Shown here: positions 1 to 54,651 of the stretch, piece by piece
Layout: the number at the start of each line of letters is the position of its first letter
Numbering within the stretch: the stretch's first letter is position 1
Assembly (NCBI RefSeq): GCF_004368405.1
Contig: NZ_SBJH01000046.1
Coordinates: 1 to 54,651, forward strand
Origin: Olivibacter sp. XZL3
GTDB taxonomy: Bacteria; Bacteroidota; Bacteroidia; Sphingobacteriales; Sphingobacteriaceae
Length of the DNA stretch: 54,651 bases
Direction of reading: 5' to 3'
Position numbers and translations under genes: made by a program
Notes under the pieces: generated by a model
Database searches by the model: none
What the model saw: the letters and a program-made list of their open reading frames with translations, nothing else
What the model was told of the DNA's origin: nothing

Positions 1-162
1 AACGGTCATTCTCTGTAATTTCGCCATCATGCTTGTCAGTTTGTAAATAATAAACTGTCAACCTATATCAGGACAAGACATACCCTCCCTATACCTTCAA
101 CCTTACGCCTTACCTCTACAGCTTTAAGCTTAAAAAAAACTATAGTTTGCTACCTTTGCTGC
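1..162. other. Left-edge intergenic region upstream of mutY
   Basis: No gene can be assigned here. An imperfect hairpin, TGTCAGTTT facing AAACTGTCA with one mismatch, lies at about 34-60 and may end transcription of a gene outside the window. Positions 94-114 hold CCTT words spaced 7 nt apart (CC at 94, 101 and 108), one of several heptad-periodic tracts in this window. The mutY -7 box follows at 151-158. Confidence 0.5.
151..158 (+). promoter_or_regulatory. mutY -7 promoter box (TACCTTTG)
   Basis: TACCTTTG matches the Bacteroidota -7 consensus TAnnTTTG exactly and ends 4 nt before the mutY ATG at 163. Transcription would begin at or next to the start codon, giving a leaderless mRNA. No clear -33 TTTG is present at the expected distance. 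Confidence 0.6.
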
Positions 163-1221
163 ATGTTATTTGCACAAGAAATTGTTCAGTGGTACCATAA
201 ACACAAACGCGACTTGCCCTGGCGTAGTACTACAGATCCCTATATTATTTGGCTTTCGGAGATCATTCTTCAACAAACGCGGGTAGAACAAGGCCTGCCC
301 TATTTCCATCGCTTCGTTGCGACTTACCCTACGGTTCAGGATTTCGCAAACGCCGAGGAGGACGAGATCTTGAGACTATGGCAAGGTTTGGGCTATTATT
401 CGAGAGCGAGGAACATGCACAAAGCTGCCAAAACAGTCATTAGAGAACACAATGGTACCTTTCCAAAGGATTATAACAGCTTACTCAAACTTCCGGGTGT
501 TGGAGAATATACCGCCGCTGCCATCGCCTCTTTTTCTGCTAATGAGCCGCAAGCCGTTTTAGACGGGAATGTCTTTCGTGTACTGGCAAGGTATTTCGGC
601 ATCGATGAGCCTATCAACACCAATAAAGGAAAAAAAATATTCAGTGGTGTCGCAACTGATATGCTCGACGAGAAAAATGCTTCCATTTATAATCAAGCTG
701 TTATGGAATTTGGGGCACTGCAGTGCAAACCGCAATCGCCTAATTGTGACATTTGCCCTTTAAATACGAGTTGTTATGCACGCCTTGAAAACAAAGTAAA
801 TTTCTTACCTGTTAAAATAAAAGGAAAAGCATCAAAAGACAGGCATTTCTACTATTTTATATTAAAGGACAAAGACAGGATTGCGATGCAAAGAAGAGGG
901 CCGAAAGACATCTGGGAAAACATGTACGAATTTCCGTTAATAGAGTATCCGGAAGCCTTGGATTTGAGCCAACTGAAGGAAACCTCCGTTTTTCAGCAGT
1001 TCTTTCCCGTCGACTCCGAATTGGAAATAATAAGCAGACCGAAGAAACACGTGCTCAGTCACCAAAATATTTATGCCACCTTCATAGCAGTTAAGAATTT
1101 CATTCAGTCAGGGGAGAAAAAAAGAGACTGGAATTATGTTTTTATAAAAGATTTAGATACATTAGCTAAACCTAAATTAATTTTCACATTTTTAAGAGAC
1201 CATAATATTTGCAACAACTAA
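163..1221 (+). CDS. mutY: A/G-specific adenine DNA glycosylase MutY
   Basis: MutY removes adenine mispaired with 8-oxoguanine in the GO repair pathway. The 352-residue protein has the family layout. An N-terminal helix-hairpin-helix glycosylase domain carries the catalytic Glu in SEIILQQTRVEQ (E33), the hairpin LPGVGEYTAAAI (110-121) and the catalytic Asp in LDGNV (D134). A [4Fe-4S] cluster follows with C188-X6-C195-X2-C198-X5-C204. A C-terminal NUDIX-like domain recognises 8-oxoG. The ATG at 163 is the only good start and lies 4 nt after a TACCTTTG promoter box. ssb follows after 12 nt, so the two are probably co-transcribed. Length and motifs are normal for the family. Confidence 0.96.
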   Translation: MLFAQEIVQWYHKHKRDLPWRSTTDPYIIWLSEIILQQTRVEQGLPYFHRFVATYPTVQDFANAEEDEILRLWQGLGYYSRARNMHKAAKTVIREHNGTFPKDYNSLLKLPGVGEYTAAAIASFSANEPQAVLDGNVFRVLARYFGIDEPINTNKGKKIFSGVATDMLDEKNASIYNQAVMEFGALQCKPQSPNCDICPLNTSCYARLENKVNFLPVKIKGKASKDRHFYYFILKDKDRIAMQRRGPKDIWENMYEFPLIEYPEALDLSQLKETSVFQQFFPVDSELEIISRPKKHVLSHQNIYATFIAVKNFIQSGEKKRDWNYVFIKDLDTLAKPKLIFTFLRDHNICNN

Positions 1222-1233
1222 CACTTATAAGCT

Positions 1234-1680
1234 ATGTCAGGAATTAACAAAGTTATTCTGGTTGGACACTTAGGCAAGGATCCCGAGGTTCGCCATTTAG
1301 AAGGCAATGTATCGGTTGCGAGTTTCCCTTTGGCGACATCGGAAACTTTCAATAAAGACGGAAGGAAGGTAGAACAAACCGAATGGCATAACATTGTAAT
1401 GTGGAGAGGCCTGGCAGACGTAGCTGCAAAATATCTGCAAAAGGGAAAACTTGTCTATATAGAAGGAAAGTTACGAACCCGCTCATACGAAGATAGAGAA
1501 GGGGTGAAACGCTACACCACCGAGATTGTTGCCGAAAACTTCACCATGCTGGGCAGGAAAAGCGATTTCGAGTCGCCCGGTAATGGAGAAAAACACAACA
1601 GCGGCCCCGGTCATAGCAACGATCCGGCGTCGACGCCCGTTGATTTCAACGAAAACAAAAGCGATGATCTGCCCTTTTAA
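1234..1680 (+). CDS. ssb: Single-stranded DNA-binding protein SSB
   Basis: This 148-residue protein has an N-terminal OB fold (residues 1-110, beginning MSGINKVILVGHLGKDPEVR), a polar linker rich in Gly, Asn and Pro, and the acidic C-terminal tip DDLPF that docks partner proteins in SSB. It would coat ssDNA in replication and repair, which suits co-transcription with mutY 12 nt upstream. Its TAA stop is also the first three bases of a TAAGGnn heptad repeat that runs into the intergenic region. Bacteroidota often carry several SSB paralogs, so this need not be the only copy. Confidence 0.95.
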   Translation: MSGINKVILVGHLGKDPEVRHLEGNVSVASFPLATSETFNKDGRKVEQTEWHNIVMWRGLADVAAKYLQKGKLVYIEGKLRTRSYEDREGVKRYTTEIVAENFTMLGRKSDFESPGNGEKHNSGPGHSNDPASTPVDFNENKSDDLPF

Positions 1681-1687
1681 GGTTTAA

Positions 1688-1727
1688 GGTATAAGGTTAC
1701 AGACCTAAAAGACCTATACCTTATACC
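1688..1727. terminator. Inverted repeat between convergent ssb and aspS
   Basis: GGTATAAGGT (1688-1697) and ACCTTATACC (1718-1727) are perfect 10-bp complements around a 20-nt loop. They lie between convergent genes, which suits a bidirectional terminator, but there is no strong T-run. The left arm is itself part of a heptad tract (GG at 1681, 1688 and 1695), so the structure may be a by-product of that repeat. Confidence 0.45.
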
Positions 1728-1733
1728 GTACCC

Positions 1734-3476
1734 CTATCTGATGCTTATCTTCAATTCATCCAATTGTTCCTGTGAAATCGGGCTCGGTGAATCGATCATC
1801 ACATCTCTTCCGGCGTTATTCTTAGGAAAAGCAATAACATCCCTTATTGAGTCCAGTCCAGCAAAAATGGACGCTAAACGATCAAATCCAAACGCGATTC
1901 CTCCATGCGGAGGTGCGCCGTATGTAAAAGCATCCATTAAGAAGCCAAATTGCGCTTGTGCCTCTTCCTCACTGAAACCGAGATGACGGAACATCAGCTG
2001 CTGTAAATCCTTTTGAAAAATACGGATTGACCCTCCGCCCACTTCAGTCCCGTTAATCACCATATCATAAGCGTTCGCTCTCACCTCGCCTGGAGCAGTA
2101 TCCAGCAGAGCGACATCCTCCATCTTAGGAGAAGTAAAAGGATGGTGCATTGCGTGATACCGGCCGCTCTCTTCATCCCATTCCAAAAGCGGAAAATCGA
2201 TTACCCAAAGTGCAGAGAACTTATTTTTGTCACGTAAACCTAGTTGACTACCCATTTCGAGGCGCAGTTCATTCAGCTGTTTTCTTGTTTTATCGGCATC
2301 CCCCGCCATAACCAAGATTAAATCGCCCGATTTTGCATCAAATGCTTCTGCCCATGCTGCCAATTGCGCTTCATTATAAAATTTATCGACTGAAGACTTC
2401 AATGTACCGTCCTCGTTGACGCGCAGATAAACCAATCCGGTTGCGCCGATCTGAGGCCGCTTCACAAAATCCGTCAACGCATCAAGCTGTTTTCGCGTAT
2501 AGGAGGCGCAACCTTCGGCTTTAATACCAACAACTAATTCGGCATTATCAAAAACAGGAAAACCCGCTCCCTTTAGCACACTGTTCAATTCAACGAAATG
2601 CATTCCGAAGCGCGTATCCGGCTTATCGGAACCATATAAGCGCATTGCATCTGCATAGGTCATCCGTGGCAGTTGGCCAATCTCTATATCTTTAACTGTT
2701 TTAAACAAATAGCGAATCAGCCCTTCGAATAAATTCAGGATATCCTCCTGTTCAACGAAAGCCATCTCACAATCAATCTGTGTAAATTCAGGCTGCCTAT
2801 CTGCCCTCAAATCCTCATCGCGAAAGCATTTTACAATTTGGAAATATCGATCGAAACCGGACACCATCAGCAGCTGTTTAAATGTCTGCGGCGATTGAGG
2901 TAGTGCATAAAACTGCCCTTCGTTCATTCTGCTTGGCACCACAAAGTCCCTAGCTCCTTCTGGGGTCGACTTAATAAGCACAGGCGTTTCAACTTCCAAA
3001 AACCCTTGGCCATCCAAATAGGAACGAACAGCTTGCGCCATCCGGTGACGAAGCATTAAGTTATTCCGCAGCGGGTTACGTCGTAAATCCAGGTAACGAT
3101 ACTTCATTCGGAGGTCATCTCCTCCATCGGTTTCATCTTCAATCAGAAAGGGCGGCAGCTTTGCAGCATTCAGTACCAGAAGGTCAGCCACCCTGATCTC
3201 GATTTCTCCGGTAGGTATTTTTAAATTTTTGCTAGAGCGCTCAATTACTGTTCCTTTAACCTGTATTACATACTCTCGGCCGAGTTCTCGAGCCCTTGCC
3301 CGTAACATCTCATCGTCATCGGCGTTAAAGGCCAATTGAGTAACGCCATACCGATCTCGCATATCAATAAAAGTCATCCCGCCTAAATCTCTTGACTTTT
3401 GGACCCATCCGCACAGCGTAATATCTTTCCCTAAATCTGCTAATGTTAACTCTCCACAAGTATGTGTTCTATACAT
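1734..3476 (-). CDS. aspS: Aspartate--tRNA ligase
   Basis: AspS charges tRNA-Asp with aspartate. The 580-residue protein is of the bacterial class IIb type. It has an N-terminal OB anticodon-binding fold (about 1-105), then the class II catalytic core with motif 2 at [16 protein letters not shown] (218-233), a bacterial GAD insertion (about 290-400) and motif 3 with GFDR (530-533). The start ATG is at 3476; its leader carries four TTGTTCG-type heptads. No gatCAB genes are near, so discriminating versus non-discriminating behaviour cannot be judged from context. Confidence 0.97.
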
Positions 3477-3487
3477 ATATATTCTTA

Positions 3488-3515
3488 TTGTTCGTTGTTC
3501 GTTGTTCGTTGTTCC
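3488..3515. repeat. Tandem heptanucleotide array in the aspS leader
   Basis: Three TTGTTCG units at 3488, 3495 and 3502 are followed by TTGTTCC at 3509, head to tail. The array ends 12 nt upstream of the aspS start codon as read on the minus strand (CGAACAA units), so it probably sits in the aspS 5' UTR or promoter. Confidence 0.85.
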
Positions 3516-3656
3516 TTAGCCCTCTTGAACGGACAGGCAAGTATATTCAACGCCCAACTAACAATCGTTATGTCTTCTGTTTTATTTTTTATTTATTCAA
3601 ACTGCTTCTTGACTATTGTCTATACAAGTAAGCGGCATAATCAAGTTGCCTCTCTC

Positions 3657-5585
3657 CTATCCGGCCATCGTTTTTGTCTTCCGGCCTTCTGTTAGCTGCC
3701 TTACGGTAGAAATAATATGTTCCGCATCGTAACCGCACTCGGCCCACAACTGGTTTTGTTCCCCATGTTCGATAAACTGGTCTGGAATGCCCAAACGAAC
3801 CACCTTCGCCTGATAGTTGTGGTCGGCCATAAATTCGAGCAACGCACTTCCCATTCCTCCTTGCAGACAGCCATCTTCCACCGTCACAATCTTGTCGAAT
3901 TTCCGAAACACTTCATGTAGAAGTTCTTCATCTAAAGGCTTTACGAACCTCAAATCGTAGTGGCCTGGATAAACTCCGTCAGAATTAAGGGCAACAGTCG
4001 CTTTCACCACTTCATTTCCAATATGTCCGATGCTCAGTATAGCCAAATCCTCTCCATCGCAAATTTTCCGTCCTTTTCCGATCGGTATCTCTTTGAAAGG
4101 CCTCCTCCAGTCCGGCATTACACCCTGTCCACGCGGATATCGAATAACAAAGGGCCCCATATTTTCCGTTTGCGCCGTATACATAAGGTTGCGCAGTTCC
4201 TCCTCATTCATGGGCGCGGCCACCTTCATATTGGGGATGCAACGCATATACGCCAAATCGTAAGCCCCATGATGGGTCGGCCCGTCAGCGCCCGCGATAC
4301 CGGCGCGGTCCAGGCAAAACACTACATTTAAATTCTGCAAAGCCACGTCATGAATCACCTGATCATAGGCTCGCTGCATAAAGGTCGAATAAATATTACA
4401 GAAAGGCACCATTCCTTGGGTGGCTAAGCCTGCAGAAAAGGTCACAGCATGTTGTTCAGCAATGCCTACATCAAAAGCCCTGTTAGGCATCGCTTTCATC
4501 ATGATGTTCATCGAAGAACCGGATGGCATGGCCGGTGTAACACCCATGATTTTATCGTTTTTCCCGGCTAGCTCTACCAAGGTATGGCCAAAAACGTCTT
4601 GGTATTTAGGTGCTACCGGCTTATTACTAATGGTTTTTTTGATTTCACCGGTTATTTTGTCAAATAAACCGGGCGCGTGCCATTTCGTCTGATCTTTTTC
4701 AGCAAGCGCAAAGCCCTTTCCTTTTACCGTAATGCAATGTAACAGTTTAGGACCTGGTATATCCCTTAGTTCGTCAATAATCTTAACCAATCGTTTAACA
4801 TCGTGACCGTCCACCGGACCAAAGTACCTAAATTTCAATGATTCAAAAAGGTTACTGTTTTTCAATAGCGTCCCCTTTATACTCTTTTCGATCTTTTTAG
4901 CCAGACCCAAGGCATCCGGCCCAATTTGCGAAATTTTGCTAAGTACAGCTGCGATATCGTCTCGAAAACGATTGTAAGGCTTAGAAACTGTAATACCGGT
5001 AAGGTATTCCTTTAAAGCGCCCACATTTGGATCAATCGCCATACAGTTGTCGTTCAGTACGACTAAAAGGTTTGATTTCTCTATACCAGCATGATTCAAC
5101 GCTTCAAAGGCCATACCGGCCGTCATAGACCCATCGCCTATTACAGCCACGTGCTGTCGGTCGCTTTCTCCTTTATAATGTGAAGCGACCGCCATACCTA
5201 AGGCGGCCGATATAGAAGTTGAAGAATGCCCTACACCAAAAGTATCGTATTCGCTCTCACTCCGTTTAGGGAAGCCGCTAATACCATTATACACCCTGTT
5301 CGTATGAAACACGTCCCGTCTACCTGTAAGGATCTTGTGTCCATAGGCTTGGTGGCCGACATCCCATACCAATTGGTCATAAGGTGTATTGAGCACGTAA
5401 TGTAAGGCTACGGTCAGCTCAACCACACCCAGGCTCGCCGCAAAATGGCCTCCGTAAACTGAAACCACATCAATAATATACTGACGTAGCTCTTTACATA
5501 ACTCTTCTAAATCCGACTCCTGGAGCTTTTTTAAATCGGCGGGGTTGTTTATTCGTTTTAACAACGTTCCTGGTTCAAAATCCAT
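3657..5585 (-). CDS. dxs: 1-deoxy-D-xylulose-5-phosphate synthase
   Basis: DXS condenses pyruvate and glyceraldehyde 3-phosphate to DXP with thiamine diphosphate, the first step of the MEP isoprenoid pathway. I place the start at ATG 5585 (MDFEPGTLL), giving 642 residues; an upstream in-frame TTG at 5618 would add 11 unlikely residues. Visible landmarks are the ThDP motif [10 protein letters not shown] (about 150-159) with its later NDN, the transketolase central-domain motif [15 protein letters not shown], and a C-terminal transketolase domain. A TAATTTTG box at 5653-5646 gives a predicted leader of about 55 nt. The gene is divergent from scpA. Confidence 0.96.
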
Positions 5586-5645
5586 ATTCAATAGGTTCTG
5601 AAAGAATTTGTCCTGCAATCAGTCCTCATTCTCTTCCTGTAAGTA

Positions 5646-5653
5646 CAAAATTA
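5646..5653 (-). promoter_or_regulatory. dxs -7 promoter box (TAATTTTG)
   Basis: On the minus strand TAATTTTG matches TAnnTTTG exactly. Predicted transcription start is about 5641, 55 nt ahead of ATG 5585. No confident -33 element was seen. Confidence 0.5.
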
Positions 5654-5843
5654 CGGTAATAACAAAACGTTTACAAAGTAAAGGATAAATATTCAATTTA
5701 GCGATGTACTGCTATATTTGTTCCATATCTGTATCGAGACGAGCGCCGTCTAAAGCCTACGGTGCTTTCCAACAACAAGTTATTTACACCCTTTGTTTTA
5801 GCTGTTGGTACTTCGAAATGGTATTATATTTTTCAAAAAAGTG

Positions 5844-5851
5844 TACCTTTG
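5844..5851 (+). promoter_or_regulatory. scpA -7 promoter box (TACCTTTG)
   Basis: TACCTTTG, identical to the mutY box, ends 5 nt before ATG 5857. It supports both that start codon, over the longer upstream extension, and a leaderless transcript. Confidence 0.6.
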
Positions 5852-5856
5852 AGTCC

Positions 5857-6609
5857 ATGCAAACAGAAGGTTTTGAGATAAAGCTCCCGCAGTTTGAAGG
5901 TCCCTTTGATCTGCTATTATTCTTTATCGAGCGGGACGAGCTCAATATACATGAAATTTCCATCGCGCGGATTACCGACGACTTCTTGGGCTATCTACAT
6001 CACATGAATGCCCTGAATATGGAGCTTGCCAGCGAATTCATCTTTGTCGCTGCCACGCTGATGCGTATTAAGGCGAAGATGCTATTGCCGCGTCCGGAAA
6101 TTGATGAGGAAGGAAATGAAATTGACCTCAAAAAGGACCTTGTTCAAAAATTGATTGAGTACAAAAAATTCAAAACTGTTTGCGAAGAGCTTAAAATACT
6201 GGAAGACAATCGCTTTATGATCGAGAAGCGAGGCAATATCGCCTCCAACTGTAAAATTGCAGCAAACGATGCGAACCCAAGTGAGGAATTAAGCTCTTTC
6301 GATCTATATAAACTCATGAAGGTTTATGATAGATTAATGAAAAACTATTTGAACAAGTCTAGTGAGGTAAAACATACAGTGGTACAATACCCCTATACAA
6401 TCGAACAGCAAAAAAAAGCGATTGCTTCGTTACTGACAATCAATCAAAAGCTAGACTTTAGGGCTATTCAGCAGCATTCGGAAAATAAGGTGCATTTTGT
6501 TTATAATTTCTTGGCCATCTTAGAGATGCTACAGCAACAAATGCTGGAACTACAACTTGGATTAGGTTATAATAATTTCTGGGTAAAAGAAAAGGCACAG
6601 GCCGTTTAG
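5857..6609 (+). CDS. scpA: Segregation and condensation protein A
   Basis: ScpA is the kleisin subunit that bridges SMC heads with ScpB in the bacterial condensin. The protein opens with the family's signature MQTEGFEIKLPQFEGPFDLL followed by LLFFIERDELNIHEISI, then a charged middle region and a C-terminal winged-helix segment. The frame is open to 5704, but the extra 51 residues are Cys/Tyr/Ser-rich and unlike the family, and a TACCTTTG promoter box sits 5 nt before 5857. I therefore choose 5857, giving 250 residues. scpB is not adjacent. Confidence 0.93.
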   Translation: MQTEGFEIKLPQFEGPFDLLLFFIERDELNIHEISIARITDDFLGYLHHMNALNMELASEFIFVAATLMRIKAKMLLPRPEIDEEGNEIDLKKDLVQKLIEYKKFKTVCEELKILEDNRFMIEKRGNIASNCKIAANDANPSEELSSFDLYKLMKVYDRLMKNYLNKSSEVKHTVVQYPYTIEQQKKAIASLLTINQKLDFRAIQQHSENKVHFVYNFLAILEMLQQQMLELQLGLGYNNFWVKEKAQAV

Positions 6610-6697
6610 GTGATAAAGCTCCGGTCCCCACATGCATCAAACAGGGCCGATAACTAATAAATAAAGTAAAGCTATTATCAATTATCCACATTTTCCC

Positions 6698-6705
6698 TAT
6701 CTTTG
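6698..6705 (+). promoter_or_regulatory. glyA -7 promoter box (TATCTTTG)
   Basis: TATCTTTG matches TAnnTTTG. The predicted start of transcription is about 6709, leaving a leader of about 34 nt before ATG 6743. Confidence 0.5.
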
Positions 6706-6742
6706 CGCAACTGTCTAAAACTGATACTTATATCAATATTTA

Positions 6743-8014
6743 ATGGAAAGAGATAACATCATATTTGAGCTGATTAACGAAGAGTTACAACGCCAGGAGG
6801 AAGGCATTGAATTGATTGCTTCGGAAAATTTCGTAAGCAAACAGGTTATGGAAGCGGCCGGCTCTGTATTAACGAATAAATACGCAGAAGGCTTACCCGG
6901 CAAACGCTACTATGGCGGCTGCGAAGTGGTAGACGAAATAGAGCAAATTGCTATAGACCGCGCAAAGCAGCTTTTCAATGCCGCATGGGTAAACGTACAA
7001 CCTCACTCGGGAGCACAAGCTAATGCGGCAGTGTTTTTGGCAATCCTAAAGCCCGGCGACAAGATTTTAGGTTTCGACCTTTCTCACGGCGGCCACCTTA
7101 CACATGGTTCTCCTGTAAACTTTTCCGGCAAATTATATGAAGCTCATTTTTATGGTGTAGACAAAGAGACCGGCTTAATCGATTACAAAGCCTTAGAAGA
7201 AACTGCGCTCAAAGAGCGGCCAAAAGCAATCATTGTTGGTGCTTCGGCCTATTCACGCGATTGGGATTATGCTTTCATCCGTCAGGTGGCGGATAAAATC
7301 GGCGCCCTGGTTGTAGCCGACATATCGCATCCGGCTGGCTTAATTGCTCGCGGACTGCTCACAGATCCGCTTCCTCATTGTCATATAGTAACCACCACCA
7401 CCCACAAAACCCTCAGAGGTCCCCGTGGCGGTATGATTATGATGGGTAAAGATTTTGAAAACCCATGGGGCTTAAAAACCCCAAAAGGAGAAATCAGGAT
7501 GATGTCTTCTCTATTGGATATGGCCGTTTTTCCAGGCACACAAGGGGGGCCCTTAGAACATATCATTGCAGCCAAGGCTGTTGCCTTTGGAGAGGCATTA
7601 AGCGACAGTTATATGGATTATATCCTACAGGTGAAGAAAAACGCTTCGGCAATGGCCGATGCCTTCGTTAGTAAAGGTTACAAAATTATCTCTGGCGGCA
7701 CGGATAATCATTCCATGCTAATCGATTTAAGAAACAAGGGAATTAGTGGTAAAGCTGCAGAAGCTGCGTTAGGCGAAGCGGGCATTACAACCAACAAAAA
7801 CATGGTTCCATTTGATGACAAATCACCCTTTGTTACCTCCGGTATCCGTATGGGGACAGCTGCTGTAACGACAAGAGGTTTGCGGGAAGCTGAAATGGTG
7901 ACAATCGTCGAATTGATCGACCGTGTCCTTAATGCACCGGAAGATGAAGAAGTTTTGGATGCCGTTCACGATGAAGTTCTTCAACTCATGGCAAAATTCC
8001 CATTATATAAGTAA
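6743..8014 (+). CDS. glyA: Serine hydroxymethyltransferase
   Basis: GlyA interconverts serine and glycine, transferring a one-carbon unit to tetrahydrofolate with pyridoxal phosphate. The 423-residue protein shows the N-terminal signature [12 protein letters not shown] (21-32), [14 protein letters not shown] (47-60), and the PLP-lysine motif [15 protein letters not shown] with K222. It has its own TATCTTTG promoter and a good hairpin terminator at 8040-8070, so it looks monocistronic. gcvT, further right, belongs to the same glycine/one-carbon metabolism but is not linked to it. Confidence 0.97.
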
Positions 8015-8039
8015 TACCCCATCTTGCATAGATACGAAA

Positions 8040-8070
8040 ACCGGGCACCATAAATGTCCGGTTTTTTTTA
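8040..8070 (+). terminator. Rho-independent terminator after glyA
   Basis: ACCGGGCA pairs with TGTCCGGT (one G-T wobble) and is followed by a run of eight T, 26 nt after the glyA stop. It faces the end of the convergent ComF-type gene. Confidence 0.85.
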
Positions 8071-8114
8071 TCCGTTCGGAACTCTCTTGACATCAGAGAA
8101 GGCGGATTTAAGCA

Positions 8115-8804
8115 TCATTTGGTATAAGCGAGCGTTAAGACACTTACCGTAACGCCGGGTATTTGCAAAAGTTTGTTTGCACATGCTTCGATCGTTGCTC
8201 CGGTGGTTAGCACATCGTCTACTAATATCAGGTGCTTAAAGGCGAAGGCGCTCGGCTCCACCACCTCGAAAATATCTTTCATATTTTCGTATCGCTCGTA
8301 TCGACGCTTGGTTGTCTGTGATTCCGTACGCGTGTGCCGAATTACATTTCCCGATTCAACCGGAAGCTTGAAATGTTTGCTAAGCCCTTTTGCAAAGAAC
8401 TCGCTTTGGTTATATCCCCTCTTTTTCAGTTTTTTGGGGTGCAGGGGCACAGGAACAATGAGGTCGGCATCCTTAAACGGAGACGCCGCGAGCACTGCAC
8501 CATAACGTTCGCCCAATATATTTGCAATTTCGGGTTTGTTGAAATATTTTAATTGGTGAAAGATGTTTTGTACCGTAGTTCCCTTCACGTAGTAAAGATA
8601 GGAGGCGACGGCTGTCAACTGAACACGTCCCCATAGCTGTTTACCGGCAGCGTTCTTGGGGTCGAGGTGAAAGTTTGTCACCGGCAAATGGTATAAGCAA
8701 TGCGTACAGATCAGCTCCTCATGCTCATAAAGAGACCGCATACAGCCGGCACATAAATCAGGATATAACAACGAAACAAAAGCGTTCAGATAGCGGGTTA
8801 TCAT
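8115..8804 (-). CDS. ComF-family phosphoribosyltransferase-like protein
   Basis: A 229-residue ComF/GntX-type protein. The N-terminus carries a four-cysteine zinc-finger-like motif (CAGC near residue 18 and CTHC near residue 33). The C-terminal type I phosphoribosyltransferase domain has the PRPP-binding signature LILVDDVLTTGATIEAC. ComF proteins take part in DNA uptake in competent bacteria, but the biochemical role is poorly defined and no other competence gene is in the window, so I infer only the family. It lies downstream of rlmN on the same strand with a 98-nt gap. Confidence 0.88.
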   Translation of the reverse strand: MITRYLNAFVSLLYPDLCAGCMRSLYEHEELICTHCLYHLPVTNFHLDPKNAAGKQLWGRVQLTAVASYLYYVKGTTVQNIFHQLKYFNKPEIANILGERYGAVLAASPFKDADLIVPVPLHPKKLKKRGYNQSEFFAKGLSKHFKLPVESGNVIRHTRTESQTTKRRYERYENMKDIFEVVEPSAFAFKHLILVDDVLTTGATIEACANKLLQIPGVTVSVLTLAYTK

Positions 8805-8902
8805 ATATCATATACTTTTCTGAATTTGCAAAAGCCGGATTTGCCCGTTAACGAAACTACTAGCACACGAAGACCTAGATTTTCCTAGGAGAGCCTCAGG
8901 CC

Positions 8903-9967
8903 TTACACCAACTGGCCCTGCTTTTCTTTTCCCGCCAGCTGCCCACAGGCTGCGTCAATATCCTTGCCCCGACTTCGCCTAACATTTGTGATGATCCCTT
9001 TCTTCCGGAGGAAAGCCGCAAAACGATCTATCTTGTCGCCCTCTGCGTTTTCAAAATCTGCAAAAGAAATCGGATTGTATTCTATAATATTGACCTTACA
9101 GGGCAGATGTTTGCAAAATGCAGCCAATTCAGCGGCATCCGCTAAGCTATCATTGAAATTGTTGAAAACGATGTACTCGTACGTTACTGGATTTTTCGTT
9201 TTTGCAAAGTAATACTTCAACGCTTCAGCTAAAGCCTTCAGCGAGTTCTGCTCATTGATCGGCATAATTTCGTTTCTCTTTTCATCATTGGCAGCATGAA
9301 GCGAAAGAGCAAGGTTAAACTTAACCTGATCGTCACCAAGCTTTTTTATCATCTTGGCTATCCCAGCTGTCGAGACGGTAATGCGTTTCGCGGCCATATT
9401 CAACCCATCGGGAGCAGTGATTCGCTCAATCGATTTCAAAACATTGGCGTAGTTGAGTAGCGGCTCTCCCATTCCCATGTACACAATGTTACTGAGCGCC
9501 GCCTTATAATTTTCTTCCGCCTGTTTATTGATCAATACCACCTGATCGTAAATCTCATCGGCATGCAGATTACGCTTTCTATCCATATAGCCCGTTGCGC
9601 AAAACTTGCAGGTTAGACTACATCCTACCTGCGAACTTACACAAGCCGTCATTCGATCAGGCGTAGGAATTAATACGCCCTCAATAATATTTCCATCAAA
9701 CAGCTTAAAGGTACTCTTGATGGTTTTGTCCGCACTGTACTGTGACCTATCGACAGCGACGGCATTAACAACAAAGTTCTCTTTCAACAAATCGCGAAGG
9801 GATTTACTAAGGTTCGTCATCGCGTCAAAATCAACACAGGATTTTTTCCACAACCATTCGTAAATTTGCTTTGCACGAAAGTTTTGCTCTCCTAGTTCTA
9901 CTAAGCTTTCTTTCAACTGATCTAAGCTTAACGCCCTGATGTCTACTTTCTTTCCAACGTTTTTCAC
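8903..9967 (-). CDS. rlmN: Dual-specificity rRNA/tRNA adenine-C2 methyltransferase RlmN
   Basis: RlmN is a radical-SAM enzyme that methylates C2 of A2503 in 23S rRNA and A37 in some tRNAs. I choose GTG at 9967, giving 354 residues. The frame extends upstream to an ATG at 10042, but those 25 residues do not resemble the family, and TATATTTG lies only 4 nt before the GTG, which points to a leaderless start there. The radical-SAM cysteines are C116-X3-C120-X2-C123 (CSLTCKFC). The segment ACVSSQVGC precedes them, and the C-terminal AACGQL supplies the second methyl-carrier cysteine. Confidence 0.95.
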   Translation of the reverse strand: MKNVGKKVDIRALSLDQLKESLVELGEQNFRAKQIYEWLWKKSCVDFDAMTNLSKSLRDLLKENFVVNAVAVDRSQYSADKTIKSTFKLFDGNIIEGVLIPTPDRMTACVSSQVGCSLTCKFCATGYMDRKRNLHADEIYDQVVLINKQAEENYKAALSNIVYMGMGEPLLNYANVLKSIERITAPDGLNMAAKRITVSTAGIAKMIKKLGDDQVKFNLALSLHAANDEKRNEIMPINEQNSLKALAEALKYYFAKTKNPVTYEYIVFNNFNDSLADAAELAAFCKHLPCKVNIIEYNPISFADFENAEGDKIDRFAAFLRKKGIITNVRRSRGKDIDAACGQLAGKEKQGQLV

Positions 9968-9971
9968 GTGG

Positions 9972-9979
9972 CAAATATA
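9972..9979 (-). promoter_or_regulatory. rlmN -7 promoter box (TATATTTG)
   Basis: On the minus strand TATATTTG (9979-9972) matches TAnnTTTG and ends 4 nt before the GTG at 9967, the same geometry as mutY. This box decides the start codon in favour of GTG. Confidence 0.6.
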
Positions 9980-10135
9980 CCGCTTTTTTAACACAAAAAC
10001 ATATAATCCTTTGTTATCCAAGTGTGTTAAACCGTGAAACAAATTTCTTTTGTTTCATATTTTTTACTAACATTGCCCATAATTATTAAAAAAGAGTAGA
10101 CAAATTCTTCATATTTTTAGCGAACCTCAGATGTC

Positions 10136-11311
10136 ATGGTAAATTATTACTCGGCAGACTATGTTCTTCCCGTTTCTACTGAGCCGATTCACAATGGTAT
10201 TGTTGGAGTGGATGAAAGCGGTGAGATTATAGGCGTTTATCAACCTGGAACGAAAGAAATATCAGATAAAAATATTATCAAGCACCGGGGCATTATTGCT
10301 CCGGGATTTATCAACGCGCACTGTCATCTGGAACTTTCTCATCTAAAGGGCAAGTTTCCGAAAGGCACTGGATTAATTTCCTTTATAGAAGCAGTAATTT
10401 CACAAAGAAACACCGCCGAAGCCGAAATCATTGACGCAATGATGGCTGCCGACAAGGAAATGAAACAAAACGGTATTGTAGCGGTCGGTGATATCGCAAA
10501 CAGATCGGTATCCAAAAGCGTTAAAGTGAAAAGCACTCTCTATTACCATACCTTTGTAGAAATTCTGTGCTTTGAGCCTGAAAAGGCGCAAGAAGTATTC
10601 AGAGATGGGCTCGCTTTATGCGAAGCCTTTGAAGGCCTAGCCTCCTCCATCACTCCTCATGCGCCGTATTCCGTTTGCAAGGAGATTTTCCGCTTCTTCA
10701 AACAGCTACATAAACCAGAAAACAATCTTCTAAGCATCCATAACCAAGAATCCGAGGAAGAAAACAAACTTTATCGCTACAAATCCGGCGGATTTATAGA
10801 TTTCTATCAAAAGTTGAAAAGAGATATTAGCTTTTTCAAAGCGCAAGCAAGGGATTCCATCCAAACGATTGTCCCTTTACTGCCGAAACGGCAACCGGTG
10901 ATGTTTGTGCACAACACATACACAAACATGAAAGATATCTTTTTTGTAGATCGCTTTGCAGGAAACGTAACCTGGTGTTTGTGTCCGAACGCCAATCTTT
11001 ATATCGAAGGTAGACTCCCGAAGATTGATCTTTTCCTGAATCAGGACAGCCCTATAACGCTTGGCACCGATAGCTTGGCTTCGAACGATAAGTTATGTAT
11101 TTTATCTGAACTCTTGACCTTACATGCTCATTTTCCGTATTTAGATTTAGCAGAGACGATGAAATGGGCCACAATTAACGGCGCAAAGTATTTGGGAATC
11201 GACCACAGATATGGAAGTATCGAGAAGGGGAAAAAACCTGGGCTCAATCTCATCAGCCATACCGACGGATTAAAACTTAGCCAAAATTCAACCGTCGTTC
11301 CTTTGCTCTGA
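10136..11311 (+). CDS. Amidohydrolase-superfamily protein (ATZ/TRZ-like deaminase/hydrolase)
   Basis: This 391-residue metal-dependent hydrolase belongs to the amidohydrolase superfamily. The metal motif HxH is seen as NAHCHLELSH near residues 60-69. Further metal or substrate His occur in TPHAPYSV and in SIHNQESEEE, and the catalytic Asp in LGTDSLASND. That order suits the chlorohydrolase/deaminase branch, which acts on C-N bonds of purine-like or s-triazine-like substrates. The substrate cannot be read from sequence or neighbours. It is divergent from rlmN and followed by acylphosphatase after 119 nt. Confidence 0.85.
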   Translation: MVNYYSADYVLPVSTEPIHNGIVGVDESGEIIGVYQPGTKEISDKNIIKHRGIIAPGFINAHCHLELSHLKGKFPKGTGLISFIEAVISQRNTAEAEIIDAMMAADKEMKQNGIVAVGDIANRSVSKSVKVKSTLYYHTFVEILCFEPEKAQEVFRDGLALCEAFEGLASSITPHAPYSVCKEIFRFFKQLHKPENNLLSIHNQESEEENKLYRYKSGGFIDFYQKLKRDISFFKAQARDSIQTIVPLLPKRQPVMFVHNTYTNMKDIFFVDRFAGNVTWCLCPNANLYIEGRLPKIDLFLNQDSPITLGTDSLASNDKLCILSELLTLHAHFPYLDLAETMKWATINGAKYLGIDHRYGSIEKGKKPGLNLISHTDGLKLSQNSTVVPLL

Positions 11312-11430
11312 TAATCGTCTGATCCGGCATTTCTCGAACGAAGCGTTATCCCTAGCTTAATTTACAAAAAAATCGCACTTTTGTCTGCACGAAGTTTTTT
11401 ATGTAGCTTCAAATAAACAGACAATATTGG

Positions 11431-11703
11431 ATGAAGCATTTAAATATCACCGTTTCGGGAAAAGTACAAGGGGTGTTTTTCAGGGCCACAACCAAAGCTG
11501 TCGCCGACCAGTTGAAGATACGCGGCTTTGTTAAGAATCGAGCGGACGGAACGGTCTACATAGAGGCAGAGGGAGCACCCTTCGAACTTGAGACCTTCGT
11601 AGAATGGTGTCATGAGGGGCCCGAACGTGCGGTCGTTGAAAAAGTCGAGATTAAGCCCGGCGAATTAAAAAGCTATCGTAACTTTGAAATCGTTAAGCAC
11701 TAA
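11431..11703 (+). CDS. acyP: Acylphosphatase
   Basis: A 90-residue single-domain acylphosphatase hydrolysing carboxyl-phosphate bonds. The signature GKVQGVFFRATTKAVADQL (10-28) supplies the substrate-binding loop and catalytic Arg (R18). The catalytic Asn lies in GFVKNRADGTVYIEAEG. Length is normal. It precedes the flippase gene by 19 nt and probably shares its transcript. Confidence 0.95.
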   Translation: MKHLNITVSGKVQGVFFRATTKAVADQLKIRGFVKNRADGTVYIEAEGAPFELETFVEWCHEGPERAVVEKVEIKPGELKSYRNFEIVKH

Positions 11704-11722
11704 CCCTTTAACGCTGTAAAAC

Positions 11723-13219
11723 TTGTCGACATTACGGAAATTCGCAGGACAAACGATGATTTATGGTTTAAGCACAATCATAGCGCGCTTAGTCAACTTT
11801 GTCCTTACCCCCCTTTTCGCTAGAAAACTACCTACTGCTGTTTTCGGCATCTTCACAACCATGTACAGTTACGCGTCGTTATTGAATGCGTTGTTAGCCT
11901 TTGGGATGGAAACCACCTTTTTTCGATATATCCAAAAAAGAGAAGATGATAAACAAGCGGTCTATAGCAACACCTTTCTGATTGTCCTTTTCATCAGCGC
12001 AAGCTTCCTCCTTATCGTTTCGCTGCTACGAAAGGAAATCGCAGCCGTTATAAATATATCGGATCCCGATTTACCCAAGTACATCACTTACTTCTCGCTC
12101 ATTTTAGTACTAGACGCTATTGCGATTATTCCTTTCGCCAAAATCAGAGCCGATGGACGCCCTTTGAGATATGGAACGATCAAGCTGCTTAATATTTCCA
12201 TATTCGTGTCTTCTAACCTGTTTTTTATTGTTTTTGTCCCTTGGGCACTTAAAAACAATATTCCTATTGCCAAGTCTTTTTCTTCTTGGTACCAACAGCA
12301 ATGGGTAGGCTATGTGTTTTTGTCGAACTTATTCGCAAGCGCCATCACGCTAGTGCTGATGATTCCGGAAATGTTGAAATTGAGGTTGCGATTTGACAGT
12401 CAATTAGCACGCGAAATGCTTTCCTATAGCTTTCCTATTTTGATTGCCAATTTCTCATTTATCATTAACGAAAATCTTGATAAAGTCTTTTTAGGCCAAC
12501 TGTTGCCGGATCAGATTGCAGAGACCCAAGTAGGTATTTATGGGCTGTCGACGAAGCTCGCCATATTTTTAAGTATTTTTATACAGGCATTCCGTTTAGG
12601 CGCTGAACCATTTTTCTTCAGCCAGGCAAAAACGGAGAATTCAGGACAAACTTACGCCATCATCATGGATTACTTCGTAATTGCCATGGCCATCGGTATG
12701 ATCGGTTTAGTGGCCAACATAGAACTCCTTAAATACTTTATAGCCGGGGCCTCTCCTGCCGCAAGCGCAGAAAACTGGAAAGGCCTGTCCGTCGTTCCAA
12801 TCCTTTTATTGGGCTACGTTTTTCTAGGCGTATATATGAGTTTATCCATTTGGTATAAGCTTTCTGACCAGACAAAATACGGTCTTTATATCTCCGGAGC
12901 GGGTGCAACTATTACCATTGTATTGAATTTGCTCTTTATACCGTCTTATGGATTTATCGCCTCTGCCTGGATTACGATGATTACCTACGCCAGTATGATG
13001 GCTCTTTCCTATGTTTTGGGACAAAAAAAATACCCTATTCCTTATCATACATTAAAAAATTTGACGTATATTGTATCTGCAATAATTTTAAGTTGGCTGT
13101 CCTTTAGCGTATTTAAAAGGAACCTTCTTATCGGCAACGCATTGCTTCTGCTATTTTTAATCGGTACGTTCCTGAGAGAAAGACAACCGCTTAAACAGCT
13201 TTTAGGTTTTAAAAAATAA
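11723..13219 (+). CDS. Polysaccharide flippase / O-antigen export family (MATE-like) membrane protein
   Basis: A 498-residue multi-pass membrane protein of the Wzx/MviN-like superfamily, with about 12-14 hydrophobic segments across its length and the family N-terminus FAGQTMIYGLSTIIARLVNFVLTP. It probably flips lipid-linked saccharide across the inner membrane. The start is a TTG at 11723 (STLRKFAGQ follows), which keeps the conserved N-terminus; the first in-frame ATG at 11756 would cut into it. It begins 19 nt after acylphosphatase and opens an envelope-gene block. The exact substrate is unknown, as no glycosyltransferase is near. Confidence 0.88.
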   Translation: MSTLRKFAGQTMIYGLSTIIARLVNFVLTPLFARKLPTAVFGIFTTMYSYASLLNALLAFGMETTFFRYIQKREDDKQAVYSNTFLIVLFISASFLLIVSLLRKEIAAVINISDPDLPKYITYFSLILVLDAIAIIPFAKIRADGRPLRYGTIKLLNISIFVSSNLFFIVFVPWALKNNIPIAKSFSSWYQQQWVGYVFLSNLFASAITLVLMIPEMLKLRLRFDSQLAREMLSYSFPILIANFSFIINENLDKVFLGQLLPDQIAETQVGIYGLSTKLAIFLSIFIQAFRLGAEPFFFSQAKTENSGQTYAIIMDYFVIAMAIGMIGLVANIELLKYFIAGASPAASAENWKGLSVVPILLLGYVFLGVYMSLSIWYKLSDQTKYGLYISGAGATITIVLNLLFIPSYGFIASAWITMITYASMMALSYVLGQKKYPIPYHTLKNLTYIVSAIILSWLSFSVFKRNLLIGNALLLLFLIGTFLRERQPLKQLLGFKK

Positions 13220-13316
13220 TGGCCTAACCTTTGTAGCAGAAAGAATAGTTAAAGATGAAAGCCTTTAGCCGACGTTTACCATTGCACAATGGATAGATTT
13301 TAAACAAAAATGTAAA

Positions 13317-15029
13317 ATGAGTTGGAAGAATAGAATATGCGCGTGTTTATTCGTTTTATTAATAACCGGCGAGTACGTACTCGCGCAAGCGCAGGTTGAT
13401 AGTAGTGAAGTAAAGAATTTATATTACCAAGCGCTAAACGAAAAGGCGCGGGGCGATCTTGATCTGGCCAAGACAACGTTCCATAAGCTGTTAAAGCTTG
13501 ATGAAAGCAATGATGCGGCTTATTTTGAACTGGCCCGCTTAGAACTCGAAGACAAAAACCTGGGCGACGCGGCTATTCATGCAAAAAAAGCAACGGCTTT
13601 AAAACCCGACAATGAGTGGTATTGGGTTTTGTTAGCGGACGTGTATAAACAAATGGAAGACTTTAAATCTCTTCCGCCGATTTTTGACCACTTAGTCCGC
13701 ATTAAACCAGAGAAGAAAGAATATTTTTACGATCGGGCGTATGCGCTTTTTCTGAATAACGAGCTTCTTAAGTCATTAGACGCCTACAACGAGATCGAAC
13801 AGAAATTTGGAAAAGACGACAATATTATCATAGCGCGTCAAGAGATATACCTGAAACAAAAACAACCTAAGAAGGCAGTTGCAGAAGTCACTTCCATTAT
13901 TGAAGATGAACCGGATAGCACCAAAGGGTATTTGTTGCTGGCCAACTTATACCTTAAGCTCAATAAACCAAAAGAAGCACTTAAAGTCTTAGATGAGGGA
14001 CATGCTCGTATCCCCGGAGACCCTTACATTTCGTTAAGTAAGGCCGATGCCTATCATAATCTAAAAGATGAGGAAAAATCAACAAGGGAACTGAAAATGG
14101 CTTTCGCCAGCGAGCGGATGGATTTTGAAGGGAAGATGCGCTTACTAATAAGCCTTATGTCTGATCCCAAAAACACAGAAATGGCGCCCATTATACGTGA
14201 ATTAGCTAACACGTTAACGGTGAGCTATCCAACAGATGCCCGCGCGTTTGCACTATACGGAGATATTCTGGCCCAACAAAAGCAGCTTCGAGAAGCACGG
14301 GAACAATACCTTAAAGCCATTGATATTAACAGTCGGGTTAACACCATCTGGGAACAGCTATTGCAAATTGAACTCAGCTTAGGCATGCAAAAAGAAGCAT
14401 TGGCACATGCTTACAAAGCCTCTGCTTTATTTCCGCAACAACCACTAACACAGTTCTTTTCGGGCCATGCCTTTTTTATGGAAAAAAAGTACACAGATGC
14501 CCGGAATTGTTTTGAAGCAGCGCTGAACTATACAGAGGAAAACAACACCATGCTACTTACACAAGTATATAGTAGCTTAGGCGATACCTACCACGCGCTG
14601 GATCTCTCAGCCGAATCAGACCAAGCATACGAAGAAGCTCTGGCCTTGGACAGTAACAATGTAGGAACCCTCAATAACTACGCGTATTACTTATCGCTTA
14701 GGAAGAGCAAATTAGAAGAGGCTGCCAAAATGTCGAAAAAGTCGAACGAGCTCGAGCCCAATAATCCAACATTCCAAGACACCTATGCCTGGGTCTTATT
14801 CCAACAAGGCAATTATGAGGAGGCTAAAAAATGGATCGAAAAAGCAATTGCAAATTCCGGCGAAACCTCTTTTGCTCTTTTAGAACATTATGGTGATATC
14901 CTTTTCAAATTAGGTGATATAGAAAATGCGGTAGCAAAGTGGAAACAAGCGAAACAAACCGGCGAAACCACGGGTGAAAATGTGGAGCTGTTGTCCAAAA
15001 AAATCGATGCCAAAAAGTATATTGAGTGA
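13317..15029 (+). CDS. Secreted tetratricopeptide-repeat protein
   Basis: A 570-residue protein with a Sec signal peptide (hydrophobic stretch to about residue 23, ending VLAQAQ) followed by about 12 TPR-like helical hairpins over the rest of the chain, with recurring A-Y-L-P-N positions. It should be periplasmic or outer-membrane attached and act as a scaffold. Its TGA stop shares one base with the ATG of the DUF4292 lipoprotein gene, so the two are translationally coupled. The order TPR, DUF4292 lipoprotein, M23/EnvC protein recurs in Bacteroidota, which suggests a common envelope function. Confidence 0.85.
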   Translation: MSWKNRICACLFVLLITGEYVLAQAQVDSSEVKNLYYQALNEKARGDLDLAKTTFHKLLKLDESNDAAYFELARLELEDKNLGDAAIHAKKATALKPDNEWYWVLLADVYKQMEDFKSLPPIFDHLVRIKPEKKEYFYDRAYALFLNNELLKSLDAYNEIEQKFGKDDNIIIARQEIYLKQKQPKKAVAEVTSIIEDEPDSTKGYLLLANLYLKLNKPKEALKVLDEGHARIPGDPYISLSKADAYHNLKDEEKSTRELKMAFASERMDFEGKMRLLISLMSDPKNTEMAPIIRELANTLTVSYPTDARAFALYGDILAQQKQLREAREQYLKAIDINSRVNTIWEQLLQIELSLGMQKEALAHAYKASALFPQQPLTQFFSGHAFFMEKKYTDARNCFEAALNYTEENNTMLLTQVYSSLGDTYHALDLSAESDQAYEEALALDSNNVGTLNNYAYYLSLRKSKLEEAAKMSKKSNELEPNNPTFQDTYAWVLFQQGNYEEAKKWIEKAIANSGETSFALLEHYGDILFKLGDIENAVAKWKQAKQTGETTGENVELLSKKIDAKKYIE

Positions 15030-15838
15030 TGCCCTTTAAGATTTCAACTTTACGAAGTCCATTTATTATAATAGTTTTTGTAATCTGCTCAGCAATTTCG
15101 GCTTGTAAAAGCAAAAAGGCGATAGTGGAGGCGACTAAAGACGAGGAGAAGCGGTTGCCAATAAGCGACCATGCCTTACTAAATGGCATTCTTACCAACC
15201 AGTTAAGCTTTAACACGTTCAGTGCAAAAGCGAAGTCTGCCGTCGCCATTAACAAAGACAGCTACGACGCCACCTTAAATATCAAGATAAAAAATAAAGA
15301 GGCCATTTGGATTTCCATTACTACCTTATTCGGTATTGAAGCTGCGCGCGTGCTAATTACCCCAAGCCGTTTTAAGATGATGAACCGCATTAATGGAACC
15401 TACATCGATGAGCCCTTTGCCTTTTTACACCAATTTGCATCTGAAGGAATCACCTATGACAATCTGCAATCGATAATGTTGGGCAATATCATCGAACAGG
15501 CACTAACGCATACCGATGAAACCCAAACGAGCGGATTAGGATATTCTTTAAGGGGCTCTAAGAATGACTTAAACTTTTTGGTGGAGGTGGACGAGGCCTA
15601 CCGAATTGCCCGTTGTCGTTTGAGCACTTTTAACGGAGCACAGCAGGTTAATACCAGTTATTCCGATTTCGCTACCATAAAAGAGCACCCCATTCCGAAA
15701 GACATCCGCTTGGCAGCTAATTCCGCCGCCGTCAACGTCCAATTACAGCTCAAATATAACCGGATGGCACTCAATGAACCCTTGGAAATGCCTTTTACCA
15801 TCCCGTCAAAATATAAACCCTTAAGGGTGATGCGCTGA
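15029..15838 (+). CDS. DUF4292-family lipoprotein
   Basis: A 269-residue lipoprotein. A hydrophobic signal (residues 11-25) ends in the lipobox ISAC, with C26 as the acylated residue. The mature part is beta-rich with the opening pattern of DUF4292 (LSFNTFSAKAKSAV, then WISITTLFGIEAARVLITP). The ATG overlaps the stop of the TPR gene by one base; an in-frame GTG one codon upstream is less likely. The function is not established. The fold is reminiscent of LolA/LolB-type lipid-binding barrels, so a role in lipid or lipoprotein traffic is a guess only. Confidence 0.82.
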   Translation: MPFKISTLRSPFIIIVFVICSAISACKSKKAIVEATKDEEKRLPISDHALLNGILTNQLSFNTFSAKAKSAVAINKDSYDATLNIKIKNKEAIWISITTLFGIEAARVLITPSRFKMMNRINGTYIDEPFAFLHQFASEGITYDNLQSIMLGNIIEQALTHTDETQTSGLGYSLRGSKNDLNFLVEVDEAYRIARCRLSTFNGAQQVNTSYSDFATIKEHPIPKDIRLAANSAAVNVQLQLKYNRMALNEPLEMPFTIPSKYKPLRVMR

Positions 15839-15907
15839 TCAAAAACTTGTTTTAGTGAGTTAAATAATATTTTAGTACTTTCGTTGGCAATAAATTGGTT
15901 AAAATAA

Positions 15908-15926
15908 CGATGTATTAAATACATCG
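15908..15926. promoter_or_regulatory. Perfect inverted repeat in the leader of the EnvC-like gene
   Basis: CGATGTAT and ATACATCG flank a TAA spacer, 21 nt before the ATG at 15948. A possible promoter box TACTTTCG lies at 15876-15883. The repeat could be an operator or an RNA hairpin near the ribosome entry site; the sequence does not distinguish these. Confidence 0.4.
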
Positions 15927-15947
15927 ATTTATGATTTGGAGAAGAGA

Positions 15948-17225
15948 ATGATTCGGATAAAGTCAATATGCTGTCTGCTATTTTTTCTGGTAATAGGCTT
16001 TTCTAGTTGGGCACAGTCTAGCGCACAATTAAAAAAACAACGGGAGGCGCTTACCCGTGAAATCGAATTATTAAACCAGACCTTACGTTCTACCTCTAAA
16101 GACAAATCCTTATCGCTCAAACAAGTAAATGCGCTCAATGCACAGATCAATTTGAGGGTAAAGAAGATCAACACAATCAATAGCGAAGTTAATCTCATAG
16201 AAAGTCAGATAAATAAAAACACCCAGACCATCCGTTCGCTGCAGAGCGAATTGGCCAAACTGAAAAAGGGTTATGCCTCTATGGTACAGTTCGCGTTCCG
16301 GAATTCGAATGCCTATAATAAATTGATGTTCATTTTTGCCTCTAATGATTTCAATCAGGCCTATAAGCGCCTTAAATATCTGCAACAATTTAGCGAATCG
16401 CGGAAAAAACAAGCTACAGAAATAGAAGAGACACAAAAAAGCATTGAACAAAAAATCGCCGAACTGGCCAACAACAAAAAAGAAAAAGTGGTGCTCCTGA
16501 GCGATCAGGAAAAAGAGAAGCAGGCGCTTGACGGTCAAAAAACGGTTAAATCAAAAGCACTTAACGACTTAACAAAGAAGGAAAAAGAGTACAAGCAAGA
16601 GCTGACGAAGAAACAGCAAGAAGACGCTCGTTTAGCACGTGCCATACAAACTGCCATTCGAAGAGAAATTGAAGAAGCACGCAAAAAAGCGGAAGAAGAA
16701 GAGCGAAGGCGCGCTGCGGAGTTAGCCAAGAAAAATCCAAATGCAAAAGCTCCAGAACCAACTGCCAGAAAAACAGACAAAGAAGCACTTTTATCGACGC
16801 CTGAAGCGGCTAAACTAGCGGCCGACTTCACGGGCAACCGCGGGCGACTTCCATGGCCTGTTGCCTCTGGCTCTGTTACGCAGGGCTACGGACAATACAC
16901 CTATGGAAAAGGTGTTAAAGTTAATAGTAACGGGTTAACCATTCGTACAACAGCCGGAGCTGCCGTACGCGCCGTATTCGATGGGGTTGTATCATCTGTA
17001 GTACAAATGCAAAACCAATATACAGTGCTCATACGCCATGGTAATTACTTTACGGTTTATCAAAACCTGAAAAGTGTAAGTGTTGCCCGAAACCAGAAGG
17101 TAAGTGTCAAACAAACGATCGGTACCGTAGCCGTAGACGCAACAGAAGGAACTTCCGATCTACACTTTGAACTTTGGCAAGGAACTTCACCTATCAATCC
17201 AAGCAGTTGGTTAGCGGGAAATTAG
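15948..17225 (+). CDS. Murein hydrolase activator (EnvC-like, degenerate M23/LytM)
   Basis: A 425-residue secreted protein starting MIRIKSICCLLFF, with a signal peptide ending near SSWAQ, a long coiled coil (about 20-270, rich in K, E, Q and R) and a C-terminal LytM/M23 domain (about 310-425). I chose ATG 15948 over an in-frame TTG at 15936. The zinc ligands of active M23 peptidases are mostly missing: GKGVKVNSNGL replaces the GxxxHxGxD segment, YQNL replaces YxHL, and DLHFEL replaces HxHFE. This is the EnvC pattern, where the domain activates amidases rather than cutting peptidoglycan. It probably acts in daughter-cell separation. Confidence 0.85.
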   Translation: MIRIKSICCLLFFLVIGFSSWAQSSAQLKKQREALTREIELLNQTLRSTSKDKSLSLKQVNALNAQINLRVKKINTINSEVNLIESQINKNTQTIRSLQSELAKLKKGYASMVQFAFRNSNAYNKLMFIFASNDFNQAYKRLKYLQQFSESRKKQATEIEETQKSIEQKIAELANNKKEKVVLLSDQEKEKQALDGQKTVKSKALNDLTKKEKEYKQELTKKQQEDARLARAIQTAIRREIEEARKKAEEEERRRAAELAKKNPNAKAPEPTARKTDKEALLSTPEAAKLAADFTGNRGRLPWPVASGSVTQGYGQYTYGKGVKVNSNGLTIRTTAGAAVRAVFDGVVSSVVQMQNQYTVLIRHGNYFTVYQNLKSVSVARNQKVSVKQTIGTVAVDATEGTSDLHFELWQGTSPINPSSWLAGN

Positions 17226-17258
17226 AAAAAATGGACGCGATATGATAAACGATAAAAA

Positions 17259-17289
17259 TTGTTTATTTAAGCATTTTTGCATAAGTTTG
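17259..17289 (+). promoter_or_regulatory. tatA promoter (-33 TTG, -7 TAAGTTTG)
   Basis: TTG at 17259-17261 and TAAGTTTG at 17282-17289 are 20 nt apart, the expected Bacteroidota sigma spacing. The predicted leader to ATG 17376 is about 80 nt, so tatA can be transcribed separately from the EnvC-like gene. Confidence 0.7.
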
Positions 17290-17375
17290 TAAACTGGACG
17301 TAAGCAGATTACGTATTTTATAAGGAAACAAAAACTACATAGGTAGTATTAGATAAAGATTTTAAATATTGAGTT

Positions 17376-17564
17376 ATGTTAAACACAATTTTGTTACTGG
17401 GTATCGGTGGGCCTGAAATAGCAATTATCGTTCTTGCTTTATTATTATTGTTCGGTGGAAAAAAAATTCCTGAATTGATGCGTGGATTAGGCCGCGGCGT
17501 CAGAGAGTTTAAAGAAGGCCAAGCTGGAACCATTAAGGACGATGTTAAAGAGGAAAAGCAATAA
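17376..17564 (+). CDS. tatA: Twin-arginine translocase subunit TatA/TatE
   Basis: A 62-residue TatA-type protein with an N-terminal transmembrane helix (GGPEIAIIVLALLLLFG), the hinge FGGKKIPELMRGLGRGVREF forming the amphipathic helix, and a short charged tail. TatA multimers form the translocation path for folded twin-arginine substrates. tatC is not in this window. The gene has its own well-spaced promoter and a strong terminator. Confidence 0.95.
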   Translation: MLNTILLLGIGGPEIAIIVLALLLLFGGKKIPELMRGLGRGVREFKEGQAGTIKDDVKEEKQ

Positions 17565-17587
17565 ACGCCTCGCACTCATAAAAAGAA

Positions 17588-17632
17588 AAAGCTGCTGTAA
17601 CTTTTCATAGCTGTTACAGTAGCTTTTTTTTT
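17588..17632 (+). terminator. Rho-independent terminator after tatA
   Basis: AAAGCTGCTGTAAC (17588-17601) pairs with GTTACAGTAGCTTT (17613-17626) with one wobble, followed by T residues to 17632. Confidence 0.9.
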
Positions 17633-17931
17633 CAAAGGTCTTTTGCTCATCAACGCCTCATTCTTTGCTGAACGGATATGCGCATTGCATTCAGTTAAAG
17701 GCCGGACCAATTTTCGTGACACTTCCATCCCAGTTGGAACTGGTGTATGCGATCAACCATGAAAGTTTTATTAATATTATTTTAAAAAAAAAGCGTTCGC
17801 TATACTAAGCGCGTTAATAAAACCGTTCTTTTAAGGAAATACTGCTTAAATTTTTGGGGTTTCTCAAGATATTAGGTTATTATTAACATATAGTGAACCG
17901 GTTTGATAATCAGCAACCTTAAATATACGAC
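17633..17931. other. Gene-free region before the lytic transglycosylase
   Basis: About 300 nt without a credible gene. It contains a short dyad CCAGTT-GG-AACTGG (17730-17743) and the palindrome AACCGGTT (17896-17903), 28 nt before the next start codon. The latter could be an operator or part of the promoter. No full TAnnTTTG box was found for the downstream gene. Confidence 0.4.
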
Positions 17932-19344
17932 ATGATATTGAAAAGCTTTTCGGCATTTGCCGTTGGTTTGTTGTTTTGTGTTCAATCGACACGGGCAACG
18001 TCAAATAAAGATACCGAAGAACCTTCGCGCTTAAGCACCAATTCGGTCGCCCCCCCTAGAGAAGACGATTCTACCTATCGAAAAAATACGGTACAACAGC
18101 CGCTCTCCTGGTATCTAGCCCCCCAAAATATAAAAAAGCAGTTGGACACTTTACAGAAAGCTGTACCCTTGACTTACAACAGCTATGTCCAATCCTATAT
18201 AAATGCCTACACAGCACCCCGGTATAAAAATCACCTTTCGAGGATGCTTGAGCTGGCCCAATACTATTTCCCAATTTACGAAAAAGTATTTGCCGAAACC
18301 GATTTACCGCAAGAAATAAAGTATTTATCTATTATTGAATCGGCATTAAACCCACATGCAGTCTCGCGTGTCGGCGCTACTGGCCCTTGGCAATTTATGT
18401 TTGCCACAGCCAAAGCCTTTAATTTAAATATCGACAATTATGTCGACGAACGGAAAGATCCATACGCCGCAACCTATGCCGCCGCGGCCTATCTAAAAGA
18501 CGCTTATAACGAATTTGGCGACTGGCAGCTCGCCATCGCGTCTTACAATTGCGGAAAAGGAAATGTAGCCCGTGCGATCCAGCGCTCGGGCGTTGAAAAA
18601 CCCGATTATTGGACGATATGGCAGTATCTTCCCAGAGAAACGCGCAACTATGTCCCTGCGTTTATTGCCATGACTTATGTACTAAGCAATTATGAGGTCT
18701 TGGGCATTACAGTTCCTTCTGGTTCGACTTCGGCTTTAGCCACATCAGAGGGAACCGACGTCATATTAATCGACAAATTCACCCCGCTTGCCGGCGTTGC
18801 CGAAGCATTGAATCTCGACTTGAACCAACTCATTGCTTTAAACCCTGCATATAAAAAGAGTATCATTAACGGCACTCCAGAAGCGCCTAAACGTCTGGTT
18901 GTTCCGGCTGTTGATAAAACCGCTTATGCGAGCCTATATGCCGCACTGAATAATCCGACCGATGCTCCAGCAAAAGTTATCGCCGCGTCTAACAGTGATC
19001 GGAAGGCAGTTTATCATCTTGTAAAAAGAGGCGAGAGCCTAAGTTCCATTGCCAATAAATACCGTGTTGAAGTGCAGGATTTAAAGGTGTGGAATAAGCT
19101 GAAGAGAAGTGCCATAGTCCCCGGACAACGCTTAAAGATTTCCGAACCGAACTATGCTGCCGAAAAAAAGAGCATCGAAAAGAAAACCGTAAATTACGTG
19201 ACTTACAAAGTTAAAAGCGGAGATACACTCTCTAGGATTGCGCAAAAGTACAGAGGGGCAACGGTATCTAATATAAAAGCGATGAATAACTTAAAAGGAT
19301 CCTCTATTAAGCCGGGGATGACTCTAAAGATTAATGCTCTATAA
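17932..19344 (+). CDS. Membrane-bound lytic murein transglycosylase D-like protein with two LysM domains
   Basis: A 470-residue secreted enzyme with a signal peptide (about 1-22), an SLT domain (about 90-240) and two C-terminal LysM repeats. The SLT domain holds the catalytic Glu in IIESALNPHAVS (E136), then GATGPWQFM and ASYNCGKGNV. The LysM repeats begin YHLVKRGESLSSIA and VTYKVKSGDTLSRIA. It cleaves the MurNAc-GlcNAc bond with anhydromuramyl formation, while LysM anchors it to peptidoglycan. It fits the preceding envelope block, with the EnvC-like activator nearby. There is no obvious lipobox. Confidence 0.93.
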   Translation: MILKSFSAFAVGLLFCVQSTRATSNKDTEEPSRLSTNSVAPPREDDSTYRKNTVQQPLSWYLAPQNIKKQLDTLQKAVPLTYNSYVQSYINAYTAPRYKNHLSRMLELAQYYFPIYEKVFAETDLPQEIKYLSIIESALNPHAVSRVGATGPWQFMFATAKAFNLNIDNYVDERKDPYAATYAAAAYLKDAYNEFGDWQLAIASYNCGKGNVARAIQRSGVEKPDYWTIWQYLPRETRNYVPAFIAMTYVLSNYEVLGITVPSGSTSALATSEGTDVILIDKFTPLAGVAEALNLDLNQLIALNPAYKKSIINGTPEAPKRLVVPAVDKTAYASLYAALNNPTDAPAKVIAASNSDRKAVYHLVKRGESLSSIANKYRVEVQDLKVWNKLKRSAIVPGQRLKISEPNYAAEKKSIEKKTVNYVTYKVKSGDTLSRIAQKYRGATVSNIKAMNNLKGSSIKPGMTLKINAL

Positions 19345-19392
19345 AGAAACTATAATCCGCGGCTAGAATCGTAAATGGTTACAAGACTTTAA

Positions 19393-19418
19393 CCCTCTCC
19401 CCAAAAACCGGGTGAGGG
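19393..19418. terminator. Possible bidirectional terminator hairpin
   Basis: CCCTC and GAGGG enclose a second pairing CCC/GGG around an A-rich loop, between the convergent lytic transglycosylase and phosphoribosyltransferase genes. There is no long T-run on either side. Confidence 0.45.
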
Positions 19419-19490
19419 CCGTTCATTTAGTAATCCAAGAATTTGTTTGTTCGATCTACGCGATGCCAGAAGCGCCTAGCAGCAGTGGCC

Positions 19491-20006
19491 TTAATGTAAA
19501 TAAGCGGCGTCCTCTTCGTCTTCAAATCCCTCCAGGTTGACAGAGACGTGCTCATTCAGAATAGTGGACAGTTTATGCCCTGAAAAGTCGCTTATAACCG
19601 GGAATTTGTGATGGCTTCTATCGATCAATACCGCCGTCCGCATTTTCTTTAAGGGCACATCCAAGAAGACGCCTAGTCCATAGGCCAGCGTCCTCCCGCT
19701 GTTCAAGACGTCATCCACCAATATCACCACTTTATCCTTGGCCTCAGTTACAGAAACATCGGTTTCAGCCTGTAGCGTAGAGCTTATTTTATTTAGGGAA
19801 ATATTGATAAGCTTAACTCGGATCGATGAGGATATTTCCACCAATTCATCCTTAATTCGGCGAGCGAGCACATAGCCTCTTTCTGCCACACCCGCTAAAA
19901 CAATCTCTTCCTCCTCGAAGTTGTCCTCGAATATCTGATAAGCAATCCGTGTTATCTTCTTTTTGATCTGGTCTTTATCCAAGATCAATATCTTTTCACT
20001 GGCCAT
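19491..20006 (-). CDS. Phosphoribosyltransferase family protein (PyrR-like)
   Basis: A 171-residue type I phosphoribosyltransferase. The PRPP-binding loop is VVILVDDVLNSGRTLAYGL (about 93-111), and the N-terminal IVLAGVAERGYVLARRI is the substrate or pyrophosphate loop. Overall layout is close to PyrR, the bifunctional pyrimidine regulator with uracil PRT activity, or hypoxanthine-type enzymes. No pyr genes are nearby, so the specific role is left open. It stands alone, convergent with the lytic transglycosylase gene. Confidence 0.85.
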   Translation of the reverse strand: MASEKILILDKDQIKKKITRIAYQIFEDNFEEEEIVLAGVAERGYVLARRIKDELVEISSSIRVKLINISLNKISSTLQAETDVSVTEAKDKVVILVDDVLNSGRTLAYGLGVFLDVPLKKMRTAVLIDRSHHKFPVISDFSGHKLSTILNEHVSVNLEGFEDEEDAAYLH

Positions 20007-20262
20007 AGTATTATTCTAGTCAATAAAAGTAGTAAATATTTCTTGAAGGTGGAATACCTCGGGTATACGGTATAGGGCTATAAAAAGCAGCTGACTAAAT
20101 GCAACGAACAAATATTTGTGCAGCCGGAAGGAATTGACGTTGCGAAAACGATACTATTTTGTAATAACAAAACAACACATCGGCCTTGTGACGAATGCTT
20201 GATGGATGTAGCTTAGTGCTTTTGCCTGTGCCGCCTTTAGTCCGCGGGATGCTGCTGACTTC

Positions 20263-20841
20263 TTAATTTAAATGAAGTACGTTTTCCTCTTCTTCAGCCT
20301 TCTCATTTTGGGCTTTTAGCATCATGCGTCCGCCGTTAAAATAGTAGCGCTTCCAATATGCTTCATCGAGATTGCTTATCATGACGCCCCGGCTCGTCGA
20401 TGCATGGGCAAATTTCCGATCGCCCAGATAGACACCCACGTGCGTGATACTTCTACTTCTTATTTTAAAAAAGACCAGGTCTCCGGGTTTCAAATCACTT
20501 TTGCTGATGGGGTCAACCTGTGTATAAATATTTCTCGAATTGTTTCCGATCGATGTATTGAATACCTTTTCATATAGTTCGTAGGCAAACTTCGAGCAGT
20601 CAATGCCATTCTTTGTTTTGCCTCCCAAACGGTAAGGCGTCCCTATCCAATCGTAAACGAACTGATATAGCTTTGTATTGGTTGTGGCCGACGCGGCGAT
20701 TCCCATGATCTGCGAAAAGTATTCTTTAGCTAAATTATCAGGATCTTCGGGTGAGTTGTTTTTTTCAGTAACGGTTTGGGCCTGAAGGTTTAGTGACATA
20801 GCACCTAGCAGCATACATACTACCAAAAGCGTTTTTTTCAT
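20263..20841 (-). CDS. Secreted NlpC/P60 cysteine peptidase
   Basis: A 192-residue C40-family endopeptidase with a signal peptide (1-22, ending NLQAQ). The catalytic Cys lies in NGIDCSKFAYELY (C82), with His in ITHVGVYLG (H134) and H146 in FAHAST. These enzymes cut within peptidoglycan stem peptides. The C-terminus is acidic. It has a well-formed promoter at 20999-20968 and a predicted leader of about 120 nt, longer than most here, and is divergent from pdhA. Confidence 0.92.
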   Translation of the reverse strand: MKKTLLVVCMLLGAMSLNLQAQTVTEKNNSPEDPDNLAKEYFSQIMGIAASATTNTKLYQFVYDWIGTPYRLGGKTKNGIDCSKFAYELYEKVFNTSIGNNSRNIYTQVDPISKSDLKPGDLVFFKIRSRSITHVGVYLGDRKFAHASTSRGVMISNLDEAYWKRYYFNGGRMMLKAQNEKAEEEENVLHLN

Positions 20842-20967
20842 CCGAGTTAATTTACTTTAGGAAGACAGTCCAAGCGTCTATTGACCTTAAACCGGCTCTC
20901 CGTTTAACTTTAACAATGTATTCTTTTAGCGTAAACGTTTATTCATTCACTAGACTGGGTTGAGTCG

Positions 20968-20999
20968 CAAAGCTAAATCAAAACTTTCATTTTGTCAAA
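20968..20999 (-). promoter_or_regulatory. nlpC/P60 promoter (-33 TTTG, -7 TAGCTTTG)
   Basis: On the minus strand TTTG (20999-20996) and TAGCTTTG (20975-20968) are separated by 20 nt. Predicted transcription start is about 20963, giving a leader of about 120 nt. Confidence 0.75.
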
Positions 21000-21133
21000 A
21001 AAACCAAACATAATTTTAACATTTTTCTGACTTATGTACTATATAGTATACAACCATCAGTAAAAAGGGCGGGAGGCGACAAATAATATTTACTTTCTAT
21101 CGCCTACATTCTGTGAATATCGTAACAATTGAT

Positions 21134-21141
21134 TAGATTTG
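21134..21141 (+). promoter_or_regulatory. pdhA -7 promoter box (TAGATTTG)
   Basis: TAGATTTG matches TAnnTTTG. Predicted transcription start is about 21145, leaving about 30 nt of leader before ATG 21176. Confidence 0.5.
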
Positions 21142-21175
21142 CCTTCCAGTAAATTAAGTACACGAACATAAAGCG

Positions 21176-22171
21176 ATGAGTTCAACACCAATAACAAAAG
21201 AAACATATCTAGAGTGGTATAAGTCTATGTTACTTATGCGTAAGTTTGAGGAAAAAGCAGGGCAGCTTTACGGTCAACAAAAAATAAGAGGTTTCTGCCA
21301 TTTATATATAGGGCAAGAAGCTGTTGTTGCAGGAGCCATGTCAGTTCTTCGTAAAGAGGACTCGATGATTACTGCTTATCGTGACCATGCCCATGCACTA
21401 GCCAAAGGAATGAGCGCAAATGCCGCTATGGCAGAGCTGTTTGGAAAAGTGACTGGCTGCTCGAAGGGTAAAGGTGGATCCATGCACTTTTTCGACAAAG
21501 AAAACAATTTTGCAGGAGGCCACGGTATCGTAGGTGGGCAAATTCCACTTGGTGCAGGCCTTGCTTTTGCTGAGAAATACAACGGCACGGATAATGTTTG
21601 CGTTTGTTACATGGGAGACGGGGCTGTAAGACAAGGTTCTTTAAATGAAACATTCAATATGGCAATGCTCTGGAAACTTCCAGTGATTTTCGTTTGCGAA
21701 AATAATGGTTACGCCATGGGTACTTCCGTTAAACGGACTACCAACATGATTGACATTTACAAGATGGGCTTAGGATTTGATATGCCAAGCGCACCGGTGG
21801 ATGGTATGGATGTCGTAGCTGTTCACAATGCAATGGATGAAGCTGTTGAACGTGCAAGAAAAGGAGACGGACCAACATTTCTTGAAATCCGGACCTACCG
21901 CTATAAAGGACACTCCATGTCTGACCCAGCTAAGTACCGTACAAAAGAAGAGCTGGAGCAATATAAAGAACGGGATCCGATTGCTGCTGTAAAACACGCC
22001 ATCTTAGAGAACAAATACGTCGACCAACAATGGTTTGACCAAGAGGAAGCCGAAGTGAAGCGTATTGTTGATGAAGCGGTAAAATTCGCTGAAGAGTCTG
22101 AATACCCGAATCCTGAAGAGTTGTATACAGACGTGTATGTACAGCAAGACTATCCATATGTTATGGATTAA
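21176..22171 (+). CDS. pdhA: Pyruvate dehydrogenase E1 component, alpha subunit
   Basis: A 331-residue E1-alpha of the heterotetrameric (alpha2-beta2) type. The ThDP motif is GDGAVRQGSLNETFNMAMLW, ending in CENN. The phosphorylation-loop-like YRYKGHSMSDPAKYRTKEE is also conserved. It decarboxylates pyruvate and passes the hydroxyethyl group to E2 lipoate. The E2 gene follows after 51 nt, but neither E1-beta nor E3 is present here, so the complex must draw on genes elsewhere. Confidence 0.95.
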   Translation: MSSTPITKETYLEWYKSMLLMRKFEEKAGQLYGQQKIRGFCHLYIGQEAVVAGAMSVLRKEDSMITAYRDHAHALAKGMSANAAMAELFGKVTGCSKGKGGSMHFFDKENNFAGGHGIVGGQIPLGAGLAFAEKYNGTDNVCVCYMGDGAVRQGSLNETFNMAMLWKLPVIFVCENNGYAMGTSVKRTTNMIDIYKMGLGFDMPSAPVDGMDVVAVHNAMDEAVERARKGDGPTFLEIRTYRYKGHSMSDPAKYRTKEELEQYKERDPIAAVKHAILENKYVDQQWFDQEEAEVKRIVDEAVKFAEESEYPNPEELYTDVYVQQDYPYVMD

Positions 22172-22222
22172 ATAGGAAGTGCAATCTTAATATTTTAATG
22201 ATAAAAAACCCCAGATAATATT

Positions 22223-23887
22223 ATGGCTGAAGTAGTGAAAATGCCTAAAATGAGCGACACCATGACCGAAGGTGTGATTGCAAAATGGCATAAAAAGGTA
22301 GGCGATAAGGTTAGCTCAGGAGATTTAATTGCTGAAGTTGAAACCGATAAGGCTACCATGGATTTTGAATCCTATCAGGAAGGCACACTATTATATATAG
22401 GACCTAAAGAAGGCGAAGCAGTACCTATAGATGCTGTAATCGCTGTATTAGGTGAAGAAGGCGAAGATTATCAAGCGTTACTTGATGGCAATGGTGATGG
22501 TGAACCATCGTCAACAAAAGAAGACAAAAAAGAGGAAGCACCTGCACAGGAAGAAGCCGAAGATGAGGACGAAGGAGAAGAAGTGAGCGCCGAATCGCTA
22601 GGAGCAACGGTTATCACCATGCCCCTACTTAGCGATACCATGACCGAAGGTGTGATTGCCGAATGGCATTTCAAAGTAGGTGATAAAATTAAAAGTGATG
22701 ACGTAATTGCCGACGTAGAGACGGATAAAGCGACCATGGAAGTTACTGCTTATGCTGAAGGAACCCTCCTTTACATTGGCGTAGAAAAAGGTCAAGCGGC
22801 AAAGGTTAACGACATCATTGCCATTGTAGGAAAAGAAGGCACAGATGTAACACCTTTGCTTAAACAAAAGAGCAGCAAGCCGAAAAAAGAAGAGGCTACT
22901 AAAAAAGAAGAAGAAGCGAGTAGCGAGCCGAACCAGCAAAGTCAGCCGGCGAGCACAGAAACCACTTCTGCTGATTCGTCTCGTGTTAAGGCATCTCCTT
23001 TGGCGCGGAAAATTGCCAAGGAAAAAGGCATAGACCTGAATGAAGTGAAGGGTACTGCAGAGAATGGCCGAATTATAAAAAAGGACGTCGAGTCGTTCAC
23101 ACCTGCGGCTAAGCAACAGGCGGAAGCTCCAGCAGCGGCTGCACCAGGCGCAGAGAACAAGGGTGCAGAGGGCAAATCTGTTAGTATCCCGCAGTTTATC
23201 GGAGAAGAACGCTTCACCGAAAAGCCGGTTACGCAAATGCGCAAAACCATCGCAAAGCGCCTTTCGGAAAGCTTGTTTACCGCTCCGCATTTCTACGTAA
23301 CTGTAAAAGTTGATATGGATAGCGCCATCGCTGCCCGGACTAAAATCAACGAAGTCGCCCCTGTAAAAGTATCGTTTAACGACTTGGTAATTAAAGCGGT
23401 TGCTGTAGCATTAAAACAACATCCCAATGTAAACTCATCGTGGTTAGGCGATAAAATCCGCTATAACGAACACGTGAATATTGGCGTTGCCATTGCAGTT
23501 GATGAAGGATTGTTAGTACCTGTGGTGCGTTTTGCCGATGGAAAAACATTGTCCCATATATCGGCAGAAGTAAAAGATTTTGCTCAACGTGCTAAAGCGA
23601 AAAAACTACAACCAAAAGATTGGGAAGGCTCTACCTTTACCGTATCCAATTTGGGCATGTTCGGCGTTGATGAATTTACGGCAATCATCAATCCGCCCGA
23701 TTCATGTATTTTAGCTATCGGAGGAATACAGCAAGTACCGGTGGTCAAAAACGGTGCGGTGGTTCCTGGTAATGTAATGAAAATTACCTTAAGCTGCGAC
23801 CACCGCGTGGTCGACGGAGCTACTGGCGCTGCTTTCTTGCAAACAGTGAAATCGCTACTGGAAGAACCGGTTCGGTTATTGGTTTAA
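22223..23887 (+). CDS. pdhC: Dihydrolipoamide acetyltransferase, E2 of pyruvate dehydrogenase
   Basis: A 554-residue E2 with two N-terminal lipoyl domains, each beginning with MP and holding the lipoyl-lysine motif ETDKATM (about residues 38-44 and 170-176). Acidic and Pro/Ala linkers separate them from a peripheral-subunit-binding domain (KASPLARKIAKEKGIDL) and a C-terminal acetyltransferase core with the active site DHRVVDGATGA. The two lipoyl domains are similar to each other, showing an internal duplication. It forms the scaffold that passes acetyl groups to CoA. Confidence 0.95.
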   Translation: MAEVVKMPKMSDTMTEGVIAKWHKKVGDKVSSGDLIAEVETDKATMDFESYQEGTLLYIGPKEGEAVPIDAVIAVLGEEGEDYQALLDGNGDGEPSSTKEDKKEEAPAQEEAEDEDEGEEVSAESLGATVITMPLLSDTMTEGVIAEWHFKVGDKIKSDDVIADVETDKATMEVTAYAEGTLLYIGVEKGQAAKVNDIIAIVGKEGTDVTPLLKQKSSKPKKEEATKKEEEASSEPNQQSQPASTETTSADSSRVKASPLARKIAKEKGIDLNEVKGTAENGRIIKKDVESFTPAAKQQAEAPAAAAPGAENKGAEGKSVSIPQFIGEERFTEKPVTQMRKTIAKRLSESLFTAPHFYVTVKVDMDSAIAARTKINEVAPVKVSFNDLVIKAVAVALKQHPNVNSSWLGDKIRYNEHVNIGVAIAVDEGLLVPVVRFADGKTLSHISAEVKDFAQRAKAKKLQPKDWEGSTFTVSNLGMFGVDEFTAIINPPDSCILAIGGIQQVPVVKNGAVVPGNVMKITLSCDHRVVDGATGAAFLQTVKSLLEEPVRLLV

Positions 23888-24192
23888 TGGCTTAAATAGA
23901 CCTTCATGACCGAGCGCACAATCACCAATGGAGGTGAAAAGTGTTATGAAGGATCTTGATGACCTTTTAAAACATACATATTACAAAAAGAAGGCATCCC
24001 CTCTTACAGGCGGATGCCTTCTTTCATTATAAAACCTATCGAAACGCCCTTAGTATAACTAAGAATCCGCATCATCGTTTCCGTTTAAGTTCCTAACGAG
24101 GAATCCGGTTATAACAGAAAAATAACATGATAAATTCCTTATTCAAAACTTTATTTACGAAGTTTGGCAGCAATAAACAGTAATTTGAAAGT
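23888..24192. other. Gene-free region between pdhC and pafA-like gene
   Basis: A 305-nt region. It contains the strong terminator at 23987-24024, a dyad CTTAGT-ATA-ACTAAG (24049-24063) and a short TTCCT/AGGAA hairpin near 24091-24106. No gene or clear TAnnTTTG promoter for the downstream phosphatase is visible. Confidence 0.5.
23987..24024. terminator. Strong hairpin terminator after pdhC
   Basis: AAAGAAGGCATCC (23987-23999) and GGATGCCTTCTTT (24012-24024) form a perfect 13-bp stem with a 12-nt loop. The A- and T-rich stem ends would allow it to work in both directions. Confidence 0.88.
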
Positions 24193-25848
24193 ATGATACT
24201 TAGAAGACTATTAATTTTATGCTGTTGTATCGGTTTATACAGCGTGCAGGCCCAACAAAAAACTTCTTCGCCTGTAGACAGACCCAAGCTGGTCGTAGGA
24301 ATCATGGTAGACCAGATGCGTTGGGATTATCTATACCGTTACTACGAGCGTTATTCGGAGGACGGTTTCAAACGCATGCTGAACAGCGGCTTTTCTTGTG
24401 AAAACACCTATATCAACTACGTGCCAACCGTCACGGCGATTGGCCATAGTTCTGTTTATACAGGTTCTACTCCTGCTATCCATGGTATTGCCGGCAATGA
24501 TTTCATTGTACAGGCAACCGGACAACACATGTATTGCGCACAAGATGACCAGGTGACTGGTATCGGTCTAGATGCAGCCAACAAGGCAGGAAAAATGTCA
24601 CCTAGGAATTTATTAGCTTCCACTATAACAGATGAGCTTAAGCTAGCAAGTAACTTTCGATCGAAAGTAATTGGGATCGCCATCAAAGATAGAGGCGGCA
24701 TCCTTCCTGCAGGTCACTTTGCCGACGCTGCCTATTGGTTCAATAATGGAAACTGGATCAGTAGTACCTATTATATGGATAAACTACCTCAATGGGTCGC
24801 TGACTTTAACAAGCAAAACCTCGCAGAAAAGTACCTGCAACAGGATTGGAACACCCTTTATCCCATCGATACCTACAAACAGAGCATTGACGATGATAAC
24901 CCTTACGAAGGGAAGTTCAAAGGGATGGAAAAGGCAGCCTTTCCTATCAAGACATCAAAACTAATGAAAGAAAACGGGTTGGGTTTAATAAGCTCGACAC
25001 CTTATGGAAACACCTTAACGCTCGATTTGGCAAAGGCGGCTATCGATCACGAACAGATGGGAAAGAATCCGGAAGGTGTTACCGACTTCCTGGCAGTGAG
25101 CTTATCATCGCCCGATTATATCGGTCATCAATTCGCGGTCAATTCCGTTGAAGTAGAAGACAACTACCTCCGTTTAGATCAAGATTTGGGAGATTTCTTC
25201 CGCTATCTAGACGCTGAAATCGGCGAAGGCCAGTATACCGTATTTTTAACCGCCGATCATGGGGCAGCTCATAACCCACAATTTTTCATAGACCAGCAAG
25301 GCAACGGTGGCTACTTTAATTCGAGGGAGGTACAGCAAGCGCTAAACAGCTTATTAAAGCAAAAGTTTGGCGAAGAAAGCATCGTTATGAGTCTGACAAA
25401 TTACCAGGTGCATTTGAACAATCGCTTAATTCAAGAAAAGTCGCTCGATGAATCTGCTATTAAAGCGGAAGCAGTAAAATATCTTCGAGGCGTTGACGGC
25501 GTCGCTTTTGTTACTGAAATGGACAAAGCCGCTGAAGCGGCTATTCCGGAAAGAATCAAACAACGTATCATCAACGGCTACAATTACAAAAGAAGCGGGG
25601 CTATTCAAATAGTATTAGAGCCGCAATGGTACAGCGGGGCGCCTAAAGCAACCGGCACATCCCATGGCGCATGGAGTCCCTACGATTCACATATTCCGTT
25701 AATCTGGATGGGATGGGGCATCAAACACGGAGCCACAAACCGAGTTACTGAAATGACGGATATTGCTGCGACCTTAGCGGGCCTGTTACACATCCAAGAG
25801 CCTAATGGAAATATCGGTAGCCCGATTACCGAAGTATTAAATAAATAG
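24193..25848 (+). CDS. pafA: PafA-type alkaline phosphatase (secreted)
   Basis: A 551-residue secreted phosphatase with a signal peptide ending at VQAQ (about residue 21). It has the PafA layout: VVGIMVDQMRWDYLYRYYERY near the start with a metal Asp, the nucleophile region NYVPTVTAIGHSSVYTGS (75-92), HGIAGNDF (97-104), a metal site in SSPDYIGHQF, and LTADHGAAHNP near residue 355. PafA enzymes hydrolyse phosphomonoesters broadly and are calcium/zinc dependent and phosphate-insensitive in characterised Bacteroidota. No Pho-type regulatory gene lies nearby. A terminator follows directly. Confidence 0.92.
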   Translation: MILRRLLILCCCIGLYSVQAQQKTSSPVDRPKLVVGIMVDQMRWDYLYRYYERYSEDGFKRMLNSGFSCENTYINYVPTVTAIGHSSVYTGSTPAIHGIAGNDFIVQATGQHMYCAQDDQVTGIGLDAANKAGKMSPRNLLASTITDELKLASNFRSKVIGIAIKDRGGILPAGHFADAAYWFNNGNWISSTYYMDKLPQWVADFNKQNLAEKYLQQDWNTLYPIDTYKQSIDDDNPYEGKFKGMEKAAFPIKTSKLMKENGLGLISSTPYGNTLTLDLAKAAIDHEQMGKNPEGVTDFLAVSLSSPDYIGHQFAVNSVEVEDNYLRLDQDLGDFFRYLDAEIGEGQYTVFLTADHGAAHNPQFFIDQQGNGGYFNSREVQQALNSLLKQKFGEESIVMSLTNYQVHLNNRLIQEKSLDESAIKAEAVKYLRGVDGVAFVTEMDKAAEAAIPERIKQRIINGYNYKRSGAIQIVLEPQWYSGAPKATGTSHGAWSPYDSHIPLIWMGWGIKHGATNRVTEMTDIAATLAGLLHIQEPNGNIGSPITEVLNK

Positions 25849-25854
25849 AAATCC

Positions 25855-25888
25855 TTTTTAGTCCGTGGAGCAAACCGCGGACTAAAAA
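25855..25888. terminator. Rho-independent terminator after pafA
   Basis: TTTTTAGTCCG (25855-25865) and CGGACTAAAAA (25878-25888) pair fully, and three more inner pairs extend the stem to 14 bp with one wobble. A- and T-runs flank both ends. Confidence 0.88.
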
Positions 25889-25962
25889 CCTTTTATATAT
25901 TTACATCCCAATCGTCTTTCTCGTCCGCCTTTTTTGGCGATCCGACAGCCCTATTTATTTGC

Positions 25963-25970
25963 TAATTTTG
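25963..25970 (+). promoter_or_regulatory. -7 promoter box (TAATTTTG) of the TPK-like gene
   Basis: TAATTTTG matches TAnnTTTG and lies 19 nt before ATG 25990, predicting a leader of about 15 nt. Confidence 0.5.
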
Positions 25971-25989
25971 TCCTTTAAGTTTAACTGCC

Positions 25990-26559
25990 ATGTCGTCCCA
26001 TCATATCGTTAGAGAGAAACAAGAGCCGGCGTTAATAGTGGACTCTCTGTCCGGCTTCGATGCCGAGCTCCTTGGCCAGTTGCTTGAGTGGAGCCCAACC
26101 ATTATTGCCAATAAAGAAAGTGCCCAACACTTATTACGAGAAGATATCCATATAGACCTTATTATTAGCGATGAGCATAATGGCATTCAACAAGATCAAG
26201 TTAGCGTCCTTTACGCAGACAAAGCTTCTTTCAAAGAAACTGCATTAAACTATCTTATTGAAAAAAAATACCAAGCTGCCAACCTTGTGTCGCAAGATCA
26301 CTCGCTTCAGCTACTGCAGCGCTTTGCTCCCTTCATTAACATTGTCCTTATCAATGGCAGTCAAAGAATGTTTGCCATTAAATCGGGGTTCAAAAAATGG
26401 AAGGCAGCAAATCAAAAGGTCTACATCTTTGACGACCAAACCAACTTCCAGGTGAAAGGACTGAAAAGAGAAAGTCATGTATGTTACACAACTGTAGGGG
26501 ACGGCTTTTTTGAAATTTATTTCGAAAAAGATTTCCTTATTATCGGAGAAAGCCTTTAA
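25990..26559 (+). CDS. Thiamine pyrophosphokinase-like protein lacking the usual motifs
   Basis: A 189-residue protein. The N-terminus (MSSHHIVREKQEPAL and LLGQLLEWSPT) resembles proteins annotated as thiamine pyrophosphokinase in Sphingobacteriaceae, from memory of that family. In the expected catalytic region I see IDLIISDEHNGIQQD in place of the GDFDS-type motif and no TD pair. Either the active site has diverged or the resemblance is to a non-catalytic relative. There is no signal peptide. Its stop overlaps that of the convergent M28 gene by 4 nt. Confidence 0.5.
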   Translation: MSSHHIVREKQEPALIVDSLSGFDAELLGQLLEWSPTIIANKESAQHLLREDIHIDLIISDEHNGIQQDQVSVLYADKASFKETALNYLIEKKYQAANLVSQDHSLQLLQRFAPFINIVLINGSQRMFAIKSGFKKWKAANQKVYIFDDQTNFQVKGLKRESHVCYTTVGDGFFEIYFEKDFLIIGESL

Positions 26560-27899
26560 TCTTTCAATGGTTCTAATCGAGTTGGAGTATCCTTTCCCGC
26601 TACGATCGACCTTACCCCCAAAGCTATTGCATTAATCGACGCAACGATATTCCTGATATCCAAGGTTTTTAACTCGTCTTTTACGGTATGATAATAATCG
26701 TCTTTATCAATTTGTACGGTAGAGACCGTATGCGCTGGTACACCTAAGGCAGCCAGAGTCGCGTTATCACTTCGATAGAAAAGATTTTGCTCGGGATAAG
26801 GATCGGCATAAAATGAAAATCCGGTGCCTTTTACGTTCCTTTGCAAGATATTTCCAAAATCCGATTTTTCAAATCCCGTAATATACATCGAATTCGGTCC
26901 GAACTTCGAGTCTTTACCAATCATTTCGATATTAACCATCGCAACGATATCCTGCGGATCTAGCTGTCTAGAAAAATATTGAGAGCCAAATCCTCCAGAC
27001 TCTTCTCCTGTGAATGCAGCAAAAATCAGCGTTCGTTCATTGTCCTCTTGTTTTGCAAACGCTTTCGCTAAGCTAATCACCGCGGTAACTCCTGAGGCAT
27101 CATCATCCGCGCCATTTGCGATCGAGTCTTGCTCGACTGCCTTCAAAATACCGATATGGTCATAGTGTCCTGAAAAGACCACTAGCTCCGTGGCCCTTGA
27201 TTTTCCGGGAAGTACCCCAACGACATTAGCCAACTCCTTCTTCTCGACCTTTCCAGCATAGTTGACACGGAAGGAACTAGGCTGCTCTTCCTGCAAGACA
27301 AAAACGACAGACGCCTTTTTCCTTTTGCTTTCATCCAATATTATTCTTCCGCCGTCAGCATGTTGTTTCAAATAAGTAAATTCCTTCGCGAAGCTTTTGT
27401 CGACACAAACGATCGCATTGATCTCTTGCTCTAAAATCTCCCGATATTTACTTCTGAAACTTTCGCCTTCACGGATACGCAGGACACGTACGTCCGGATC
27501 TGCGTTCCAATTGAGACCGGCTTGGTCACTCAGTATAAAGCCCGAATCTTCCTTAACCGCCTCTCCATTTAGTACAATCTCCGTTAGAACGGGTTTAATT
27601 TGCGTTACCTGAAAACGTTGTAAAAAATCACTTGCTCCGGCTTCCAACGGCTTTAACCCGGCCACCTCAAACTCCTTGGCTATAAAGGCCGCCGCTTCTT
27701 CAATCTCGGGGGTAAAAATAGCTCGGCCTTTTAATCGATCATCGGCCAGCGTTGCTATAATGTTATGAACTTCACGTTCATCGACATTTACAATGTGTTG
27801 CTTTCTTTGACCAGCACAAGCTGCCAACGTTATAATCAAAACTATAGATAGGATAGCGCGACAAAAAGTATTCCCCCACATATAAAAAATTTGCTTCAT
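26556..27899 (-). CDS. M28-family metallopeptidase lipoprotein
   Basis: A 447-residue M28 aminopeptidase-type lipoprotein with lipobox LAAC (C28). The zinc-site residues appear in order: H in FSGHYDHIG, D in NGADDDASG, the catalytic Glu and ligand Glu in FTGEESGG, Asp in the MVNIEMIGKDS region, and His in VPAHTV near residue 385. A PA-type insert (about 150-220) probably lies between signal and catalytic core. It should trim peptides at the cell envelope. Start ATG at 27899; a second Met (W-G-N follows) at codon 7 also precedes the signal peptide. Confidence 0.9.
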   Translation of the reverse strand: MKQIFYMWGNTFCRAILSIVLIITLAACAGQRKQHIVNVDEREVHNIIATLADDRLKGRAIFTPEIEEAAAFIAKEFEVAGLKPLEAGASDFLQRFQVTQIKPVLTEIVLNGEAVKEDSGFILSDQAGLNWNADPDVRVLRIREGESFRSKYREILEQEINAIVCVDKSFAKEFTYLKQHADGGRIILDESKRKKASVVFVLQEEQPSSFRVNYAGKVEKKELANVVGVLPGKSRATELVVFSGHYDHIGILKAVEQDSIANGADDDASGVTAVISLAKAFAKQEDNERTLIFAAFTGEESGGFGSQYFSRQLDPQDIVAMVNIEMIGKDSKFGPNSMYITGFEKSDFGNILQRNVKGTGFSFYADPYPEQNLFYRSDNATLAALGVPAHTVSTVQIDKDDYYHTVKDELKTLDIRNIVASINAIALGVRSIVAGKDTPTRLEPLKD

Positions 27900-28006
27900 T
27901 CTTATTTCGTAATAAAGTTAAACAAAATCCTTAAGTTTCATCATAAACGGTACTTTTTATCTACGGTAAACAAGCTCACTTATTTCGATACGCCATATCA
28001 GCAAAC

Positions 28007-28037
28007 TTGCATATGAAAATAAGTTTGTCTAAGTTTG
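28007..28037 (+). promoter_or_regulatory. Rhodanese-gene promoter with a doubled -7 box
   Basis: TTG at 28007-28009 and TAAGTTTG at 28030-28037 are 20 nt apart, the same geometry as tatA. A second identical TAAGTTTG lies 10 nt upstream (28020-28027) with no matching -33. Leader to ATG 28071 is about 30 nt. Confidence 0.7.
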
Positions 28038-28070
28038 GTGGTTATAAGTATTGATTTTAATATAACCATC

Positions 28071-28385
28071 ATGAAAGAAATAACTGTCGAAGAACTAAAG
28101 CAGAAAATCGATCAAAATGAAGATTTCCAGCTCATAGACGTACGCGAGGAGTTCGAATATGAGACTTCTAATTTGAACGGTAAAAACATCCCGCTTGCAC
28201 AGGTTCTCTTGGAAAAGGATAAAATTAGCCGCGATAAACCCGTTATAGTGCACTGCCGAAGCGGAAAGAGAAGCGCGCAAGCCATTCTCATGCTAGAAAA
28301 AGAGGGTTATACCAATCTAGCAAACCTAGAGGGCGGAATCTTGGCTTGGCGGGACGCGTTTGATCCAAACATGCCGGTATACTAA
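28071..28385 (+). CDS. Rhodanese-like domain protein
   Basis: A 104-residue single-domain rhodanese (MKEITVEELKQKI start). The active-site loop is HCRSGKRS with the catalytic Cys at about residue 60, the usual CxSGxR form, followed by a closing GGILAWRDAF. It can carry a persulfide, but partner and substrate are unknown. ATG 28071 is favoured over an in-frame upstream start at 28035, because the promoter box runs to 28037 and overlaps that start. The small membrane-protein gene follows after 5 nt. Confidence 0.92.
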   Translation: MKEITVEELKQKIDQNEDFQLIDVREEFEYETSNLNGKNIPLAQVLLEKDKISRDKPVIVHCRSGKRSAQAILMLEKEGYTNLANLEGGILAWRDAFDPNMPVY

Positions 28386-28390
28386 TCGCT

Positions 28391-28585
28391 ATGGGAAAGA
28401 AATTCCTTTATAATATCTTCTTAAATATTGGCATTATCGTGCTTGCCTATTGCACGGTTGCGGCCTACAACGGAAAGCAATATAGCATCATGGCGGGCAG
28501 CATATTGGGGATAGCAGCCCTTATATACCTCAAAATTAAGCTGGCAAAGAGCGTAAAGGAGATGATCAAAACGGGCAACAAATAG
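28391..28585 (+). CDS. Small two-helix membrane protein (possibly DUF6358)
   Basis: A 64-residue protein with two hydrophobic segments (about 5-24 and 33-49) joined by a short polar turn, and a basic C-terminus (KSVKEMIKTGNK). It resembles small Sphingobacteriaceae proteins grouped as DUF6358, from memory. It follows the rhodanese gene by 5 nt and so is probably co-expressed. The function is unknown. Confidence 0.7.
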   Translation: MGKKFLYNIFLNIGIIVLAYCTVAAYNGKQYSIMAGSILGIAALIYLKIKLAKSVKEMIKTGNK

Positions 28586-28603
28586 GTTTTGTACTATATT
28601 TTA

Positions 28604-28640
28604 GTCAATATTGTAGCAATACTAGACATTTTTTTTATAT
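28604..28640 (+). terminator. Terminator-like hairpin after the small membrane protein
   Basis: TATTG-TAG-CAATA (28609-28621) is extended outward by GTC/GAC with an internal mismatch, and is followed by a run of T. Confidence 0.6.
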
Positions 28641-28809
28641 TTTTTTTGCTCGTTTTATTGGAATCCCTATAATTATTCAAGCGGGGCATAAAACACACAA
28701 ATCACTTTAAAACAAGCACTTATACAGGTCCAAAAAACGATGCAGGTTTCCAGTAAACGCACAAAAGAGTAAATCCGACCGATCTTTTTTTTTGGAATAG
28801 TATTTGCTA

Positions 28810-28842
28810 TTGTTGCATGAATAAAACTAATAACTATTTTTG
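28810..28842 (+). promoter_or_regulatory. ompA promoter (-33 TTGTTG, -7 TATTTTTG)
   Basis: TTGTTG at 28810-28815 precedes TATTTTTG at 28835-28842 by 19 nt. Predicted leader of about 45 nt to ATG 28891. The good match suits a strongly expressed porin. Confidence 0.7.
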
Positions 28843-28890
28843 TATACAAATTATACAATTAAAACTGTTTAACCTTTAAAAGAACGAAGT

Positions 28891-30264
28891 ATGAACTATT
28901 CTACAATCAAAAAAGCAGTTACTTGCTCTTTGATTGCCGCCTTAGGATTCACTGGGGCAGCTCAAGCACAAGATGCTAAAGTATTTGGCGGAAGGAGCCA
29001 ATACAGAACTTGGTCCATTGGAGTCAATGGCGGTATAACTACTCCGAATGTATTAATTGGAGGTTCCAACGCTTTCGGTAATAAAGTAGGACTATTTGAA
29101 GCACCTGTTAGAGAATATTACGGTATTAACGTACGTAAGCAATTCTCCAGCTGGTTCGGCTTGCAATTGGATGCGAACAGAGGTCGTGTTTTTACGCACA
29201 ACTCTCAGCCATTCCCTACTACAAATGCTTGGGACGGTAATCAATATCAATCAGCTGAAACTGATATTCAGTATGCTGTTAGCTTAAATGGTGTATTCCA
29301 GTTTGCTACCATCGACTTCTTGAGAAGAGAAAACTCAGTTAACTTCTACGCTAGCGTTGGTTACGGTTTGATGGCTTTCAACCCCGTAATGTATGCTAAC
29401 AATGACGGAACTGGAGCTGCATGGGATAATAAAGGAAACTGGGGTGAAAGCGCTGGCGACCGTGAGGCTAATCATGACAGAGATTACACACGCGAAGCTT
29501 TCGTACCTGTAGGTTTGGGTCTTAAATTCAAATTATCCGACCGCGTAGCTTTAGATTTGGGTTATACGATGAACTTTGTTGATACGAAGCTTTTGTTCGG
29601 TCCTGTTGAAGGTAGAACCAGCAACGATAAGTTCTCTTATACACACGCAGGTTTAGAGTTCTCACTAGGAAGCAAAGACAAAGAAGATTTGACTTGGGCT
29701 AACCCAGTAGCGACTCTTTACGATGAGTTGAAAGATCCAGAATTGAGAAACGAAGTTGACGCATTGAAACAACGCGTAAGCGCGCTTGAATCAACTGTTC
29801 AAGCTTTAAGTACTGACTCTGATGGAGACGGCGTTGCTGATAAATTCGACAAATGCCCTAACACTCCTGCTGGTACACAAGTTGACGGATCAGGATGTCC
29901 TATCAAGTTCCCTGAGCCTGATACTACTGCTCTTTCAACTGGTTCTTATCCAAACATTCAGTTTGAATTCGACAGCTCTGTATTGAAAACCAGCTCTTAC
30001 CCAACTTTAGATCAAGTATCTGCTGACCTACGTGCTAGCGGTGCTACACTTACCTTAGAAGGTAACGCTTCTGAAGAAGGAACAGAAGAGTACAACTATC
30101 AGTTAGGTTTAGACCGTGCTAACTCTGTTAAAAATTACTTAGTTAACTCTGGTGTTGCTGCATCACAAGTCAATGTGGTAAGTAATGGCGAAACTAAACC
30201 GGTTGCATCTAACGCAACTGAAGAAGGTCGTCAGTTAAACCGTAACGTACAATTCAAAAAATAA
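28891..30264 (+). CDS. ompA: OmpA-family outer-membrane protein
   Basis: A 457-residue porin-like protein. It has a signal peptide ending AQAQ (about residue 27), an eight-strand-type N-terminal barrel region (about 35-260), a predicted coiled linker (NEVDALKQRVSALESTVQAL), one calcium-binding TSP3-like repeat (DSDGDGVADKFDKCPNTPAG) and a C-terminal OmpA peptidoglycan-binding domain (IQFEFDSSVLK through RNVQFKK). It should tie the outer membrane to peptidoglycan. Codon use is strongly biased (many GCT, GGT, AAC), as expected of abundant proteins. A clear promoter and terminator flank it. Confidence 0.95.
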   Translation: MNYSTIKKAVTCSLIAALGFTGAAQAQDAKVFGGRSQYRTWSIGVNGGITTPNVLIGGSNAFGNKVGLFEAPVREYYGINVRKQFSSWFGLQLDANRGRVFTHNSQPFPTTNAWDGNQYQSAETDIQYAVSLNGVFQFATIDFLRRENSVNFYASVGYGLMAFNPVMYANNDGTGAAWDNKGNWGESAGDREANHDRDYTREAFVPVGLGLKFKLSDRVALDLGYTMNFVDTKLLFGPVEGRTSNDKFSYTHAGLEFSLGSKDKEDLTWANPVATLYDELKDPELRNEVDALKQRVSALESTVQALSTDSDGDGVADKFDKCPNTPAGTQVDGSGCPIKFPEPDTTALSTGSYPNIQFEFDSSVLKTSSYPTLDQVSADLRASGATLTLEGNASEEGTEEYNYQLGLDRANSVKNYLVNSGVAASQVNVVSNGETKPVASNATEEGRQLNRNVQFKK

Positions 30265-30292
30265 TTCTGTCTATTAAGCAGATTATCATAAA

Positions 30293-30325
30293 AAACCCTC
30301 GGGACGATTGTTCCGAGGGTTTTTC
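30293..30325 (+). terminator. Rho-independent terminator after ompA
   Basis: CCCTCGG (30296-30302) pairs with CCGAGGG (30313-30319), preceded by an A-run and followed by TTTTT. Confidence 0.9.
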
Positions 30326-30356
30326 TTTGAATTCTCATCATTCCGCGCTAACTTCG
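30326..30356 (+). promoter_or_regulatory. Promoter of the 47-codon gene (-33 TTTG, -7 TAACTTCG)
   Basis: TTTG at 30326-30329 and TAACTTCG at 30349-30356 are 19 nt apart. The -7 box deviates from TAnnTTTG at one base and ends 4 nt before ATG 30361, the same leaderless geometry as mutY and rlmN. Confidence 0.65.
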
Positions 30357-30360
30357 TGGT

Positions 30361-30504
30361 ATGTACTTTTTCCGAAACAAAAATCCCAATAGCTCCGAAC
30401 GGAGCTTTAACTTAAAAGTAATGCACGCGATTAACAAAATAGCAATTGCGCTGTTTTTACTTGGAATTTTGTACAAATTGATCGACTGGTTCTTCCTACG
30501 CTAA
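30361..30504 (+). CDS. 47-residue membrane protein (possibly DUF6728)
   Basis: A small open frame, ATG 30361 to TAA 30504. The product starts MYFFRNKNPNSSERS, then has a single hydrophobic helix IAIALFLLGILYKLIDWFFL at the C-terminus. It recalls the small Bacteroidota family DUF6728, from memory. Support comes from a well-spaced promoter ending 4 nt before the ATG and from ridA 10 nt downstream, which it would share a transcript with. The function is unknown. Confidence 0.7.
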   Translation: MYFFRNKNPNSSERSFNLKVMHAINKIAIALFLLGILYKLIDWFFLR

Positions 30505-30514
30505 TTATCATCAC

Positions 30515-30895
30515 ATGAAAGATATTATCAATACAAATAACGCCCCTGCCCCTATCGGCCCCTACAATCAAGCTATAAAAGCCGGTAATACACTTTATGT
30601 CTCCGGTCAAATTGCACTTTCACCGCAAACGGGCGAACTGATTTTAGGCAGTATTGCCGAGCAAACGAAAACAGTCCTTGAAAATCTACACGCTATTTTA
30701 AAGGAGGCAGGGTACTCTTTTGCTGATGTTGTTAAGACAAGTATCTTCCTTACAGACATGGATAACTTCGGCGTTGTCAATGAAGTGTACGGAGAATACT
30801 TTACAGAAAATGCACCTGCAAGAGAAACGGTTGCAGTTAAAGGGCTTCCTAAAGGCATGGACGTTGAAATCTCTTGCATTGCCTGGAAAGCGTAG
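30515..30895 (+). CDS. ridA: RidA-family 2-iminobutanoate/2-iminopropanoate deaminase
   Basis: A 126-residue RidA protein that hydrolyses reactive enamines/imines made by PLP enzymes. Key segments are NAPAPIGPYNQAIKAG, YVSGQIAL, and the closing ARETVAVKGLPKGMDVEISCIA with the conserved Arg that binds the substrate carboxylate (ARETV). Length is typical. It follows the 47-codon gene by 10 nt and precedes recG by 24 nt. Confidence 0.95.
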   Translation: MKDIINTNNAPAPIGPYNQAIKAGNTLYVSGQIALSPQTGELILGSIAEQTKTVLENLHAILKEAGYSFADVVKTSIFLTDMDNFGVVNEVYGEYFTENAPARETVAVKGLPKGMDVEISCIAWKA

Positions 30896-30919
30896 TTATA
30901 AAGTTCAGCATCAACACCT

Positions 30920-33025
30920 GTGATTGAATATGGTTTACATACGCCAATAGAATATCTGAAAGGTGTCGGCCCACAAAAGGCGGACGTACTGAAAAAGGAA
31001 TTGGCGATTTTCACTTTCAACGACCTTATTCATTACTACCCTTTTCGTTATATCGACCGTACGAAGTATTACAAAATAGCTGAATTGCAACCCGACATGC
31101 CCACAGCTCAAATTTTGGGGCGACTCACTGCGGTTGAACAAGTTGGCCAAAAAAGAGGTAGAAGGCTTGTTGGCCACTTTAAAGACGAAACGGGATCGAT
31201 GGAACTCGTATGGTTCCAAAGCATAAGGTGGCTTGAAAAGAGCTTAAAAATAGGCTCAGTATACGTTATCTTCGGTAAACCCACGCTCTTTAACGGCCAG
31301 TTCTCCATGACGCACCCGGAAATGGAATTATATAATGCCACTAATAAACAGGTGGGCAATCCAACGCTGCAACCGGTCTACCGATCAACAGAAAAGCTAA
31401 AACAATTCTTTTTAGATACCAAGGGTATCCAGCGATTGCAAGAAGGCTTGCTGACATGGGCTTCCAAAAAGATCGAAGAAAGCATCCCCCCCTACATCCT
31501 AAAAAAGCAAAAACTGATTTCGAAAGCGGAGGCAATTGTCAATATCCATTTTCCTTCCAATATAGAGGAGCTTAAAGCGGCGGAACGGCGTCTGAAATTC
31601 GAGGAACTCTTTTTTATACAACTGAAGCTGTTAAAGAACAAATTACTTCAAACCGCTAAATTCAAAGGCCACGTTTTTGATAAGGTTGGGAACAACTTTA
31701 ACACCTTTTACCAGAAGCACCTACCTTTCCCCCTAACCAATGCACAAAAGAGAGTCATAAAGGAAATCCGGCACGACACACATACCGGTGCACAGATGAA
31801 CCGCCTTCTCCAAGGAGACGTCGGCAGTGGAAAAACCGTGGTGGCGCTGATGACGATGTTACTGGCTGTCGACAATGGCTGTCAGGCTTGTATGATGGCC
31901 CCAACCGAAATACTCGCTCAACAGCACTTTAACGGCTTAATAGCGCTAATCGGCGATTTACCCATATCGATCAAACTACTCAGTGGATCCACCCCTAAAA
32001 AGGAGCGAAAGATCCTTCACGAAGCACTAGTCGATGGATCTTTGGACATACTGGTCGGCACACACGCGCTTATTGAAGACACCGTACAATTTAAAAACTT
32101 AGGTCTTGTTGTAATCGACGAACAACACCGCTTTGGCGTAGAGCAGCGAGCGAAGTTATGGCGTAAGAATCAAATTCCACCGCATATGCTGGTAATGACG
32201 GCAACCCCAATACCTCGCACCCTGGCCATGACCCTCTATGGAGATTTAGACATATCTGTAATTGACGAACTGCCGGCGGGCAGAAAGCCCATTAAAACAC
32301 TTCATCTATTCGAAAATAGCCGCTTGAGGATGTTTGGCTTTATGCGTGAGGAAATTGCCAAAGGACGACAAGTATATGTGGTTTATCCGCTTATTAAAGA
32401 AAGCGAAAAACTAGATTTAATGCACTTGGAAGCGGGAATCGAAAATTTAGCCCGTGAATTTCCCCTACCCGAATACAAAATCAGCATTGTTCACGGCAAG
32501 ATGCCAACGAAAGATAAAGACTTTGAGATGCAGCGCTTTGTAAAAGGAGAAACACAGATCATGGTTGCTACCACGGTAATAGAAGTCGGGGTCAATGTGC
32601 CAAACGCCACCGTCATGATTATCGAAAATGCGGAGCGTTTCGGCTTATCACAGCTCCATCAGCTGCGCGGCCGCGTTGGACGTGGCGGAGAACAATCTTT
32701 TTGCATTCTAATGTCGTCAAACAAACTCAGTAACGAGGGAAAACTTAGACTTAGCACCATGGTCAAAACCAACGACGGGTTTGAAATTGCGGAGACTGAC
32801 CTCAAATTGAGGGGCCCTGGAGACATTGCAGGCACGCAGCAAAGCGGTATACTAGACCTCAAGTTAGCAGACTTAAGTGTTGACCAAGCTCTTCTTCAGG
32901 AGGCGAGGAACTTTGTAATACATATCTTTAAGCAAGATCCAACGCTCGAGGATCCGAAAAATCAACTACTCCGCAATTATCTTCTAGCGCAGAACAAAGG
33001 CATAAGTTGGGATAAAATCTCTTAG
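30920..33025 (+). CDS. recG: ATP-dependent DNA helicase RecG
   Basis: A 701-residue branch-migration helicase that remodels stalled forks and Holliday junctions. The N-terminal wedge/OB domain (about 1-270) precedes the helicase core with Walker A GDVGSGKT (299-306), motif II DEQH (in VIDEQHRFG) and motif VI QLRGRVGRG. The start is GTG at 30920, because no ATG precedes the conserved TPIEYLKGVGPQKADVL segment. It lies 24 nt after ridA on the same strand. Confidence 0.96.
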   Translation: MIEYGLHTPIEYLKGVGPQKADVLKKELAIFTFNDLIHYYPFRYIDRTKYYKIAELQPDMPTAQILGRLTAVEQVGQKRGRRLVGHFKDETGSMELVWFQSIRWLEKSLKIGSVYVIFGKPTLFNGQFSMTHPEMELYNATNKQVGNPTLQPVYRSTEKLKQFFLDTKGIQRLQEGLLTWASKKIEESIPPYILKKQKLISKAEAIVNIHFPSNIEELKAAERRLKFEELFFIQLKLLKNKLLQTAKFKGHVFDKVGNNFNTFYQKHLPFPLTNAQKRVIKEIRHDTHTGAQMNRLLQGDVGSGKTVVALMTMLLAVDNGCQACMMAPTEILAQQHFNGLIALIGDLPISIKLLSGSTPKKERKILHEALVDGSLDILVGTHALIEDTVQFKNLGLVVIDEQHRFGVEQRAKLWRKNQIPPHMLVMTATPIPRTLAMTLYGDLDISVIDELPAGRKPIKTLHLFENSRLRMFGFMREEIAKGRQVYVVYPLIKESEKLDLMHLEAGIENLAREFPLPEYKISIVHGKMPTKDKDFEMQRFVKGETQIMVATTVIEVGVNVPNATVMIIENAERFGLSQLHQLRGRVGRGGEQSFCILMSSNKLSNEGKLRLSTMVKTNDGFEIAETDLKLRGPGDIAGTQQSGILDLKLADLSVDQALLQEARNFVIHIFKQDPTLEDPKNQLLRNYLLAQNKGISWDKIS

Positions 33026-33327
33026 CATATCGTTTTTAAACGCAAAAAACTTATCTTTGTACTATTAAATCAATTGTTTTATGTAATACCATACCCAATC
33101 GACATTTATCGCTGCCAAAGAATACGGTTACCGTGCGGTATAATGACAGGTATGGACATTTCACATTCCAATAAACCATTCCTCCACTGTATTGGCCCAA
33201 GTTTCAGGCACGATTCTTTCATAGCTAAAAAAGCGCGAGAAAGACGCGATTTTATATGCACTGTTAAACTCGCATATAAACGTATTTATAAACTATTATT
33301 AGTAAATTTAATTCCGTAAGAACACCT
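33026..33327 (+). other. Long hflX upstream region (possible 5' leader)
   Basis: A 302-nt region with a TATCTTTG box at 33052-33059 and then about 265 nt before ATG 33328. A frame from TTG 33074 to 33319 exists but has no family resemblance, atypical composition and a weak start, so I do not call it. No riboswitch consensus was recognised. Confidence 0.5.
33052..33059 (+). promoter_or_regulatory. Candidate hflX -7 promoter box (TATCTTTG)
   Basis: TATCTTTG is identical to the glyA box. It would give a leader of about 265 nt before hflX, the longest in the window, unless a closer promoter is used. No -33 element was found. Confidence 0.45.
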
Positions 33328-34530
33328 ATGGCTATAAAAAAAATATATGACACTGCAATAAAACCCGAAAGGGCGGTATTAGTGGGCATCATAACGCCTA
33401 ATGAAACTGAAGATCAAGAAAAAGAATACCTCGAAGAATTAGCCTTTTTAGTTGAAACAGCAGGCGGCGAAACGATCAACAGCTTTACGCAACGAATGCA
33501 AAAACCAGACAGAGCTACCTTCGTGGGAAGCGGAAAGCTCGATGAAATCAAAGCCTTTGTAGAAGCTGAAGAGGCGGACATTGTGGTATTTGACGATGAA
33601 CTGAGCCCTTCGCAATTAAGAAACATCGAAAACGAACTGAAGATAAAAATATTAGACCGCAGCAACCTCATACTGGACATCTTCGCTAACCGTGCAAAAA
33701 CCGCACAGGCGAAAACGCAAGTTGAGTTGGCTCAACTACAGTATTTACTTCCCCGCCTGACTCGAATGTGGACGCACTTGGAACGCCAAAAAGGCGGTAT
33801 CGGAATGAGGGGACCCGGTGAAACCCAAATTGAGAGCGACCGTCGTATGATCCTTAATAAGATTTCTTTATTGAAAGAAAAATTAAAACAGATCGATAAG
33901 CAAAACGAAACCCAGCGCAAAAACAGAGGCGAGTTGATTCGGGTAGCTTTGGTGGGATATACAAACGTGGGCAAATCTACCATTATGAACATGATCTCAA
34001 AGTCGGAAGTCTTTGCTGAAAACAAGCTGTTCGCCACATTAGACACCACCGTCCGAAAAGTAGTTATCGACAATCTTCCATTTTTGTTGTCCGATACGGT
34101 GGGCTTTATCAGAAAACTGCCCCATCATTTGGTTGAGTGCTTTAAATCGACCTTAGATGAAGTACGCGAGGCAGATATCCTGGTACATGTAGTTGATATC
34201 TCACATCCCAATTTTGAAGATCACATTAATACGGTCAATGAGACTTTAAAAGATCTAGGTGCGATAGACAAGCCGGTAATTACTGTTTTTAACAAAATTG
34301 ATGCTTACCAAGCAACAGAGGTTACGAACGACGGCCAGGACGTAAATGAGGGACAAAAAAACGTCACTATTGAGGATTTTAAAAACAGCTGGATGGCTAA
34401 ACATAGCAGTCCGGCTGTTTTCATCTCAGCAACGGAAAAAAGGAACGTTGAGGAATTTAGGCAGCTATTGTACGACAAAGTTGTCAAAATTCATACCGCC
34501 CGATATCCGTATAATAATTTGTTATATTAA
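33328..34530 (+). CDS. hflX: GTPase HflX
   Basis: A 400-residue HflX GTPase that binds the 50S ribosome and can rescue stalled or heat-damaged ribosomes. The N-terminal domain has VGSGKLDEIKAFVEAEEADIVVFDDELSP-type residues (about 67-95), then a coiled linker with the GxGxRGPGETQIE loop. The G domain begins GYTNVGKST (210-218) with DTVGFI (G3) and NKID (G4). Length is normal. rbfA follows after 23 nt, so a ribosome-related operon is likely. Confidence 0.95.
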   Translation: MAIKKIYDTAIKPERAVLVGIITPNETEDQEKEYLEELAFLVETAGGETINSFTQRMQKPDRATFVGSGKLDEIKAFVEAEEADIVVFDDELSPSQLRNIENELKIKILDRSNLILDIFANRAKTAQAKTQVELAQLQYLLPRLTRMWTHLERQKGGIGMRGPGETQIESDRRMILNKISLLKEKLKQIDKQNETQRKNRGELIRVALVGYTNVGKSTIMNMISKSEVFAENKLFATLDTTVRKVVIDNLPFLLSDTVGFIRKLPHHLVECFKSTLDEVREADILVHVVDISHPNFEDHINTVNETLKDLGAIDKPVITVFNKIDAYQATEVTNDGQDVNEGQKNVTIEDFKNSWMAKHSSPAVFISATEKRNVEEFRQLLYDKVVKIHTARYPYNNLLY

Positions 34531-34553
34531 TCATTCATAAAAGAGGTCGTAAC

Positions 34554-34928
34554 ATGGGATCAACAGAAAGTAAAAGACAACAACGTTTTGCTAGTGTAAT
34601 CCAGCAAGATTTAGCCGATATATTTCAAAGAGAAGGTATGATATGGGCTCCTGAGACTTTAGTGACGGTTACCCGCGTGAGAGTAACGCCAGACTTAGCC
34701 ATTGCGCGGGTCTATTTAAGCTTTCTAAACGCGAAGAATGTACAAGAATCAATTGCCAACATAAAGAGCCACGCCGGAGAAATCAGATATAAACTAGGAA
34801 GTCGCATAAAAAACCAAGCGAGGATCGTTCCGCATTTGGAGTTTTTCGTTGATGACACCAACGAGTATGTCGAGCGGATGGACAAACTCTTCGAGAAAAT
34901 AAGTAAGGAACCGCGACAAGAGGATTAA
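34554..34928 (+). CDS. rbfA: Ribosome-binding factor A
   Basis: A 124-residue KH-fold protein needed for late 30S maturation. The N-terminus (STESKRQQRFASVIQQDLADIFQRE) and the segment VTVTRVRVTPDLAIARVYLSF are typical of the family. It lies 23 nt downstream of hflX. Confidence 0.93.
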   Translation: MGSTESKRQQRFASVIQQDLADIFQREGMIWAPETLVTVTRVRVTPDLAIARVYLSFLNAKNVQESIANIKSHAGEIRYKLGSRIKNQARIVPHLEFFVDDTNEYVERMDKLFEKISKEPRQED

Positions 34929-34930
34929 AA

Positions 34931-34977
34931 TAGCCATTAGACATGAGCTACTAGCTTTTAGTTGATCCTAATGGCTA
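34931..34977. repeat. GCTAA-type intergenic tract with inverted repeat
   Basis: TAGCCATTAG (34931-34940) and CTAATGGCTA (34968-34977) are perfect complements. Between and after them are GCT words, two pairs of which are exactly 7 nt apart (34947/34954 and 34974/34981). The tract lies between rbfA and aat and may also end the hflX-rbfA transcript. Confidence 0.6.
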
Positions 34978-35011
34978 AGGGCTACCTAACCGCTAAAACT
35001 TATCGCTAAAC

Positions 35012-35653
35012 ATGCTCTTTCAACTTAACGAAGACGATTTTTGGTTTCCAGACCCCTCGCTTGCAGAAGAAGACGGTTTATTAGCAATAGGAGGCGATCT
35101 TCGGACAGAGCGTCTCCTATCTGCTTATGCAACGGGGATTTTTCCTTGGTACGACGATGATACGCCAATACTATGGTATGCGCCGCGGAAACGTTTTGTG
35201 TTGTTTCCTCGGGAGTTAAAAATCAGTAAAAGCATGCGTAAAGAAATAAAAGCAAACAGATACCAAGTAACATACAACACCTGTTTTGACCGTGTTATAT
35301 CCCTTTGCGCTTCGACGCCGAGAAAGGGCCAACAAGGCACATGGATAACCAGAGAGATGCAAGCGGCCTATATCAAATTACACGAGAAAGGCTTTGCTAT
35401 ATCAACGGAAGTCTGGAGAGAGAACCAGTTAGCTGGCGGTCTATATGGCGTTATCTGTGGAAAAAGGGAGCATATATTCTGTGGAGAAAGCATGTTTTCC
35501 CTTGCCCCCAATGCGAGCAAAATAGCCTTGATAAACCTTTGTGAATCCGATCGATTTGAACTGATAGACTGCCAAATCGAAAGTGAACATTTAGCGTCTA
35601 TGGGTGCCAAGACCATCAGTGCCGAAAGTTATTATCAAATATTGCAATCTTAA
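35012..35653 (+). CDS. aat: Leucyl/phenylalanyl-tRNA--protein transferase
   Basis: A 213-residue Aat enzyme that adds Leu or Phe to N-terminal Arg or Lys of proteins, marking them for ClpS/ClpAP. Signature segments are FPDPSLAEEDGLLAIGGDL, GIFPWYDDDTPILWYAPRKRFVL, GTWIT, HEKGFAISTEVW and ESMFSLAPNASKIAL. Length is normal. Its upstream region is the GCTAA tract. Confidence 0.95.
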   Translation: MLFQLNEDDFWFPDPSLAEEDGLLAIGGDLRTERLLSAYATGIFPWYDDDTPILWYAPRKRFVLFPRELKISKSMRKEIKANRYQVTYNTCFDRVISLCASTPRKGQQGTWITREMQAAYIKLHEKGFAISTEVWRENQLAGGLYGVICGKREHIFCGESMFSLAPNASKIALINLCESDRFELIDCQIESEHLASMGAKTISAESYYQILQS

Positions 35654-35697
35654 GATTTAAAAGTTAGTTTCGTATTCACTAAATTAGATCACCCATT

Positions 35698-36300
35698 GTG
35701 GACTTGCTTTACCTGATTGACTTGATAGGCGCCTTAGTTTTTGCTATTTCGGGCGCGATGGCGGCTGCAGACCACAAAATAGACATTTTTGGTGCCGCTT
35801 TCACAGGTTTCGTGACAGCAATCGGCGGCGGTAGTTTACGCGATATTTTTTTAAATGCGCGCCCGGTCTGGGTAGACGATGGGAATTACTTATTAGCAAT
35901 ACTCTTCGGGGTGATTATAGCGACCACCACGCACCGCTATTTAGGTAAACTCCGGAGAACCTTATTTATGTTCGATGCCTTAGGCATCGGCTTTTTCACT
36001 ATTGTCGGTCTCCAGAAGTCACTTGCCGCTGATAGCAGTGAAATTGCCGCCATTGTATTAGGAATGTTTTCTGCAGTAATGGGTGGCGTAACCCGCGACA
36101 CATTAATGAACGAAACGCCGTTGATATTTAGACGGGAAGTTTACGGAACCGCTTGCCTCTTAGGTGCAGTTACCTTTATCCTGTTATCGGATCTGGGTGT
36201 TAGTGAAAATCTCAACGCCTTCATCAGCGCTTCGCTTATATTCGGCACCCGGATTATCTCCGTACGTTATAAGCTGTCTTTACCCATCATAGGCGGATAA
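35698..36300 (+). CDS. TRIC-type cation channel family protein (YadS/UPF0126)
   Basis: A 200-residue membrane protein with about seven hydrophobic segments and two copies of the family repeat: GFVTAIGGGSLRDIFLN (about 40-56) and MFSAVMGGVTRDTLMN (about 121-136). Bacterial homologues form trimeric potassium-permeable channels. The start is GTG at 35698; there is no nearby ATG. A TAGTTTCG box lies at 35665-35672. It converges on def with a 3-nt gap. Confidence 0.9.
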   Translation: MDLLYLIDLIGALVFAISGAMAAADHKIDIFGAAFTGFVTAIGGGSLRDIFLNARPVWVDDGNYLLAILFGVIIATTTHRYLGKLRRTLFMFDALGIGFFTIVGLQKSLAADSSEIAAIVLGMFSAVMGGVTRDTLMNETPLIFRREVYGTACLLGAVTFILLSDLGVSENLNAFISASLIFGTRIISVRYKLSLPIIGG

Positions 36301-36303
36301 GGC

Positions 36304-36876
36304 TTAACGTTTCTTCTTAAGAGAGGGAAACTTCATCTTATAATCCACCTTCACCTGCCCTTTAGAAATAGCCTCCAACTTCGATTTGAGCATTGCCTTC
36401 CGTAATACGCTTAATTTATCGGTAAATAATTTGCCCTCTATATGGTCATATTCGTGTTGAATAACGCGCGCTGCCAGCCCGTCGTATTTTTCACGATGCT
36501 CCACCCAATTTTCATCAAAATACCGTATATGTATCGTTTCGTGCCTGCTAACATCTTCTCGAATATCCGGAATACTTAAGCAGCCCTCGTTAAATTCCCA
36601 CTTATTGCCTTCCTCCTCTTCGATTTGTGCATTAATAAATACTTTCTTAAAGTCTTTTAACTCCGGAGCGTCATCTTCGGCGAAGGGCGATGCGTCTATT
36701 ACAAAGAGCCTAATCGACAGGCCTATTTGAGGGGCTGCAATACCCACGCCATGGGCAGCATACATCGTTTCAAACATATCGGCAATCAGCTTGTCCAGGT
36801 CCGGGTAATCTTTATCTATATCTGTTGCTTTTCGTTTTAAAACCGGATCTCCGTATGCTATTATTGGTAATTTCAT
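36304..36876 (-). CDS. def: Peptide deformylase
   Basis: A 190-residue deformylase that removes N-formyl groups from nascent proteins. The three family motifs are present: GVGIAAPQIG (motif 1), EGCLSIPD (motif 2, Cys metal ligand) and QHEYDHIEG (motif 3, HExxH). Start ATG at 36876 with TAATTTTG on the minus strand 16 nt upstream. The C-terminus is basic. Confidence 0.96.
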   Translation of the reverse strand: MKLPIIAYGDPVLKRKATDIDKDYPDLDKLIADMFETMYAAHGVGIAAPQIGLSIRLFVIDASPFAEDDAPELKDFKKVFINAQIEEEEGNKWEFNEGCLSIPDIREDVSRHETIHIRYFDENWVEHREKYDGLAARVIQHEYDHIEGKLFTDKLSVLRKAMLKSKLEAISKGQVKVDYKMKFPSLKKKR

Positions 36877-36892
36877 TTGTATAAATTAAAAT

Positions 36893-36900
36893 CAAAATTA
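36893..36900 (-). promoter_or_regulatory. def -7 promoter box (TAATTTTG)
   Basis: TAATTTTG on the minus strand (36900-36893) matches TAnnTTTG and predicts a leader of about 12 nt before ATG 36876. Confidence 0.5.
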
Positions 36901-36992
36901 AAAAAAGCCGCCATTATCAGACTAAACAAGGAGAAGAATGTGCCAATTCGTTCCTCAAATGTCGACTTTGTTCACAAGGTCTGTACGAAAAT

Positions 36993-38225
36993 TTATTCCT
37001 GTTCGGGAACAAAAGCCAACTCACTTATCTGCGTTTCGTCAAATATCTCGTTTGCAATCGCCAGAAGCTCTTCCGCGGTAACCTTATTTATTTTCTCTAC
37101 CACTTCTTCGAGTGTATTGATCTTTCCATAGTCAAGCAAATTTTTTGCCATTGAAATAAGTACACCCATCCGATTTTCTTCTCCCAAAGCGATTTGACCG
37201 ATAAACTTCTGTTTTGCTTGATAGAGCTGCAAGACACCCAATTTCGTATCTCTTAATTTCTTAAGTTCGCGATTAACTAACTTAAGCGCTTTATGCGCTT
37301 TGTCCTCATCCGTTCCGTAATAAATAGAAAACAAGCCGGTATCGGTATAAGGCGTATAGTTTGATTCAATTGTATAGGCAATTCCATACTTTTCCCTAAT
37401 TTGAAGGTTCAGCCTAGAGCTCATTCCCATCCCGCCAAGGAGGTTATTCAATACCATCAAACCCGTTTTGCGATCATCGTGTAAGGAGTAGGCGACGTTA
37501 CCCAGACTTACATGGGTCTGTACAATCGGCTTTTCTGTTTTTTTTCGGCTCGGGCGGTAATCAACCGGCATGCTCCTTTTCCTTTTAGAAAGATTTGCCG
37601 GTATTTTATCCAATATACCTTCTGCAAGCGTCTTTATTTTCGCCCACTCATAGTTACCTGTTATCGCCAGAACGATCTGATCTGTACAATAGTTTTCGTT
37701 TAAGAATTCAAAAATATCTTCTCTTTTTATTGCATTAAGCGATTCGTTTGTTCCTAGGATATTGTGACCTAAAGCGTGCTTCTCAAACAACATATCCTCA
37801 AAATCGTCGGCAATAGCGTCTTCGGGGCTGTCCTGATAGGAAGCAATCTCATCGAGGATTACCCCTCTTTCTTTTTCCATCTCCGCTTCGGGATAAACGG
37901 AATGGAAGATAATATCTTCAAAGAGGTCCAATACTCTTGTTAAATGTTCTTTTAGGAAAGAAGCATGTATACAGGTATACTCTTTTGTGGTATATGCGTT
38001 TAAATCTGCGCCCACTAACTCCAAGCGATTCAGAATTTGATTTGTATTCCTTCGTTCTGTTCGCTTAAACAGCAGATGCTCAATAAAATGGGCCATGCCA
38101 TATTGATGAGGCAGCTCATCTCTTGTTCCTGCATTAATTAGAATACAGGCGTGCGATACAACCGTGTCCGCAGGTTTTAATAAAACGCGGATACCGTTTG
38201 ATAAATGAATGAGTTGATGATCCAT
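36993..38225 (-). CDS. M16-family zinc peptidase
   Basis: A 410-residue pitrilysin-type peptidase. The zinc motif HFIEH (the inverted HxxEH) lies in GMAHFIEHLLFKRTERRN near residue 50, with the distal Glu about 75 residues later (EKERGVILDEI). Start ATG 38225 (MDHQLIHLSNGIRVLL) is preferred to the in-frame TTG at 38237, since a TAAGTTTG box sits at 38242-38235. No signal peptide, so it is probably cytoplasmic or periplasmic by another route. It degrades small peptides in other bacteria. Confidence 0.92.
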   Translation of the reverse strand: MDHQLIHLSNGIRVLLKPADTVVSHACILINAGTRDELPHQYGMAHFIEHLLFKRTERRNTNQILNRLELVGADLNAYTTKEYTCIHASFLKEHLTRVLDLFEDIIFHSVYPEAEMEKERGVILDEIASYQDSPEDAIADDFEDMLFEKHALGHNILGTNESLNAIKREDIFEFLNENYCTDQIVLAITGNYEWAKIKTLAEGILDKIPANLSKRKRSMPVDYRPSRKKTEKPIVQTHVSLGNVAYSLHDDRKTGLMVLNNLLGGMGMSSRLNLQIREKYGIAYTIESNYTPYTDTGLFSIYYGTDEDKAHKALKLVNRELKKLRDTKLGVLQLYQAKQKFIGQIALGEENRMGVLISMAKNLLDYGKINTLEEVVEKINKVTAEELLAIANEIFDETQISELAFVPEQE

Positions 38226-38234
38226 TGTGACGGA

Positions 38235-38242
38235 CAAACTTA
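38235..38242 (-). promoter_or_regulatory. M16-peptidase -7 promoter box (TAAGTTTG)
   Basis: TAAGTTTG on the minus strand ends 9 nt before ATG 38225, so the leader would be only about 5 nt. It overlaps the alternative TTG start, which argues against that start. Confidence 0.55.
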
Positions 38243-38260
38243 GAGAAAATTACGGGTATA

Positions 38261-41140
38261 TTAAAATCCACCCGGCCTTCCCCCCGGGCCTCCCATAGGC
38301 CGATCTCTCCGTTCGAACCGTCCGGGACCGTCATCATCTGGCATTGCGCCTGATCGTCCAGCAAATTTTTGAAAACGGTAAGTAAAGGACAACATAAAAT
38401 AGCGGGCTAACCTGTTTGTTCTACTATCAGAGATCCTATTTTCCGTGACTGTTCTGGAGATACTCACCTGTTCATTTAGCAAGTCGAAGCCCTGCAGACG
38501 CAACATGCCGTTTTTGTTCTTAAAGAACTGTTTTTCAATAAACGTATTAATAATTAAGGGATTTGCCTGCACATTGCCTTCGTACCCGCTATTACTTGTC
38601 TTTGCAACATCAAAGTTCCATAATAGTGTTGGTGTGATATAAATGTTGCCAAAAATGGAAGCGGCCCATGTAGTAATATCTTGGTTAGTCCTATTTTGCA
38701 AACTGTTTTTTGTGGTGTTATAAGTAAAGTCGATCCCTGGTCGCACTTCCAGCCAATCTTTGGGATTTATCTGTACATTTAATCCTTGATTCAACACCCA
38801 ATTTTTAGCTTCGTTTTCAACCGAGTTTGCATAGGAAATGTTGTTGTTAAAATTAGCAGATCCTCGCAGGGATACGACGTATTTACGATTGTTAAACGGC
38901 TTAGCATAATGATAAAAGCCACGTGCATTATAGTTTCCACTCGTGTTTAAATACCTTGTCTCCTGCACCACACCCAAACTGTCGTCCATCGTTGTGATAC
39001 GATTGGTGGTAATCTTGTCTTGCGAAACATTCGCGTTTAACACCGCGAAGAAGATATTGCCCGACTGAAAATCAAAATTACGGTACCGCAAATTCAGTGT
39101 ATGGTTGAATTCGGCAGCCAAATTGGGGTTACCGGTTATTGGAAAATTTGGGTTGGAAACATCAGTAACGGGTTGCAATTGCGAAAAAGTTGGCTCACTG
39201 GCATTGCCTCGGTATTCCGCATTAAACGAACGGGTGCGGGAAGCTTTATACTCAAAACGAGCTACCGGAACAAAGTAAAAACCATTTCTGCCGAAGGATA
39301 AATCCTCGCCGCCTAAGGTCGTATGCCCCCTCAGTCGGGTAGGCAGAACGGTCGCGCCTAATTGATACACAAATTTATCCGTTCTATAGCGATAGGTTGC
39401 ACCCACACGATGGGTTGAAAAGCTATATTCGTAAAAATTACTTAACGACGGATTGGGAGTGACGTTCCCTTCTAAATCCATTGAACTAGCTTGCCTATTA
39501 TTATCATAATTCGCAAAATTAAAGTCGTACGTAAATTCTAAATTACTCTTATCGTTAAGCGGTTCAATATAAGAAACTGATGTACCGCCATTTAGCCCTT
39601 TGTTGTTTAAATCAACCAACTGCCGAACGTAGGCATTCGTACTATCCTGATCATTACTAAAACGAATATTATTGGTAATGCGATCCTGATCTTGTTCGGT
39701 TTTGGCCGAGTTCAGTGAAAAATTAAAAAAGATATTTCTGCCTTGATCGTTTATTTTATAATTCAACAGGCCGCTCCCGCCATAGTTGGGAGTAAACGAC
39801 TTATCGTTGTTTATGTTCTCGATATTATTGGAAGGTACGTTATTTATACTTTGATAGGTAAATGTATAGCCACTGCTGTTGTTGTTGCCAATACTGAGTG
39901 TAGGGGAAATCTTAAGAAATAATTTATCGTTCGGTTTATACTCCACATTCCAATCGAAACGATGATTGTTGCTGATCGCATTGTTCGTGGCATTGGTACT
40001 TCTTAATATCGTTGTATCAAGAAAGAAATCCTGAATTGATTCTGAGCTGATTAAATTATTATCGCTGTGATTGTAACTATAGTTGCCATAGGTTGTCCAT
40101 TGATCGTTAAAATCTTTTCTATAGTTGAAGCCAGCGGAATAGGAATCCGTCAAGCCATTACTACCACCGGCAAAGCCGCCGGGGCCTCCAATGCCGGCAC
40201 CCATTCTTTGGCCGCCACCCCCGGGCATTCTTCTAGCGCCACTACCTCTGGCATTGAAATCAAAAGCTTGATTATTGTTGTTGTTGGCATTGGCCAGCAC
40301 AGAAAATTGACGCGTACCGGTAAATGAATTGTACATCCCCCCCACCTGATAACGATAAGCGTCATCTCCGTCTGGTTTGGAGCCTATGCCTGCACCGAAT
40401 TGCCCAAAATTGCCGTTATTGTTCTCTTCTGCAATGGTTATATTAAGTATCTTCTCAGGCTCGCCGCTTCTATTGCCCGTGAGATTCGCCTGATCTCCAT
40501 AGTCGTCCACTATTTGGATTTTTTCGATGATATCCGCCGGCAAATTTTTCGTCGCAGTTTTCACGTCCCCTCCAAAGAAATCTTTTCCGTTAATTCGGAC
40601 TCGCGTCACACTTTCCCCCTGGGCTTGCACATTTCCGTCCTTGTCGACTTCCACCCCGTCCAATTTCTTTATCAGTTCTTCCGTCATCGCATTCGGTCGA
40701 ACTCTGTAATCCTTTGCATTGTATTCAATGGTATCTTCCTTCATTGTCACCAACGTTCCCCCTGTCACGTTGACCACGTCCAACAACTGAGATTCGAACG
40801 CCATCGTCAACGGCGGTAAATCGAGCTCACTTTGTCCGTTAAAAGAAAAGCTTCTGCTGAAAGGCCTAAAGCCCAAGCTTGTTATTAACAAATTAAAGTT
40901 GTCGGCTTTTACATTTTTAAAAGAAAACTTCCCATCCACGTCGCTACTTGCCTGAAGCGTGTCTTGCGGAGACACCAATTTGACGGAGGCCGCTATGACG
41001 CTAAGTCCGGTACTATCTCTAAGCACTCCGTTCACCACTTTGCCTGTCTGGGCTTGCGATTGAAAAGAAAAAAAGATGAAAGCATAAAAGAAAGAAAGGA
41101 AAATCCTTCTGTAACGAAGATTGACTTTTTTATCGAACAT
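38261..41140 (-). CDS. Outer-membrane beta-barrel protein with carboxypeptidase-like N-terminal domain
   Basis: A 959-residue TonB-receptor-like protein. It has a signal peptide ending SQAQ (about 31), a carboxypeptidase-regulatory-like domain (GVLRDSTGLSVIAASVKLV, about 38-110), a plug-like region (DGVEVDKDGNVQAQGESVTRVRINGKDFFGGD reading frame region, about 165-200) and a barrel of alternating aromatic strands to the end. No TonB box is obvious. Two Gly/Pro/Arg-rich stretches stand out: one near residues 295-320 and the extreme C-terminus (GGPGGRPGGF). It is followed on the same strand by the M16 gene and preceded by the CBM9-like gene, 41 nt away. The ligand is unknown. Confidence 0.88.
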   Translation of the reverse strand: MFDKKVNLRYRRIFLSFFYAFIFFSFQSQAQTGKVVNGVLRDSTGLSVIAASVKLVSPQDTLQASSDVDGKFSFKNVKADNFNLLITSLGFRPFSRSFSFNGQSELDLPPLTMAFESQLLDVVNVTGGTLVTMKEDTIEYNAKDYRVRPNAMTEELIKKLDGVEVDKDGNVQAQGESVTRVRINGKDFFGGDVKTATKNLPADIIEKIQIVDDYGDQANLTGNRSGEPEKILNITIAEENNNGNFGQFGAGIGSKPDGDDAYRYQVGGMYNSFTGTRQFSVLANANNNNNQAFDFNARGSGARRMPGGGGQRMGAGIGGPGGFAGGSNGLTDSYSAGFNYRKDFNDQWTTYGNYSYNHSDNNLISSESIQDFFLDTTILRSTNATNNAISNNHRFDWNVEYKPNDKLFLKISPTLSIGNNNSSGYTFTYQSINNVPSNNIENINNDKSFTPNYGGSGLLNYKINDQGRNIFFNFSLNSAKTEQDQDRITNNIRFSNDQDSTNAYVRQLVDLNNKGLNGGTSVSYIEPLNDKSNLEFTYDFNFANYDNNRQASSMDLEGNVTPNPSLSNFYEYSFSTHRVGATYRYRTDKFVYQLGATVLPTRLRGHTTLGGEDLSFGRNGFYFVPVARFEYKASRTRSFNAEYRGNASEPTFSQLQPVTDVSNPNFPITGNPNLAAEFNHTLNLRYRNFDFQSGNIFFAVLNANVSQDKITTNRITTMDDSLGVVQETRYLNTSGNYNARGFYHYAKPFNNRKYVVSLRGSANFNNNISYANSVENEAKNWVLNQGLNVQINPKDWLEVRPGIDFTYNTTKNSLQNRTNQDITTWAASIFGNIYITPTLLWNFDVAKTSNSGYEGNVQANPLIINTFIEKQFFKNKNGMLRLQGFDLLNEQVSISRTVTENRISDSRTNRLARYFMLSFTYRFQKFAGRSGAMPDDDGPGRFERRDRPMGGPGGRPGGF

Positions 41141-41181
41141 GTACTTTAGCGGTTATTTATTCGTATTAACTGTGATTGATT

Positions 41182-41952
41182 CTACTTAAGATTGGCGAGC
41201 GGCAATACAAACCACATTCCTGGCTCTTGCTGCGCCTCCTTGCGAGTCGGCCGCGCGTTGTAATTTGCATAAGGGTAACCGTACCCGCCATAACCATAAC
41301 GCCCCATAGGTCGCCCCCCTCCCACTGTTCGCATAACTATTCCATTTATTTTTACATTGAATGCCGTTTCCTTGTTGTTACTTGGGGTAAGCCCGAGTCG
41401 ATCGAAGGGGATAACGGCTTCATAACACACCGCATCCAAACTATCAATGCTAACGGCTGCCTTAATGCCATAATTATTTTCAAGGGAGACGGGCCCGTCC
41501 ACCACATCGGCCATTCCGCTAACAAAAACGGCTCTGACTGCATTCAGTACGCCTTGACGCATATCCGCCGGCCGTTCGTCCTTGTCCATTGCCGCTAAAG
41601 CTCTTAACGACTCCCTATCCGGAACCGGAAACGTTATTGAAGCACCGTCCTTTTTCTTCCCGTCTTTGTTTATCACCAGATTAAAACCTTGGTGTAAAGC
41701 CTGCATCTGCCAACTAGGATCCTTTACCCGCATCGCCACGTATAGCTGCCTTTCGTCATTTGCAATTTCAAACTGGAGGTCTTGTTTTTCATAATAATAT
41801 CGTAAACTATCACCCCAGTCCGACAAGTCGCCATCAATTTGAACGCCCGACTTAAAATCGATGATTGTTGGCACGACCGATTTCCGTTGCTGTCCATACA
41901 CAACAACACCGTTCAATAATAGACAAAAGCAAAGTAGCTTATGAAATTCCAT
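41182..41952 (-). CDS. Secreted CBM9-like/sugar-binding-domain protein, function unknown
   Basis: A 256-residue secreted protein (MEFHKLLCFCLLLNGVVVYGQ signal). The segment IDGDLSDWGDSLRYYY followed by a beta-rich block (LQFEIANDERQLYVAMRVKD) resembles CBM9/DOMON-type beta-sandwich domains, which usually bind sugars or act as extracellular modules. The C-terminal third has a Gly/Tyr/Arg-rich patch (GGGRPMGRYGYGGYGYP). ATG 41952 is chosen over an in-frame start at 42012. It is transcribed with the barrel protein 41 nt downstream and probably works with it. Confidence 0.6.
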   Translation of the reverse strand: MEFHKLLCFCLLLNGVVVYGQQRKSVVPTIIDFKSGVQIDGDLSDWGDSLRYYYEKQDLQFEIANDERQLYVAMRVKDPSWQMQALHQGFNLVINKDGKKKDGASITFPVPDRESLRALAAMDKDERPADMRQGVLNAVRAVFVSGMADVVDGPVSLENNYGIKAAVSIDSLDAVCYEAVIPFDRLGLTPSNNKETAFNVKINGIVMRTVGGGRPMGRYGYGGYGYPYANYNARPTRKEAQQEPGMWFVLPLANLK

Positions 41953-41967
41953 TTTTCTTATCGCAAA

Positions 41968-41983
41968 GCAGTCTTTTGACTGC
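41968..41983 (-). promoter_or_regulatory. Leader hairpin of the CBM9-like gene
   Basis: GCAGTC-TTTT-GACTGC is a perfect 6-bp hairpin ending 15 nt before ATG 41952, in the expected 5' UTR. It could influence ribosome access, or be incidental. Confidence 0.4.
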
Positions 41984-42129
41984 GCCCTTATTTTTTGGTT
42001 TAATTGTAACATAAAAAATATGTTGAGCTTTCGGTAATCGACAATCAGTCTAGTCCTTTATACTTCGAACGTAGGTCTCCCTAGCCAGTAATGACTTACA
42101 GCTAATTTCCAATAGCTCACAAATATTTT

Positions 42130-42137
42130 TAACTTTG
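42130..42137 (+). promoter_or_regulatory. rnhB -7 promoter box (TAACTTTG)
   Basis: TAACTTTG matches TAnnTTTG, predicting a leader of about 33 nt before ATG 42175. Confidence 0.5.
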
Positions 42138-42174
42138 TCTTGTTAGTGTCCCAGCGTTATATAGTACAGTAAAC

Positions 42175-42777
42175 ATGTTGTTGTCTACTTTTCAAAACGA
42201 GTTAATTGAAGCAGGTTGTGATGAAGCTGGACGAGGCTGCCTTGCAGGCCCGGTGTTTGCCGCTGCCGTCGTTTTTCCCTGTTCATTCCAACATGAAATT
42301 CTAAACGATTCAAAAATATTATCGGCCACCCAGCGATATAGCTTAAGAGAAATGATACAAAACGAGGCCCTCGCTTTCGCTGTTGCGAGTGCCAGTGCAG
42401 AGGAAATTGATCAAATAAACATACTAAACGCTTCGTTTCTTGCTATGCACCGCGCTTTAGATGCATTGAAAATGCCTGCAGAATATATCCTTGTTGATGG
42501 CAACCGCTTTAAAAAGTATCAGAATATCCCGCACCAATGTATTATAAAGGGCGATGGAAAATATCTATCAATTGCAGCCGCTTCCATTTTAGCTAAAACC
42601 TATCGGGATGATTACATGGAGAATCTGGCCAATGAGCACCCTGAATACGATTGGCTACAAAACAAAGGCTACCCTACAAAAAGACATCGGGACGCCGTTC
42701 TCAAGTACGGCTTAACGCCACACCACCGTAAAACCTTTAAAATTACGGATCCGCAGTTAAGTCTTTCTTTTTTCTGA
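42175..42777 (+). CDS. rnhB: Ribonuclease HII
   Basis: A 200-residue RNase HII that removes ribonucleotides from DNA and RNA of RNA-DNA hybrids. The signature [14 protein letters not shown] (18-31) holds catalytic Asp and Glu, followed by LNDSKIL, and the third acidic residue in ILVDGN. The typical C-terminal [14 protein letters not shown] is present. gcvT begins shortly after under its own promoter. Confidence 0.95.
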
Positions 42778-42790
42778 ACCTTATTTTGTA

Positions 42791-42798
42791 TAAGTTTG
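42791..42798 (+). promoter_or_regulatory. gcvT -7 promoter box (TAAGTTTG)
   Basis: TAAGTTTG lies just downstream of the rnhB stop, predicting a leader of about 29 nt to ATG 42831. It also overlaps the longer in-frame extension of gcvT, supporting the shorter start. Confidence 0.55.
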
Positions 42799-42830
42799 CG
42801 CAGCATTTTGAAATCTTTAATCCTTTTAAC

Positions 42831-43910
42831 ATGAAAAAAACCGCCCTAACGGATCTACACATTGCACTTGGCGCTAAGATGGTGCCCTTTGCAGGCTACA
42901 ATATGCCGGTACAATATACCGGTATCAATATTGAACATGAAACCGTCCGTAAAAGCGTTGGCATATTTGACGTAAGTCATATGGGTGAATTCATATTGAA
43001 AGGAGAAAATGCGATCAATTTGGTACAAAAAATCAGCTCCAACGACGCTTCCAAACTTTACGACGGGAAAATCCAGTATGCCTGCATACCTAATGAAACA
43101 GGCGGTATTGTAGACGATTTTCTGGTCTACCGCATTGATGCGAACACCTTTCTATTGGTGGTAAATGCCTCTAATATACAAAAGGATTGGGATTGGATTA
43201 CGAAATATAACACCTACGGTGTTGAAATGAAGGATATTTCCGATAAAACTTCTCTCTTTGCTGTACAGGGACCAAGAGCAACAGATGCGCTTCAAAGTTT
43301 GACCAGTATAGACTTAGGGGAAATGGAATACTATACCTTTAAAAAGGGTGTATTTGCTGGCGTGGATAATGTATTGGTTTCTGCAACAGGATACACCGGT
43401 GCGGGTGGATTCGAAATCTATGTCGACAATGAACACGCCAAGGAAGTATGGGAGGCAATTATGAAGGCTGGCGAAACGTTCGGAATTAAGCCAATAGGTC
43501 TGGGCGCCCGCGATACCCTTCGTTTGGAGATGGGTTTCTGTTTGTACGGGAATGATATTGACGATACCACTTCGCCGCTTGAAGCTGGTTTAGGCTGGGT
43601 AACTAAGTTTACAAAAGACTTTGTGAACGCTGCGGCACTAAAACAACAGAAAGAGGAAGGGGTACAGCGTAAACTGGTTGGCTTTGAGATGCTTGAACGG
43701 GGCATTCCTAGACACGGCTATGAGCTTGTTGACGAAAACGACCAAGTCATTGGCCGTGTTACATCGGGAACGCAATCTCCCACCTTGCAAAAGTCTATTG
43801 GTTTAGGGTACATAGCCAAGGAGTTCAGTAAAGAAGGAACTACCATCTACGTTAAAATCAGAGACAAAAAAATAAAAGCTGTTGTAAGCAAACCTCCGTT
43901 TATTAAATAA
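42831..43910 (+). CDS. gcvT: Glycine cleavage system aminomethyltransferase (T protein)
   Basis: A 359-residue T protein that moves the methylene group from lipoyl-bound aminomethyl to tetrahydrofolate. Typical segments are [38 protein letters not shown] and [21 protein letters not shown] start at ATG 42831; the frame extends to 42786, but the extra 15 residues lie within the promoter region. The P and H proteins are not in the window. Confidence 0.95.
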
Positions 43911-43960
43911 AGTTCAGTAGATCATAAAGCTGCCTAATTTAGGTACAAAACGTTTATATT

Positions 43961-44683
43961 TTGCTTGATAAAGTCAATGAAATTAATGTCTGCTTAAGCC
44001 CCGCGCTGATTCACTTACATGATATCAGTAATAGTATTGTGGTGGTAATAGACATTTTTAGAGCCACCACTTCTATGTGCTACGGTTTAGCGAATGGCGC
44101 CGATGGCATCATTCCGGTTGCAGAAGTATCTACTTGTGCGATTTATAAAGACCATGGATATCTACTTGCGGCCGAACGAAACGGCGAAGTGGTGGACGGC
44201 TTCGACTTCGGGAACTCACCGTTTTCGTATGTTGGCGAAAAAGTGAAAGGAAGAACTATTGTATTGACAACCACAAACGGAACCAAGGCTATTCATTTAT
44301 CGCGGGAAGCGAAAAAGGTCGTAATCGGGTCTTTTCTAAACTTGACAGCTCTTTGCAACTGGTTAAGCAAACAAGATGATTCTATTCTATTGGTATGTGC
44401 AGGATGGAAAGACAATTTTAACCTAGAGGACACCGTTTTTGCCGGCGCTGTTATTAATAAACTAAAAGAGAGCCACAAAAAAGGAGATGACGCAGCCATA
44501 GCTGCGGAAACCTTATATTTTACTGCCGAGAAAGATCTTGCCGACTTCCTCAGCCGAAGCGCCCATAGCAAGCGTCTGCAACATTTAGGAATTCAAAAAG
44601 ACATTGATTTTTGTCTGCAAACGGATCTTTTAGAAACTATACCCGTTTTGGAAGGCGATCGACTCGTCGCATTAGAAGCTTAA
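43961..44683 (+). CDS. comB: 2-phosphosulfolactate phosphatase
   Basis: A 240-residue ComB-family phosphatase. It has VCLSPALIHLHDISNSIVVVIDIFRATTSMC, then GERNGEVVDGFDFGNSP-like (AAERNGEVVDGFDFGNSP here), TTTNGTKAI and a VCAGW segment. In archaea it makes sulfolactate in coenzyme M synthesis; Bacteroidota carry it widely, probably for sulfolactate or sulfonolipid precursors. The start is a TTG at 43961; a stop lies only seven codons upstream and no in-frame ATG precedes the conserved CLSPA. Its TAA overlaps the convergent phosphatase remnant by 4 nt. Confidence 0.88.
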   Translation: MLDKVNEINVCLSPALIHLHDISNSIVVVIDIFRATTSMCYGLANGADGIIPVAEVSTCAIYKDHGYLLAAERNGEVVDGFDFGNSPFSYVGEKVKGRTIVLTTTNGTKAIHLSREAKKVVIGSFLNLTALCNWLSKQDDSILLVCAGWKDNFNLEDTVFAGAVINKLKESHKKGDDAAIAAETLYFTAEKDLADFLSRSAHSKRLQHLGIQKDIDFCLQTDLLETIPVLEGDRLVALEA

Positions 44684-44979
44684 ACAACTAGCTCTTTCAA
44701 CAGTTCCTCACAGCGAGCGGCAATCATTTGATATACAGGATCGAACAAGTTATTGTCAAAATAGGGATCTGGCACAACGTCATCCTTTAAAAACAAACTT
44801 ACTTTAGCGCGTGCTGCCGGTGAGCTGGCCATTGCTAATACATCTCGCAGATTAGTTCGGTCCATCACCAAAATTTTATCGTAGTATTCGAAATCCGACC
44901 GGTTAAATTGACGGGCTTTCTGTGCGCTGATATCTACTCCGTACTTCTTGGCAATCGCTATTGACCGCCTGTCGGGACA
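44680..44979 (-). pseudogene. N-terminally truncated low-molecular-weight protein tyrosine phosphatase
   Basis: On the minus strand an open frame ends at 44680. It reads as a LMW-PTP from PDRRSIAIAKKYGVDIS through QKARQFNRSDFEYYD, ILVMDRTN, and VPDPYFDN with the general-acid Asp, to the normal C-terminus. About 98 residues match. The first about 55 residues, including the CX5R phosphate-binding loop that holds the nucleophilic Cys, are absent, and the homology stops at about 44971-44976. Immediately beyond it, on the opposite strand, a permease sequence begins. As it stands this cannot be an active phosphatase. Confidence 0.8.
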
Positions 44980-45602
44980 TAATTGGAGTCGTTAAAGATT
45001 TCCATTTCCAAAACCTTCGGGAAAGGATCAGCCCGTGTATTTTATTCTATGATACCGGCTGGGCCTTGGGCGGTATGTACGTTAAAGCAGCCGCTGGTAA
45101 AACGGCCGAAGCCATCTCTTCTGTAGAAAAGTTATGGAAACAATATAATCCGGAGTATGAATTTCAGTACGAATTTCTAGACGAACGCTTCGATCAACTT
45201 TACAAAAGTGACATTCGGGCAGGCAAGCTTCTGCGCATCTTTGCAGGTATTGCGATCTTGCTTTCTTGTATGGGCTTGTTCGGATTAGTTAGCATCACAG
45301 CGGAGTCGAAGGTAAAAGAAATCGGCATTCGAAAAACTCTGGGAGCCACCATAGGCGATATTGTGCTGCTGGTTTCCAAAAATCTTATCACATTGGTTGG
45401 TCTTTCGCTCGTCATAGCCTTTCCATTAGCTTACTGGCTTATGAACCGATGGCTCAGCAACTACGCTTACCGCACGGATGCTTCTTTATGGATATTTTTG
45501 GGGGCAGGCTCAGCAGTAGTTGCAATCGCCATACTGACCGTATATGCCAAAGCGTCAAAGGCCGCAAGAAAGAATCCTATCCATGCTATACGTACAGAGT
45601 AA
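44976..45602 (+). pseudogene. C-terminal remnant of an FtsX/MacB-like permease
   Basis: The frame reads from DIIGVVKDFHFQNLRERISPC to a normal permease C-terminus (KAARKNPIHAIRTE), about 208 residues: the end of a periplasmic core and the last FtsX domain with three transmembrane helices (LLRIFAGIAILLSCMGLFG onward). Compared with the intact 794-residue paralog just downstream, about 590 N-terminal residues and the first helices are missing. The frame is still open, so the loss appears recent or is an assembly join. A TTG at 44961 could in principle start translation, but lies in the phosphatase half. Confidence 0.8.
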
Positions 45603-45607
45603 GGCGA

Positions 45608-45775
45608 ATAAAAGGTATAAGGTTCTATGGCATAAGGCGAAAATGGAAAGCTAATGAGTAGTAGGGCTGCAATGGCACAGACAGTAGCTCTCGATTAACG
45701 ACAAAATGGGATTTACCGCTGCCCGTAGCGCTAACGGCTTATGGCTGATAGCTTGCAGCTAAAAGCTAAAAAATT
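45608..45775. repeat. Heptad-periodic intergenic tract (AAGG and GCT words)
   Basis: GG of AAGG words falls at 45614, 45621, 45629 and 45636. Then GCT recurs at 45730, 45737, 45744, 45751, 45758 and 45765, six times at exactly 7 nt with the other four bases varying, ending 8 nt before the ATG at 45776. The tract lies between the truncated permease and the first intact one. Confidence 0.85.
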
Positions 45776-48160
45776 ATGATAAAAAACTATCTAAAAATCG
45801 CATGGCGCAACATTTGGAAAACGAAAGCATTTTCCATTATTAACATCTGTGGCTTGGCGGTTGGAATGACCGCTTGCTTCCTTATTGCGTTGTATGTCAA
45901 CTTCGAACAGAGTTACGATCGTTATCATCAAAAAGCCGACCGCATTTACCGTTTGGTATGTGACGTCAAAACACCAACCGAAACGATAAATGCTAATATC
46001 ACCTCCGGCCCCATGGCTATGTATGCCGCAAAGGACCTTCCTGAGGTGGAAAACTACGTACGGATTCTATCAAATAGTCTGCTGATACGAAAAGACAACC
46101 ACAAATATCAAGAAAGCAGTTTGTTCTTTGCGGATTCTTCGCTCTTTCAGTTATTTGATTTCCCATTAATCGCAGGAAATCCGAAAACCGCATTAAAAGA
46201 ACCTTTCAGCATTGTTTTATCGGAATCGGCCGCAAAAAAGTATTTTGGAAAGGAAGATCCAATGGGCAAAAGTCTGCTGATAACGGACGATGGCTTTAAC
46301 AGCAAGGTAACGGGAATAATGAAAGATATTCCCGAAAACTCGCAGTTTAAAGGCGATGTCTTTATTTCTATGGTTACCTTAATCAAAATGGCCAATTTCA
46401 ACTTTGATGAGCAATGGGGAAATTTCGGTTTTACTTCCTATTTATTACTGAAACCCAATACCGACCCCTCCCGCCTAACCGCTAAGTTCCCTGCTTTTTT
46501 GACCAACCGTGTGGGCAAAGAAATGGATCAGATGAAAATGCATTATACCCTTTTTCTGGAACCATTGAAAGAGGTCTATCTGCATTCAAAAAGAGGCGGT
46601 TTTGTTAGCGGTAACATAAACAACGTATACGTTTTTGCTGTTGTGGCCCTATTTATCCTGCTTATTGCTTGTATCAATTTTATTAATCTGTCGACCGCGA
46701 GAGCTGTAGAACGGGCCAAAGAGGTGGGCATTAGAAAAGTGGTTGGCGCCTACCGCATACAGATTACCCGACAATTTATCGGTGAATCCATTTTGATCTG
46801 TTTATTGGCTTTTGTAATCTCTCTTTTGCTGTGTTTGGTGTTAATTCCCTATTTTAATTTTCTGGCCGGTAAAGAGATTAGCGGAGGTATATTCCTTCAC
46901 CCTCGCTATATCCTTTTCTTGTTTTTATTGGCTTGTTTAATCGGCCTGCTGGCGGGCATTTATCCAGCGCTTGTATTATCCTCTTTTAAACCCGTAACGG
47001 TATTAAAAGGAAAGTTCTCGTCAAACACAAAAGGCTTATTATTAAGAAAAACTTTAGTTGTTGTACAGTTTGTGGTTTCCATTGCGCTTATTGCAGGTAC
47101 ATTGATTGTAAATCGCCAGTTAGCGTATATGCGAAATCAAAACTTAGGATTCAATAAAGACCGGGTATTGATTCTGCAAACCAATGGAGACGCCAAGAGT
47201 AGAATTTTAAAGGACGCGATAGTGAGCGTTCCGGGTGTATTAGCCAGCACCGTTTCGGGAGCGGTTCCGGGCGGAGAGAATCCGGTAGCCTATTCGGAAA
47301 TTGAGAACAAGCAAGGCGACATGCAAATCGCAAATCTCCCGGTCTACTTTGTAGACTATAACTACCTGCCATTATATAAAATCGAACTGGCGGCCGGCCG
47401 TACGTTCTCGCCTGACTTTGGAACCGATACCGCACAGGCCATGATCTTAAATGAAAGTGCTGTTAAACTCTTCGGTTATGCAAAACCAGCGGACGCCATT
47501 GGTAAAAAATATTCGCAATGGGGAAGCGAGGGAAAAATCATCGATGTGATCAAGGACTTCCATTTTAAATCGCTGCAATCAAAAATTGAGCCGCTAAGTA
47601 TGCGCTACGGCCAAGGAAACGGAGGAGGCATGGTTTCACTCAAAATCGATGGACCGCACATGAACACCGCCTTACAGGCCATTGAACAGAAATGGCAGGA
47701 GATCATTCCTAACCGGCCATTTGATTATTTTTTTGCAGACGAATTTTTTGATCGGCAATACCGAGCAGAAAACCGATTTGGAAGCCTGTTTTTAAATTTT
47801 TCCGTATTAGCGATTTTTATTTCCTGTTTGGGTTTATTTGGGCTGGTATCTTATCATACAACACAACGTTATCGGGAAATTGGCATCCGGAAAGTCTTAG
47901 GCGCAAGTGTTTCCACGATTGTAAGGCTTCTATCGCTTGATTTTTTGAGACTAGTGGCTATATCCATTTTTATTGCTTCTCCTTTAATGTGGCTTTTTAT
48001 GAGTAAATGGCTGACTGATTTCGCTTATCATATAGATGTCAGTTGGTGGATTTTCGCCGTTGCCGGAAGCATTGCTATTGCGATTGCCCTTTTGGTCATC
48101 AGTTCATTAACCATTAGGGCCGCGATGGCCAACCCTGTGAAATCTTTACGCAATGAATAG
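45776..48160 (+). CDS. FtsX/MacB-like ABC transporter permease
   Basis: A 794-residue permease with two FtsX-type membrane halves. A first helix follows MIKNYLKIAWRNIWKTKAFS, then a MacB-type periplasmic core (about 50-240) and an FtsX domain (about 285-420) with VGIRKVVGAYRIQITRQFIGESI. A second core (about 430-660) and final FtsX domain (about 670-794, LGIRKVLGASVSTIV-like) follow. The Bacteroidota form carries two halves in one chain. No ATP-binding partner is in the window. Paralogous to the 48245 gene and the remnant at 44976. Confidence 0.9.
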   Translation: MIKNYLKIAWRNIWKTKAFSIINICGLAVGMTACFLIALYVNFEQSYDRYHQKADRIYRLVCDVKTPTETINANITSGPMAMYAAKDLPEVENYVRILSNSLLIRKDNHKYQESSLFFADSSLFQLFDFPLIAGNPKTALKEPFSIVLSESAAKKYFGKEDPMGKSLLITDDGFNSKVTGIMKDIPENSQFKGDVFISMVTLIKMANFNFDEQWGNFGFTSYLLLKPNTDPSRLTAKFPAFLTNRVGKEMDQMKMHYTLFLEPLKEVYLHSKRGGFVSGNINNVYVFAVVALFILLIACINFINLSTARAVERAKEVGIRKVVGAYRIQITRQFIGESILICLLAFVISLLLCLVLIPYFNFLAGKEISGGIFLHPRYILFLFLLACLIGLLAGIYPALVLSSFKPVTVLKGKFSSNTKGLLLRKTLVVVQFVVSIALIAGTLIVNRQLAYMRNQNLGFNKDRVLILQTNGDAKSRILKDAIVSVPGVLASTVSGAVPGGENPVAYSEIENKQGDMQIANLPVYFVDYNYLPLYKIELAAGRTFSPDFGTDTAQAMILNESAVKLFGYAKPADAIGKKYSQWGSEGKIIDVIKDFHFKSLQSKIEPLSMRYGQGNGGGMVSLKIDGPHMNTALQAIEQKWQEIIPNRPFDYFFADEFFDRQYRAENRFGSLFLNFSVLAIFISCLGLFGLVSYHTTQRYREIGIRKVLGASVSTIVRLLSLDFLRLVAISIFIASPLMWLFMSKWLTDFAYHIDVSWWIFAVAGSIAIAIALLVISSLTIRAAMANPVKSLRNE

Positions 48161-48244
48161 CCGGATAAAGGTAGCATTCAAAACCGTAGGGCACCGTGTT
48201 TTGAAATGACTAGATAGAAGAACACCATTAATCTTGATACTGTT

Positions 48245-50617
48245 ATGATAAAAAGCTATTTCATAATCGCCTTTCGAAACCTATGGAAAACCAAAGGATA
48301 TAGCTTCCTGAATATTTTCGGATTGGCTATAGGAATAACCTGTGCATCACTTATTTTTCTGTGGGTGGAGAATGAATTGAGTTATGATGATTATTTTGCC
48401 AATAAAGATCTGTTATACAATATTAAATCGAAGCAGACTTACGGAGAAAATACCTACGTCTTTAGTGCAACACCGGGTAAGTTGGCGGAAGCGATCAAAG
48501 AAGAAATACCGGAAGTAGCTGAAGCAACCCGTATTAACAATGGCGTTTCCAAACTGTTCGTCAAAGACGACAAGAGCCTATACCAAACAGGCGCCTATGT
48601 TGACCCCGCTTTTGTAAATATGTTTTCCCTTCATTTTATCGAAGGAAGTCCGAAGATGGCTTTAGTCGACATCCATTCCTTAGTGATCACCGCCTCTATG
48701 GCGAAGCGGCTTTTCGGAGAGGAAAAAGCGTTCGGAAAAATGCTTAAAGTCGGCAAAGGCGATAGCTACAATATCACCGGTGTTGTAGAAGACCTACCAC
48801 AAAACACCTCCCCCCAGCTTCGCTTCGATTGGCTGATCCCATTCAAAAACTATGAGCAAGTTGAAGGAGGGCTGCAGTTGTGGGGCAGCAATAGTACCGA
48901 CACCTATGCGCTGTTAAAACCTAATGCCAATCTGGAAGCGGCTAATGCCAAACTGCGTCACTTTGTTGCCAAAAAAACAAACGATGAACATCCTACTGCC
49001 AGCAATTTCTTTTATTCCCTTAAACGTTTCCATCTGTACAACAGTTTTAAAAACGGATTTGAACAAGAAGGTGCAATTAAAAATATCCGGCTATTCAGTG
49101 TCATTGCTTGGGTAATTATCCTCATTGCTTGTATCAATTTTATGAATTTAGCCACCGCCCGCTCGGAAAAACGGGCACGTGAAGTGGGTGTTAGAAAAGT
49201 AGTGGGAGCCGAGAAAGAGACCTTAATCGGTCAATTTATAGGAGAATCCCTCCTATTGGCCACACTCTCCGCCCTGCTATCTATTGCTTTGCTATACTTA
49301 TTCTTATCGCCATTCAACGCGCTAGTAGACAAAGCTCTCGACGTTAACCTTTTTACTCCGGTGCACTGCTTATTTCTTCTTGCTATTGTATTGATCTGCG
49401 GATTGCTTTCTGGCAGCTACCCCGCTTTCTACCTCTCTTCCTTCAATCCGATTGCAGTATTAAAAGGGCTTAAATTCAAATCAGGAAATGCCACCTCCAT
49501 CCGCCGAGGGCTGGTAATTATTCAATTTGCTGCTTCTATCACCCTAATTATCTGTACCGTTCTTATTTTTCAGCAAATTCAACATGCCAAAAACCGCGAC
49601 CTCGGTTTTGATCGAAGTCAAGTCATTTCCACGGAAATCCAAGGAGATATGGGGAGACATCTGGAGGCATTAAAAAACCAGCTAAAAGCTACTAGTGTGG
49701 TTGAAAATGTGGGTGGAAGTGCTCGCAACGCGCTTAGCATCTATTCCAATACAGGATCGATCAACTGGGAAGGCAAAGATCCAAACTCCGATGTGTTGAT
49801 CGGGTTTAACTTTATAGACGCTGACTTAATACCTACACTAGGTATGCGTCTCGCGGAAGGCCGCAATTTTAATCCTAAATTAGCTGGAGATACTACCAAC
49901 GTAATTATTAATCAGGCCTTTGCCAAGTTAATCAAAAAGCAAGGTTCTGTTGTAGGGACACAGCTTAAGACTGGCGATGGTTCGCCCGCCACGATCGTCG
50001 GCGTGCTTCACGATTATATATACAATAACATGTATAGCGCTGCCGAACCGTTGATATTCGTTCCCTCTGTTCCTTCAGAAGGCACGCTCTACATCAAAAT
50101 AAAAAGCGGTGAGCCTTTATCCGAGGCCATTGGAAAAATCGAAGCAGTCGTCAAAGCCAATAATCCCAGCTACCCCTTTGAATATCATTTTATGGACGAA
50201 GATTTCGAGCAAAAATTCAAAAGTGAAACGATGATCCAACGCTTGGCCGGCGTCTTTGCGGTACTATCCATTACCATATCGTGCTTAGGCTTATTTGGAT
50301 TAGCTGCCTTTATGGCCGAAAGGAGAAGGAAAGAAATGGGAATCCGTAAAGTATTGGGAGCAAGCATATCATCGTTAGCCAATCTATTGAACAAAGAGTT
50401 CGTTTTGCTGGTGTTGGTATCATGCCTTATCGCCTTCCCCCTAGCCTATTGGTTCATGGAAAATTGGCTCGAAAAATACCAATATCGCATCCATCTTCAT
50501 TGGTCGGTATTTGTTTTAGCCGGACTAGGCGCGCTATTCATCGCCTTAATAACTGTCAGTTCCCAGGCTATTAAAACCGCTTTGTTAAATCCGACGAAAA
50601 CTTTAAGAGAGGACTAA
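48245..50617 (+). CDS. FtsX/MacB-like ABC transporter permease, second intact copy
   Basis: A 790-residue permease with the same double-FtsX, double-core layout as its upstream neighbour. It starts MIKSYFIIAFRNLWKTKGYSF, contains VGVRKVVGAEKETLIGQFIGESLL near residue 315 and ends with an FtsX domain holding MGIRKVLGASISSLANLL. It lies 84 nt after the first. The two proteins differ throughout, so they are old duplicates rather than recent copies. They might form a heterodimer around a shared ATPase, or respond to different substrates; neither is shown. Confidence 0.9.
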   Translation: MIKSYFIIAFRNLWKTKGYSFLNIFGLAIGITCASLIFLWVENELSYDDYFANKDLLYNIKSKQTYGENTYVFSATPGKLAEAIKEEIPEVAEATRINNGVSKLFVKDDKSLYQTGAYVDPAFVNMFSLHFIEGSPKMALVDIHSLVITASMAKRLFGEEKAFGKMLKVGKGDSYNITGVVEDLPQNTSPQLRFDWLIPFKNYEQVEGGLQLWGSNSTDTYALLKPNANLEAANAKLRHFVAKKTNDEHPTASNFFYSLKRFHLYNSFKNGFEQEGAIKNIRLFSVIAWVIILIACINFMNLATARSEKRAREVGVRKVVGAEKETLIGQFIGESLLLATLSALLSIALLYLFLSPFNALVDKALDVNLFTPVHCLFLLAIVLICGLLSGSYPAFYLSSFNPIAVLKGLKFKSGNATSIRRGLVIIQFAASITLIICTVLIFQQIQHAKNRDLGFDRSQVISTEIQGDMGRHLEALKNQLKATSVVENVGGSARNALSIYSNTGSINWEGKDPNSDVLIGFNFIDADLIPTLGMRLAEGRNFNPKLAGDTTNVIINQAFAKLIKKQGSVVGTQLKTGDGSPATIVGVLHDYIYNNMYSAAEPLIFVPSVPSEGTLYIKIKSGEPLSEAIGKIEAVVKANNPSYPFEYHFMDEDFEQKFKSETMIQRLAGVFAVLSITISCLGLFGLAAFMAERRRKEMGIRKVLGASISSLANLLNKEFVLLVLVSCLIAFPLAYWFMENWLEKYQYRIHLHWSVFVLAGLGALFIALITVSSQAIKTALLNPTKTLRED

Positions 50618-50744
50618 ATTAGTGCTATTTTCATTGAATTTGATTTGCTCATTTAAAGTAATGAGGCTTGCTTCGCGCGCTTACAAGGACGAGTTATACA
50701 TCCGGCCAAAAACGACGCTATAATTTACTAAAAACAAAAATAAA

Positions 50745-50765
50745 GCTAATGGCTAAAACTGAGAG
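50745..50765. repeat. Short GCTAA heptad tract
   Basis: GCT at 50745 and 50752 are 7 nt apart (GCTAATG GCTAAAA), then irregular. Same word family as the tracts near 34947 and 45730. Confidence 0.5.
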
Positions 50766-50816
50766 CTACATGCAACATCCCGAATTGACTTGCGTCTTAT
50801 AACAAAACGAACCCTT

Positions 50817-51800
50817 ATGAAGAAAATCTTCCTACTATTTATGGCATTAAGCAGTAGCTGCTTTTTCGCCGGCGCTCAAGATAATGACACGCCTTACCTA
50901 ACAAAATCGCTTCGAAGCGACCATATTCGTGCAGTAGATCTGCAAACCTCGGGCGGAAGTTTGAGCGTTATCGGCGTAAACGATTCAGAAGCGCGTCTGG
51001 AAGTATTCGTGCACGGAAACAATGGCAATAACAGCCTAAATAAAGAAGAAATCGATCAACGGCTAAAGGACAATTACGACCTACAGATAAGTTCCAATAA
51101 CGGTCAATTAATTGCAATCGCCAAACCCAAAAGTGGATTTAAAAATTGGAAGAAGTCACTATCCATCTCATTCAAAGCTTATGTACCGCAAGCAGCATCA
51201 GCCAAACTGAAAACCAGCGGAGGAAGCCTCTCCTTAAATGGAATCAATGGTCCTATTGAGGGACAAACTTCCGGGGGTAGTATTAAAGTAGCTCATGTAA
51301 AAAGCAATGTAAACCTAAAAACCAGCGGAGGCAGCATTAATGCAGATGACGTACGGGGTGACTTGCTATTACATACATCGGGCGGCTCGATTAAGCTTAA
51401 TAATTTAAAGGGAAAGACGGACGCGAGAACCAGCGGCGGGAGCATCGGAGCAACCGATATTGACGGCGAACTAATAGCGAAAACTTCCGGAGGGAGCATT
51501 CGTGTAGACCGAATGGCAGGTAGCGCGGATTTAGCTACAAGCGCAGGGAGCACCTCCGTTAATATGCTAAGTGTGGATAGATACCTCAGAATAGATGTTT
51601 CGGCGGGAAGCGTTAACCTGCAGCTTCCTATGGATAAAGGATTGGATCTAAACTTAGCCGCAAGGAAAGTGAACCTTCCTTCCTTAAGCAATTTTTCCGG
51701 AACGAGGGAAAAAGATCGCGTAGTTGGAAAAATCAACGGCGGAGGCGCTAGTGTCGACGTCCATGTAAGTGTCGGAAGCCTAAACATTGAAGCCAATTAG
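50817..51800 (+). CDS. Secreted TSGGS-repeat beta protein (DUF4097-like)
   Basis: A 327-residue secreted protein with a signal peptide (MKKIFLLFMALSSSCFFAGAQ). The mature part has seven or so TSGGS motifs: SGGSLSV, SGGSLSL, SGGSIKV, SGGSINA, SGGSIKL, SGGSIGA and SGGSIRV, spaced about 20-22 residues, then SAGST and SAGSV variants. This is the DUF4097-type parallel beta-helix pattern, each turn one motif. I chose ATG 50817 over an in-frame TTG upstream, since it directly precedes the signal peptide. Surface or periplasmic; the function is unknown. It follows the permeases on the same strand. Confidence 0.85.
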   Translation: MKKIFLLFMALSSSCFFAGAQDNDTPYLTKSLRSDHIRAVDLQTSGGSLSVIGVNDSEARLEVFVHGNNGNNSLNKEEIDQRLKDNYDLQISSNNGQLIAIAKPKSGFKNWKKSLSISFKAYVPQAASAKLKTSGGSLSLNGINGPIEGQTSGGSIKVAHVKSNVNLKTSGGSINADDVRGDLLLHTSGGSIKLNNLKGKTDARTSGGSIGATDIDGELIAKTSGGSIRVDRMAGSADLATSAGSTSVNMLSVDRYLRIDVSAGSVNLQLPMDKGLDLNLAARKVNLPSLSNFSGTREKDRVVGKINGGGASVDVHVSVGSLNIEAN

Positions 51801-51817
51801 CCCCTGCTTAAACTACT

Positions 51818-51854
51818 AATAGGCCACGTTTTGGTCAACAATACGTGGTCTATT
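51818..51854 (+). terminator. Hairpin after the TSGGS-repeat gene
   Basis: AATAGGCCACGT (51818-51829) pairs with ACGTGGTCTATT (51843-51854) with one wobble. There is only a short T-rich tail. Confidence 0.7.
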
Positions 51855-52019
51855 ATCGCAAAAAGTACGCAAAATATTGAGTAAAGGTATGAAACAAAAC
51901 CGAGTTTAACCTTTCGGATCAGACAGCCTGCACCTATCTTTCGCTTTTCGTCGTATTTTTATCGGCCTATTCTGCTCTTCAAGGATGAAGACGATGTTTA
52001 TATAGACGCTTATAGAACA

Positions 52020-53021
52020 ATGAAAACACTATTTTCCCTTTGCAAAGGTCATATCCGGAACATTCTTTGGCTTTCACTCATTCTCGTGGCTGCCTGTAAA
52101 AAAAGCAACGATGTCGAACCAGCCTCTATACAGATTACTTCCGCTGAATACGATGGAAAATTGCTTTTTGTCAATAAAAATAATTTTCAAATAACCACCG
52201 ATAAAGAGGCGATCTTTAGCGCCGACGACGGTCGCATTAATATGACTGAAGAGGGCCTGGTAAAACGACTAACTTCTGGAGAAGTCGTTAGCATCGAAGT
52301 TGCTCCGAAGTCGCAACCTGAAAACAAAACGCGTTTTTACCTATTTGGAGCAACGGACACGAATCACGATAAACCTCAGATTACCTATAACGGGAAGGGG
52401 GCAACAGACACTTATAACTCCTACCTAAAAGGTTGGGCCACTTTACAGAAGTTACCGGTTAATAATGAGACTTACGCCCTTGTATTGCGCCATGCTGATG
52501 CAGACCAAGGGGTGGATTACTCGCTAAACCACGACAATGCCGGGCCGGCTAATTGGTGGAAGTCGAAAGACCAAGCATTGGCACGTCAGCTTAACGAAGA
52601 AGGACGAACGCGCGCAAAAGAACTTGGCGGTAATCTAAAAGCCTTAGGCTATCCAATTACCCGTATTTATTCAAGTGAGTTTAATCGGGCAATAGAAACG
52701 GTTGAACTAATGGATCTCAATTTACCGATTACGGAAGACGGTCGATTAAACCATCCCTCTTACAATAAAGGAAACTTATTCCAAGGCCTGATTAAAATCT
52801 TACAGAATACGCCTAGGGATAACAAAATCACCCTGATAGCCACGCATCATCCTATCAATGAAATAATCAACAGTGGCGGCTATCCAACGTTCCCCGATGT
52901 CTCCCCTTTTAATTGGACCGGGTTGTATTTTGTAAAAATTGCAGCAGACGGTACAATCAGCTATGAAGGTGCGGTGTCTTGGGGAATGGTCAATTATTGG
53001 AGACAGCTAACGAATCCATAA
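52020..53021 (+). CDS. Histidine-phosphatase-family lipoprotein
   Basis: A 333-residue lipoprotein (lipobox VAAC, C26). A beta-rich N-terminal region (about 35-125), with features like a bacterial Ig-like group 2 domain, precedes a histidine phosphatase domain (about 150-330). The catalytic region reads VLRHADADQG, giving the R-H pair of the RHG motif but with Ala-Asp in place of Gly. SSEFNRAIETVEL holds the second Arg and ATHHPINEI supplies the second catalytic His. The layout resembles SixA-like branches. It should sit on the envelope surface; substrate unknown. Confidence 0.8.
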   Translation: MKTLFSLCKGHIRNILWLSLILVAACKKSNDVEPASIQITSAEYDGKLLFVNKNNFQITTDKEAIFSADDGRINMTEEGLVKRLTSGEVVSIEVAPKSQPENKTRFYLFGATDTNHDKPQITYNGKGATDTYNSYLKGWATLQKLPVNNETYALVLRHADADQGVDYSLNHDNAGPANWWKSKDQALARQLNEEGRTRAKELGGNLKALGYPITRIYSSEFNRAIETVELMDLNLPITEDGRLNHPSYNKGNLFQGLIKILQNTPRDNKITLIATHHPINEIINSGGYPTFPDVSPFNWTGLYFVKIAADGTISYEGAVSWGMVNYWRQLTNP

Positions 53022-53161
53022 AAAGTTCAAAAGCTTTCGTGAAAAACGAAAAGGGCAAAAAGGCAACAGGCGCTATTTGCAAAAAACAATACATATTCGT
53101 TCTAAATAAAGAATTCCCGTTCTATTCATTTCAATTGCTGCTTTATTAACACGATAAGCCT

Positions 53162-53169
53162 TATATTTG
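53162..53169 (+). promoter_or_regulatory. Candidate cydA -7 promoter box (TATATTTG)
   Basis: TATATTTG matches TAnnTTTG, predicting a leader of about 50 nt before ATG 53223. A TTG at 53135-53137 is 24 nt upstream, somewhat too far to be a confident -33. Confidence 0.45.
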
Positions 53170-53222
53170 AGAAAGTTCAGTGGCACAGGCCTTAGGTTCT
53201 ATCAAATCAATAAACGCTCATT

Positions 53223-54530
53223 ATGGACGATTTCCTCGCCGCCCGTTCCCAAATGGCCCTCTCGTTGGGCTTTCATATAATCTTTGCCTGCATCGGGATG
53301 GTGATGCCCTTTTTTATGGCCATCGCCCATTACAAATGGTTACGGACCGGAGAGCTGGTCTATAAAAATGTGACCAAGGCATGGAGTAAAGGCGTGGCCA
53401 TTTTTTTTGCCACAGGGGCCGTCTCAGGAACGGTACTTTCTTTTGAATTAGGCTTATTATGGCCTACTTTTATGGAACACGCCGGCCCTATTTTTGGAAT
53501 GCCCTTTTCATTAGAAGGAACGGCTTTTTTCATTGAAGCTATCGCTTTAGGCTTTTTCTTATATGGTTGGGATAAGTTTAACCCTTGGTTTCATTGGTTC
53601 ACCGGTGTCATTGTAGGTATAAGCGGCTTAGCATCGGGTATTTTAGTAGTATCCGCTAATGCGTGGATGAACAGTCCAACCGGCTTCGAATATATAAACG
53701 GACAGTATACCAACATCGATCCAATAGAAGCCATGTTCAATGATGCTTGGTTTTCGCAAGCACTTCATATGACCTTAGCGGCCTTTGTCGCCACCGGCTT
53801 TGCGGTAGCCGGCGTTCATGCATTTATGATCAAAAAGGGAAAAAACGTCCATTTTCATCAAAAGGCCTTTCGTATTGCCGCTATTTTTGCAACTGTTGCC
53901 GCGGTACTACAACCACTAAGCGGGGATATATCCGCAAAAGACGTCGCACAAAGGCAACCGGCAAAACTCGCAGCCATGGAAGCACATTTCAAAACAGAAG
54001 AAAACGCTTCGCTCGTTATCGGCGGACTTGTAGACGAAAAGACCAAAGAAGTCAAGTACGCACTAAAAGTCCCAGGGCTCTTAAGCTGGATGGCTCACGG
54101 AGCTCGTGAAACAGCTGTTACAGGCCTGGAAGATATTCCCGAAAACGATCATCCTCCCGTAGCTATTACCCATTATGCCTTCCAGGTAATGGTGGGGCTT
54201 GGTATGCTGATGCTAGCGCTTTCGATTATCTATTTCATCGCGCTCGCCAAAAACCGATTGTGGCTCCAAAGCCAATGGCTTCTGAATTTATTCATTATCG
54301 CAATTCCATTAGGTTTTATTGCCATTGAAGCAGGGTGGATGGTAACTGAAATAGGTCGGCAGCCATGGATTATTTATGGCGTTATGCGAACGGTGGACGC
54401 AGTTACACCCATGCCCGGCATCGTTTATTCTTTCTATCTATTTACAGCTGTTTATTTATCCTTGTCGGTTATCGTCGCTTTTCTACTTTATCGGCAGATT
54501 AAGATGGTTGGAAAAATTTATGATGTGTAG
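53223..54530 (+). CDS. cydA: Cytochrome bd ubiquinol/menaquinol oxidase subunit I
   Basis: A 435-residue CydA with about nine transmembrane segments. The axial heme His corresponding to E. coli H19 is H18 (LGFHIIF), a second heme His is H182 (QALHMT), and GRQPW (378-382) is present. It is shorter than the E. coli form (about 520 residues), mostly because the quinol-binding Q-loop is short, which is usual in Bacteroidota and in the short Q-loop class. It reduces oxygen with high affinity. cydB would be expected next, but the window ends 121 nt after the stop. Confidence 0.94.
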   Translation: MDDFLAARSQMALSLGFHIIFACIGMVMPFFMAIAHYKWLRTGELVYKNVTKAWSKGVAIFFATGAVSGTVLSFELGLLWPTFMEHAGPIFGMPFSLEGTAFFIEAIALGFFLYGWDKFNPWFHWFTGVIVGISGLASGILVVSANAWMNSPTGFEYINGQYTNIDPIEAMFNDAWFSQALHMTLAAFVATGFAVAGVHAFMIKKGKNVHFHQKAFRIAAIFATVAAVLQPLSGDISAKDVAQRQPAKLAAMEAHFKTEENASLVIGGLVDEKTKEVKYALKVPGLLSWMAHGARETAVTGLEDIPENDHPPVAITHYAFQVMVGLGMLMLALSIIYFIALAKNRLWLQSQWLLNLFIIAIPLGFIAIEAGWMVTEIGRQPWIIYGVMRTVDAVTPMPGIVYSFYLFTAVYLSLSVIVAFLLYRQIKMVGKIYDV

Positions 54531-54548
54531 AAGGAAGGTGTCTAAAAA

Positions 54549-54651
54549 GTTGTCATTTCGACCGGACCCCGAGGCTTCGGGGGAAGTGGAGAAATCTGTT
54601 ATTTGTAACTAACTCATTAAGAGATATCTCGATTCCGTTACATTACACTCG
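54549..54651. repeat. REP-like intergenic element, cut by the window end
   Basis: GTTGTCATTTCGACCGGA, an inner hairpin CCCCGAGG-CTTCGGGG, then GTGGAGAAATCT, resembles the dispersed extragenic elements with TCATTTCGACC...GGAGAAATCT common in Bacteroidota and some other phyla, from memory. Downstream, GAGATATCTCGATTCCG runs in the inverted sense and would be expected to finish with the complement of the left end just outside the window. No second copy is in this window. Confidence 0.6.

Follow-up and report, generated by a model that had tools for sequence, protein, structure and literature searches.

The window, a 54,651-nucleotide stretch of DNA from Olivibacter sp. XZL3, contains two incomplete genes whose truncated sides meet at a single point (Table 1). 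As the earlier note had it, a minus-strand remnant of an LMW protein-tyrosine phosphatase gene abuts a plus-strand remnant of a MacB/FtsX-type ABC permease gene; both are present, they meet where the note had placed them, and the join is confirmed as part of the assembly. Two complete genes frame this pair, on the left a gene that we take to be comB-like and on the right an intact permease, hereafter FtsX2, which is followed by another one, FtsX3. FtsX1 designates the permease that precedes FtsX2 in related genomes, and to which the remnant was compared.

Table 1. Features surrounding the join, with positions given in the window.
Feature	Position	Strand	Basis or remark
comB-like gene (presumed name), intact left flank	43961..44683	+	adjoins the phosphatase gene in three other Olivibacter genomes
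LMW protein-tyrosine phosphatase, C-terminal remnant, 99 aa	44680..44980	-	Pfam LMWPc; alignment with O. jilunii P8502
Join (putative deletion)	44979..44980	.	bases homologous to both flanks
MacB/FtsX-type ABC permease, C-terminal remnant, 207 aa	44979..45602	+	Pfam FtsX; match in O. jilunii P8502
FtsX2, intact permease, right flank	45776..48160	+	89/88 percent amino acid identity to the genes after FtsX1 in O. jilunii P8502/O. domesticus DSM 18733
FtsX3, intact permease	48245..50617	+	unlike the third permease in O. jilunii P8502 and in O. domesticus DSM 18733

The phosphatase remnant reads Q-L-C-P-D-R-R...ELVV, with a stop codon at 44680-44682, and shares 83 percent amino acid identity with the C-terminus of the O. 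jilunii P8502 protein. The Pfam LMWPc profile covers it at positions 46-144 only, leaving positions 1-45 unmatched, and comparison with the O. jilunii protein gives a loss of about 46 residues, where a loss of about 55 had previously been estimated. The missing part includes the CxxxxxR motif (CLGNICR in O. jilunii), which forms the N-terminal catalytic loop of LMW protein-tyrosine phosphatases; the remnant thus lacks the loop by which a functional enzyme of this type was recognized, and the ORF list holds no minus-strand ORF of at least 80 aa with an ATG, GTG, or TTG start over it. A PF01451 search of the genome of the strain returned three matches, among which was the remnant (profile positions 44-144). 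The other two genes align with the O. jilunii phosphatase for no more than 80 residues, at 42-50 percent identity, and the assembly yielded no further phosphatase of the truncated type. Both stand directly before a gene presumed to be ACR3-like, one of them also being near a presumably ArsR-like gene, and the two clusters, on contigs C66 (L181, 1659-4248) and C46 (L182, 4082-6661), are similar. Arsenate reductase genes are typically placed directly before an ACR3-like permease gene.

The O. jilunii permease has 783 residues; the permease remnant covers 577-783 of these, with 57 percent identity, and lacks the first 576. The deep truncation described in the earlier note is therefore real, but its start lies at residue 577 rather than about 590 residues into the protein. 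Pfam analysis of the remnant revealed one FtsX match over the cut-off, no MacB_PCD match, and a RseC_MucC match below its cut-off; the three intact copies scanned, from which a functional MacB/FtsX-type permease was defined, combine MacB_PCD with two FtsX stretches over ca. 790 aa, an architecture that the remnant does not have. The join creates an ORF of 213 codons (44961-45602), whose TTG start lies in sequence derived from the phosphatase gene; caution is called for against annotating this ORF as a working permease. As also previously remarked, both reading frames are open up to the join, with neither a stop nor an inner gap relative to their counterparts in related genomes. Both remnants are most likely non-functional. 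Scans for regulatory signals returned one promoter-like site against 2.3 expected, using the sigma-70 pattern, which suits Bacteroidota poorly, and no terminator against 1.2 expected.

On the phosphatase side, DNA homology to O. jilunii P8502, O. domesticus DSM 18733, and a third Olivibacter genome (G003) ends exactly at 44980 in all three cases. The start of the permease-side homology varies between 44974 and 44979 with the relative and the method, being found at 44976 (O. jilunii) and 44974 (O. domesticus) at the DNA level and at 44979 at the protein level. The bases demonstrably common to both flanks are 44979-44980, and perhaps up to about six are shared; in the relatives, the sequence is GGACAT or GGGCAT at the phosphatase end and, to give one instance, GGCAT at the permease end. 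The transition had been assigned to 44971-44980, and it does fall inside this range, but the demonstrable overlap is restricted to its right end.

The locus was compared across five Olivibacter genomes, that of the window included, the other four belonging to other species; the join was observed in the window's genome only. In O. jilunii, the gene order is comB, phosphatase (minus strand), histidine kinase (minus strand), sigma-54-type response regulator (minus strand), HlyD-type gene, ABC ATPase, FtsX1, and FtsX2, the domains of the kinase, regulator, HlyD-type protein, ATPase, and FtsX1 being confirmed by Pfam, and the order in O. domesticus is identical. Genome G003 has kept the genes from comB through the ABC ATPase, with no permease at that place; a 328-aa gene directly follows the ATPase gene there (L026, 6245-7976). 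The layout differs in genome G002, in which comB lies beside a gene that looks to us like a carbamoyl-phosphate synthase large subunit gene and has no adjacent phosphatase ORF. The earlier note had recommended looking in relatives for intact counterparts of the cut genes and for what lies between them. The full phosphatase, the regulators, the HlyD-type gene, and the ATPase occur at the locus in three genomes out of the four (all but G002), two of which, O. jilunii and O. domesticus, also carry FtsX1 and FtsX2. In these two genomes, phosphatase and permease are divergently oriented, with ca. 5.2-5.7 kb between their 5' ends. The two genes had been described as unrelated, which they are, but since they are divergent near-neighbours in these species, there is nothing odd in their pairing. 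A scan of genome contigs for comB yielded 80 loci, with a phosphatase within 3 kb downstream in two, both from Olivibacter; five of the 78 loci without phosphatase have less than 3 kb of DNA downstream, and the scan gave no new informative locus.

Both flanks follow this common framework. The comB-like protein is 89, 82, and 75 percent identical to its counterparts in O. jilunii, O. domesticus, and G003, respectively, and gene order is kept. Window DNA at 43501-44980 matches O. jilunii up to the interior of the phosphatase gene and, from 44976, it matches FtsX1. Right of the join, the window is collinear with O. jilunii over 45655-48172 and 49094-54533, except for a non-orthologous third permease. 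Coordinate subtraction indicates that the window is short of ca. 7.55 kb relative to O. jilunii and ca. 7.06 kb relative to O. domesticus. FtsX3 shares only about 30-35 percent identity with the third and fourth permeases of these two species and clusters in the tree (100/99) with genes from G002 and from another genus. Permeases of this type are numerous in the genome of the strain: a query with the O. jilunii permease had 36 matches listed, fragments included, and many FtsX-type permease genes of ca. 800 aa lie outside the window at about 72000-122000 of contig C115. The FtsX2 homologue of genome G022 is divided among three ORFs (L029, reverse complement, 15305-17376) and looks broken or frameshifted.

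Based on the layout of the sister genomes, it is very probable that a genuine deletion by illegitimate recombination left the two gene remnants in the Olivibacter lineage of the window. A single chromosomal deletion would have removed ca. 7.1-7.6 kb, a figure that rises if another permease copy was present, and brought together the 3' parts of the LMW tyrosine phosphatase gene and of the MacB/FtsX-type permease gene. The sensor kinase, the sigma-54-type response regulator, the HlyD-type adaptor, and the ABC ATPase would have been lost with it, and FtsX2 would now lack the ATPase and adaptor found close to it in O. jilunii and O. domesticus. The earlier proposal that both 5' parts and the intervening DNA were deleted is thus strongly supported by the sister genomes, as well as by searches of the remaining assembly, which gave no ortholog-grade match (see below). 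Illegitimate recombination is suggested by the very short or absent homology at the ends. The window resembles a deletion of this type in having two truncated genes fused with little or no shared sequence, missing intervening genes, and flanks collinear with relatives. In a study in Salmonella, the confirmed junctions are reported to share more than 10 bp (PMC3411829), and the overlap in the window, with two demonstrable bases and perhaps up to six, is shorter. Several observations fit less well with a deletion: the identity of the permease remnant to its O. jilunii counterpart is a mere 57 percent, compared with 89 percent for FtsX2, and it may thus derive from a different copy, the layout of G002 differs, and the join was seen once among the five genomes of the genus.

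Database searches were also directed at the missing DNA. A 9.2-kb O. jilunii query against the genome of the strain recovered the two flanks, but nothing beyond weak matches for the DNA in between (40 of the 60 candidates scored). The best-scoring protein matches were 26 percent identical for the kinase, 38 percent for the regulator, 26 percent for the HlyD-type protein, and 51 percent for the ATPase, while O. jilunii and O. domesticus orthologs share 86, 87, 96, and 97 percent, respectively; the kinase had 39 matches, of 24-44 percent and all partial. No full-length ortholog of FtsX1 was found in the genome of the strain, the best full-length match reaching 41 percent (63 percent between O. 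jilunii and O. domesticus). The missing genes and the lost ends of both cut genes have no ortholog-grade match elsewhere in the assembly, from which their absence is a direct observation, and relocation of the whole block to another part of the genome was rejected on this ground.

Short N-terminal FtsX matches in the genome of the strain reach 52 percent, and three such pieces, on contigs C105, C110, and C62, were examined. Those on C105 (L211, 5266-5553) and C62 (L213, 2507-2986) run to contig ends, while that on C110 does not; this suggests that repeated FtsX-type genes broke the assembly at the C105 and C62 ends. The three pieces are 32-57 percent identical to FtsX1 proteins and 35-58 percent identical to FtsX2 or FtsX3. 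The C105 piece shares 52 percent with O. jilunii FtsX1 over its first 60 residues; within this stretch, 40-49 of the 60 residues are shared by seven of the nine other FtsX1 proteins, 37 and 28 by the other two, and 28 and 24 by the FtsX2 and FtsX3 of the window. These pieces being paralog-grade and not specific to FtsX1, the idea that the lost 5' end of FtsX1 sits at a contig end was abandoned.

An assembly or library chimera, already raised in the earlier note, would have wrongly joined two unique sequences and dropped the real intervening DNA. The assembly is a draft of 122 contigs, the join is known from a single genome and from assembly sequence alone, and FtsX-type genes are cut off by the ends of contigs C105 and C62. 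However, completeness is listed as 100 percent, and the flanks lie close to each other, in unchanged order and orientation, in O. jilunii and O. domesticus, which a random misjoin of unrelated loci would not be expected to produce, and the dropped DNA should appear in another contig, where the searches found no ortholog-grade match. Usual assembly k-mers are longer than the bases shared at the join, and a repeat-driven misjoin is unlikely between flanks with so little demonstrable overlap and no long shared sequence. Since a chimera must join near-neighbours by chance, in the correct order and orientation, and also lose what lay between them, a true deletion is much more likely; the layout of the sister genomes and the search for the missing DNA reduce the chimera to a small residual probability.

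The divergence of the permease remnant raises the question of which copy was cut. Among 399 genomes of the family, with at most seven candidates scored per genome, no closer source exceeding 62 percent identity was found. In a 37-row tree of FtsX-type ORFs longer than 700 aa from the 12 fetched loci having any, together with three rows from the window, the remnant falls (99/91) with copies of G084, G093, and G047 and with the second of the two copies in G108 and in G114. Genomes G108 and G114 carry two tandem FtsX1 copies after the HlyD-type gene, and the remnant could likewise be a second, paralogous copy in a lineage whose ancestor had two in tandem, in which case the deletion would measure ca. 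10 kb and include the whole first copy. However, the remnant sits on a long branch, a smaller tree of 18 selected rows lowers the support to 93/87, and a placement of the remnant among Olivibacter copies is not rejected (p-AU 0.235 when joined to O. jilunii only, 0.0685 when joined to the three Olivibacter rows). A second-copy origin is thus a serious candidate that we hold as somewhat doubtful; it is a variant of the deletion explanation, not exclusive of it, and the deletion may have removed an additional permease gene.

The event was previously described as recent, and it probably is, although the two remnants do not speak with one voice. No stop or indel occurs in the 99+207 codons relative to relatives. 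About 4.1 percent of random substitutions would create a stop in these 918 bases, and stops by themselves set the 95 percent bound on free drift at 0.080 substitutions per site, which becomes 0.014-0.036 when indels are included at assumed rates of 0.2-0.05 per substitution. With O. domesticus as outgroup, the phosphatase remnant has four window-only residue changes against two specific to O. jilunii (p 0.69, a comparison of low power); its changes by codon position (11 vs 3, 5 vs 2, and 22 vs 14) show a mild excess that goes against a recent event. Dating by synonymous changes failed, most pairs being saturated.

The permease remnant, in contrast, is much diverged, with 43 changes against 14 (p 0.00015) and an end branch of 0.67-0.91 compared with 0.02-0.26 for the other FtsX1 rows. 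It has changed 15 of 82 otherwise invariant residues, when each of 14 relatives changed 0 to 4 of 67-71. This divergence, like the codon-position excess in the phosphatase, would fit an old deletion after which the permease remnant drifted or was still selected as a small protein. Yet free drift would allow at most ca. 0.01-0.08 substitutions per site (95 percent, with the assumed indel rate), the open and indel-free frames argue against long decay, and the residue excess in the phosphatase is not significant. Moreover, FtsX3 is strongly diverged though full length: of its otherwise invariant C-terminal residues, 18 of 127 have changed, while seven other sequences have each changed between 1 and 8 of 110-117, so that the divergence of the permease remnant need not follow from its truncation; FtsX2 is not accelerated (10 window-only vs 22 O. 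jilunii-only changes). An old deletion is accordingly considered unlikely. It is also very improbable that the 213-codon ORF is translated into a small C-terminal permease fragment that has been retained, with the orphaned FtsX2 and FtsX3 using an ATPase encoded elsewhere, such as the candidate at C115:121522-122187, which is 51 percent identical to the lost one.

On the basis of Pfam MacB_PCD, FtsX, HlyD, and ABC_tran domains, the locus of O. jilunii and O. domesticus resembles an ABC efflux locus of the MacAB type that includes a two-component regulator. The window has the same neighbours and an orthologous FtsX2, but its genome is devoid of the regulators, the adaptor, the ATPase, and most of the first permease. 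No literature on this locus was found among the matches listed. The deletion would also break what seems to be the only phosphatase of this type in the genome. The most likely interpretation is ordinary gene loss in an accessory efflux locus, and the window would illustrate clearly how one deletion can strip such a locus of its regulators and engine while permeases remain.
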